Shown here one piece after another: positions 1 through 43,373 of a stretch of 43,373 nt of DNA. Numbering within the stretch: position 1 is the first letter of the stretch; every line of letters begins with the position of its first letter. This DNA is from Thiohalobacter sp. Its GTDB lineage: Bacteria > Pseudomonadota > Gammaproteobacteria > DSM-19610. The notes under the pieces are model-generated. The model was not told where the DNA came from, ran no database searches, and saw nothing but the letters and a program-made list of their open reading frames with translations. The position numbers and the translations under genes were made by a program. Location of the stretch: contig JALSRZ010000124.1 of assembly GCA_026984515.1 (NCBI GenBank), forward strand, positions 1 through 43,373. The letters are read 5' to 3'.

Positions 1-2071
1 CGGGCTGCCCGGAGAGCGGGTCGGTGGCGGGGCTGACCAGGCAATCGACACTTGGCACGCTGGAGAACTGCAGGTTCCAGTGCATGGGCACAAAGACGCT
101 GCCGCGCTGCTGCGCGTCGGAGAGACGGGCACGCACACGGATCTCTCCCCAGGCGCTGCGCAGTTTCACCAGGGCATGGTCTTCGATCGCGTACTGTTCG
201 GCATCGCCGGGGTGCAGCTCGGCGTACGGCTCGACGATATGCCCGGACAGGCGCGGCGACTTGCCGGTGCGGGTCATGGTGTGCCAGTGGTCCCGCACCC
301 GGCCACTGTTCAGTACCAGCGGGTATTCATCCGTGACGGCGTGCGCCGGCTGTGGATCCGCCACGGCGACCAGGCGGGCGCGGCCGCTGCGGGTAAAAAA
401 GCGACCGTCACTGAACATGCGCGCGCTGCCCTGCGGTGCTGCACGGCTTACCGGCCACTGCACGGGCGGCAGGTACTGGTAATCCTCGTCGCTGATGGCG
501 GCCAGGGCGCTGATATCGAAGTCACGCTCGCCGTCATTTTCAAAACCGGACAGGGCCGCGTGCTCGCGCCATACTTCGGCAGCGTGCTGGTAGTCGAAGG
601 CTGCTTCAAAGCCCATGCGCCGTCCCACCTCGCTGATCATCCACCAGTCCGGCCGGGCATCGCCCTGGGTGGGCAGGAAGGCGCGTTGACGCGAGATGCG
701 CCGTTCAGAGTTGGTGACCGTGCCCTCTTTTTCTCCCCAGCTCTGTGCCGGCAGCAGCACGTCCGCGTAGAGTGTGGTGTCGGTATGCTGCACGCAATCC
801 GACACCACCACAAACTCGCATTGTTGCAGGGCGGCACGGACCCGTTGTGTGTCGGGCAGGCTCACCGCCGGGTTGGTGGCCATGATCCATACGGCTTTTA
901 CGCGGCCGGTTTCGATGGCCTGGAACAGTTCGACGGCTTTCAGCCCGGGCTGCGCAGGGATGGCAGACGACTGCCAGAAACGCTGCACCCGCTCACGGTG
1001 TTCGGCATTGTCGAGTTCCATGTGCGCGGCGAGCTGGTTGGCCAGCCCGCCAACCTCGCGTCCACCCATGGCATTGGGCTGCCCGGTGAACGAAAACGGT
1101 CCCATGCCCGGCCGGCCGATCCGGCCGCTCAGCAGGTGGCAGTTGATGATGCTGTTGACCTTGTCGGTGCCGAAGGAAAACTGGTTGATACCCTGGGAGA
1201 ATACCGTGACCACCCGTTCGGTGCGGGCAAACAGGCGATAGAACTCGCGCAATGCGGCGGCTTCCAGCCCGCAGCGCACGGCGACCGCATCAGGATCGGC
1301 GGCCGAACGGCGCGCACTGGCCAGCGCTGCTTCGGCACCCTCGGTGCAGCGTTCTACAAACAGTGTGTTCAGCTCGCCGCTGTCCTGCAGGTAACACAGC
1401 AGTCCGTTGAACAGCAGGGTATCGCTGCCAGGCTGCACGGCGAGGTGCAGGTCGGCGATGTCGCAGGTGGAAGTGCGGCGCGGGTCGATCACCACCACCA
1501 TCAGGTCGGGGTTGTCCTGTTTTGCCTTGCGGATGCGCTGGAACAGTACCGGGTGACACCAGGCGGTGTTGGAACCCGCCAGCACGATCAGCTTGGCGCG
1601 TTCCAGGTCCTCGTAGCTGCAGGGCACCGTATCGGTACCGAAGGCGCGTTTGTAACCGGCCACCGCCGAAGACATGCACAGGCGCGAGTTGGTATCAATA
1701 TTGGCGGAGCCGATGAAGCCTTTCATCAGCTTGTTGGCGACGTAGTAATCCTCGCTCAGCAACTGGCCGGAGACATAGAAGGCCACGGCGTCCGGGCCCT
1801 GTAGGTCGATAATACGCCTGAACTCGCCCGCCACCCGGTCCAGGGCACGGCCCCAGTCGGTGCGTTGTCCGTCCACTTCCGGGTAGAGCAGGCGATTGTC
1901 CGGCCCGACGGTCTCACCCAGCGCCGCCCCCTTGGAACAGAGCCGGCCGAAGTTGGCGGGGTGTTCGGGGTCTCCGCGCACGCTGACGTTCATGGCTTCG
2001 TCGGCGCTGGCCAGCACACCGCAGCCGACGCCGCAGTACGGACAGGTGGTTCGGACTTCCCGGGTATTCAT
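1..2071 (-). CDS. nasA: Assimilatory nitrate reductase large subunit NasA (C-terminus outside window)
   Basis: Molybdenum bis-MGD enzyme that reduces nitrate to nitrite in the cytoplasm. The ATG at 2071 gives a protein opening with TTCPYCGVGCGV, the N-terminal [4Fe-4S] cysteine motif of this family; the fourth cysteine follows in RLCSKG. Next comes the molybdenum-ligand region NIDTNSRLCMSSAVAGYK, typical of NasA/NapA. About 690 codons are present, and the frame is still open at base 1, after TDPLSGQP, a stretch usual near the NasA C-terminus. Whether a C-terminal [2Fe-2S] domain follows cannot be seen. It is the last visible gene of the nirBD operon. The gap of about 33 bases to the DsrC-like remnant holds a TATAAT-like hexamer but no convincing -35. 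Confidence 0.95.
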   Translation of the reverse strand, partial: MNTREVRTTCPYCGVGCGVLASADEAMNVSVRGDPEHPANFGRLCSKGAALGETVGPDNRLLYPEVDGQRTDWGRALDRVAGEFRRIIDLQGPDAVAFYVSGQLLSEDYYVANKLMKGFIGSANIDTNSRLCMSSAVAGYKRAFGTDTVPCSYEDLERAKLIVLAGSNTAWCHPVLFQRIRKAKQDNPDLMVVVIDPRRTSTCDIADLHLAVQPGSDTLLFNGLLCYLQDSGELNTLFVERCTEGAEAALASARRSAADPDAVAVRCGLEAAALREFYRLFARTERVVTVFSQGINQFSFGTDKVNSIINCHLLSGRIGRPGMGPFSFTGQPNAMGGREVGGLANQLAAHMELDNAEHRERVQRFWQSSAIPAQPGLKAVELFQAIETGRVKAVWIMATNPAVSLPDTQRVRAALQQCEFVVVSDCVQHTDTTLYADVLLPAQSWGEKEGTVTNSERRISRQRAFLPTQGDARPDWWMISEVGRRMGFEAAFDYQHAAEVWREHAALSGFENDGERDFDISALAAISDEDYQYLPPVQWPVSRAAPQGSARMFSDGRFFTRSGRARLVAVADPQPAHAVTDEYPLVLNSGRVRDHWHTMTRTGKSPRLSGHIVEPYAELHPGDAEQYAIEDHALVKLRSAWGEIRVRARLSDAQQRGSVFVPMHWNLQFSSVPSVDCLVSPATDPLSGQP

Positions 2072-2104
2072 CCGGCCATTATACCTGCGGGCCGAAGGCC
2101 GTGA

Positions 2105-2248
2105 TCAGATATCCCGCATCAGCTTGAGCGGCTTGCGCATGCCGGCGATCTTGCAAGCCTGCTGGCCGTAGCCGTACGGAAACAGCGGGCACCGGAGAAA
2201 ACCCTCGTTATCGAGGCCGATGACCGTACCGTTCACTTCAAAGCTCAT
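2105..2248 (-). pseudogene. 47-residue DsrC/TusE/RspA-family remnant, or mini-protein with the core missing
   Basis: Read from the ATG at 2248. Residues 1-18 (MSFEVNGTVIGLDNEGFL) match the N-terminal beta-hairpin of DsrC-family proteins, and residues 21-39 (PLFPYGYGQQACKIAGMRKP) match their flexible C-terminal arm. The roughly 60 helical residues normally between them are absent, yet the frame stays open and ends in a clean stop. The cysteine of QACKIAG corresponds to CysB of DsrC; the penultimate CysA is absent (the tail is LKLMRDI), as in the RspA-like branch. It lies between a small membrane-protein gene and nasA in the same operon. Either an in-frame deletion pseudogene or a retained mini-protein; the family match is what I see, function is unknown. 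Confidence 0.65.
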
Positions 2249-2279
2249 CACCTAACTCCGTCCAGTCCGTTACAGTACA

Positions 2280-2314
2280 CTAGGGCCTGTTAACACTATG
2301 CGAACAGGCCCTAG
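2280..2314. repeat. Perfect 12-bp inverted repeat overlapping a stop codon
   Basis: CTAGGGCCTGTT at 2280-2291 is exactly repeated in inverse at 2303-2314 around an 11-base spacer. The TAG stop of the 102-codon gene (2311-2313) lies inside the stem. No T-run follows on the minus strand, so this is not a classical terminator. It could be an intercistronic processing or attenuation hairpin, or a mobile palindromic repeat. Confidence 0.7.
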
Positions 2315-2619
2315 AACACCTTGCGCAGGCTGCCGGGCCCGAGCAGTTGCCGGTCAAGAAAGCGCCGGTAATCATCCACTACCGAGCGGTAGATAAAACG
2401 CGACCAGGCAGCGCCGGCCAGTACCAGCAACACCAGCCGTATGCTGTCCCACACGCCGGGAAAATCCACGAACACCAGCAGGGTGAGCGGCCAGACATAC
2501 AGCAGGCCGCGCAAGCCGTGTTTGGCCACGATCAACAGGATACCCGCGAACCGCATCAGGCGTTGCCGGCCCGAGTTGTAACGCGCCAGGAAAACCGCCT
2601 GTTGCAGCTCATTGCTCAA
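2311..2619 (-). CDS. Small membrane protein of unknown function in the nitrate operon
   Basis: 102 residues with a polar N-terminus, hydrophobic segments near residues 25-50 and 57-72, and a basic C-terminal tail, so probably an inner-membrane hairpin. The start is a TTG at 2619, overlapping the TGA of the upstream ferredoxin/anchor gene (TTGA), which suggests translational coupling. I do not recognise a family. Its position directly after the DmsC-like anchor suggests an accessory or assembly role for that membrane reductase; this is inference only. Confidence 0.7.
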   Translation of the reverse strand: MSNELQQAVFLARYNSGRQRLMRFAGILLIVAKHGLRGLLYVWPLTLLVFVDFPGVWDSIRLVLLVLAGAAWSRFIYRSVVDDYRRFLDRQLLGPGSLRKVF

Positions 2620-4490
2620 TGCCCGCCAGCCTGCACGCCTGCCTGGGGCATGGCCGCCAGACCCACCTCACGCGCGTGTGCCTGGAAGGCCGGGTTTTTC
2701 CAGAAGAAGGCGCCCGGCATGGTGGTGGGAATCACCAGGACATAGAACAGCGCGCGACCGATCAGCGCGGCTGCGCTGAGTGCCAGTGCGGCCGGCGCCC
2801 ACAGCACCAGGGCAGGTGCACCGGGCCACACAGATCCCGTAATCAGCAGCGCGGCCACCGCCATCAGGCCGTTACGCAACCAGTAGGTCTTGCCGAAGGT
2901 CGTGGTCTGTTCCAGCCAGGCGGCCTGACCTTCGCCGCTATGACGGCGCAGGTAAACGGCATGGCGGTAGAGTCCAAAGGCTTCCAGCGCCAGCCCGGCC
3001 AGCGCCAGCCCGGCCAGTACCTGTAGCAGCGCCGTGTAATCGCCGCCCTGCGCGGCCAGCAGCGGCACGAACACCAACGCTACCGCCAGCGCACCCAGGG
3101 TCAGCATGCTGGCGTAGAAGCTGCTCAGCACCTGCCAGTGATTCCAGAACGGTCGGGCCGGAATGCGGTAGATACGGTGCATGAAATAGATCGATGCAGG
3201 GCCGGCCAGCACGGCCAGCCAGCCGGACAGGTCGCGCACCCCGTCCACCAGGCCCTGCGGGAGCCAGCCGAACAGCTGTGGCAGGCCGCTCAGTACGGCG
3301 TAGACACCGAGCAGGTTATAGAACACCGCCACCGCCGCCACTTCCCGGCTGACCGGTGAATGGCGCAGGTTGTTGAACGCCCGGTAGAAGCGGTGTGGCC
3401 GCCCGAGGTGCAGGGTGGAAATCACCAGTGCAAAGGTCTGCAAGGCGATCAGGCCGAACAGGGTCACCGGGTAGGCCAGCGGGTGCGCAGCGGCACTCAA
3501 TGATTCCAGTCCGAACTGCGGCCCGAGGAACAGCAGCAGGAAGGCGCCGACTACCGCCTGGGTAATGAGGGTGAAGATCACCAGCGGGTTCTCACGCGAG
3601 CGCAGTTTGCCCAGGTTCCATTGCATCGGCTGCCTGCTGCGTGGCAGGGGTGCGCTGTGGTAACGGCCCTGCCCGCCTTTTACACCCGGGTCGGGTTTTG
3701 CATTCTGTTCATCGCGCAGGTACCGGATCGGTGTGCTGTCGGTACGACGCATTTCACGTGGCAGGCTGCGGGTCTGCTGGAAGCGGATATTGGGGTGGGT
3801 AATGGAGGTGTCCGGGAAGCCGGGAATGCCGGTGGCCAGCTGTTCGCGGTGTTCCGGCGTGGTTTCGATCACACCGAAATCCAGCGCGCCGCCGAGGCAG
3901 GCGGACGCGCAGGCGGGCTTCAAACCGACTTCCAGGCGGTCGACACACATGTTGCACTTGGAAACATGGCCGGCAACCGGGTCCAGCTGCGGGGCGTTGT
4001 AGGGACACACCCAGGTGCAGTAACCACAGCCGAAACAGATGTCCGGGTCCTGTAACACGGCACCGTACTCGGCGAACTTGGTATAGGCGCGTGTCGGGCA
4101 GCCCTTGAGACACACCGGGTTGTCGCAGTGGTTGCAGGCCATGGAAATGTTCAGGCGCGCCACCGCCGGGTAGCTGCCGCCTTCCAGGTAACCCACCGAA
4201 CGGAATGCCAGGTGTGCGGGGGTGTCGTTCTTTTCCGCACAGGCGGCTTCACAGGCGTGGCAGGCAATACAGTTGTCCGCATTGAAATAGAACCCATGCT
4301 GTTTATAACGATCGGGATTGTCACCGACGCTGCTGTCGCCGTTGATGTTCAGGCTCTGGCCGGCGAGCGGATCGTTTTCACCGACCAGCTGGATGGGTTT
4401 GCCGTAGCAGTTGGTCTGCGGGGCTTCGACCTGCGGCACAAAGGCGTAGTCCGGTTCGTTGTCCCTGACGTTATACATGCGCACTGTCAC
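2616..4490 (-). CDS. Fused four-cluster ferredoxin and DmsC-type quinol-anchor subunit
   Basis: 624 residues from a GTG at 4490 with an AGGA sequence just upstream. The first half is a DmsB/NrfC-like electron-transfer subunit with four [4Fe-4S] motifs: C74/77/80/84, C119/122/127/131, C152/155/158/162 and C179/182/194/198. The second half (about 305-600) has eight or so hydrophobic helices and resembles DmsC/NrfD-like anchors that exchange electrons with quinol. DmsB and DmsC are normally separate proteins; here they are one chain. There is no Tat or Sec signal, so the Fe-S half should face the cytoplasm. The gene follows the molybdoenzyme at 4520 with a 29-base gap, and the two most likely form one complex. 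The electron direction (quinol to nitrate) is inferred. Confidence 0.85.
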   Translation of the reverse strand: MTVRMYNVRDNEPDYAFVPQVEAPQTNCYGKPIQLVGENDPLAGQSLNINGDSSVGDNPDRYKQHGFYFNADNCIACHACEAACAEKNDTPAHLAFRSVGYLEGGSYPAVARLNISMACNHCDNPVCLKGCPTRAYTKFAEYGAVLQDPDICFGCGYCTWVCPYNAPQLDPVAGHVSKCNMCVDRLEVGLKPACASACLGGALDFGVIETTPEHREQLATGIPGFPDTSITHPNIRFQQTRSLPREMRRTDSTPIRYLRDEQNAKPDPGVKGGQGRYHSAPLPRSRQPMQWNLGKLRSRENPLVIFTLITQAVVGAFLLLFLGPQFGLESLSAAAHPLAYPVTLFGLIALQTFALVISTLHLGRPHRFYRAFNNLRHSPVSREVAAVAVFYNLLGVYAVLSGLPQLFGWLPQGLVDGVRDLSGWLAVLAGPASIYFMHRIYRIPARPFWNHWQVLSSFYASMLTLGALAVALVFVPLLAAQGGDYTALLQVLAGLALAGLALEAFGLYRHAVYLRRHSGEGQAAWLEQTTTFGKTYWLRNGLMAVAALLITGSVWPGAPALVLWAPAALALSAAALIGRALFYVLVIPTTMPGAFFWKNPAFQAHAREVGLAAMPQAGVQAGGH

Positions 4491-4519
4491 CCGTTATCCT
4501 GCGGCTGGTATAGGACATG

Positions 4520-6700
4520 CTAGTAAGCTCTGGCAGCGAGGTTGATCGCGGCGGCGGCCTGCTGGTCTTCCACCGGCTCCACGCGCACTGCGCACTGTTT
4601 ATATGCGGGCTGGCGCGAGTGCGGGTCGAGCAGGCCGAGGCTGACGCGGTTGACGCATTCGTGGTAATGGAACGGCACAAAGATCATGTTGCGCGGTACA
4701 CGCTGGGTGCACTGCACCATCACGATGGCATCCCCGCGCCGGGATACCAGGCGCGCATAAGCGCCGTGTTCGACACCGAACTCCGCGGCAGCGTCGGGGT
4801 TCATTTCCATATAGGGAGTCGGGCTGAACTTGTTCTGGTTGCCCAGTTTGCCGGTGCGCGTGCGGGTATGGAAATGCTCGACCACGCGGCCGCTGTTCAG
4901 CCACAGCGGGTATTCGTCGTCCGGGCGCTCGTTGTTATCGACAAACGGCAGCGGGATCAGCTTCGCCCTGCCATCGGGGTGCTGGAACACGCCGTCGGTG
5001 TACAGGCGCTTTGCCCCCGTTTTCTCACCGTCACGGCAGGGCCACTGCAAACCGCGCTGTTGCTCGATGCGGTCATAGCTCATGCCGGATATATCCAGCA
5101 TGCGGCCTTTCGACAGTCGCTTCATTTCCTCGAACGCCTGTTCGGTGGTTTCGGGGAAGTGCGGCTTTTTGTCACGCTCGATGCGCTTCGCCATTTCGTT
5201 GAAGATCCAGAAATCCGGCTTTGAGTCGCCAAACGGTGGCATCACATTGCGGATCAGGTTGACACGGCGCTCGGTGTTGGTGAACACGCCTTCCTTTTCG
5301 GCCCAGATGGCAGCCGGCAGGAACACATGGCTGTACTCATTGGTTTCCACGTCGGCATAGGCGTCCTGCACTACCAGGAATTCCAGCTTCTCCAGCGTCT
5401 TGCGGATGCGCGCGGTATTGGGCATGGACGTCATCGGGTTGGTGGCGATCAGCCACAGGCCCTTGATCTGCCCGGTCTCGATCGCGGGCAGAATATCGGT
5501 CATGAACAGGCCGCGCTTCGGCGGGAAAAAGTCCTCGTCGATGCCCCAGAACTCGGCGATCTCCCTGCGGTCCTGTTCCTTTTCCAGTGCGCGGTATCCC
5601 GGCAGGCCGGAACAGGACGACCACTCGCGGGTCCCCATGGCATTGCACTGGCCGGTGATGGACAGGCTGCTGCCGCCGGGCTTGCCGATGTTACCGGTCA
5701 CCAGGTTCAGGTTGTTGATGGCGACCACGCCGTCGGAACCGTGCGTGGACTGGTTGATGCCCATGGTCCAGATGGTCATGGCGGCACCGGCTTTGGCATA
5801 GACCCGCGCGACGTTGCGAATGGTATCTTCGTCGATGCCGCAGATCTTCGAGGCCGTAAGCGGGTCATAGTCCTGCACCGTTTCCCTGAATGCCTCGAAA
5901 TCGGTGGTGTGGGCACGGATATAGTCCTCGTCCTGCAGGCCTTCTTCCAGGATGACAAACGCCAGGCTGTTTAACAGCACGACATCGGTGCCGGGACTGA
6001 TGGGCAGGTGCAGGTCGGCATTCTGCGCCAGCATGGTCACGCGCGGATCGACCACGATCAGGGGGAAATGCCGTTTCTCGCGCGCCTCGCGCATGCGCCA
6101 GTAGATGATGGGGTGCTGTTCCGGCAGGTTGGAGCCGATGGCCAGCAGGCAGTCCGTGTGTTCAAAATCGTCGTAGCATCCCGGCGGGCCGTCCGAACCA
6201 AAGGAACGTTTGTAGCCCGACACGGCCGACGCCATGCACAGGGTGGTATTGCCGTCGTAGTTGTTGGTCCCGACCACACCGCGCGCCAGCTTGCCCAGGG
6301 TGTAGAACTCCTCGGTCATGATCTGGCCGGTGGAAACGATGGCAAAGGCATCGCGACCGTGCTGTTCCTGGATGCGCTGGATCTCCGACGCCGTTCTGTC
6401 CAGCGCTTCGTCCCAGCCCGCTTCGCGGAACGGTTCATGAATGCGGTCTCGCAGCAAGGGCACCCGGCCACGACCGCCGCTTTCAAACAACTCGTACTCA
6501 AAGATCCCCTTGATGCACAGCTTGCCGCGGTTCACATCGGCATCACCGACACCGCGCGCGGAGACCGCCTTGCCGTCGCGGTTCAACCCGACTTCGATAG
6601 CGCAGCCGGTCGAGCAGTAGCCGCAGGTGGTGTACTTCCACTCCACCGCGCCCTTGTCGGCGAGTTTTATGGGGTTCTTTTTGTTGCGTCCGAACAGCAT
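4520..6700 (-). CDS. Second NasA-clade molybdopterin oxidoreductase, probable membrane-coupled nitrate reductase
   Basis: 726-residue bis-MGD oxidoreductase. The N-terminal [4Fe-4S] motif uses C26, C29, C33 and C62 (TTCGYCSTGC, LCIKG). The molybdenum ligand is C155 in NTTLCMASAVSGYK, the NasA/NapA-type signature. The C-terminal molydopterin-dinucleotide-binding domain contains SGRVVEHFHTRTRTG and NPDAAAEFGVEHG. There is no twin-arginine leader, so it is cytoplasmic, and no C-terminal [2Fe-2S] domain. It shares only the general family pattern with the nasA at 1-2071, so the operon holds two different enzymes of this type. The next gene supplies a ferredoxin/quinol anchor, so this enzyme is probably fed from the quinol pool. 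Nitrate is the likely substrate from the clade and the operon; formate or another oxyanion cannot be excluded. An AGGAG-like site lies upstream of the ATG. Confidence 0.85.
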   Translation of the reverse strand: MLFGRNKKNPIKLADKGAVEWKYTTCGYCSTGCAIEVGLNRDGKAVSARGVGDADVNRGKLCIKGIFEYELFESGGRGRVPLLRDRIHEPFREAGWDEALDRTASEIQRIQEQHGRDAFAIVSTGQIMTEEFYTLGKLARGVVGTNNYDGNTTLCMASAVSGYKRSFGSDGPPGCYDDFEHTDCLLAIGSNLPEQHPIIYWRMREAREKRHFPLIVVDPRVTMLAQNADLHLPISPGTDVVLLNSLAFVILEEGLQDEDYIRAHTTDFEAFRETVQDYDPLTASKICGIDEDTIRNVARVYAKAGAAMTIWTMGINQSTHGSDGVVAINNLNLVTGNIGKPGGSSLSITGQCNAMGTREWSSCSGLPGYRALEKEQDRREIAEFWGIDEDFFPPKRGLFMTDILPAIETGQIKGLWLIATNPMTSMPNTARIRKTLEKLEFLVVQDAYADVETNEYSHVFLPAAIWAEKEGVFTNTERRVNLIRNVMPPFGDSKPDFWIFNEMAKRIERDKKPHFPETTEQAFEEMKRLSKGRMLDISGMSYDRIEQQRGLQWPCRDGEKTGAKRLYTDGVFQHPDGRAKLIPLPFVDNNERPDDEYPLWLNSGRVVEHFHTRTRTGKLGNQNKFSPTPYMEMNPDAAAEFGVEHGAYARLVSRRGDAIVMVQCTQRVPRNMIFVPFHYHECVNRVSLGLLDPHSRQPAYKQCAVRVEPVEDQQAAAAINLAARAY

Positions 6701-6763
6701 GCTTTTTTACCTGGCTCCTGCCAATAAATTATCCGTCACGGGAAGAGCAGGTACTGCAATGCA

Positions 6764-6845
6764 GGCCGCCGGGCCGGGCATTCGCGCCGGGCGCCTTGCG
6801 CACGCCTGCGCCTGAAGCCCGACGCGAATGCCCGGCCCGGCGGCC
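6764..6845. repeat. Large intercistronic palindrome between nirD and the second reductase
   Basis: Bases 6764-6786 are the exact inverse of 6823-6845 (23-bp arms, about 80 percent G+C), with further partial pairing inside. On the operon transcript it would fold into a very stable stem 28 bases after the nirD stop and about 63 bases before the next start. No T-run follows. Possible roles are protection of nirBD mRNA from 3' decay, partial termination, or a REP-type repeat. Confidence 0.85.
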
Positions 6846-6872
6846 GTATCGAAGCCACTACTCTCAACCCTC

Positions 6873-7214
6873 TCAGGTGTCAGGACAGCCCTCATCCGGC
6901 AGCAACGACAACATCACCACGTTACCCTCAATCTTCACCGGGAAACGCGCCGCACACCCTTCATCCGGCGCCACTGCCACACCTGTATCCAGCCCGATCT
7001 TCCAGTCGTGCAGCGGACAGGCCACCTTCTTGCCGTGTACAATACCCTGCGACAAGGGTCCACCCTTGTGCGGGCACTTGTCGCGCAGCGCAAAGACCTC
7101 ATCATCCACGGTACGAAACACCGCGATGTCACCCTCGGCACGACTCACCACCCGCGCACCCTGGCGCGGAATGTCCTCAACCTTGCCGACCTCAATCCAG
7201 TTAGCATCACTCAT
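6873..7214 (-). CDS. nirD: Nitrite reductase small subunit NirD (Rieske)
   Basis: 113-residue Rieske [2Fe-2S] protein with ligands C47/H49 (CPHKGG) and C66/H69 (CPLHDWK). It is the small subunit of the cytoplasmic NAD(P)H-dependent siroheme nitrite reductase, which makes ammonium from nitrite. The ATG at 7214 follows the nirB stop by four bases. Length and motif spacing are normal for assimilatory NirD. Confidence 0.95.
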   Translation of the reverse strand: MSDANWIEVGKVEDIPRQGARVVSRAEGDIAVFRTVDDEVFALRDKCPHKGGPLSQGIVHGKKVACPLHDWKIGLDTGVAVAPDEGCAARFPVKIEGNVVMLSLLPDEGCPDT

Positions 7215-7218
7215 GTCT

Positions 7219-9657
7219 TTACCCTACCTGCCTGATCGGCGTGAATTCGTGCGCTTCGCTGCCTTCGGCGCGTTCGGCCCACGGATCGGCCTGGGCAAAC
7301 TTCTGCGCATACAGGAAGCGCTCGGCCAGTGCCTTGCGACCCTCGTCATCCTCGACAATCTTCTCTTTCACGTAGCTCAGGCCGACACGCTCCAGCCAGG
7401 GCGCGGTACGCTCCAGGTAGTGCGCTTTCTCGCGGTACAACTGCATGAAGGCTGCTGCGTACTCCTTGACTTCTTCCGGCGTCTTCACCGCACACAGGTA
7501 GTCGGTAGCGCGTACCTTGATACCGCCGTTACCGCCTACGTGCAGCTCGTAACCGGAATCCACACAGACCACACCAAAGTCCTTGATGGTGGCTTCGGCA
7601 CAGTTGCGCGGACAGCCGGACACGGCCATCTTGTACTTGTGCGGCGTCCAGCTGCCCCAGGTCATTTTCTCCAGGGCGATACCCATCTGCGTCGAGTCCT
7701 GGGTACCGAAGCGGCACCACTCCTTGCCTACACAGGTCTTCACGGTGCGCAACGCCTTGCCGTAGGCGTGCCCGGATACCAGGCCGGCTTCATTCAACTC
7801 GCCCCAGATCTTCGGCAGCTCTTCCTTTTTCAGACCAAACAGGGAAATCCGCTGCCCACCGGTGATGTGCACGGTCTTGACCTGGTATTTCTCCGCCACT
7901 TCGGCGATCGCCTTGAGTTCCGCCGGCGTGGTCTCGCCACCCCACATGCGGGGAATGACCGAGTAGGTGGCGTCCTTCTGGATGTTGGCGTGGGCGCGCT
8001 CGTTGATGAAACGTGACTGACTGTCGTCCCTGAATTCACCCGGCCACTGGCACAGCAGGTAGTAGTTGAGCGCGGGACGGCATTTGGCGCAGCCGTCCGG
8101 CGTTTTCCATTCCAGGAATTTCTGGGTCGCCGGGATGTCTTTCAGTTCGTTGTCACAAATCGCCGCGCGGATTTCGTCATGGGTGAACTCGGTACAGCCG
8201 CACAGCGGTTTCTTGGCCGGCGAGGCGGAATAATCACCGCCCAGCGTATGCGCCAGCAGCGCTTCCACCAGGCCGGTGCAGGAACCGCAGGAACTGGAGG
8301 CCTTGGTGTGCGCACGCACATCCTCCAGCGTGAACAGATTCTTCCCGGTGATGGCGCTGACGATGTCGCCCTTGCAGACCCCGTTGCAGCCGCAGATCTC
8401 GGCCGTGTCGGACATTGCCGCTACGCGGTTGTCGTCGCCATGCCCGGAATCCCCCAGGTGCGCCTGGCCGAACAGCAGGTGGTCGCGCAGGTCCGACACA
8501 TCCGTGTCGTCGCGCATCATTTCAAAGTACCAGGTCCCGTCGATGGTGTCGCCGTACATCACGGCGCCGACAATGCGGTTGTCGCGCAGTACGACCTTCT
8601 TGTACACACCGCGACCGGGATCCTGCAACACCAGTTCCTCGGTATCCTCGTCGCCGTGGAAATCACCGGCCGAGAACAGGTCGATACCGGTGACCTTCAG
8701 CTTGGTGGACGTCACCGAACCTTCATAGCGGGCGATACCCAGGTGCGCAAGGTGGTTGGCGCACACCTTGGCCTGCTCGAACAGGGGTGCTACCAGGCCA
8801 TAGGTCTGCCCGCGGTGCTGCACGCATTCGCCGACGGAATAGATGCGCGGGTCGAAGGTCTGCATGGTGTCGTTGACCACGATACCGCGTTCGCAGTGCA
8901 GGCCGATTTTTTCAGCCAGTTCAATATTCGGCTTGATGCCGACCGCCATCACCACGATGTCGGCGGGAATCTCCAGGCCGTCCCTGAAACGCACTGCCTC
9001 GACCCGCTCCTTGCCCAGCACTGCCTCGGTCTGGGCCTCCATCAGGAACTTCATACCCTTTTCTTCCAGCGAAGCCTTCAGCAGTGCGCCGGCGGGCTTA
9101 TCGAGCTGGCGTTCCATCAGGGTATCCATGAGGTGCACCACGGTCACGTCCATACCCTGCTTCATCAGACCGTTGGCCGCTTCCAGGCCCAGCAGTCCGC
9201 CACCGATCACGACGGCCTTGCCGCCTTCCTTTTTCGCGGCATCCAGCATCGTATCGACGTCGGCGATATCGCGGAAAGCGATCACACCGTCCAGTTCGTT
9301 GCCAGGAATCGGGATTATGAACGGGTTGGATCCGGTAGCAATGATCAGGCGGTCGTACTTCTCTTCCGTGCCGTCGGAAGCACGCACCATGCGCTGCGCG
9401 CGGTTGACTTCCTCAACCCACTTGCCCTTGTGCAGGGTAATGCCGTTGTCCGTGTACCACTGCTCGTCGTTGAGCATGATCTCATCGATGGTCTTTTCAC
9501 CGGCCAGCACCGGTGACAGCAGGATACGGTTGTAGTTACCGTAGGGCTCGCCGCCGAACACGCTGATGTCATACTGCCCGGGCGACAGCTTCAACAGTTC
9601 TTCGAGGGCGCGCACACCGGCCATGCCGTTGCCGATTAAAACGAGTTTCTCTTTCAT
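7219..9657 (-). CDS. nirB: Assimilatory nitrite reductase [NAD(P)H] large subunit NirB
   Basis: 812 residues. The FAD-binding GNGMAG is at 9-14 and an NAD(P)-binding GGGLLG at about 152-157. Two BFD-like [2Fe-2S] stretches follow (C422/C424/C428/C457/C460 and C486/C488/C523/C526). The siroheme/[4Fe-4S] site is C642-x5-C648 with C682-x3-C686 (CPRNC). The enzyme reduces nitrite to ammonium with six electrons. It is the first gene of the minus-strand operon, with GGAAGAG ahead of the ATG and a sigma-54 promoter at 9692-9707. Confidence 0.97.
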   Translation of the reverse strand: MKEKLVLIGNGMAGVRALEELLKLSPGQYDISVFGGEPYGNYNRILLSPVLAGEKTIDEIMLNDEQWYTDNGITLHKGKWVEEVNRAQRMVRASDGTEEKYDRLIIATGSNPFIIPIPGNELDGVIAFRDIADVDTMLDAAKKEGGKAVVIGGGLLGLEAANGLMKQGMDVTVVHLMDTLMERQLDKPAGALLKASLEEKGMKFLMEAQTEAVLGKERVEAVRFRDGLEIPADIVVMAVGIKPNIELAEKIGLHCERGIVVNDTMQTFDPRIYSVGECVQHRGQTYGLVAPLFEQAKVCANHLAHLGIARYEGSVTSTKLKVTGIDLFSAGDFHGDEDTEELVLQDPGRGVYKKVVLRDNRIVGAVMYGDTIDGTWYFEMMRDDTDVSDLRDHLLFGQAHLGDSGHGDDNRVAAMSDTAEICGCNGVCKGDIVSAITGKNLFTLEDVRAHTKASSSCGSCTGLVEALLAHTLGGDYSASPAKKPLCGCTEFTHDEIRAAICDNELKDIPATQKFLEWKTPDGCAKCRPALNYYLLCQWPGEFRDDSQSRFINERAHANIQKDATYSVIPRMWGGETTPAELKAIAEVAEKYQVKTVHITGGQRISLFGLKKEELPKIWGELNEAGLVSGHAYGKALRTVKTCVGKEWCRFGTQDSTQMGIALEKMTWGSWTPHKYKMAVSGCPRNCAEATIKDFGVVCVDSGYELHVGGNGGIKVRATDYLCAVKTPEEVKEYAAAFMQLYREKAHYLERTAPWLERVGLSYVKEKIVEDDEGRKALAERFLYAQKFAQADPWAERAEGSEAHEFTPIRQVG

Positions 9658-9691
9658 GGATCTCTTCCAGTTCCGGGTTTACTGAAGGTTT

Positions 9692-9707
9692 AGCAAGCGC
9701 CGTGCCA
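9692..9707 (-). promoter_or_regulatory. Sigma-54 promoter of the nirB operon
   Basis: On the minus strand the sequence is TGGCACGGCGCTTGCT, an exact match to TGGCACR-N4-TTGCW. Transcription should start near 9681, about 24 bases before the nirB ATG. Such promoters need an enhancer-binding activator; NtrC is the obvious candidate here (dyad at 9794-9808). Confidence 0.88.
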
Positions 9708-9793
9708 GCCCCGAAAAATGATATTTATCACTTTCATTACAACCAGTTATAGAAAAATCGCCAAGGGGGTGCACCGCCCGGGCCGGGCCTCAC

Positions 9794-9808
9794 GCACTAC
9801 ATTAGTGC
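9794..9808. promoter_or_regulatory. NtrC-type enhancer site
   Basis: GCACTACATTAGTGC is a perfect dyad (GCACTA, 3-base centre, TAGTGC) and fits the known NtrC operator pattern GCACY-N5-RGTGC. It lies about 100 bp from the nirB promoter and about 225 bp from the narK promoter, normal enhancer distances. A second overlapping dyad (CATTAGTG at 9800-9807 with CACTAATG at 9818-9825) may add a weaker site. Confidence 0.75.
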
Positions 9809-10019
9809 ACTCTAATACACTAATGCCTTTGCATGGCGCATTCATCGACGCCCGGACAGTCCGCCACCCTGGTCCGGCCGCGCTGACCGGCACCGGAAAT
9901 CGCTGGCGCGCCGGTCAGCGGTTCAGACGAAAGCTGCTACCGTTACAGTGCCTTAGGGCTTTTACACGCCATCCACAGCCGCTCCGGTGCGTTGCTTCAG
10001 ATACCCGGCCCCGATCGCA

Positions 10020-10035
10020 TGGCACACTCCTTGCT
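10020..10035 (+). promoter_or_regulatory. Sigma-54 promoter of the nitrate transporter gene
   Basis: TGGCACACTCCTTGCT is an exact match to the sigma-54 -24/-12 consensus, pointing at the transporter gene. The start should be near 10046, leaving a short leader before the ATG at 10061 or 10079. The remaining bases of the 9658-10060 interval hold no gene that I can support. Confidence 0.88.
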
Positions 10036-10060
10036 GAATGGCTTCAGCATTGAGTGACTA

Positions 10061-11548
10061 ATGGGGAAGACCGGCATCATGCAAGACTCGGGGTTCAAGC
10101 TATTTTCGTTTTCCGGCAAAACGCGCATCCTGCACCTGTCGTGGTTTGCTTTCTTCCTGAGCTTTTTCGTCTGGTTCAACCACGCGCCGCTGCTCGGCGC
10201 CATGCGTGACAGCTTCGGCCTCAGCGACCAGCAGGTCAAAACCCTGCTGATCCTGAACGTCGCCCTGACCATCCCGGCGCGCATCATCATCGGCATGCTG
10301 GTGGATGCGTTCGGGCCACGGCGTATCTACTCGGGGCTGCTGTTCGTTTCCGCCTTCCTGTGTTTCGGTTTCGCCATTGCCGATGATTACGAGCAACTGG
10401 CCCTGATGCGCTTCCTGCTGGGCTTTGCCGGCGCGGGTTTTGTCATCGGCATCCGCATGATCACCGAGTGGTATCCCGCCAGGCAGGCCGGCGTTGCACA
10501 GGGTATCTACGGCGGCTGGGGCAACTTCGGCTCGGCCGGCGCGGCGCTGATCCTGCCCACGCTGGCCCTCGCCTTCGGCGGCGACGACGGCTGGCGCTAC
10601 GCTATCGGCACCACCGGCGTGCTGGCGCTGCTCTACTCGGCGGTATACTTCTTTGCCACCAGCGATACCCCCAAAGGCTCCACCTACTTCAAGCCAAAAC
10701 GCAACGGCGCACTGGAAATCACCAGCCCGGGTGACTTCTTCCTGTACCTGCTCATGAACATCCCGCTGTACGCTGCGCTGGCGGTACTGGCCTGGAAACT
10801 CAGCCCGGCCAACCTCGGCATGCTCGGTGAAGCGGTGGTGGATATCATCTACGCGATACTGGGCAGCCTGTATCTGTTCCAGACCGTTCGCATCTACCAG
10901 ATCAACGGTCATGTATTCAAACAGGCCGTGCCGGAAATCGAGCGCTACCGCTTCAAACAGGTGGCCGTACTCGACCTCGCCTACATGGTCACCTTCGGCT
11001 CGGAACTCGCCGTGGTCTCTATGCTGCCGCTGTTCTTCCAGGATACCTTCAAACTGTCCACCGTCGAGGCCGGCCTGATTGCGTCGGTGTTTGCCGGGCT
11101 GAACCTGGTCATGCGCCCGGCCGGCGGCTGGATCAGCGACCGTTTCGGTCGCAAGCGTTCGCTGGTTGTCATCATGGCCGGCCTGGCGCTTGGCTACCTG
11201 TTGATGAGTTATATCGACAGCAGCTGGTCGGTGGCCGCCGCTGTGGCTGCGGTCATTTTCTGCTCAATATTTGTGAACGCAGGCAACGGTGCCGTGTTCG
11301 CCGTCATCCCGCTGGTCAAGCGCCGTCTCACCGGGCAGATCGCCGGTATGGCCGGTGCCTTTGGCAACGTGGGCGGTGTGACCTTCCTGACCGTATTGTC
11401 CTTTGTCGCTCCCGGTGTCTTTTTCCTGGTGATCGGGGGTGCTGCCGTGGTGGTACTGTTTGCCGTGCTGTTTTTCCTCGATGAACCCGAGGGGCATATG
11501 ACGGAAGTGCTGCCGGACGGCACGGTGCAGATGATCAGGGTGAGTTAA
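10061..11548 (+). CDS. NarK/NasA-type MFS nitrate/nitrite transporter
   Basis: 495-residue major facilitator protein with about 12 hydrophobic helices. FNHAPLLGAM in the first helix region and GGWGNFGSAGAA in the fifth are nitrate-signature-like segments of the NNP family. It imports nitrate across the inner membrane for the reductases encoded divergently. The ATG at 10061 is used here; an in-frame ATG at 10079, preceded by GGGGAAG, is a realistic alternative. It is transcribed from the sigma-54 promoter at 10020-10035, with the phosphatase/kinase gene directly downstream. Confidence 0.92.
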   Translation: MGKTGIMQDSGFKLFSFSGKTRILHLSWFAFFLSFFVWFNHAPLLGAMRDSFGLSDQQVKTLLILNVALTIPARIIIGMLVDAFGPRRIYSGLLFVSAFLCFGFAIADDYEQLALMRFLLGFAGAGFVIGIRMITEWYPARQAGVAQGIYGGWGNFGSAGAALILPTLALAFGGDDGWRYAIGTTGVLALLYSAVYFFATSDTPKGSTYFKPKRNGALEITSPGDFFLYLLMNIPLYAALAVLAWKLSPANLGMLGEAVVDIIYAILGSLYLFQTVRIYQINGHVFKQAVPEIERYRFKQVAVLDLAYMVTFGSELAVVSMLPLFFQDTFKLSTVEAGLIASVFAGLNLVMRPAGGWISDRFGRKRSLVVIMAGLALGYLLMSYIDSSWSVAAAVAAVIFCSIFVNAGNGAVFAVIPLVKRRLTGQIAGMAGAFGNVGGVTFLTVLSFVAPGVFFLVIGGAAVVVLFAVLFFLDEPEGHMTEVLPDGTVQMIRVS

Positions 11549-11565
11549 TGTGACATCATCCTGCC

Positions 11566-13263
11566 ATGTCTGAACTTACCGTCATTGCCGGGCAGCACTC
11601 CGAGGCTGGTATAAAAGAAAGTAACGACGACTCCTGCGGGATTCGTATTCCGGAAGGCACACTGTTAACAGACAAGGGGGTGGCTGCAGTCATCGCCGAC
11701 GGCATGAGCGGCAGCGAGGCCGGCCGCGTAGCCGCCGATTCCTGTGTCAAGGGTTTCCTGAACGACTATTTCAGCACGCCCGATTCCTGGACGGTCGAAA
11801 CCTCCGGTGAAAAGATCCTCGGCGCGCTGAACAGCTGGCTGTACAGCCAGGGCCACCAGCAGTACGGCACCCCGCGCGGGCTGGTGACCACCCTCAGCGT
11901 GCTGGTGATCAAGTCCACCACGGCCTACCTGTTTCACGTGGGCGATACCCGCATCTACCGCCTGCGCGACTACCAGCTGGAACAGCTGACCCGCGATCAC
12001 CGCACCCGGGTCAGTGCCGACAAGAGCTACCTCAGCCGCGCCATGGGCATCGATGTGCACCTCGATATCGACTACCGTTCCTTCGTGGTCGAAAAAGGCG
12101 ATGCCTACCTGCTGACCACGGACGGCATCCATGACTTTGTCGACGACACCACGCTGAAACGCCTGGTCATCGAAAACCTGAAAACGCCCGAGCAAGGGGT
12201 CGGGGCCATTATCCGCAAGGCCGCGCTGAATAACAGTAACGACAACCTGAGTGCGCAACTGCTGTATATCGACGACCTGCCGGCCGGTAACGAGCATGAG
12301 TTTTTCCGCAAACTCACCCGGCTGCCTTTCCCGCCACCACTGGAACCCGGCATGGTGCTGGACGGCTACCGCATCCTGCGCGAACTGCACGCCAGCAACC
12401 GTACCCAGGTGTACCTGGCGCTGGACACGGAAACCGATACCCGGGTGGTGCTCAAGACGCCGTCGGTGAACTTCGAGGACGATCCCGAATTCATCGACCA
12501 GTTCCTGCACGAGGAATGGGCGGGCAAGCGCCTGAACAATGCGCACATACTGAAAGTGCTGGAGCCGCACGGCCGCCGCCAGTGCCTGTACTATGTCACC
12601 GAGTACGTGGAAGGCAGGACCCTGCGCCAGTGGATGCACGACCACCCGCAGCCATCGATCGACGAAGTACGCAACATCATCGAACAGCTCACGCGCGGGC
12701 TGCGTACCATGCACCGGCAGGAAATGATCCACCAGGACCTGAAACCCGAAAATATCATGATCGACACGCACGGTGTGGTAAAGATCATCGACTTCGGTTC
12801 GACCAAGATCGCAGGCATCTCGGAAATCACTACCCCGCTGGACCGCGACAACATCCTTGGCACGCGCAACTACACCGCACCGGAATACCTGCGCGGCCAC
12901 GGCGGCAGCAACCGCTCGGATATCTATTCACTGGGGGTTATCGCCTACGAAATGCTGTGCGGCAAACTGCCTTATCCGAAGGAGCTTACCGAACGCAACA
13001 TGAACAGGCTGCATTACGTTTCCATCCGCCATCACAACAAGGCCATCCCGGCCTGGGTCGACGGCGCGCTGATGAAAGCGGTTGCCATCAACCCGAAGCG
13101 CCGCCACAGCCTGCTGTCCGAGTTTGTCTACGACCTCTCGCACCCGAATGAAACTTACACCCGCCTCGACCAACAGCCGCTGATCGAACGCAACCCGGTC
13201 GCCTTCTGGCGCGCACTGGCGATTATTTTCCTGGGGACGACAATCGCGGCACTGGTGTTGTAG
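11566..13263 (+). CDS. Fused PP2C phosphatase - Ser/Thr kinase, tail-anchored
   Basis: 565 residues. A PP2C-type phosphatase domain covers about 1-238, with metal-binding acidic residues in ADGMSGSE (D45), TTDG (D186) and NDNLS (D226). A Hanks-type kinase covers about 265-525: K297 in VVLKTP, HQDLKPEN at 389-396 and DFG at 409-411. The HQD in place of HRD makes it a non-RD kinase. A final hydrophobic helix at 547-565 anchors it in the inner membrane. It follows the transporter with a 17-base gap and is probably co-expressed. A kinase gene between nasA-type transporter and nirB is also known from Pseudomonas nitrate loci, so it probably modulates transport or reductase activity; the target is unknown. 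Confidence 0.92.
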   Translation: MSELTVIAGQHSEAGIKESNDDSCGIRIPEGTLLTDKGVAAVIADGMSGSEAGRVAADSCVKGFLNDYFSTPDSWTVETSGEKILGALNSWLYSQGHQQYGTPRGLVTTLSVLVIKSTTAYLFHVGDTRIYRLRDYQLEQLTRDHRTRVSADKSYLSRAMGIDVHLDIDYRSFVVEKGDAYLLTTDGIHDFVDDTTLKRLVIENLKTPEQGVGAIIRKAALNNSNDNLSAQLLYIDDLPAGNEHEFFRKLTRLPFPPPLEPGMVLDGYRILRELHASNRTQVYLALDTETDTRVVLKTPSVNFEDDPEFIDQFLHEEWAGKRLNNAHILKVLEPHGRRQCLYYVTEYVEGRTLRQWMHDHPQPSIDEVRNIIEQLTRGLRTMHRQEMIHQDLKPENIMIDTHGVVKIIDFGSTKIAGISEITTPLDRDNILGTRNYTAPEYLRGHGGSNRSDIYSLGVIAYEMLCGKLPYPKELTERNMNRLHYVSIRHHNKAIPAWVDGALMKAVAINPKRRHSLLSEFVYDLSHPNETYTRLDQQPLIERNPVAFWRALAIIFLGTTIAALVL

Positions 13264-13269
13264 ACGACC

Positions 13270-13300
13270 ATCGGCATCCCGGCGCAGGCCGGTATGACGG
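13270..13300. repeat. GCGCAGG-type intergenic palindrome between convergent genes
   Basis: CATCCCGGC at 13275-13283 and GCCGGTATG at 13288-13296 form an imperfect stem around GCAG. The same design (ATCC..GCGCAGG..GGAT) occurs at 36305-36329, so this is a dispersed repeat. It may also serve as a bidirectional terminator between the kinase and prfC genes. Confidence 0.6.
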
Positions 13301-13309
13301 TTGGGGGGA

Positions 13310-14890
13310 TCAGATCTCCCGCGTGGCCAGGAAACGCACGTCCGGGTAACGTTCCAGCGCCAGTTCGAGGTTCACGCGTGTCGGCGCGATGTAGACCAGC
13401 TCCCCCGCCTGGTCGATGGCCAGGTTGTCGTAGGCCTTGTCGCGGAACTTCTGCAGCACCTTCTCGTCCCCGCACTCGATCCAGCGCGCGGTAGCAACCG
13501 AAACCGCCTCGAAAATACATTCGACCTTGTATTCATCCTTGAGGCGCTGCGCCACCACGTCGAACTGCAGCACACCGACCGCACCCAGGATCAGCTCATT
13601 GTTTTTCAGCGGCCGGAACAGCTGCGTGGCGCCTTCCTCGCTGAGCTGGTCCAGCCCTTTCTGCAGGGCCTTCATTTTCAGCGGGTCCTTGAGCACGGCA
13701 CGGCGGAACAGTTCGGGCGCGAAGTTGGGTATGCCCGTGTACTTCAGTTCCTCGCCCTGGGTGAAGGTATCGCCGATGCGGATAGTGCCGTGGTTGTGCA
13801 GGCCGATGATGTCACCGGGCCAGGCTTCCTCGACATGCCCGCGATCGGACGCCAGGAAAGTCAGCGCATTGGCGACCTGTACATCACGACCGATGCGCAC
13901 GTGGCGCATTTTCATACCCTTCCGGTAGCTGCCCGAACAGACCCGGAAGAAGGCGATACGGTCACGGTGCTGCGGGTCCATGTTTGCCTGGATCTTGAAC
14001 ACGAAGCCGGTGAGCTTGTCTTCCAGCGGGTCTACATCGCGCGACGTGGTCTGGCGCGGCAAGGGGGACGGCGCGTGTTCGACAAAATGATCCAGCAATT
14101 CCTGCACACCGAAGTTGTTGATCGCCGAACCGAAAAACACCGGCGACAGTTCGCCGCGCAGGTAGGCTTCCCGGTCAAAGGCATGACTGGCGCCCTGCAC
14201 CAGTTCGATCTCTTCGCGCAGTTCCCCGGCCTGGCTGCCCAGCACTTCGTCCAGCAACGGGTTGTCGAGCCCGTTGATCACGGTGGCATCCTGGCGTTTG
14301 CTGCTGTCCCCGGGTTTGTGCAGGTGCACCTGGTCGCGCTCGATGTGGTAGACACCCTTGAAGCGCTTACCCATGCCAATGGGCCAGGTAACCGGCGCAC
14401 AGTCGATGTTCAGCACGCTCTCGACCTCGTCGAGCAGGTCGATGGCATCGCGTCCCTCGCGGTCGAGCTTGTTGATAAAGGTAAAGATCGGCGTGGTACG
14501 CAGGCGGCAGACTTCCATCAGCTTGATGGTGCGCGCTTCCACACCCTTGGCGACGTCGATCACCATTAGCGCCGAATCCACGGCGGTCAGGGTGCGGTAG
14601 GTGTCTTCGGAAAAGTCCTCGTGCCCCGGTGTGTCCAGCAGGTTGACCATGGCGTCCCGGTAGGGAAACTGCATGACCGACGAGGTCACGGATATGCCAC
14701 GCTCCTTTTCCATCGCCATCCAGTCCGAGGTCGCGTGCCGGGCGGCCTTGCGGCCCTTGACCGTGCCGGCCAGCTGGATGGCGCCGCCGAACAGCAACAG
14801 CTTTTCGGTCAGCGTGGTCTTGCCCGCGTCGGGGTGGGAGATGATGGCGAAGGTGCGGCGGCGCTGCGCCTCCTCGGTGATACTGCTCAT
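13310..14890 (-). CDS. prfC: Peptide chain release factor 3
   Basis: 526-residue translational GTPase that recycles RF1/RF2 from the ribosome after termination. GTP-binding motifs are visible in order: SHPDAGKTT (about 18-26), the switch [11 protein letters not shown], and NKLDREGRD. Length and the C-terminal domain are normal for PrfC. It is transcribed away from the nitrate locus and converges on the kinase gene. Confidence 0.96.
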
Positions 14891-14947
14891 GTTCAGGGTT
14901 GCCGGGTAACCAAAACCCCTATTTTACCCCAGCGGCGGGCTTTTTGC

Positions 14948-16897
14948 TCAGGGAGGCGTGCCGTTGAGTACCGCCTGCTCCAGCAATAACAGATCGGCTG
15001 CGTTCAGCAGGCCATCCCGGTTGATATCCGCCAGTGCCGAATCCAGTGTAGTGGGTTGATCGATACCGGCTACCAGGCGTGTCATGACGACCAGGTCCCC
15101 GGCGTTGATGAGACCGTCCGGCGCACTGCGTGGACCCACGTCCCCCTTGTCGGAACGGGTGGGGTCCAGGCCGTAGACATGGACCTCGTCACCGTCCGTG
15201 ACACCGTCCTGGTCGCTGTCCGGATCGATCGGGTCGGTACCGAGATTGAATTCATCGAGGTTCGACAGCCCGTCCGTTTCGAAGTCACCGGTGGCGGTTT
15301 CGTTCAGGGAACCGAAACTGGCAAACTCCCAGTTGTCCGCCAGTCCATCCGTGTCGGTGTCCCCGGGGCCATAAATGGTAACGGTCGCGGTGGCGCTGCC
15401 CGTCTTGCCCAGGCTGTCGACTGCCGTGGCCGTGAGCACGTGCACGCCTTCACTCAACTGGGTGAACACACTGGCACCGCTGCCCAGCGCACCGTCCAGG
15501 CTGGAGGACCAGGTCAGCGAGGCAGCGACATCACCGTCTTCGGTGTCCGTGGCGCCGGCCTGCAGACTGATGGTGTCGGTATCGGTGAACGCACTGCCAT
15601 CAGCCGGACTGACCAGGGTCACTACCGGCGGGTTATTGAACACCACGTTGAGCACAAAACTTTCGCTGGCGCTGCTGGTGGCGTCCGAAACCGTAACGTC
15701 AATCGTCGTGGCGCCACTGCTACCGACCAACGGGGTAATGGTCAGGGTGCGTGTGTTGCCGCTGCCGGCAAAGGACATGCCCGCCGCGTCCACAATCGCG
15801 CTGTCGGACGAAGCGGCCTGCAGCGTCAGGCTGGAAACGGCCGTATCGTTGTCCGTAATCCGGAACGTAAGCTGGATGGCCTCACCATCATGGGTGCTCT
15901 GGTCGCCCAGCACCGTGATCACCGGTCGCGCATCGGCAAAGGTGTTCCAGCTGATATCCTGGAACAGCTGTAACGCGAGGCCCGGGCCGGACTTGGGCCC
16001 GGTATCGAAGGGTTCCATCAGCTCATTGGGCGCCAGGGTGTTGCTGAAGTGCGAAACAGAAGACCCGCCCTCTGCCGGATTCGGCGCGTACATGCGAATA
16101 TGTCCGGAATTTACTCCGGCCGAGTAATTCCCGACCAGGGCTGTTACATTCGGCCCCACCCAGTGCAGGTCGCCGGTGTCCGTCGATGAGGCCAGACGCT
16201 GCGCATCGGTCATGCCGTTACTGCCCCAGGTCTTCTGGCTCGGGGTGTGGTCTTCGAGATTCAGCATATAGGCATCGTTAAGACCGAGCGCCTTTGCCCC
16301 TGTACTCAGATTGACATAGGTCTGGAAACCCAGCCCGTGACCCAGTTCGTGCAGCACCACGCTGAGTAATTCGAAGGTGTTCGCCGGCCTGACACCGTCC
16401 AGCCCGTAGTACCAGTTGTAACCGTTGAGGCAGTTATTGTTGTTGTCTATATCACCGTTAAAGGTTGCAGTAATATCCGCTGCGCTGGTGACCAGATCAG
16501 AACCCGCCAGGGCGTTGCCCTCCGCGACCGAATACCAGGTGGATGCAACCGGGCTGTTGGGAAAATCCCTGACGATCGTTGTTGCCCCCGCAGACCCCAG
16601 CACAGCCGAAGTAGCGCTACAGGTCAGCGGATCGAATTTCGCCTCCACGACGATATCCACGTTGCTGTTGATAATGGAGGCCCATATCTTTGCCGCGTGC
16701 TGGAACACAAACAGGCGTTGCTCGCCCAGCGTGGTGCCGGGGTTCAACCCGACCGGCTGCACCGGGGCAGGGTCATTGAATCCCTCGCCAGGCCCGTCAA
16801 GGTTGGATATCACGATCTGTGTAGCGTCAACGGACCCGCTAAAGAGGCCGGCAGAAAGGACCGCAAGGAAAATGCCGGCAAGTACACGCAGGCTCAT
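14948..16897 (-). CDS. Secreted HExxH metalloprotease with Ig/cadherin-like, calcium-repeat and dockerin-like domains
   Basis: 649 residues with a Sec signal peptide (about 1-25, SGSVDA). HELGHGLGF at 183-191 is a zinc-protease motif with ligands H183 and H187 and catalytic E184; the third metzincin histidine is not in its usual place. NELMEPF further on could be a Met-turn. Two Ig/cadherin-like domains follow (about 330-510), then type-3-thrombospondin-like Ca2+ repeats (DTDTDG, DPDSDQDG, about 513-580). The last 65 residues carry two dockerin-like loops (ADINRDGLLNAADLLLLEQA is one). Such tails are usual on secreted proteins outside cellulosomes too. The ATG overlaps the stop of the upstream 146-codon gene (ATGA), so the two are coupled. 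The substrate is unknown. Confidence 0.85.
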   Translation of the reverse strand: MSLRVLAGIFLAVLSAGLFSGSVDATQIVISNLDGPGEGFNDPAPVQPVGLNPGTTLGEQRLFVFQHAAKIWASIINSNVDIVVEAKFDPLTCSATSAVLGSAGATTIVRDFPNSPVASTWYSVAEGNALAGSDLVTSAADITATFNGDIDNNNNCLNGYNWYYGLDGVRPANTFELLSVVLHELGHGLGFQTYVNLSTGAKALGLNDAYMLNLEDHTPSQKTWGSNGMTDAQRLASSTDTGDLHWVGPNVTALVGNYSAGVNSGHIRMYAPNPAEGGSSVSHFSNTLAPNELMEPFDTGPKSGPGLALQLFQDISWNTFADARPVITVLGDQSTHDGEAIQLTFRITDNDTAVSSLTLQAASSDSAIVDAAGMSFAGSGNTRTLTITPLVGSSGATTIDVTVSDATSSASESFVLNVVFNNPPVVTLVSPADGSAFTDTDTISLQAGATDTEDGDVAASLTWSSSLDGALGSGASVFTQLSEGVHVLTATAVDSLGKTGSATATVTIYGPGDTDTDGLADNWEFASFGSLNETATGDFETDGLSNLDEFNLGTDPIDPDSDQDGVTDGDEVHVYGLDPTRSDKGDVGPRSAPDGLINAGDLVVMTRLVAGIDQPTTLDSALADINRDGLLNAADLLLLEQAVLNGTPP

Positions 16898-17334
16898 GGC
16901 GAGGGCTCTTTGGGCAGCGTGGAATAATCGACAATGGTCGCCTTTCCATGTTCATCAATGGTGGCGACCGGCGCGGTCTGGAAACGTCCCTGCAGGTCTA
17001 CGCTCGTACCCTTGTCGGTCGTTACTTCGACCAGGCCTTCCGAGGATGTGTTCAGTATCTTGCCCAGCGCCTCGCGTATTTCCGGCTCCAGCGGTGCCCG
17101 GCGTGGCGCAGGCTGGGCGTGGTCATTGGGCGTCGCCGCACCGGCCATACGCTCCGGGGCAGCCGCTGTGTCCGGAGTCTGTTCGCGATCCTGTGTGGTT
17201 CGGGCAGGCGGGGGCAAGGCGGATTTGCCCGCAACCGCGGGGGGGCTTTCCGGCCGGGAACCGGATGACAGCAGGTACACCAACCCCCCTGCCAACACGA
17301 TGATCAGCACCCACCAGACTGTTCTTTTGCTCAC
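16894..17334 (-). CDS. Single-pass membrane protein coupled to the metalloprotease
   Basis: 146 residues: a helix at about 7-23 (WWVLIIVLAGGLVYLL), then a proline/alanine-rich linker (about 25-80), then a small folded C-terminal part (about 82-146) ending in YSTLPKEPSP. The linker suggests it spans part of the periplasm. I recognise no family. Its stop overlaps the start of the metalloprotease gene by four bases (ATGA), so the products are probably made in fixed ratio; a role as inhibitor, chaperone or export partner is inference. Confidence 0.75.
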   Translation of the reverse strand: MSKRTVWWVLIIVLAGGLVYLLSSGSRPESPPAVAGKSALPPPARTTQDREQTPDTAAAPERMAGAATPNDHAQPAPRRAPLEPEIREALGKILNTSSEGLVEVTTDKGTSVDLQGRFQTAPVATIDEHGKATIVDYSTLPKEPSP

Positions 17335-17648
17335 TGTTCCAACCGACCCCGACGACTGCGTATTTGTTATTAATTACTGCAGCTACACTATACCATTACT
17401 GTGTTGCATGACCATAACTACGGCGCAATAAACTGGATTACATATTTATTATATCTATTTGTTATTTATTAATATTTTTTCATTACTGGCAAAGCGCGGT
17501 GATCGCGCGCAATGAAACCAGGCGGTCAGGGATTACTGCGTTACCTTGTTCTTCACAATGACGAAGTAACCAACGGTTCTCTATCTGTTTTTCCTGATGG
17601 AATGACAGGCAAAAGTAACGGGCCGCCCGCCAGACACCGTCACTGAAT
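17335..17648. other. AT-rich gene-free interval
   Basis: 314 bases between rimI and the 146-codon gene, much more AT-rich than its neighbours (especially 17440-17490). It should hold the promoter of the membrane-protein/protease pair; a TATAGT-like hexamer lies around 17388 on the minus strand without a good -35. No gene or strong terminator was found. Confidence 0.5.
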
Positions 17649-18122
17649 TCATTTCACCGGCAGGTTCAGCGCCAGCAGCAACGCGTCCTCGCGCCCGTCT
17701 TCGGCCGGGTAATAATTGGGCCGCACGCCGACCTCGTTAAAGCCCAGTTTTTCGTACAACCGGATGGCGCCGCGGTTGGAGGGTCGTACTTCCAGCATCA
17801 GGGTATCCGCGCCGTGCCGGCGGGCCAGTCGCTGAAAGTGCCGGAGCAACAGACTGCCGATCCCCTGCCTTTGCGACTCGGGGCGCACGGTCAGGTTAAG
17901 GATATGCGATTCGCCCGCGGCCGCGCTCATCACCCCGTAGCCCAGCAGCGTGTGCTCGTTTTCGTAACACCAGCAGCAGTAACCCACCCGCAGGCAATCG
18001 CGGAAAATGCCTTCCGTCCAGGGAAAATCATAGGCCCGGGTCTCGATCTCCATCACGGCGCCGAGATCATCCGGGGTCAGCGGCCGGATCCCGGTACCCC
18101 GGTTGACCAGGATGGCGCTCAC
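17649..18122 (-). CDS. rimI: Ribosomal protein S18-alanine N-acetyltransferase
   Basis: 157-residue GNAT acetyltransferase that acetylates the N-terminal alanine of S18. The acetyl-CoA loop RQGIGSLLL and the RimI-type C-terminal part (LYEKLGFNEVGVRPNYY) are visible. The ATG overlaps the TGA of the uracil-DNA glycosylase gene by four bases, so the pair is translationally coupled and belongs to the leuA transcript. Confidence 0.93.
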   Translation of the reverse strand: MSAILVNRGTGIRPLTPDDLGAVMEIETRAYDFPWTEGIFRDCLRVGYCCWCYENEHTLLGYGVMSAAAGESHILNLTVRPESQRQGIGSLLLRHFQRLARRHGADTLMLEVRPSNRGAIRLYEKLGFNEVGVRPNYYPAEDGREDALLLALNLPVK

Positions 18123-18880
18123 CCGTTCGGCTCCTGCAGGGTCCTCACGGCCAGTTGCAGGTCCTGCCAGGACTTGCGCTTTTCCAGCGGCGAACGCAGC
18201 AGGTAGGCCGGGTGGTAGGTTGCGATCAGCGGGATGCCGGTATCGCGGAAGCGGTGCACTTCACCGCGCAGCTTGCCGATAGGGGTCTGGGTATTGAGCA
18301 GGTTCTGCGCGGCAATGCGGCCCACGGCCAGGATCAGCCGGGGCCGGATCAGTTCGATCTGGCGCAACAGGTAGGGTTCGCAGCACACCACTTCCTCCGG
18401 TCCGGGATCGCGGTTATTGGGCGGTCGGCATTTGAGGATGTTGGCGATGTACACCTGCTCGCGCTGCAGACCCACCGCCTGCAGCATGGCATTCAACAGC
18501 TGACCGGCGCGGCCGACAAACGGCTCACCCTGCTGGTCTTCATCATGGCCCGGCGCTTCACCGATGATCAGCCAGTCCGCGTTGCGGTTGCCCACTCCGA
18601 AAACGGTCTGCGTGCGACTGCCGTGCAGGTCGCACAGGCGACAGTCGCTGACCCGTGCCTCCAGTGCCGGCCAGTCCAGCCCGACCACGTCCGATGACGC
18701 GGCGAATACGTCAGGCGTCGGCGCCTCCGGCACCGCTTCCGGGGAAGCTGTCGCCGCGGCTTGCGGCTCCACCGCCAGCGCAGGCTCCGCCTGCCGCGCA
18801 GTCCAGGCCTGAATACCCATCGCTTCCAGGTACTGCAACTGCTGTTCGCGGCTGATGCTCACCCTGTTACCCTGCTGCAC
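18119..18880 (-). CDS. Family 4 uracil-DNA glycosylase
   Basis: 253 residues. A variable alanine/proline-rich N-terminus (about 1-68) precedes the catalytic domain. The [4Fe-4S] cysteines are C80, C83, C151 and C166 or C167. Motif A is [20 protein letters not shown] and motif B is HPAYLLR (about 223). The enzyme removes uracil from DNA at the start of base excision repair. It begins two bases after the leuA stop and overlaps rimI. Confidence 0.93.
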
Positions 18881-18882
18881 AC

Positions 18883-20430
18883 CTACACATCACCCAGCTG
18901 CGGATGCTCGCGTCCCTGCGGCTGAATGATCTTGTTCAGCGCGTTCACGTAGGCGCGCGCCGAGGCGATCACGATATCGGTATCCGCCCCCTGCCCGTTG
19001 ACGATGTGCCCGCCCTTTTCCAGCCGCACGGTCACTTCGCCCTGTGCATCCGTGCCACTGGTGATGTTATTGACCGAGTACAGCTGCAGCTCGGTACCGC
19101 TGCTGACAATCGTTTCAATCGCCTTGAAGGCGGCGTCCACCGGGCCGCCGCCCGCCGCGCTCGCGCGGCGTTCCTCGCCGTTGATGTTCAGGGTGATTTC
19201 CGCGTTCGGCGTTTCGCCGGTTTCCGAACAGACGCGTAACGACAGCAGCCTGAACTGCTCGTTGACTGCATCGAGGCCGGCCTCGGTAACCAGCGCCTGC
19301 AGATCCTCGTCGTAGATTTCGTGTTTCTTGTCGGCGAGATCCTTGAAGCGCGCAAACGCTTCATTCAGCGCTTCTTCGGAATCGAAGCTGATACCCAGCT
19401 CTTCGAGGTGGGAACGGAAGGCATTACGCCCGGAGTGTTTGCCCAGCACGATACGGTTGGCGGTCCAGCCGACATCCTGTGCACGCATGATTTCGTAGGT
19501 CTCGCGGCTTTTGAGCACCCCGTCCTGGTGAATCCCCGACTCGTGGGCAAAGGCATTGGCGCCGACGATGGCCTTGTTGGGCTGTACCGCGAAACCGGTC
19601 ACGCTGGAGACCAGGCGCGAACAGGTCATGATCTCGGTGGTATCCAGGCGCGTATCGCAGCTGAATACATCCCCGCGGGTACGCACCGTCATCGCCACTT
19701 CCTCCAGTGCGGCATTGCCCGCGCGCTCGCCCAGACCATTAATGGTGCATTCCACCTGGCGGGCACCGTTCAACACCGCAGACAGGGAGTTGGCCACTGC
19801 AAGCCCGAGGTCGTTGTGACAGTGCACCGAAAATACTGCTTTGTCGGAATTGGGCACGCGCTCGATGAGGCTGCGGATCAGTTCACCGAACTGGTGCGGG
19901 AGGTTGTACCCCACGGTATCCGGAATATTGACCGTGGTGGCGCCGGCCTCGATCACGGCTTCGAGCACCCGGCAGAGAAAATCCGGTTCCGAGCGGCCGG
20001 CGTCTTCCGGCGAAAACTCCACGTTGTCCGTATAGTTGCGCGCCCGCTTCACCGCCCTGACCGCCTGCTCCAGCACCTGGTCGGGCTCCATGCGCAGCTT
20101 CATTTTCATGTGGATGGGTGAAGTTGCGATAAAGGTATGGATGCGCGCCGAAGCCGCCTCCTTCAGTGCCTCGCCGGCGCGGTCGATATCGCGGTCCAGC
20201 GCGCGCGACAGCCCGCACACGGTGGAATCCCGCACGGCGCGCGCCACGGCCTGCACGGCCTCGAAGTCACCGGGGCTGGCTATCGGGAAGCCAGCCTCGA
20301 TGACATCCACCTTCAGCCGCTCCAGTGCCCTGGCAATACGCACTTTTTCATCACGGGTCATGGACGCGCCGGGACTCTGCTCGCCGTCGCGCAAGGTGGT
20401 ATCAAAAATGATCAAACGATCGCTGCTCAT
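18883..20430 (-). CDS. leuA: 2-isopropylmalate synthase
   Basis: 515 residues. Condenses acetyl-CoA with 2-oxoisovalerate, the first committed step of leucine synthesis. The N-terminal TIM barrel opens with [26 protein letters not shown] carries the metal-binding histidines; the C-terminal part is the leucine-binding regulatory domain ([13 protein letters not shown] onwards). A good GGAG lies ahead of the ATG. It has its own promoter about 240 bases upstream and a leader with a leucine-rich mini-ORF, and is read with the glycosylase and rimI. Confidence 0.97.
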
Positions 20431-20554
20431 GGTTCTGCTCCATGCGGCTGACGCCGCGTATCGCGTTCACAGCATACCAAAGGGCACGCCACAAGCGCAT
20501 CAAACTGAAGATAAAACGGGGATTCCGGTGCGTTTGGCCTCGCCAGGCAGAGTA

Positions 20555-20650
20555 TCAGCCGCGCAGCGGCAGCAGTCGTACAGGCAGCAGCGACAGGCCA
20601 CGGGGAACCCGGGCCGGGGGGAAACAGAGATCGTCGCTGTAATCGGTCAT
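20555..20650 (-). CDS. Candidate leucine-rich leader peptide of leuA
   Basis: 31 codons from the ATG at 20650, starting about 22 bases after the predicted transcription start. The last 13 residues (LSLLPVRLLPLRG) include six leucines. Downstream sequence can form competing stems, such as GGCCT within the mini-ORF with AGGCC after it, and a C-rich stretch is followed by GTTTTATCTT about 45-50 bases after the stop. This resembles leu attenuation. Against it: CTG is common in this genome and no Shine-Dalgarno is visible. Not proven. Confidence 0.35.
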   Translation of the reverse strand: MTDYSDDLCFPPARVPRGLSLLPVRLLPLRG

Positions 20651-20678
20651 GTGTGTACTAACGGTCAGGTTCACCGGA

Positions 20679-20707
20679 ACTATAGAACGGCGCGCGCCAT
20701 ATTTCAA
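20679..20707 (-). promoter_or_regulatory. Sigma-70-type promoter of leuA
   Basis: On the minus strand, TTGAAA (20702-20707), a 17-base spacer and TATAGT (20679-20684) are close to consensus. Transcription should begin near 20672, giving a leader of about 240 bases before leuA, long enough for attenuation. Confidence 0.75.
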
Positions 20708-20714
20708 CACGGGC

Positions 20715-20742
20715 AAAAAAAACAGGGCCTGCACGGCCCTGT
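20715..20742 (-). terminator. Rho-independent terminator after the VPxPA-CTERM gene
   Basis: ACAGGGCC and GGCCCTGT form a perfect 8-bp stem around a 5-base loop, and the minus strand then reads eight Ts. It lies about 30 bases after the stop at 20772 and insulates leuA from the accessory block. Confidence 0.92.
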
Positions 20743-20771
20743 CTGAATTCCACACTGCTGTGTTGTTCTGT

Positions 20772-21392
20772 TTATTTGCGGCGCCGGGCAAAACCGGCAA
20801 GACCCAGCAGACCGGAGCCGAACAGCCAGACGGCAGCGGGTACCGGAACGGGGGACATGCTCGGTGCCAGCGCACCGGCCAGTGCGAAGGTAGCGCCACC
20901 CGCGTTAAAGCCCACGGTAACCTGCGTGACTACCGCGCCATTCGCGACACCAAACGCACTCAGATCAATGGCCACAGCGTTCAGTTGCGCCGGATCGCTG
21001 TTCTGGAAACCGGTATCGCTGGTTGCCAGGTCAAGATTCGTGCCGCCTATCGTGACCGAAAAATTATCCGGTGCTCCGATCTCAAACAGCACCAGGTCGT
21101 CCCCGGCACCATTGACCAGACTGCCGGAAACAAAACCAAGCGTCAGGGCAACACTGCTGGAGGACTTGCCGGTGGGCAGGAACACATAACTGTCCACGCT
21201 CGTATCCGTTGTGACGGCCGCCAGGGTTCCGCCAATCGTGGTGACATCGAGCCCGGCCGCGGCCGGCGCAATACCGTCCAGCGAGGTCGCAAACGCATTG
21301 ACTTCATAGCCGCCAATCGAAACCGCCTGCGCGCTATTCACCAGAAGCGCCAGTGGAAGCGCCAGAATTGCCGATACTCTCTTGTTAATCAC
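20772..21392 (-). CDS. Secreted VPxPA-CTERM sorted protein
   Basis: 206 residues from a GTG at 21392 with AGGAGG well placed upstream. There is a Sec signal peptide (about 1-23, NSAQA). The C-terminus has VPVPAAVWLFGSGL, a hydrophobic helix and FARRRK: the tripartite VPLPA/PEP-CTERM sorting signal recognised by exosortase-type enzymes. The middle is a low-complexity beta-rich domain with no recognised activity. It lies 23 bases after the TbpB-like cargo gene and is probably co-transcribed with it. No exosortase gene is in the window. Confidence 0.88.
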   Translation of the reverse strand: MINKRVSAILALPLALLVNSAQAVSIGGYEVNAFATSLDGIAPAAAGLDVTTIGGTLAAVTTDTSVDSYVFLPTGKSSSSVALTLGFVSGSLVNGAGDDLVLFEIGAPDNFSVTIGGTNLDLATSDTGFQNSDPAQLNAVAIDLSAFGVANGAVVTQVTVGFNAGGATFALAGALAPSMSPVPVPAAVWLFGSGLLGLAGFARRRK

Positions 21393-21415
21393 TTGTCCTT
21401 TCCTCCTAGAAGATG

Positions 21416-22480
21416 CTAGTTCACCAGGTCGGTGGAAAATACCCCGGCCTGTGATCCATTATTTACTGCCCCCGACGCATTGAAGCCGCCGTTGAAAAAG
21501 CTGCCGTTCACGGTCTTGCCCGCATCCGCGGCACTGAAATTCACGCCATCGACTGCGCCATTGATCTGGAAACCATTGAAGCCGTTCGCGGTACCGAAAT
21601 TACCGTTGAACGTTCGGTTGTCAAAATTGAAGCTCAGTTCCACCGGCGAACTGTAGTCCAGCACCTGGCCACTGTAGGTCGCGGTTACCCGTCCGGCGGC
21701 GAAGGCCTCCATTTGTTGTACGGTCGGGGTCGTGCCGGTCACAAAATAACCGTCCGAATCGCTCAGGGTCTGCGTGGTGCCCACGTCCGTCAGCAGGTTG
21801 GCCACCCGCTGCTCGGCCTTGTTGCGCCAGTAACCGGCGTCTACACCCTGGAAATCAATCGCCTGGCCTGTGTCCTGGTTGGTGTGACTGAGCGTGGATG
21901 TCTCCAGGTCGGTGGTGGCTTCCAGCGTCGTTTCATCCAGCGCGACTACGTTGCCCTGGATAGTCTGGATATCGTTGCTTCCACCGGAAAATTCGCCGCG
22001 GATTTCAACGGAATCCACGTCCGGGAATGCCGCGCTGTCTTCTGCACCCGTCACTGAAAAGCTGGTTGCCGGTCCACCCTGGGGACTCTGCCCCGACTGC
22101 AGATCGAAACTGGCCGCGACCGGCCCGTTTTTCGCACCGGAGTCCCCGTTCTGGCGCGAGTAGGTCGCGAAGCCGCAACTCGCGCCGGCCGTACAGGATT
22201 CGACCACCACCGGTGGTGGTTCCGGGGCTGTGCCGGCGACTTTGGGCTGAAACTCGTCAGCGTCGCTCGGGCGCGCATTGTTGGCCGCATCCGGCGTTAC
22301 GGATGCCTGGTACGTACTACCGCCCGCAGCCGGGCTCAGCACCGACCAGCGCCCCCACCGGTATACGGAATCCTCTTCTTTCTGCTGCGTTGCCCAGCAC
22401 TGCCCCGCAGCCAGCGCAAGCGCCAGCCCCAGTGCAACCGGTCGTAGTACGGGTGTAATGGCTTTGTTTGAATTTTTCAT
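21416..22480 (-). CDS. Probable type XI secretion cargo with TbpB-like C-terminal barrel
   Basis: The start is taken as the ATG at 22480 (AGGTTAG upstream), giving 354 residues that open with MKNSNKAITP and a Sec signal ending near GQCWA; an upstream in-frame start at 22525 would spoil the signal. The last roughly 120 residues are glycine/asparagine-rich beta-strands (FNGNFG, FQINGAVDG, NGSFFNGGF), the pattern of the TbpB/HpuA eight-strand barrel that marks Slam clients. The cysteine does not make a convincing lipobox, so the product is more likely a soluble secreted protein than a surface lipoprotein. The N-terminal ligand-binding part is unrecognised. The Slam-type gene lies upstream in the same direction. 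Confidence 0.72.
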   Translation of the reverse strand: MKNSNKAITPVLRPVALGLALALAAGQCWATQQKEEDSVYRWGRWSVLSPAAGGSTYQASVTPDAANNARPSDADEFQPKVAGTAPEPPPVVVESCTAGASCGFATYSRQNGDSGAKNGPVAASFDLQSGQSPQGGPATSFSVTGAEDSAAFPDVDSVEIRGEFSGGSNDIQTIQGNVVALDETTLEATTDLETSTLSHTNQDTGQAIDFQGVDAGYWRNKAEQRVANLLTDVGTTQTLSDSDGYFVTGTTPTVQQMEAFAAGRVTATYSGQVLDYSSPVELSFNFDNRTFNGNFGTANGFNGFQINGAVDGVNFSAADAGKTVNGSFFNGGFNASGAVNNGSQAGVFSTDLVN

Positions 22481-22781
22481 AACTAACCTGTTCTGCACAC
22501 GCTGAATCAGTGTAACCTGAAGCAATGATTATGCCCAAACCAATATATTTAATAATATCATTATGTTACCGCAATTTCCGGGCGCTGCGGACGAATCCGG
22601 AAAGCTGGTTTGTAAATAATTCCGTCAGCTGTTCCACCCGGCCATTTTCCGTTTTCCAACCATTGCGCATTGCTATTCAGCAAGTTACCGCCACAACCGG
22701 ATTGAGAACTGCGTCACACTAGTGCGTAAACTTTTTCGACGTGCGTCTACCCGAAAACAGCCGGTATCCGCCTGTTCCGGG
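22481..22781 (-). promoter_or_regulatory. Promoter interval of the cargo gene with possible Fur box
   Basis: AT-rich 300-base interval without a gene. On the minus strand CATAATGATATTATTAAAT (22547-22565) agrees at about 12 of 19 positions with the Fur box and lies between a TTGCGG and a TAAATA hexamer, 67 bases before the cargo ATG. At 22750-22781 an imperfect hairpin (CCCGGAACAG with CTGTTTTCGGG) follows the Slam-type gene and may weaken readthrough. Both are suggestions from pattern only. Confidence 0.35.
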
Positions 22782-24110
22782 TCAGAAATTACGCGATAAC
22801 GAGATCATGCCCTGGTAGCGCGTGTAACTGTACAGCTGGCCAATGTTGGAATCGTTCTGGGTCCGTTCCCAGAACAGGTTAGCCACCCAGCCTTTCAACA
22901 GGTCTTCCGGCTCGTTGAACTCGTGACTGAGGCCGAGCGTACTGCGATATTCGTTTTCTTCCCTGGACTTCCCTCCCAGCGGGTCACGTCCTTCATAGTC
23001 GTAATACCCGTAGCGCTGGCGAGCGTACACCGAGCCATTACGGTAGGTGACGGAGCTGATGCCGACACTGACCTGGAAACCGCCATAGCCGAACTCGTCG
23101 TCATTGGCCAGAAACTTGATCAGCCGCCCACCCAGAGTTGCGGATACCCGGCGCTGGTCGTAATAGCGGCCCGCGGTCAGGCCGGTCGACAGGTAGTCGC
23201 CCTTGCGGCCTTCGTCGACGTTCCGGTTGTAGAAACGGCGTGTGTAGATAGCATCCCAGTTGATTTCCCCGTTCCGGTACTGCCAGGTGATGGAGGGATT
23301 GACGGAAGTGAACCAGCCCAGGGCTTTGTCATCCAGGGTGAGAAAGTCGGTCCCCACCTGCAGCGAGGCGCGCCAGTGCCGCAAATTCAGCAGCGCCGGC
23401 CCGGTTTTCAGGCTGGCAATACCCAGGTCGAACTCGTTGAAGCGGTTGTAGTCGCGATAGTAGACACTGGCACTCGTCTGCCACATCAGCAGGCTGCCGG
23501 TTTCTCCCACATCGATATGCTTGCCGGTTTGATAGAGGTGATCGACACCAATATTGTAGACACCGGCGTTATCGCTTTTCTTTAACGAATTCTGTGTCAA
23601 TGACAGGGGTACGTCGCCAATGCGGATATTGGCATTGGTCGGCCCGACGTTGATGTTGGAATCGTGCATCAGACCGGCCATCGCAAAGGACGAGAAATTG
23701 TTTTTCTGCCGGAACTGCCCCGCGTCCCGCTTGACCTGTGCCAGAAACGCCAGCACGGTGACCCGGACTTCCGGTGGTGTGGTCGGGTTGTCCAGCACTT
23801 CCTGGGCCAGTTTCTGCGCGTTCTCGTAACGCATGGTGCGGTAATAGGCCAGCGCCAGTTCCAGTTTGGCGCGACCCAGTTCGGGCTCCACGTCGAGTAT
23901 CTTGCTGAACGCCCGGATCGCTGACTTCAGTTTGTCATCTTCCAGTGCGGACATGCCTTCCTGGAACAGGGCTTCGCTGTCCGCTTGCGCCTGGCTGCCC
24001 CCCTGTGCTTCTTCGGCAGCCCGCAGTGTCGCGCTTGCCGCAAGCAGCCCCGCACCCAGCAGGATGCTGTACCATAGCTTTGTTTTCAGATTTGTTTTTA
24101 CTTGAACCAT
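22782..24110 (-). CDS. Slam-type (type XI secretion) outer-membrane protein
   Basis: The start is taken as the ATG at 24110 (GGGGA upstream), giving 442 residues: signal peptide to about ALRAA, a TPR region at about 35-110 (ALFQEGMSALEDDKLKSAI, AKLELALAYYRTMRYENA), then an outer-membrane barrel to the end. HDSNINVGP at the barrel entrance and the last strands (RTQNDSN..YSYTRYQG..SLSRNF with C-terminal F) resemble DUF560/Slam proteins, which export TbpB-like clients across the outer membrane. The cargo-like gene downstream supports this. The exported ligand binder could serve iron or haem uptake; that is inference. Confidence 0.8.
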   Translation of the reverse strand: MVQVKTNLKTKLWYSILLGAGLLAASATLRAAEEAQGGSQAQADSEALFQEGMSALEDDKLKSAIRAFSKILDVEPELGRAKLELALAYYRTMRYENAQKLAQEVLDNPTTPPEVRVTVLAFLAQVKRDAGQFRQKNNFSSFAMAGLMHDSNINVGPTNANIRIGDVPLSLTQNSLKKSDNAGVYNIGVDHLYQTGKHIDVGETGSLLMWQTSASVYYRDYNRFNEFDLGIASLKTGPALLNLRHWRASLQVGTDFLTLDDKALGWFTSVNPSITWQYRNGEINWDAIYTRRFYNRNVDEGRKGDYLSTGLTAGRYYDQRRVSATLGGRLIKFLANDDEFGYGGFQVSVGISSVTYRNGSVYARQRYGYYDYEGRDPLGGKSREENEYRSTLGLSHEFNEPEDLLKGWVANLFWERTQNDSNIGQLYSYTRYQGMISLSRNF

Positions 24111-24209
24111 GACTCGTCCCCGGTTAGTTTTGTACCACTTGATTTTTGTTATGCGCTGTATGCGCTTCCCGGCTGGCTGAATACTAAAAGACTGGACACA
24201 TAAACACAA

Positions 24210-24851
24210 TTGAATATCTGTTCAAAATATCCGACTTTTGCGCTGTTTTTTGTCCTGTTTTTGTTACCCACCAGCCTCCTGGCCTTCCCCGCCGACCTGT
24301 TTGGCTACCAGCAGGTCGAGCAATCGGATACACAGGTATTTAACCAGTGGATTCAAGCCCTTGAGCGCCATTTGCGCATCGATGTACCGGAAGGCGACTG
24401 CACGGAAAAACACCTCAACAGCTGCCATCTGCGCAACTGGCTGACTTTTCTGGCCACCCTGCGCAAATTACCGGGCCCGGAGCAGCTGAACGCGGTCAAC
24501 CGCTATGCGAACAGCCGCGCTTACGTCCTCGATATCGACAATTACGGACTGGAGGACTACTGGGCGGTACCGCGCGAGTTCCTGTACAACAACGGCGATT
24601 GCGAGGACTACGCCATCACCAAGCTGTTTTCACTGCGCTGGCTGGGCTACCCGGAAGAAGACTTGCGTATCGTGGTGCTGCAGGACACCAACCTGCGCGT
24701 TCCGCACGCGGTGCTGGCCGTTGCCGCACAGAACGATATCAAGATCCTGGACAACCAGATCCAGCAAGTGGTTTCGCACCGGGATATCGTCCACTATGCA
24801 CCCGTATACTCGATCAACGAGCAGCACTGGTGGATTCACCTCCCGGAATAA
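24210..24851 (+). CDS. LapG-like periplasmic cysteine protease (BTLCP family)
   Basis: 213 residues from a TTG at 24210; a Sec signal peptide runs to about residue 25 (TSLLA). The catalytic triad is visible: C131 in NNGDCEDYAITK, H166 in RVPHAVLA and D181 in KILDN. EDYWAVPREFL ahead of the cysteine is typical of bacterial transglutaminase-like cysteine proteases such as LapG, which cut the N-terminal retention module of giant type I-secreted adhesins. LapG is normally held by the c-di-GMP receptor LapD; no LapD-type gene is here, and the next gene (11 bases away) is a degenerate HD-GYP membrane protein. No adhesin or type I exporter lies in the window. Confidence 0.85.
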   Translation: MNICSKYPTFALFFVLFLLPTSLLAFPADLFGYQQVEQSDTQVFNQWIQALERHLRIDVPEGDCTEKHLNSCHLRNWLTFLATLRKLPGPEQLNAVNRYANSRAYVLDIDNYGLEDYWAVPREFLYNNGDCEDYAITKLFSLRWLGYPEEDLRIVVLQDTNLRVPHAVLAVAAQNDIKILDNQIQQVVSHRDIVHYAPVYSINEQHWWIHLPE

Positions 24852-24862
24852 GCAGACACGGC

Positions 24863-26935
24863 ATGTCACCCGATACCATGAGCAAATCTGTTCGCGCCGG
24901 ACTGGTGGCGCTGGCGATCCTGCTGGCGGCCGGTGCTTTCCTGATCGATGCCTATGTGCAGAAGGAGCGCCGACGGGACCTGGACGACTGGTCCATCCGC
25001 CTGGGGCTGGTCGCCGAAACCCGTGTCACGGCCATCGAAAGCTGGCTGGATGACCAGGTACAGGCACTGGATGAACTGGCCAACAACGCCTCGCTGCAGT
25101 TGTACCTGTGGCAGTTGACGCAACGGGAGCATACCGACAGCGACGCGGGCACCGAACCCGCCCAGCTCAGCTACCTGCGCAACCTGCTGCTGGCCAGCGC
25201 CACGCGCTACGGCTTTAGCGATACACGGCAGGCGCAGGAAATCCCCGCCAACCTGCCGCAGCACCTGGGCACCGGCCTGGCGTTGCTGGACGCGAAACAG
25301 CGCCTGGTGGTGGCGACCACCGGCATGCCGGAAACGGGCAATGCCTTCCAGGCGGCGATCGATGCCGCACTGAGCAGCGGTAAACCGGCGTTCAGTAAAC
25401 TGGTGCTGGATTCACACGAACGCGTGTTGCTGGGTATCGCGGTACCGGTGCCGGTGGTGCTCGGTGCACAGGAGCACCAGGCGTACGGGGGTGTCGTGTT
25501 CGGGGTCCACAATATGGCGCAGACCCTCTACCCCCTGTTGACCGGGGGCGTACCCATGACCGACAGCGATGAAACCCTGCTGGTACGGGAGGAAGACAAC
25601 CAGGTCGTCTACCTGTCGCCGACCCGCGGTGGCGGCACGCCGACTCGCAAGTCGCTGCCACTGGACCGCAGCGGGCTGGCTGCCGCCGCCGCGGTACAGC
25701 GGCCGGGTTCGTTCGGTGCATTCCATAATTACCAGGGCCGCGAGGTACTGGCGACCAGCCGCGCACTGCGTTCGGTGCCCTGGATACTGGTGCAGGAGGT
25801 CGATGCGGTGCAGGCGCTGCAGGAATCCAACCGGCACCGGCAATTCCTGGTCACGGCGTTCTCGCTGTTGCTGTTCTTTATCGCCGCCACCCTGGTGGCC
25901 GCCTGGCGTCACGGCAGCAGCGTACGCGCCATGCACAACGCCGCCGAGCTGCGCGACAAGACCATTGCCCTGCAGAAACAGACCGAGCTGTTGCACGCGG
26001 TAACCGATCATGTGGAAGCCTACGTGGTACTGCTGGACAAGCAGCAGAAGGTGCTGTTCGCCAACGCACGCCTGGCCGGGGTCACCGGCACACAGGAAGG
26101 CGAACTGACAGGCAACTCGCTGGCCGCGGTCATCGGCCCCGCCAATGCACAACCCCTGTCTGCATCGATCGAACAGTTACAGCAGGACGGTCATGCGCAG
26201 CACTGCACCCGCAGCATGAGTATCGGCGGCAGCGAACGCACCCTGCAATGTTCGCTGGTACCGGTCGCCCAGGTCGGCGAACGTGACAACGCCATTCTGC
26301 TGGTGATGCAGGACATCACCGAATTCCAGCGGGTGCAGCAACAACACACCCGGCTGCTGCGCAAGCTGGTTGGCGCCCTGATGCACGTCGTCGACCTGCA
26401 CGATCCGCATTCGGCCAACCATTCGTCGCGCATGGTCGAAGTGGCCAACGCCATCGGCCGCGAACTGAAACTCGGCGAAGAAGACCTGCGCACCCTCGAC
26501 CTGGCCGCCAGCCTGGCCAACCTGGGCAAGATTTTCGTGCCCCGGGAAATACTCACCAAGACGGAACCGCTTACCGAGGCGGAGCAGACACTGCTGCAGC
26601 GGCATGTGCGCTTCGGCACCGAACTGCTGGCCGACCTGGATTTCGAGGGGCCGGTGCTGGACACCATCGAACAGAAGCAGGAGCACCTCGACGGCAGCGG
26701 TTACCCGCACGGTCTGAGTGGCGACCAAATCCTGCTCACCGCCAGGATACTCGCGGTAAGCAACGCCTTCGTGGCGCTGGTCAGCCCGCGCGCCTACCGG
26801 GAAGCCGTCACCATCGAACAGGCGCTGGACCAGCTGCTGCAGGAAGCCGGCAGCAAGTACGACCGGCACGTGGTTGCGGCGCTGTTCCACATCGCGGAAA
26901 ACCGCAGCGACTGGTCGGAGTGGCAGGAAGACTGA
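24863..26935 (+). CDS. Membrane receptor with periplasmic sensor, PAS and degenerate HD-GYP domains
   Basis: 690 residues from the ATG at 24863 (a second ATG is at 24878). TM1 is about 11-30, a large periplasmic, probably double-CACHE, domain spans 31-325, and TM2 is about 327-347. A PAS domain (about 375-485) and an HD-GYP domain (about 505-680) follow. DGSGYPHGL (610-618) is intact, but the family's HDxGK is ANLGKI (552-557), the HHE before DGSGYP is QKQEHL, and DVFDAL is SNAFVAL. Most metal ligands of the c-di-GMP phosphodiesterase site are thus lost. It is probably a c-di-GMP sensor, not an enzyme. Its coupling to the LapG-like gene suggests it controls that protease through its periplasmic domain. 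Confidence 0.82.
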   Translation: MSPDTMSKSVRAGLVALAILLAAGAFLIDAYVQKERRRDLDDWSIRLGLVAETRVTAIESWLDDQVQALDELANNASLQLYLWQLTQREHTDSDAGTEPAQLSYLRNLLLASATRYGFSDTRQAQEIPANLPQHLGTGLALLDAKQRLVVATTGMPETGNAFQAAIDAALSSGKPAFSKLVLDSHERVLLGIAVPVPVVLGAQEHQAYGGVVFGVHNMAQTLYPLLTGGVPMTDSDETLLVREEDNQVVYLSPTRGGGTPTRKSLPLDRSGLAAAAAVQRPGSFGAFHNYQGREVLATSRALRSVPWILVQEVDAVQALQESNRHRQFLVTAFSLLLFFIAATLVAAWRHGSSVRAMHNAAELRDKTIALQKQTELLHAVTDHVEAYVVLLDKQQKVLFANARLAGVTGTQEGELTGNSLAAVIGPANAQPLSASIEQLQQDGHAQHCTRSMSIGGSERTLQCSLVPVAQVGERDNAILLVMQDITEFQRVQQQHTRLLRKLVGALMHVVDLHDPHSANHSSRMVEVANAIGRELKLGEEDLRTLDLAASLANLGKIFVPREILTKTEPLTEAEQTLLQRHVRFGTELLADLDFEGPVLDTIEQKQEHLDGSGYPHGLSGDQILLTARILAVSNAFVALVSPRAYREAVTIEQALDQLLQEAGSKYDRHVVAALFHIAENRSDWSEWQED

Positions 26936-26952
26936 ACCGGTTGATTTTTTCT

Positions 26953-28305
26953 TCAGACCAGCGCTGACAAGCGCTGCTGGATATCCCGGTGAATCTCTGT
27001 CAGCCGTGCCTTGTTCTCCCCCGGCAGGCTGTCCAGCGCAGCCACGCGTTCAGGGTAATCACGCGTCACTGCCAGCAGCTCGCCGGCAATATCCTGAACG
27101 TCGCTTTTCGTCAGGCTGAGGCTGGAGGCAAAGGTTGAACAGGCATTCAGCAGCGGGTCCTCATCGCCATCGTATTCACCGTAACCGCCGAAGGGCACCG
27201 CGCACAGCATGTTGTGCATGCTGTAGGCGCGCATCGGCGTGGGATCGTACACCGGCGAAAACCGCGCCTCCCCGGCTGCGCCCATGAATGACAGGTTTTC
27301 CAGGTGCAGGTCGCCGTTGCCACTCAGCAGCGCCAGCAGCACACGCTTGAACAGGTGCACGCGGGCGGCCTTCCTGTCACTGACCAGTTGCGGTTCCGCC
27401 AGGTCGATGACCCGCGCGATGCGGTCCAGTGAACCGTCGGTGTGGCGCACGATATCCCGCGCGCCCGCCGCCAGGATGGAGTACAGGCTTTCCAGCGGCA
27501 GCGGCATGCAATCGGCATCGCGGTCGAAGCGTTCGACCGCCAGCGCCGGCAAACCGCCTACCTCGGCGTGCCAGTAACGCGGTACGACAAAACCCGCGTC
27601 ACGGTGCAGGTCCAGCGCCATGGCTTCGAGTGCAGCCAGCCCCGGGTAGGCCTGGGTGCGCTCGATTTTCAGCACCACATCGATGCGGCGGGTGCACACC
27701 TTGTTGGGCAGACTGATGCGACCGTCCCAGCCGTCCTCCGGTATCGCCACCAGCAACTTGGGGATCGCACCCCCTACCGAGGGCGTGGGACCCAGGCTTT
27801 CCAGGATGAACCGCGCATCGGCGTCCAGCCAGGAAATCATGTCCTTGAGCGAAAAACCGAACTGGTCACCGATCGGCACCAGCGGGCCGCTGTCCGTGTT
27901 CGCGTACCAGTTCCCGGCACTCTCGTCGTCGGCAAAGACATCCACGTGCCCGATCCCGCCGTGGCCGGTATGTGCCAGCAGAGCCAGGTCTGCTTCGAAC
28001 GGGCTGGCCGGTTCAATACCTTTTTCACGCAGAAAGGCCAGCATGAGCTTGCGCTGGAAATTCTGTTCGTCGGCGGGCGGAATCAGGGCGCGGAAGCGGG
28101 GATGCAGGGAACCGCTCTGGTGATGGACAATCGTGCTGTCGCGAAACAGCTCGGGGGAATAGACCAGGCTGAGGCCGGGCAAACCGTATGAGGGATACTC
28201 GGGCGTGTAGGAAAAACGGGCATCGACATCGGTAACATACAGCGTCCCCATTTTCACCGCTTCACCACCGGTGCGGGTCCAGATGCTGAGCTGGGTATCC
28301 TGCAT
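26953..28305 (-). CDS. hipA: HipA-family Ser/Thr kinase toxin
   Basis: 450 residues. The phosphate loop is SVGGAIPKLLV (176-186), the ATP lysine K213 (VVLKIE), the catalytic aspartate D332 in GNGDLHLEN and the metal-binding aspartate D354 in PVYDPTP. HipA toxins phosphorylate tRNA synthetases or other targets and stop growth. The ATG shares one base with the hipB stop (TGATG), the usual toxin-antitoxin arrangement. Target specificity cannot be read from sequence. Confidence 0.9.
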   Translation of the reverse strand: MQDTQLSIWTRTGGEAVKMGTLYVTDVDARFSYTPEYPSYGLPGLSLVYSPELFRDSTIVHHQSGSLHPRFRALIPPADEQNFQRKLMLAFLREKGIEPASPFEADLALLAHTGHGGIGHVDVFADDESAGNWYANTDSGPLVPIGDQFGFSLKDMISWLDADARFILESLGPTPSVGGAIPKLLVAIPEDGWDGRISLPNKVCTRRIDVVLKIERTQAYPGLAALEAMALDLHRDAGFVVPRYWHAEVGGLPALAVERFDRDADCMPLPLESLYSILAAGARDIVRHTDGSLDRIARVIDLAEPQLVSDRKAARVHLFKRVLLALLSGNGDLHLENLSFMGAAGEARFSPVYDPTPMRAYSMHNMLCAVPFGGYGEYDGDEDPLLNACSTFASSLSLTKSDVQDIAGELLAVTRDYPERVAALDSLPGENKARLTEIHRDIQQRLSALV

Positions 28306-28568
28306 CAGAACAGTTCTCCGCGTGAGACTTTCTCGGTGTAGTCGCTGTCCGGGACCAGTGTCAGGCGCAGTCCCACCGCCGCGGCCAGCCTGGCCAGTGT
28401 TTCCAGGTCCGCACGCCCGGTGCGCTTGATACGCGAAATACTGGAATCCGGCAGCGACGCACGCCGGGCGAGTGTCGCCTGCGACCAGCCGCGCATCCTG
28501 GCCTGGTCGAGGATTTCCGCCATCAGGCTGGCAGCCGTGGAATGATTCGGTGCTATCGATATTGTCAT
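28305..28568 (-). CDS. hipB: HipB-family HTH antitoxin
   Basis: 87 residues from the ATG at 28568; a TTG three codons upstream is possible but less likely. The XRE-type helix-turn-helix (RGWSQATLARRASLPDSSIS) spans about 30-50. It should bind HipA and the palindromes at 28563-28652, repressing its own operon. The first of these palindromes overlaps the start codon. Confidence 0.9.
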   Translation of the reverse strand: MTISIAPNHSTAASLMAEILDQARMRGWSQATLARRASLPDSSISRIKRTGRADLETLARLAAAVGLRLTLVPDSDYTEKVSRGELF

Positions 28569-28652
28569 ATACGACAAGTATAGCCTATTTTCAGGGTTGT
28601 CGTATATGCTAAATTATAGCTGAATATGGGTATTATTTATCGTATACGATAA
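28563..28652. promoter_or_regulatory. Three-site HipB operator with promoter elements
   Basis: TTATCGTATACGATAA (28637-28652) is a perfect 16-bp palindrome. TTGTCGTATATGCT at 28597-28610 and its inverse GTCATATACGACAA at about 28564-28577 share the core TCGTATA. A TATAAT on the minus strand lies between the outer and middle sites (around 28613-28618), so bound HipB would block transcription. Confidence 0.8.
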
Positions 28653-28724
28653 TTTTCAGACAATCTTTTGCTTCAGGGCCACCTCTTTATTACCGACGGC
28701 CTCGGCAGTGTCGTGGTCAGACGG

Positions 28725-28762
28725 GACGTCGGGTTACGCCCTTCGGGCTACCCCAGACCGCT
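28725..28762. repeat. Stem-loop intergenic repeat downstream of pssA
   Basis: GGGTTACGCCC is followed by TTC and GGGCTACCCC, forming a stable stem with TTCG-type loop just beyond the pssA stop. This kind of GGGTTACGCCCTTCGGGCTA unit recurs in many proteobacterial genomes. It lacks a T-run on either strand. Bases 28653-28770 hold no gene. Confidence 0.5.
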
Positions 28763-28770
28763 TGCTACGG

Positions 28771-29541
28771 CTATTTCTGTAGTTTTCGCTGGCGGCGGCG
28801 TTGCCGGATCTGGCGCAGGGTCAGGACAGGCCCCGATATCGCGTAGATCAGGAAGCCGACGAAGAGCACACCGGGCGGGTGACTGGAAATCACCACGAAC
28901 ACTACCACGGTCATGATCAGCGCGACAAACGGCACCCGGTTCTTGAAATCGACTTCCTTGAAACTGTAGTACCGGACATTACTGACCATCAGCGCACCCA
29001 GGGATGCGGCCAGGAAGGCACCCACCATCCACAGATCGCCGCCATCCAGCCCGTTGTCCTCACTGAACCAGACCAGCCCGGCCAGCACACCTGCCGCGGA
29101 CGGGCTGGGCAGCCCCTGGAAGTAGCGCTTGTCGGCGCTGGCGACCTGGGTATTGAAGCGCGCCAGCCGCAAGGCGGCGCCCGCGGTGTAGACAAAGGCT
29201 GCCAGCCAGCCCAGCTTGGACCACAGCCAACCCTGCTCCAGCATGCTGCGCAGCGCCCATTCGAACACCACCAGTGCCGGCGCCAGACCGAAGCACACCA
29301 TGTCGGACAGGCTGTCGTACTGCACGCCGAATTCGCTGCTGGTATTGGTCAGGCGAGCCACCCGTCCGTCGATGCCGTCCATGATCATGGCGACAAAAAT
29401 AGCAATGGCGGCCGCTTCAAACTTGCCGCTCATGGCAGAGACAATAGCGTAGAAACCCGCGAACAGACCCGCCGTGGTAAACAGGTTGGGAAGCAGGTAG
29501 ATCCCCCTGCGGCGCCGGACCGGTGTCTTGTCCTCGTCCAT
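28771..29541 (-). CDS. pssA: CDP-diacylglycerol--serine O-phosphatidyltransferase
   Basis: 256 residues from the ATG at 29541, one base after the psd stop. The CDP-alcohol phosphotransferase motif is visible as DGIDGRVARLTNTSSEFGVQ followed by DSLSD. About eight hydrophobic helices place it in the inner membrane. It makes phosphatidylserine, the substrate for Psd. An upstream in-frame start would overlap psd by 228 bases and encode unrelated residues, so it is rejected. Confidence 0.95.
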   Translation of the reverse strand: MDEDKTPVRRRRGIYLLPNLFTTAGLFAGFYAIVSAMSGKFEAAAIAIFVAMIMDGIDGRVARLTNTSSEFGVQYDSLSDMVCFGLAPALVVFEWALRSMLEQGWLWSKLGWLAAFVYTAGAALRLARFNTQVASADKRYFQGLPSPSAAGVLAGLVWFSEDNGLDGGDLWMVGAFLAASLGALMVSNVRYYSFKEVDFKNRVPFVALIMTVVVFVVISSHPPGVLFVGFLIYAISGPVLTLRQIRQRRRQRKLQK

Positions 29542-29542
29542 C

Positions 29543-30160
29543 CTACTTGTGCACCAGCGTGGCGATGACATCCGAGCCGGCCTTGACATGCGAGCCGCTG
29601 GCCACTTCCACACGACTATTGGCAGGCAGGTACACATCGACGCGGCCACCCATCTGGATGTAGCCACAGCGCTGTCCCTGACCGACACGCTCGCCGATGC
29701 GCACGTAACAGTGTGGCAGGTTGTGCAGCGGTCCACGGTGCATGACCACCACCAGGTCATCATCCTCATCGGTCTTCAACCACACGCCGTGCGGCTGGTT
29801 GATGCCATCACCGACGTGCTTCGGCTCCAGGATCTTGCCTTCCACCGGACTGCGCGTGCTGTAGACATCCACGTGCCCCATTTGCACCATCAGCAGGACG
29901 GCCTCGCGATCGAGGTACGGGTCGTGCACTTCTTCTACCGCCGTCACGATGCCGTCGGCAGGACTGACCACGGCCAACGGCCGCGAGGGGATTTCACGTT
30001 CGGGGTCGCGATACAGGTAAACCAGCAGCATGCAACCCAGCCAGAACGGCAACGACCAGGCCCAGCCGAGGGAACGTGCGACCAGTATACCCAGCCCGGC
30101 ACTGACCATGAACGGCAGCCAGCCGGTACGGGAGAAATAGGGATAACGGCCGCTAGCCAT
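29543..30160 (-). CDS. psd: Phosphatidylserine decarboxylase homologue lacking the pyruvoyl-forming serine
   Basis: 205 residues of the short proenzyme type: N-terminal membrane segments (about 15-50), then the conserved core (VSPADGIVTAVEEV, GHVDVYSTRSPVEG, QPHGVWLKTDED). In active members the chain cleaves itself at a Gly-Ser, usually in an FGSRVD-like context, and the serine becomes the pyruvoyl cofactor. Here the aligned stretch is MGGRVDVYLP, with G172 in place of serine. By family rules it could not form pyruvoyl. The rest is well preserved, so it is either catalytically dead, processed differently, or misaligned by me. It starts right after a strong terminator with no clear ribosome site and precedes pssA. 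Confidence 0.8.
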   Translation of the reverse strand: MASGRYPYFSRTGWLPFMVSAGLGILVARSLGWAWSLPFWLGCMLLVYLYRDPEREIPSRPLAVVSPADGIVTAVEEVHDPYLDREAVLLMVQMGHVDVYSTRSPVEGKILEPKHVGDGINQPHGVWLKTDEDDDLVVVMHRGPLHNLPHCYVRIGERVGQGQRCGYIQMGGRVDVYLPANSRVEVASGSHVKAGSDVIATLVHK

Positions 30161-30161
30161 A

Positions 30162-30189
30162 GTAAAAACGGGGCTGCCGCTGCAGCCCC
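30162..30189 (-). terminator. Terminator of the ilvBNC operon
   Basis: GGGGCTGC and GCAGCCCC form a perfect 8-bp stem with a 4-base loop, then the minus strand reads GTTTTTAC. It lies a few bases after the ilvC stop and directly ahead of psd, so psd-pssA expression needs readthrough or an internal promoter. Confidence 0.9.
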
Positions 30190-30195
30190 TTTTCG

Positions 30196-31230
<1,035 letters not shown>

Positions 31231-31252
31231 TTAACTGAAATTCAAACTCGTG

Positions 31253-31744
31253 CTACAGGTGCAAGGCGCGCTCGCCCCGTGCAATCCCGGTCACCCCGGA
31301 GCGCACCACCTCGATGATGTCTGTCCGGGTGATCGCTCCAACAAACGCGTCCAGCTTTTCGCTGGTACCCGTCACTTCAATGGTATAGATCGTATCGCTC
31401 ACGTCGATGATACGACCGCGGAAGATATCCGCCAGGCGCTTCACTTCTTCGCGCGCCGGACCGGCCGCGCGTACCTTGATCAACATCATTTCGCGCTCGA
31501 TATGCGGCCCTTCGTGCATATCCATGAGCTTGACCACGTCGATCAGCTTGTTGAGCTGCTTGGTGATCTGCTCGATCACCTCGTCGGTGCCGCGCGTCAC
31601 CAGCGTCATGCGCGACAGGGACTCGTCTTCTGTCGCGGCAACCGTGAGCGATTCGATATTGTAGCCACGCGCCGAGAACAGCCCCGCCACCCGCGACAAC
31701 GCACCCGCCTCGTTTTCCATCAGGATTGAAATGATATGCCGCAT
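31253..31744 (-). CDS. ilvN: Acetolactate synthase small (regulatory) subunit
   Basis: 163 residues with the N-terminal ACT domain (SILMENEAGALSRVAGLF, ARGYNIESL) that binds branched-chain amino acids for feedback inhibition, and the usual C-terminal domain. The gene follows ilvB two bases after its stop. Confidence 0.96.
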   Translation of the reverse strand: MRHIISILMENEAGALSRVAGLFSARGYNIESLTVAATEDESLSRMTLVTRGTDEVIEQITKQLNKLIDVVKLMDMHEGPHIEREMMLIKVRAAGPAREEVKRLADIFRGRIIDVSDTIYTIEVTGTSEKLDAFVGAITRTDIIEVVRSGVTGIARGERALHL

Positions 31745-31746
31745 GA

Positions 31747-33441
31747 CTACACCAGGATCATTTCATTCTGACCGGCGCCCGCGGGAATCATCGGGTAGAC
31801 GTTCTCGCTCTTGTCGGTCAGGAAATCCATAAATACCAGCCGGTCCTTCATTTTGAAGGCTTCCTTCAGTGCCGGTTCCACATCCCCGGGCTTGGTGATC
31901 TGCATACCCACGTGCCCGTAACTCTCGGCCAGCCTGACGAAATCGGGCAGCGACTCCATGTAGGACATGGCATAGCGGCCGTCATAGAAAAACTGCTGCC
32001 ACTGGCGCACCATGCCGAGGTAGCCGTTGTTCAGGTTGATGATCTTCAGCGGCAGACCGTACTGCCGGCAGGTCGACAGTTCCTGGATACACATCTGGAT
32101 ACTGCCTTCACCGGTGATACAGGCGACCGTTTCCTTCGGGTGCGCAAACTGCACACCCATCGCCGCGGGCAGACCGAAGCCCATGGTTCCGAGGCCACCG
32201 GAATTGATCCAGCGGTTGGGCTTGTCGAACTTGTAGAACTGTGCCGCCCACATCTGGTGCTGACCCACATCCGAGGTCACGAAGGCCTTGCCTTTGGTCA
32301 CTTCATACAGTTTTTCCAGAACAAACTGCGGCTTGATCAGGTCGCTGTCGTGGTCATACTTCAGGCAGTCCATGTCACGCCATTCCTCGATCTGTTTCCA
32401 CCAGGCTTTCTGCGCGTCCGCGTCCGGTTTCTTTTTGCTCTCTTTCAGCACCTTCAGCATTTCCTTCAGCACCTGGTCGACGGGACCGACGATCGGCACA
32501 TCCACCTTGACGTTCTTGGAGATACTGGCCGGATCGATATCGACATGGATCACCGTCGCGGTCGGACAGAACTTGTCGACGTTGCCGGTCACGCGGTCGT
32601 CAAATCGCGCACCGATCGCAACCAGCACGTCACAGTTGTGCATACCCATGTTGGCTTCATAGGTCCCGTGCATACCCAGCATACCCAGGTTCTGCCGGTG
32701 CGTGGCCGGGAATGCACCCAGCCCCATCAGCGTATTGGTAATGGGGTAGCCCAGCAGTTTGGTCATCTCGGTCAACTGGCTGCTGGCATTGGCCAGGATC
32801 ACGCCGCCACCGGTGTACAGCATGGGGCGTTTGGCGGACAACATCAGCTCGACCGCCTTTTTGATCTGGCGCGGGTGCCCTTTGGTCACCGGGTTATAGG
32901 AGCGCATGCTGATCCGTCTGGGGTAATGGAACTCGGCCCGGGCCGTAGCGACATCCTTGGGAATGTCCACCACCACCGGGCCCGGTCGCCCGGTCATGGC
33001 CACATAGAACGCCTTGCGGATGGTCACCGCCAGGTCGTTCACGTCCTTCACCAGGAAATTATGCTTTACGCAGGGGCGCGTAATCCCCACGCTGTCCACC
33101 TCCTGGAAAGCGTCGTTACCGATCAGCGCCGTCGGCACCTGGCCGGTGAACACCACCAGCGGGATGGAATCCATGTACGCAGTGGCAATACCGGTCACCG
33201 CGTTGGTCGCGCCCGGTCCCGAGGTCACCAGCACCACCCCGGGCCGACCGGTGGAACGGGCGTAGCCGTCAGCGGCATGGGTCGCAGCCTGTTCGTGGCG
33301 CACCAGCACGTGCTGCAGTTCGTCCTGCTGGAACAGCGCATCGTAAATGGGCAATACCGCCCCGCCCGGGTAACCGAACACGCGTTCGATTCCCTGTTCC
33401 ACAAGGCTGCGTACAAAAATCTCAGCGCCAGTCAGCTCCAC
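31747..33441 (-). CDS. ilvB: Acetolactate synthase large subunit
   Basis: The start is taken as the GTG at 33441, preceded by GGGAG at the right distance and giving [13 protein letters not shown]; the upstream in-frame ATG at 33504 lies in terminator-like sequence. The product has 564 residues. [15 protein letters not shown] and the catalytic glutamate in [16 protein letters not shown] are visible, as is the thiamine-diphosphate motif from GEGSIQM to [12 protein letters not shown]. It makes acetolactate and acetohydroxybutyrate from pyruvate. Confidence 0.96.
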
Positions 33442-33481
33442 CTGTTTAGTCTCCCGGGTGCCGGCAAAATCAAAAAACCAG

Positions 33482-33502
33482 AAAAAAGCCCGTATATCGG
33501 GC
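33482..33502 (-). terminator. Attenuator-like terminator ahead of ilvB
   Basis: On the minus strand GCCCG-ATATA-CGGGC is followed by six Ts, about 40 bases before the ilvB GTG. A second small hairpin (TGCGC-TTT-GCGCA) sits just upstream. Two mini-ORFs precede it: one of 17 codons ending HAGIPV (ATG at 33660), and one of 34 codons containing PIGYWILLPNSGNI (ATG at 33626). Control of ilvBNC by attenuation is plausible, but no leader is clearly right. Confidence 0.5.
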
Positions 33503-33697
33503 ACATGCGCAAAGCGCAGATTCAGAACTGGCTAATATTGCCACTGTTGGGGAGCAGAATCCAGTATCCAATAGGTGATGTCTTACCCGGCGTGCGACCT
33601 CCTCCTTCAGACCGGGATACCGGCATGCGACGCCTGCACTTGTCGAACCAGACAAGGCATGGTAAGTAACTGATATCCTGATAACAGTAAAGGACCC

Positions 33698-34141
33698 ATG
33701 ATGCGCCCGACGATCCCACTACTGGCACTCCTCGCGACCCTGGCGCTGCCCGCCGGCGCCGCCATGTATAAATGGAACGATGCCAACGGCAAGACCCAGT
33801 ACGGGCAGTTCCCGCCCGCCGGGGTCAATGCCACGCAGATCCGCTCCCCACAGCAACCGGAATCGGCACCCTCCCGCAAACCGCTGGACCAGCAGATGAA
33901 GGAACTGAACAGCCAGCTGGAGGAACGGAAAACCGCCGAGGCGGAGGCGGCCGCCAAAAAGCAGAATGCGGAAATCCGCAAGCAGAACTGCGCCACGGCC
34001 CGCAAGAACCTCACCCAGCTTGGCTATGGCGGCAACCGGCTGGCACAGATGCCGGACGGCAGCTACCAGCGGCTCGACGAGGCCGCGAAACAGAAGATGA
34101 TCAAAAAGAACGAGGACGCGATCAGGGAATTCTGCGATTGA
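33698..34141 (+). CDS. Exported DUF4124-type protein
   Basis: 147 residues with a Sec signal (about 1-21, LPAGA) followed at once by MYKWNDANGKTQYGQFPP, the short DUF4124 motif found at the mature N-terminus of many proteobacterial exported proteins. A basic, glutamine-rich, probably helical region follows (QQMKELNSQLEERKTAEAEA). AAAGGA lies upstream of the ATG. The role is unknown. Confidence 0.85.
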   Translation: MMRPTIPLLALLATLALPAGAAMYKWNDANGKTQYGQFPPAGVNATQIRSPQQPESAPSRKPLDQQMKELNSQLEERKTAEAEAAAKKQNAEIRKQNCATARKNLTQLGYGGNRLAQMPDGSYQRLDEAAKQKMIKKNEDAIREFCD

Positions 34142-34177
34142 GGAGATTCTGAATTTAGCGTTATTGCGAGGAACGTC

Positions 34178-34522
34178 ATGCCACTGTTAAAGATACAAAC
34201 CAGCCAGCCTGTTGCAACCGGTACACAAGGCGCACTGCTCAGCAAGGCCTCACAGGCCGTCGCCGACATGCTCGGCAAGCCGGAGCGTTACGTCATGGTG
34301 AGCCTGGAACACAACCCTGACATGCTGTTCGGCGGCAGCGATGAACCGCTCGCCTACCTGGAAATGAAAAGCATCGGCCTGCCAGAGGCGAACACCGCGG
34401 AGTATTCCCGCCGACTGGCGGACCTGCTGAACGATGAACTCGGCCTGCCGGCCGACCGCGTATATATCGAGTTCGCCGACGCGCCGCGCGCCCTGTGGGG
34501 CTGGAATGGCGGGACTTTCTGA
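34178..34522 (+). CDS. MIF-superfamily tautomerase-like protein
   Basis: 114 residues. The N-terminal proline (P2 after Met removal) is the catalytic base of this superfamily. ERYVMVSLEHNPDMLFGGS and the C-terminal WGWNGGTF match macrophage-migration-inhibitory-factor-like bacterial proteins. The physiological substrate is unknown. It lies between the DUF4124 gene and proS. Confidence 0.85.
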   Translation: MPLLKIQTSQPVATGTQGALLSKASQAVADMLGKPERYVMVSLEHNPDMLFGGSDEPLAYLEMKSIGLPEANTAEYSRRLADLLNDELGLPADRVYIEFADAPRALWGWNGGTF

Positions 34523-34570
34523 CGCTGTCTGGCTACAATCGCGCGCTCGATTGTACCCGGACACCTGACC

Positions 34571-36289
34571 ATGAAAGTATCCCAGTTCCCGCTCGCCACC
34601 GTTAAGGAAACCCCCGCCGACGCGGAAATCATTAGCCACCAGTTGATGATACGCGCCGGCATGATCCGCAAGGTGGCCGCCGGCATCTACAGCTGGCAGC
34701 CGCTGGGCCTGCGCGTGCTGCGCAAGGCAGAAGCCGTGGTGCGCGAGGAAATGAACCACGCCGGCGGCCTGGAACTGCTGATGCCCGCGGTACAGCCCGC
34801 TGAGCTGTGGCAGGAATCGGGACGCTGGGAAAAGTACGGCCCCGAACTGCTGCGCTTCACCGACCGGCACCAGCGCGAGTTCTGTTTCGGCCCCACCCAC
34901 GAGGAGATCATCACCGACCTGGTGCGCCGCGAAGTACGCAGCTACAGGCAGCTGCCGGTCAATTATTACCAGATCCAGACCAAGTTCCGCGACGAGATCC
35001 GGCCCCGCTTCGGCATCATGCGCGCGCGAGAATTCCTCATGAAGGATGCCTACTCCTTTCACCTGGACATGGCCTCGCTGGACGAAACCTACCGGCAGAT
35101 GTATGAAACCTACAGCCGTATCTTTACCCGCCTGGGGCTGGAGTTTCGCGCCGTCAGCGCCGACAGTGGTGCCATTGGCGGGGCGCTGTCGCACGAATTC
35201 CATGTGCTGGCCGACTCGGGTGAGGACGCTATCGTGTTTTCCAGCGACAGCGACTACGCGGCCAACCTGGAGAAAGCCGAAGCGCTGGCACCGGCCGGTG
35301 AACGGCCCGCAGCCGCGGCGGAACGGCAGACCGTCGACACGCCCGGGCAGCACAGCATCGAAGACGTATCGAAAGCACTGGGTGTAACACCGGACCGCTG
35401 CCTCAAAACCCTGCTGGTGGCAGGCAGCGATGGGGGCGTGGTCGCCCTGTGCCTGCGTGGCGACCACAGCCTCAATGAAATCAAGGCCACGGGACTGGAA
35501 CCGGTCGCCGAGCCGCTGACCTTTGCCAGCGACGAACAGGTACGCGCAGCGGCGGGCTGCGCACCCGGATCACTGGGACCGGTCGGGCTGAAAATCCCGG
35601 TGATCGCGGATCGCTCCGCGGCCCACCTGGCCGACTTTGTCTGCGGCGCCAATACCGACGGCCGGCACCTGACCGGCGTGAACTGGGGTCGCGATTGCCC
35701 GGAACCGGTGGTGGCGGATATCCGCAACCTGCTCGAGGGCGATCCCAGCCCGGATGGCAGGGGCACGGTGCACATCGCGCGCGGTATCGAGGTCGGTCAT
35801 ATCTTCCAGCTCGGCGACCGCTACAGCCGCGCCATGAACGCCACCGTGCTGGATGAAAACGGCAAGGACATCCCCATGATCATGGGCTGTTACGGCATCG
35901 GCGTTTCCCGCGTGGTCGCGGCGGCCATTGAACAAAACCATGACGATCAAGGCATTAGCTGGCCGGACGCCCTGGCGCCTTTCCAGGTCGCGCTGCTGGG
36001 CATGAACCGGAAAAAGTCGCAACGGGTCCGCGAAGCCTGTGACGAACTGTACCGGGAACTGCTCGCCGCGGGCCTGGACGTACTGTATGACGACCGCGAG
36101 GTAAGGCCCGGGGTCATGTTTGCCGATATGGAGTTGATTGGTATACCGCATCGGGTAGTGATTGGTGAAAAGAACCTGGATCAGGGACTGGTGGAATACA
36201 GGGCGCGGCGTGGCGGCGACAATGAAAACATCCCGCGCAGTGAGATCGTGGCCCACCTCAGCTCGCAGTTTGAAACAGCGCGCCAGTAG
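34571..36289 (+). CDS. proS: Prolyl-tRNA synthetase, bacterial type with editing domain
   Basis: 572 residues. Class II synthetase: motif 1 around [17 protein letters not shown], motif 2 [19 protein letters not shown], motif 3 [17 protein letters not shown]. The YbaK-like cis-editing insertion occupies about 225-395 ([20 protein letters not shown], the usual start). The C-terminal anticodon-binding domain has [20 protein letters not shown]. Confidence 0.97.
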
Positions 36290-36304
36290 ACCCCTGTTCG
36301 ATTC

Positions 36305-36329
36305 GTCATCCGGGCGCAGGCCGGATGAC
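36305..36329. repeat. GCGCAGG-type intergenic palindrome after proS
   Basis: GTCATCCGG and CCGGATGAC form a perfect 9-bp stem around GCGCAGG. The layout matches 13275-13296. The following ATTCCATCCAGGATTCCCTGGA looks like the rest of the same dispersed element. Confidence 0.65.
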
Positions 36330-36362
36330 GGCAAAAGATTCCATCCAGGATTCCCTGGACCG

Positions 36363-36917
36363 GTGCTGACGCTGTTGCTGTGCCTTGTCTGCGGTCCGTT
36401 GCAGGCCGCCACCCAGGAACGTCCGGATGCGCAAATGCGCAGCATGCTGATCGAGGCCATCCAGTCCGCCGACAGCTTCGATGACCGCTTCGACGCCGAA
36501 GTCTGGCTGACCGATATGTCACAGCGCCTCAGCCGCAAGGTAGCCGATCCGCAAGAGCGCCTGCTGATCCTGAAAACCGTGCACTACGAAGCGACCCGCG
36601 CTGACCTGCCGCCGGAAATGGTGCTGGCACTGATCGAGGTGGAGAGCAATTTCGATCGCTTCGCCATTTCCTACGCCGGTGCGCGCGGCCTGATGCAGGT
36701 CATGCCGTTCTGGCTGGATGAAATCGGCAGGCCCGACGACGACCTGTTCGACATCCATACCAACCTGCGCATGGGTTGTACCATTCTGAGCCTCTACCTG
36801 AAGCGGGAAAACGGCGATCGCACACGCGCGCTGGCCCGATACAACGGCAGTGTGGGCAAGACCTGGTATCCGCAGCGTATCTACCAGGCGCTGGCGAAAC
36901 GCTGGTACCGGCAGTAA
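36363..36917 (+). CDS. Lytic transglycosylase (SLT family)
   Basis: The start is taken as the GTG at 36363, which gives a signal-like MLTLLLCLVCGPLQA and 184 residues; upstream in-frame ATGs lie within proS and in the repeat. The SLT domain shows the catalytic E94 in IEVESNF, then SYAGARGLMQVMPFW and the ARYNGS motif with its conserved asparagine. It cleaves peptidoglycan between MurNAc and GlcNAc in the periplasm. The start codon is the uncertain part. Confidence 0.85.
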   Translation: MLTLLLCLVCGPLQAATQERPDAQMRSMLIEAIQSADSFDDRFDAEVWLTDMSQRLSRKVADPQERLLILKTVHYEATRADLPPEMVLALIEVESNFDRFAISYAGARGLMQVMPFWLDEIGRPDDDLFDIHTNLRMGCTILSLYLKRENGDRTRALARYNGSVGKTWYPQRIYQALAKRWYRQ

Positions 36918-36954
36918 CGGAACCCTGCGGGGAAGCGCTGACCCTCCGCCTGTT

Positions 36955-36982
36955 TTGCAATTCAGCTGCCGTAGGCTAAGCT
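36955..36982 (+). promoter_or_regulatory. Possible sigma-70 promoter of the sensor kinase gene
   Basis: TTGCAA (36955-36960), a 16-base spacer and TAAGCT (36977-36982) lie 37 bases before the ATG of the histidine kinase gene. The match is moderate. Confidence 0.35.
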
Positions 36983-37018
36983 GTAACGGTTGTTCCCGGC
37001 CTGCGTTTTTATAGCCCT

Positions 37019-38779
37019 ATGCACAAGAACAAGTTCCGCCTGCTGCTGGCAGCTCTGCTCGGACTGGCCGTCTTTGCTGCTGTTGTACTACTGGCCGGAC
37101 TGCCGGCCCGTATCGAGCGGGGTAACCGGGCGCAGATCGCCATACAGATGCTCGACTCGATGCGCCCGCCGATGCTGGCCATCGAGAAATCCGAAATCGG
37201 GCCGGGCGATGCTTCCCTCGCCACATTCGATCACTATGCCACTCAGCTCGAGGAACGGATCGCACAGTACCTGGAAACCTCGCAATACAACGACACCCTG
37301 CACCAGCGCGTAAAACAGTTCGCGCAAAGCGTCGCAACCTGGCTGAGTGGTGAAAAAGCGCTGTGGAAACACCGTGCAGGCATGGCCGAAACCGCTCCCG
37401 ACCTGCCGGCCCTGCAACAACTGGAACGTCAGCATAATACCGCTGCAAAGGCATTTTTAGGCGCACTGGAAACGCTCGCGCTGGGCGAACAACCCGTACA
37501 TCACGACATTACGCAGGGCCGCAGCGCCACCGCCCTCCTGCAACTACTGGCCGTGGCGCTGATCCTCTATCTGCTGACGCTGATCATCATCTTCCAGCGC
37601 AGCAACCAGCAGCAACTGCTGGCCTCCTACCGCGAGGTCCGCGAAGCGCGCCGCGACCTGGCGCAACGGGAGGAATACCTGTCGCTCACGCTCGACAGTA
37701 TTGGCGACGCCGTGATTGCAACCGACAAACAGGGGGCTATCACCCGCATGAACCCGGTTGCCGAACAGCTGACCGGCTGGCGCGAAGAGGATGCACGCGG
37801 CCAGACACTGAAACAGGTGTTCCACATCATCAACGCTCTGACACGCGCCCCCGTCCCCGACCCGGTCGAAAAGGTACTGGAAAGCGGCAAGATTGTCGGT
37901 CTGGCCAACCACACGGTACTGGTCGCGCGCGATGGCCGCGAATACCAGATTGCTGACAGCGGCGCACCGATACGCGACGCGAACGGCAACATACACGGCG
38001 TCATCCTGGTATTCCGCGATGTCACCGAAGAATACCGGCTGCAGGCGGAAATCCGCGCCCACCGCGACGAACTGGAACAGCGGGTGATGGATCGAACCCG
38101 GGAACTGGAATCCTTCAGCTACGCCGTGTCCCACGACCTGCGCGCACCATTGCGCGGTATTAATGGCTTTGCACAATTACTGCTCGACGATCATCAGGCG
38201 CGGCTGGATGACGAAGCGAAGGATTACCTGCGCCGTATCCACGGCGCGGCCCGGCATATGAGCGAACTGATCGATGCCATGCTGGTTCTGTCACGGGTCA
38301 CCCGCAAGGATATAAACCATACACGGGTGGACCTGTCACAACTGGCGCATGACATCGCTGACAGTCTGCGGCAGACCGATCCCTCCCGCGAGGTCGAATG
38401 GGACATTGCCGAACACGCGCAAGCGCAAGGCGATGCCGACCTGCTGGAAGTGATGCTGGAAAACCTGCTCGGCAACGCCTGGAAATACACCGGCAGGAAC
38501 GAGGGTAAAACCCGTATCGAGTTCGGCGTCACGGAACAGGATGGCAGGCAGGTCTTCCATGTCCGCGACAACGGCTGCGGTTTTAACCCCGAATATACCG
38601 ACAAGCTGTTCGCCGCCTTTCAGCGCCTGCATGGCCAGGAATACGAAGGCACTGGCATCGGTCTGGCCACGGTTCAGCGCATTATCGAACGCCACGGGGG
38701 AACCATCCGGGCCGACGGAGAAACCGGCGGCGGCGCAACCTTCTATTTCACCCTCGGCCAGGCGCACGCTTTCTCCTGA
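37019..38779 (+). CDS. Orphan membrane PAS sensor histidine kinase
   Basis: 586 residues. TM1 is about 6-27; a periplasmic, probably helical, region of about 145 residues follows, then TM2 at about 172-193. A PAS domain (215-340), a coiled-coil linker, and a HisKA domain with phospho-acceptor H372 (SHDLRAPLRG) follow. The HATPase_c domain has the N-box ENLLGNAWKY (about 481-490), DNGCGF and GTGIGLA. There is no response-regulator gene beside it, so its partner is elsewhere. The PAS-to-HisKA organisation resembles phytochrome-like kinases, but no chromophore domain is present. Confidence 0.92.
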   Translation: MHKNKFRLLLAALLGLAVFAAVVLLAGLPARIERGNRAQIAIQMLDSMRPPMLAIEKSEIGPGDASLATFDHYATQLEERIAQYLETSQYNDTLHQRVKQFAQSVATWLSGEKALWKHRAGMAETAPDLPALQQLERQHNTAAKAFLGALETLALGEQPVHHDITQGRSATALLQLLAVALILYLLTLIIIFQRSNQQQLLASYREVREARRDLAQREEYLSLTLDSIGDAVIATDKQGAITRMNPVAEQLTGWREEDARGQTLKQVFHIINALTRAPVPDPVEKVLESGKIVGLANHTVLVARDGREYQIADSGAPIRDANGNIHGVILVFRDVTEEYRLQAEIRAHRDELEQRVMDRTRELESFSYAVSHDLRAPLRGINGFAQLLLDDHQARLDDEAKDYLRRIHGAARHMSELIDAMLVLSRVTRKDINHTRVDLSQLAHDIADSLRQTDPSREVEWDIAEHAQAQGDADLLEVMLENLLGNAWKYTGRNEGKTRIEFGVTEQDGRQVFHVRDNGCGFNPEYTDKLFAAFQRLHGQEYEGTGIGLATVQRIIERHGGTIRADGETGGGATFYFTLGQAHAFS

Positions 38780-39195
38780 ATCGACCGGTATTCACCACCC
38801 GTGCCAGTCGGAAACGGCTTCACTGGCCGCAAAATCCGCCCAAAAGTCGAAAATTTTTACATTTATTATTTTTGGGAAACAATTCCTGAAAATATATATC
38901 TATTTGTATTTAATAAATATTAAATATTAATAAATAACTTAATTAACAAATATTTTTACAATACTGTATTTCGCGTCGAATTTCCTTACGCATTTTTAAG
39001 CGGTTCAGCCGGTTTTTGCCGACAGGATTAACACTCGCATCCCACCGTTTACCCGTAATGCACAAAAACACCCTTATCCAGCTGTTTTATAACACCTTGT
39101 AAAAACTGGTACGGCATTTGCTCCGTAGCCGATCAGTGACAAAAACCCGAACCACCGTAATCAAGAAAATCACTTAACAGCAAGGTATAGAACCC
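38780..39195. other. AT-rich gene-free interval ahead of the second VPxPA-CTERM gene
   Basis: 416 bases. The part at about 38850-38965 is nearly all A and T and likely to be bent or easily melted DNA. A sigma-54-like promoter sits at 39107-39122. No gene or clear terminator for the kinase was seen. Confidence 0.6.
39107..39122 (+). promoter_or_regulatory. Sigma-54-like promoter of a VPxPA-CTERM gene
   Basis: TGGTACGGCATTTGCT differs from the -24/-12 consensus only by T for C in TGGCAC. The start would be near 39134, about 60 bases before the ATG. PEP-CTERM genes elsewhere are known to be controlled by sigma-54 with the PrsK/PrsR pair, which agrees with this placement. Confidence 0.7.
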
Positions 39196-39825
39196 ATGAC
39201 AACAAGCAGATCTCTGGCAGCCGTTGCTACCGCCGTACTGGCATGCGGCACCACTTTCGCTCAGGCCAGCAGCTTCGATTTCCTGGCGTTGGGCAACAGT
39301 AATGAACGCGGGTACGCCAGCTTCACCCACAGCGTGGGCGGCATCAGCGTCGAAGCCACCGGCCGCTCCGCCGACGGGAACACCCCCTATTTCGCCTACC
39401 TGGATTCAGGCGATGCCGGGCTGGGCGTCTGCAAGGTACTCACCGCGGACAACCAGTGCACCCCGTCTTTCGATGACAACGTTACCTTTAACGAGCTGCT
39501 GCGCCTGGATTTCGACCAGACCGTCACCCTGTCTGAAATCCTCTTTGTCAACGGCAGCCACGGCACGACCTTCAGCGGCACATTTGATCTTGTCATCGAC
39601 GGTGGCCCGAAAACGAGCTACAGCCTGGCGCATCTTTTCACCATGGACCTGACCGGCAAAACCTTTGATTTCATCAACCCGAACCTGCAGGGCGATACCA
39701 ATAACCTGCAACAGTTCTATATCAGCTCGGCGGAAGTCAGCGCAGTACCGGTTCCGGCCGCGGCCTGGCTGTTTGTCTCCGGGATCGTCGGACTGGTGAC
39801 GGTCGCCAGGCGTCACCCGGAATAA
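39196..39825 (+). CDS. Secreted VPxPA-CTERM sorted protein
   Basis: 209 residues with a Sec signal (about 1-24, FAQAS) and a C-terminal sorting signal VPVPAAAWLFVSGIVG followed by VARRH. The mature domain is beta-rich and acidic (FDFLALGNSNERGYASF, DFDQTVTLSEILFVNG), like the choice-of-anchor domains common in PEP-CTERM proteins. It would be handled by an exosortase encoded elsewhere. No enzymatic function is evident. Confidence 0.88.
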   Translation: MTTSRSLAAVATAVLACGTTFAQASSFDFLALGNSNERGYASFTHSVGGISVEATGRSADGNTPYFAYLDSGDAGLGVCKVLTADNQCTPSFDDNVTFNELLRLDFDQTVTLSEILFVNGSHGTTFSGTFDLVIDGGPKTSYSLAHLFTMDLTGKTFDFINPNLQGDTNNLQQFYISSAEVSAVPVPAAAWLFVSGIVGLVTVARRHPE

Positions 39826-39848
39826 CCTGAAACCACTCAGGCTGGCAC

Positions 39849-39893
39849 AGCCCTTCGGGACCCGTTGTTACAGGGGTCCCGAGGGGCTTTTTT
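39849..39893 (+). terminator. Rho-independent terminator
   Basis: AGCCCTTCGGGACCC pairs with GGGTCCCGAGGGGCT (15-bp stem with one G-T pair), followed by six or more Ts. It ends the VPxPA-CTERM transcript. Confidence 0.93.
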
Positions 39894-40017
39894 GTACCCG
39901 CTCCCCCTGCCGGACGACAATCGGACCATTACTGCGAATACTGACGCCCATCAATGCCGGGAGCGGCTATCTGTGCGAGTTTAACGCTACAGACCGTCAC
40001 ACAGGAGCGCAGCCGAA

Positions 40018-40518
40018 ATGACCACTCAGGAAGAACCACTGATTGCGGACCCGGAAGAGATCGCCAACTCGCCACTGGGCGTCGAGCTGTCTGCATCCCA
40101 GTGCCGTGCGCTGGCAGGAAAGATGGCTGCACTGGGTATGAAGGATGGCCAGTACCTGATCGAGGAAGGCCGCAGCGATGACACCCTGTACATCATTATC
40201 AGCGGCGAAGCGGAAGTCGTGGTCAACTCCAGCGGTGGTGACGAAGTGACCCTGCACCTGCTGCGCAAGGGCGACATCGCCGGCGAACTGGGCTTTGTCG
40301 ACGGCAGACCACACAGTGCCGGGCTCCGGGTGGTTGAAACCTGCATCGCCTACAGCCTCAGCCGGCCGGATTTCGAAACCTTTCTGGAACAGGATCCGGA
40401 CCTGGTCTACAAGGTCATGCGCGCTATTGTCCGCACCGTGCACACCATACTGAGTGACATGAATCTCAGTCACATGGAAATGAGCAACTACATCTACAAG
40501 CGGCACGGCCGGTACTGA
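40018..40518 (+). CDS. Stand-alone cyclic-nucleotide-binding-domain protein
   Basis: 166 residues with a Crp-type cNMP fold at about 25-145: DGQYLIEEGRSDDTLYIIISGEAEV and the phosphate-binding cassette region KGDIAGELGFVDGRPHSAG. There is no helix-turn-helix, so it is not a DNA-binding Crp/Fnr regulator; the C-terminus is a short helical tail. The arginine usual in the cAMP cassette is at the RPHSAG position. CAGGAG lies upstream of the ATG. The partner is unknown. Confidence 0.85.
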   Translation: MTTQEEPLIADPEEIANSPLGVELSASQCRALAGKMAALGMKDGQYLIEEGRSDDTLYIIISGEAEVVVNSSGGDEVTLHLLRKGDIAGELGFVDGRPHSAGLRVVETCIAYSLSRPDFETFLEQDPDLVYKVMRAIVRTVHTILSDMNLSHMEMSNYIYKRHGRY

Positions 40519-40547
40519 GACCGTCAGCCCGGGGATAATCGTCCCGT

Positions 40548-41318
40548 TTACCCGCCAACGGGAAAATACTGCGCCAGAAAGGCCTGTACCGCTTCCCGGT
40601 AGGCAGTGCTGTCCCGGTACTGGCTCCACAGGGCGCGCGCGCCGTGCCGGCCGGCCATCGCGGGAACGAAAGCCACCTTGTGTTCCGATTCAATTGCCGC
40701 AACGATAGCGGCCCACTCCCCTGCCTCGTCGCGGGCCGAGGCGATGAATACGGGGACCCGGATGTGCCGGGCGGAATCCCGTATCCAGGTGGCGCTCTTG
40801 CCGGCCCGCCGGAAATACTCCCCCGGGGAGAATGCCAGCACGCCATCCGCTAACCCGGGCGAGGTCCCCGCCAGCTGCAACACCAGTGCAGCGGAATAGG
40901 AACTGCCCCAGGCCAGCACACCCCGCTCGCCGTAGTGCTTGCGCGCATAGCGGAGCGCGGCCCGGATATCCGGCAGTGCATCGATATAGCCGGCAGGAAG
41001 GTTTTTGTTCTCCGCCCGCTGCGCCGTTTGGTTGACAACGCCGTTCATGCCACCCCCGGAGCGCTGGTCGACGGCCAGGCAGTTGTAACCCAGCCGGTTC
41101 AGCCAGGGCGCAATTTCCAGGTACTCGCCGCGGCTCGCGCCGGCCTGGTGGAACAGCACGATCACCGGGGTCTCCGCACCGGCATGCGGTGCATAGACCG
41201 TTGCGGTAACCGGCAACCCGTCTTCCGAGGGGAAGATGACGTGCTCTGCAGCCTGCAACGGGTGGACGCAAGGCAGCAACCACACCAGCAGAATAATCCT
41301 GTTACACACTGTTTTCAT
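40548..41318 (-). CDS. Exported alpha/beta hydrolase
   Basis: The start is taken as the ATG at 41318 with GGGGAGGAT upstream; an in-frame ATG at 41348 would bury the signal peptide. The product has 256 residues with a Sec signal ending near PLQAAEHV. The triad is probably S140 in GSSYS, D197 in SARDE and H225 in GRHG. The oxyanion loop is LFHQAGASRGEY. It resembles dienelactone-hydrolase-like esterases; the substrate is unknown. Confidence 0.85.
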   Translation of the reverse strand: MKTVCNRIILLVWLLPCVHPLQAAEHVIFPSEDGLPVTATVYAPHAGAETPVIVLFHQAGASRGEYLEIAPWLNRLGYNCLAVDQRSGGGMNGVVNQTAQRAENKNLPAGYIDALPDIRAALRYARKHYGERGVLAWGSSYSAALVLQLAGTSPGLADGVLAFSPGEYFRRAGKSATWIRDSARHIRVPVFIASARDEAGEWAAIVAAIESEHKVAFVPAMAGRHGARALWSQYRDSTAYREAVQAFLAQYFPVGG

Positions 41319-41365
41319 CTCGATCCTCCCCGCCGATGGCACGCACACAGGGTACGCGCCGGGCC

Positions 41366-43210
41366 TCAGCCATACAGCCGGCTGTACAGGCCGTCTGCGT
41401 CCAGCAGTTCCTTATGGGTACCCTGTTCAGCGATGCGTCCATCCTCGAACACGTACACCTGGTTGGCCTGCTTGACCGCACTGAGCCGGTGCGCCACGAT
41501 CAGCACCGTGCGCCCGCGCAGAAAGTCGGCCAGTGCCCGGTGCAGGCGCGCCTCGGTCTCGGTATCCAGCGCAGAGGTCGCCTCGTCGAATATCACCACC
41601 TGCGGATCACTCAGCAACAGGCGCGCAATGGCCAGCCGCTGGCGCTGCCCGCCGGACAGCCGCACACCCTGCCGGCCCAGCATCGAGTCGAGACCGTCCG
41701 GCATCGCCCTCACCAGCTCGTCCAGCTGGGCACGCTGCAGGGCCTGCCACAACGCCTGGTCATCGTGTTCGCGGCCCAGGGTCAGGTTGCTGCGCACGGT
41801 ATCGTTGAACAGGGCCGGGTGCTGTAACACCGTGGCGACATGTTCGCGTACGACTTCCAGCCCGATCTTTTCCACGTCGACACCGTCAAAGGCAATGTGA
41901 CCCGAGTTCGGCGTATACAGCCCCAGCAGCACCTGCACCAGGGTCGACTTGCCACCGCCGCTGGCGCCGACCAGCGCAACCCGCTCGCCGGCCGGTATAT
42001 CGAGGCTGACACCGTTCAGTACCGGCTCCTCCGGCCGGTAGGCAAAATGGATATCACGCAGGCTGACCGCCACGCCGCGCCTGCCACTAAAGGGATTTTC
42101 AGTGGCCGGATACTGCGGCTCTTCGCGCAGGCCGAGGATACGGTTGATGCGTTCCAGCGCGGCGCGCGCACCATAGAACGCGTACTGGATATTCAGCACT
42201 TCCTGCACCGGCCCCATCATGAACCACAGGTAGGCGAACACGGCCATCATCTCACCGACGGTCAGCGTCGAGAACACCACCATCAACATACTGACCGCGC
42301 GGAACAGGTCAAAACCGACCAGGAACACCATGAAGGACAAACGGCTGGCAGCATCGCTCTTCCAGGCAAAGGCCGCGGAGTCTGTGCGGATCTGCCGGGC
42401 CCGGTCGACCACACGCCGGAGGTAATACTCTTCGCGATTGGCTGCCCGGATCTGCTGGATGGCATCCAGGGTCTCCGTCAGCGCCCCCTGGAACAGCTCG
42501 AAGGCCCGGTTTTCACGGCGCTTGAGGTGCTTGACCTGCTTGCCCAGCACGACGGTGAAATACACCACCAGCGGGTTGAGAAACAGGATAAACAATGCCA
42601 GCTGCCAGTGCATCCACAGCAGCACCGCGGCGGCACCGATCAGGGAAAACACCGCAATGACGAATTTTGCCAGCGTCATGCCGATGAAATCATCGACGGC
42701 ATTCAGGTCGGTCACAAAGTGCGAACTCACCTCACCACTGCCCACCGACTCATACTCGGCCATCGAGATACGCCGCAGCCGCAACAGCAGGTCGCGACGG
42801 ATACGGTACACCACGTCCTTGGCGATCATGCTGAACTGGCGCGTCTGCCAGACACTCAACAGCACACTCAGCACCCGCAGGCTGATACTCGCCAGCAGCA
42901 CCGCGCCCACGTAGAGCACAGCACCGTGCCAGGCCTGCGGGAAGACGCGGTTCATAAAACCCACCAGCGCGCCCGGCTGCTTGAGCAGCACTTCATCCAC
43001 CAGCAACGGCATCAACAACGGCAGCGGCACCGCTACCAGCACGGCCAGCAAGCCGATCAGGTTGGCCGCCACCAGTTCGCGCCGGTGTTCTTTTACAATG
43101 TTAACGACACGGTGCCAGGTGTAATGGTCCCCGGCTGCGTACGCTGTTGTGCTTGCCCCGGACATCCGCCTAGTGGCCCACGGGGAAAGCCCGGAAAACG
43201 GTTTGGCCAT
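41366..43210 (-). CDS. ABC exporter, fused permease and ATPase
   Basis: 614 residues. Six transmembrane helices (about 45-350) are followed by an ATPase domain with Walker A GASGGGKST, the Q-loop VLQHPALF, signature LSGGQRQR, Walker B VVIFDEATSALD and the switch histidine in AHRLSAV. It works as a homodimer or paired half-transporter in the inner membrane. The substrate (lipid, peptide or drug) cannot be told. A later ATG 15 codons in is a possible start. No partner or periplasmic adaptor is adjacent. Confidence 0.9.
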   Translation of the reverse strand: MAKPFSGLSPWATRRMSGASTTAYAAGDHYTWHRVVNIVKEHRRELVAANLIGLLAVLVAVPLPLLMPLLVDEVLLKQPGALVGFMNRVFPQAWHGAVLYVGAVLLASISLRVLSVLLSVWQTRQFSMIAKDVVYRIRRDLLLRLRRISMAEYESVGSGEVSSHFVTDLNAVDDFIGMTLAKFVIAVFSLIGAAAVLLWMHWQLALFILFLNPLVVYFTVVLGKQVKHLKRRENRAFELFQGALTETLDAIQQIRAANREEYYLRRVVDRARQIRTDSAAFAWKSDAASRLSFMVFLVGFDLFRAVSMLMVVFSTLTVGEMMAVFAYLWFMMGPVQEVLNIQYAFYGARAALERINRILGLREEPQYPATENPFSGRRGVAVSLRDIHFAYRPEEPVLNGVSLDIPAGERVALVGASGGGKSTLVQVLLGLYTPNSGHIAFDGVDVEKIGLEVVREHVATVLQHPALFNDTVRSNLTLGREHDDQALWQALQRAQLDELVRAMPDGLDSMLGRQGVRLSGGQRQRLAIARLLLSDPQVVIFDEATSALDTETEARLHRALADFLRGRTVLIVAHRLSAVKQANQVYVFEDGRIAEQGTHKELLDADGLYSRLYG

Positions 43211-43290
43211 ACCCCGCAGGCTTCTCCTGACCGCGAAAGCTCGCCATAGCCTTCGCGCCGAAGACCGGCGCTCCTGCGGGGCAGGCGCTA
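43211..43290. repeat. Intergenic palindromic repeat
   Basis: CCCCGCAGG (43212-43220) is repeated in inverse at 43273-43281. Between them are the short pairings CCGCGAAAGC/..GGCG and CTTCGCGCCGAAGACCGGCG. The style (gcgccggtcttcggcgcgaa) is that of REP-like repeats common between genes of gammaproteobacteria. Confidence 0.55.
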
Positions 43291-43322
43291 CGAACCGGTA
43301 AATGCATGTTCAACATACCCCG

Positions 43323-43373
43323 TTATCCCCGCACAAACAGGGCCATGGATTCCACGTGGGTGGTATGCGGGAA
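43323..43373 (-). CDS. C-terminal end of a TrmA/RlmD-family RNA (uracil-5-)methyltransferase (partial)
   Basis: The last 16 codons before the TAA at 43323 read FPHTTHVESMALFVRG. The MFPHTxHVESVALF-like ending is characteristic of the SAM-dependent RNA m5U methyltransferases (RlmC/RlmD/TrmA group). The rest of the gene is outside the window, so the exact member cannot be decided. Confidence 0.7.
   Translation of the reverse strand, partial: FPHTTHVESMALFVRG

Follow-up and report, generated by a model that had tools for sequence, protein, structure and literature searches.

The question raised by this locus is what governs a LapG-type protease encoded directly upstream of a receptor whose HD-GYP domain is degenerate, and upon which protein such a protease would act. 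The locus lies within a stretch of 43,373 nucleotides from Thiohalobacter sp. (contig JALSRZ010000124.1, hereafter the window) and its features are given in Table 1. The reading that we favour, and consider probable, is one of LapG cleavage gated by c-di-GMP and wired to a T11SS-like exporter, with LapD and DvhD cassettes being interchangeable.

Table 1. Features of the locus, with positions in the window.
Feature	Position	Strand	Remarks
PEP-CTERM (VPxPA) surface protein	20772..21392	-	recurrent downstream neighbour
Secreted candidate LapG substrate / exporter cargo	21416..22480	-	Sec signal peptide; W-motif and PAAG; putative TbpB-like barrel region at the C-terminus
PAAG	22322..22333	-	fits LapG scissile consensus [T/A/P]AAG, cut between the two alanines; invariant in 15 homologs
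DSVYRWGRW motif	22346..22372	-	near-invariant in 15 diverse homologs
Slam/T11SS-like outer-membrane protein (SlamL), start at MVQV	22782..24110	-	TPR helices and 14-stranded beta barrel
LapG-type BTLCP cysteine protease	24210..24851	+	PF06035; signal peptide; TTG start
DvhD-type receptor, 690 aa	24863..26935	+	ATG start; TM, Cache-like periplasmic domain, TM, PAS, dead HD-GYP
AN replacing catalytic HD pair (ANLGKI)	AN 26516..26521; ANLGKI 26516-26533	+	residue table
HH to KQ, DGSGYP kept (KQEHLDGSGYP)	26675-26707	+	residue table
Last metal-motif aspartate to N (NAFVAL)	26762-26779	+	residue table

The protease matches Peptidase_C93 in Pfam (E 5.7e-18), its closest PDB entries are the LapG structures 4u65 and 4fgo, and on alignment with the solved LapG proteins of P. 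fluorescens and L. pneumophila both the triad C131/H166/D181 and the calcium ligands D130/E132 line up. The receptor gene starts 11 bases past the lapG stop codon, and its product has two hydrophobic segments (residues ~9-33 and ~327-348), PAS_4 at 382-490 and HD_5 at 506-670 (Pfam); the periplasmic domain is assigned as Cache-like from weak Pfam matches, dCache_1 being matched weakly in 11 of 16 receptor orthologs. A preliminary description of this DNA, which held that a BTLCP protease with an intact triad is followed at this short distance by a receptor with two TM segments, a large periplasmic domain, PAS and an HD-GYP domain that keeps DGSGYP and has lost HD, HH and the aspartate of FDAL, is borne out on each of these points. 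In every relative for which the HD-GYP region was available the HD pair is replaced by AN, or by IN in L046, the most distant. As none of the relatives read keeps HD and the LapG-receptor pair is strongly linked across genomes, a linkage that the same description had named as a test of its proposal, the pairing of protease and degenerate receptor is not due to chance.

The preliminary description went on to propose the dead HD-GYP protein as a LapD-like receptor for LapG and knew of no described system of this form, but the same architecture has already been published. DvhD of D. vulgaris, reported in April 2026 together with solved structures, is a receptor for c-di-GMP by which the LapG homologue DvhG is controlled; it has a periplasmic dCache domain, binds c-di-GMP without hydrolysing it and plays a LapD-like role for DvhG (PMC13090378). 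The best PDB matches of the window receptor, which cover its PAS/HD-GYP half, are 9rc0 (E 1e-46) and 9rbz (E 1e-41), both deposited as 'HD domain/sensory box protein' and taken here as the PAS/HD-GYP and HD-GYP fragments of DvhD since the residues named in the DvhD paper fall at the same numbers in their sequences. In the HD-GYP tree a branch with 100/99 support separates all DvhD-type proteins, D. vulgaris included, from 25 other domains, almost all of which keep the HD motif intact; the result should be considered with caution given the long branches. Both systems thus have a BTLCP protease, with the C-H-D triad and calcium site, beside a TM-dCache-TM-PAS-degenerate HD-GYP receptor (the Cache of the window receptor coming from weak Pfam matches), have lost identical metal motifs and share one HD-GYP clade, and the LapD_MoxY_N and HAMP-GGDEF-EAL makeup is absent from the window receptor (Pfam). 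The idea of a LapD replacement is therefore sound, its mechanism being well supported by homology to DvhD, but it is not new. The two systems differ in that the substrate of D. vulgaris is a T1SS adhesin encoded in the same operon whereas the neighbours of the window pair are a PAAG protein and an exporter that resembles Slam, and in that the window-type loci are hosted by gamma- and betaproteobacteria. The feature for which no precedent was found in the open-access literature is the genomic context, a LapG-DvhD-type pair with SlamL and a PAAG protein.

The SlamL gene is divergent from the LapG-receptor pair. The AF2 model of its product (pLDDT 85.5) has 14 strands in a TPR plus barrel architecture, and TPR_Slam was found in all 18 SlamL orthologs, with SlipAM weak in five; the window SlamL itself lies below Pfam cut-offs (TPR_Slam 24.6 bits against a cut-off of 35.2). 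Foldseek returned general barrels, of which OmpG was the nearest, with Slam absent among the 50 matches listed. As in described Slam/T11SS systems (PMC8406197, PMC12282271, PMC9090332), a protein of TPR helices and a 14-stranded barrel stands beside a secreted protein that putatively ends in a TbpB-like barrel, as T11SS cargo proteins do (PMC12282271); the differences are that the window proteins score below Pfam cut-offs, that the cargo is not lipidated and that some cargo proteins are without the barrel. TbpB_B_D was matched in two of seven long cargo homologs (best E 4.2e-6) and the window copy fell below Pfam cut-offs; the AF2 model of the cargo was unusable (pLDDT 34). In a set of short PAAG proteins (L040, L041, L042, L043, L045) C-terminal proline-rich DDPRDRLPP repeats replace the TbpB-like barrel, and a PEP-CTERM gene adjoins. 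LapG joined with T11SS or Slam was not found in the open-access literature and is unmentioned in the T11SS papers that were text-searched.

Shortly past its signal peptide the candidate cargo reads DSVYRWGRWSVLSPAAGG, and the general form of the N-terminal motif is D-S-V-x-x-W-G-x-W-x(3-5)-PAAG. When 15 diverse homologs were aligned, the D, S, G, W and P-A-A-G columns were invariant and a further W near-invariant, the conservation of PAAG being partly ascertainment since several of the homologs came from a profile containing it. A [T/A/P]AAG would be expected by chance in the window protein at ~2% per 45 aa, and PAAG is invariant across families. The LapG rule comprises a [T/A/P]AAG scissile site with a helix and DP ahead of it (PMC13090378), and PAAG is the experimentally proven LapG site in FrhA of V. 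cholerae (PMC6890996). The window protein carries the tetrapeptide itself, and a folded N-terminal retention domain, a helix and DP before PAAG are absent from it; DP and a possible helix precede the site in L132.

The order of genes is kept in most loci of the window's genus, and a wider distribution was obtained from a sample of 369 gammaproteobacterial genomes. Ten credible genomes were detected with a profile built on the PAAG N-terminus, which holds no LapG information; all ten have full-length DvhD, out of 14 DvhD genomes in the sample (Fisher 9e-17, ignoring phylogeny). For eight of them the exporter gene shares a contig with LapG and DvhD and lies next to these; that of G267 runs across a contig break, and in G140 the SlamL gene lies >1 Mb from the other three genes. 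An eleventh PAAG protein occurs in G117, where DvhD is also present. A match in G143 was discarded as spurious (two stop codons within the match, no LapG locus), and the phylum-wide A5 matches in G703, G622, G456 and G573 were weak (E 1e-4 to 8e-3). Approached from the exporter, the SlamL subfamily comprises 14 genomes in eight families of the sample, set apart by a gap in profile score from 333 to 70 bits; LapG is present in 13 of these, within about 5 kb in 12 (Fisher 2e-9, ignoring phylogeny). The betaproteobacterium Azonexus fungiphilus was reached via DvhD alone and possesses the exporter, LapG and DvhD together with EPAAGG. The window-type arrangement is thus found again in Azonexus and in a number of families of gammaproteobacteria.

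This distribution bears on the possibility that the window holds an ordinary DvhDG/Lap system, the true substrate of which is a large LapA-like T1SS adhesin encoded elsewhere, with the Slam-like and PAAG genes as mere neighbours. Such an arrangement is seen in G075 and G211, where TolC, HlyD-like proteins and a large protein with repeats are neighbours of the LapG-DvhD pair, a situation also found in D. vulgaris (PMC13090378); G323 has DvhD without this context. The preliminary description had likewise expected a LapA-type adhesin and a type I exporter; however, a profile search of the window's own genome found no retention_LapA and no LssB-type T1SS ATPase above cut-off (41 ABC-protein matches, all far below), and only the relatives G075 and G211 have an operon that includes a T1SS and a large adhesin. 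In the window SlamL and the PAAG protein adjoin instead, a linkage that holds across families and both receptor types, and we regard the ordinary Lap explanation as unlikely. A normal LapD elsewhere in the genome, which would have spoken against the DvhD-type receptor as the partner of LapG, was not found either, although this absence is weak as the LapD_MoxY_N search was equally silent in its controls.

Both receptor types are represented amongst the SlamL loci. Two genomes found via SlamL, G108 and G177, carry canonical LapG and LapD (LapD_MoxY_N 141 and 113 bits respectively, plus GGDEF and EAL) beside DSVYQWGHW proteins; that of G108 reads GADPSQITEPTAAG and fits the helix-DP-TAAG LapG rule, and that of G177 has APEAG, outside the [T/A/P]AAG rule. 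In the LapG tree, which has long branches and few references, their LapGs group with those of P. fluorescens and L. pneumophila, apart from the DvhD-type LapGs (100/99), and thus two different cassettes are found at the same kind of exporter. In G053 SlamL is present without a LapG match, and the WGPW protein, which has a FecR domain, is without AAG; though the cases are few, this suggests that the W motif accompanies the exporter, whereas AAG accompanies LapG. Such a FecR-domain protein, with SPYSWGPW near its C-terminus, is encoded at L135:9609-10394 directly after SlamL, no LapG having been detected in that genome. G384 has SlamL, LapG and a receptor with no detectable W-motif protein, and its LapG partner (L133:9682-11376) is a shorter dead HD-GYP receptor (AMLANVGKI, KQEHLDGGGYP) with no PAS match.

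Several further genes of these loci were noted. The PEP-CTERM neighbour was rejected as a LapG substrate, as its homologs have no [T/A/P]AAG and a single one occurs in the window copy; a second PEP-CTERM-like protein, ending VPVPAAAWLFVSGIVGLVTVARRHPE, is encoded at 39178-39822 (+), and the one exosortase match in the window's own genome is on another contig. Right after the receptor gene, at 26953-28577 (-), are a HipA-like protein and a Cro/C1-type HTH partner, which are present in some genomes of the genus and not in others and may therefore be a mobile insertion, resembling a toxin-antitoxin pair, that lies between dvhD and pss. At L123:6743-10501 and L121:1-2766 a large repeat protein (starting MKLLKLENRIVLDAA in L123) lies beside HlyD/TolC-like genes and LapG-DvhD, and is probably a Dvh-type adhesin in gammaproteobacteria.

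Taken as c-di-GMP-gated cleavage, the locus would operate as follows. The dead HD-GYP domain would bind c-di-GMP, and the receptor in this state would restrain periplasmic LapG through the PAS domain, the TM helices and the Cache-like domain; when c-di-GMP falls, LapG would cut the neighbouring secreted protein between the two alanines of PAAG, some 20 residues into the mature chain, and so remove the DSVxxWGxW peptide. The divergent Slam/T11SS-like barrel would most likely handle this protein, so that the cut would release, or license, the surface display of a T11SS-type cargo in place of a T1SS adhesin. Alternatively, LapG would be a maturation protease whose cut at PAAG is needed before the cargo enters the Slam-like barrel, in which case c-di-GMP would block secretion instead of keeping the cargo attached. 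The piece removed is only ~20 residues long with no folded retention domain ahead of the site and is in this respect more like a propeptide; described Lap systems, however, release protein that has already been exported (PMC13090378, PMC6890996). We regard maturation as rather improbable.

As to the ligand, the DvhD c-di-GMP contacts L577, Y621 and R650 are retained in the window receptor family, as is P567 (DvhD numbering); position 652 is Y or W, 646 is L or M and 668 is mostly E/D, with Q in two. Residual degradation of a nucleotide by the receptor, or the sensing of some other ligand, with regulation of LapG being secondary, is very improbable: D. vulgaris DvhD accepts 3'3'-cGAMP in vitro (PMC13090378) and K582 together with the bridging-site residues K520 and R569 is lost in the window receptor and its family, but none of HD, HH and the last metal aspartate remains and the D. 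vulgaris homologue showed no hydrolysis (PMC13090378).

Returning to c-di-GMP-gated cleavage at a T11SS-like exporter, the system shares with LapG/LapD/LapA of P. fluorescens the protease family, the [T/A/P]AAG cleavage rule and the inside-out logic of the receptor, but in P. fluorescens the receptor is a GGDEF-EAL protein with LapD_MoxY and the substrate, a giant adhesin exported by T1SS, has a folded retention module. With CdrA/LapG of P. aeruginosa (PMC4694147) it shares a LapG acting on a protein that is not T1SS-exported, although CdrA is exported by two-partner (type Vb) secretion (PMC13090378) and the window has a Slam-like barrel. The chances seem to us about even that the joining of Lap-type c-di-GMP proteolysis to a Slam/T11SS-like exporter constitutes a third route after T1SS and type Vb, in which DSVxxWGxW retains the cargo within or at the barrel until LapG frees it at PAAG, and in which LapD and DvhD cassettes have been exchanged at the exporter locus. 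The named strain Azonexus fungiphilus DSM 23841 offers a short candidate substrate on which this can be tested. If correct, the control of surface proteins by c-di-GMP would extend from giant T1SS adhesins to T11SS-type export, suggesting a regulator for the T11SS secretion family, and a locus at which LapD and DvhD have been exchanged in nature would bear on how DvhD replaced LapD, the question posed by the DvhD study (PMC13090378).
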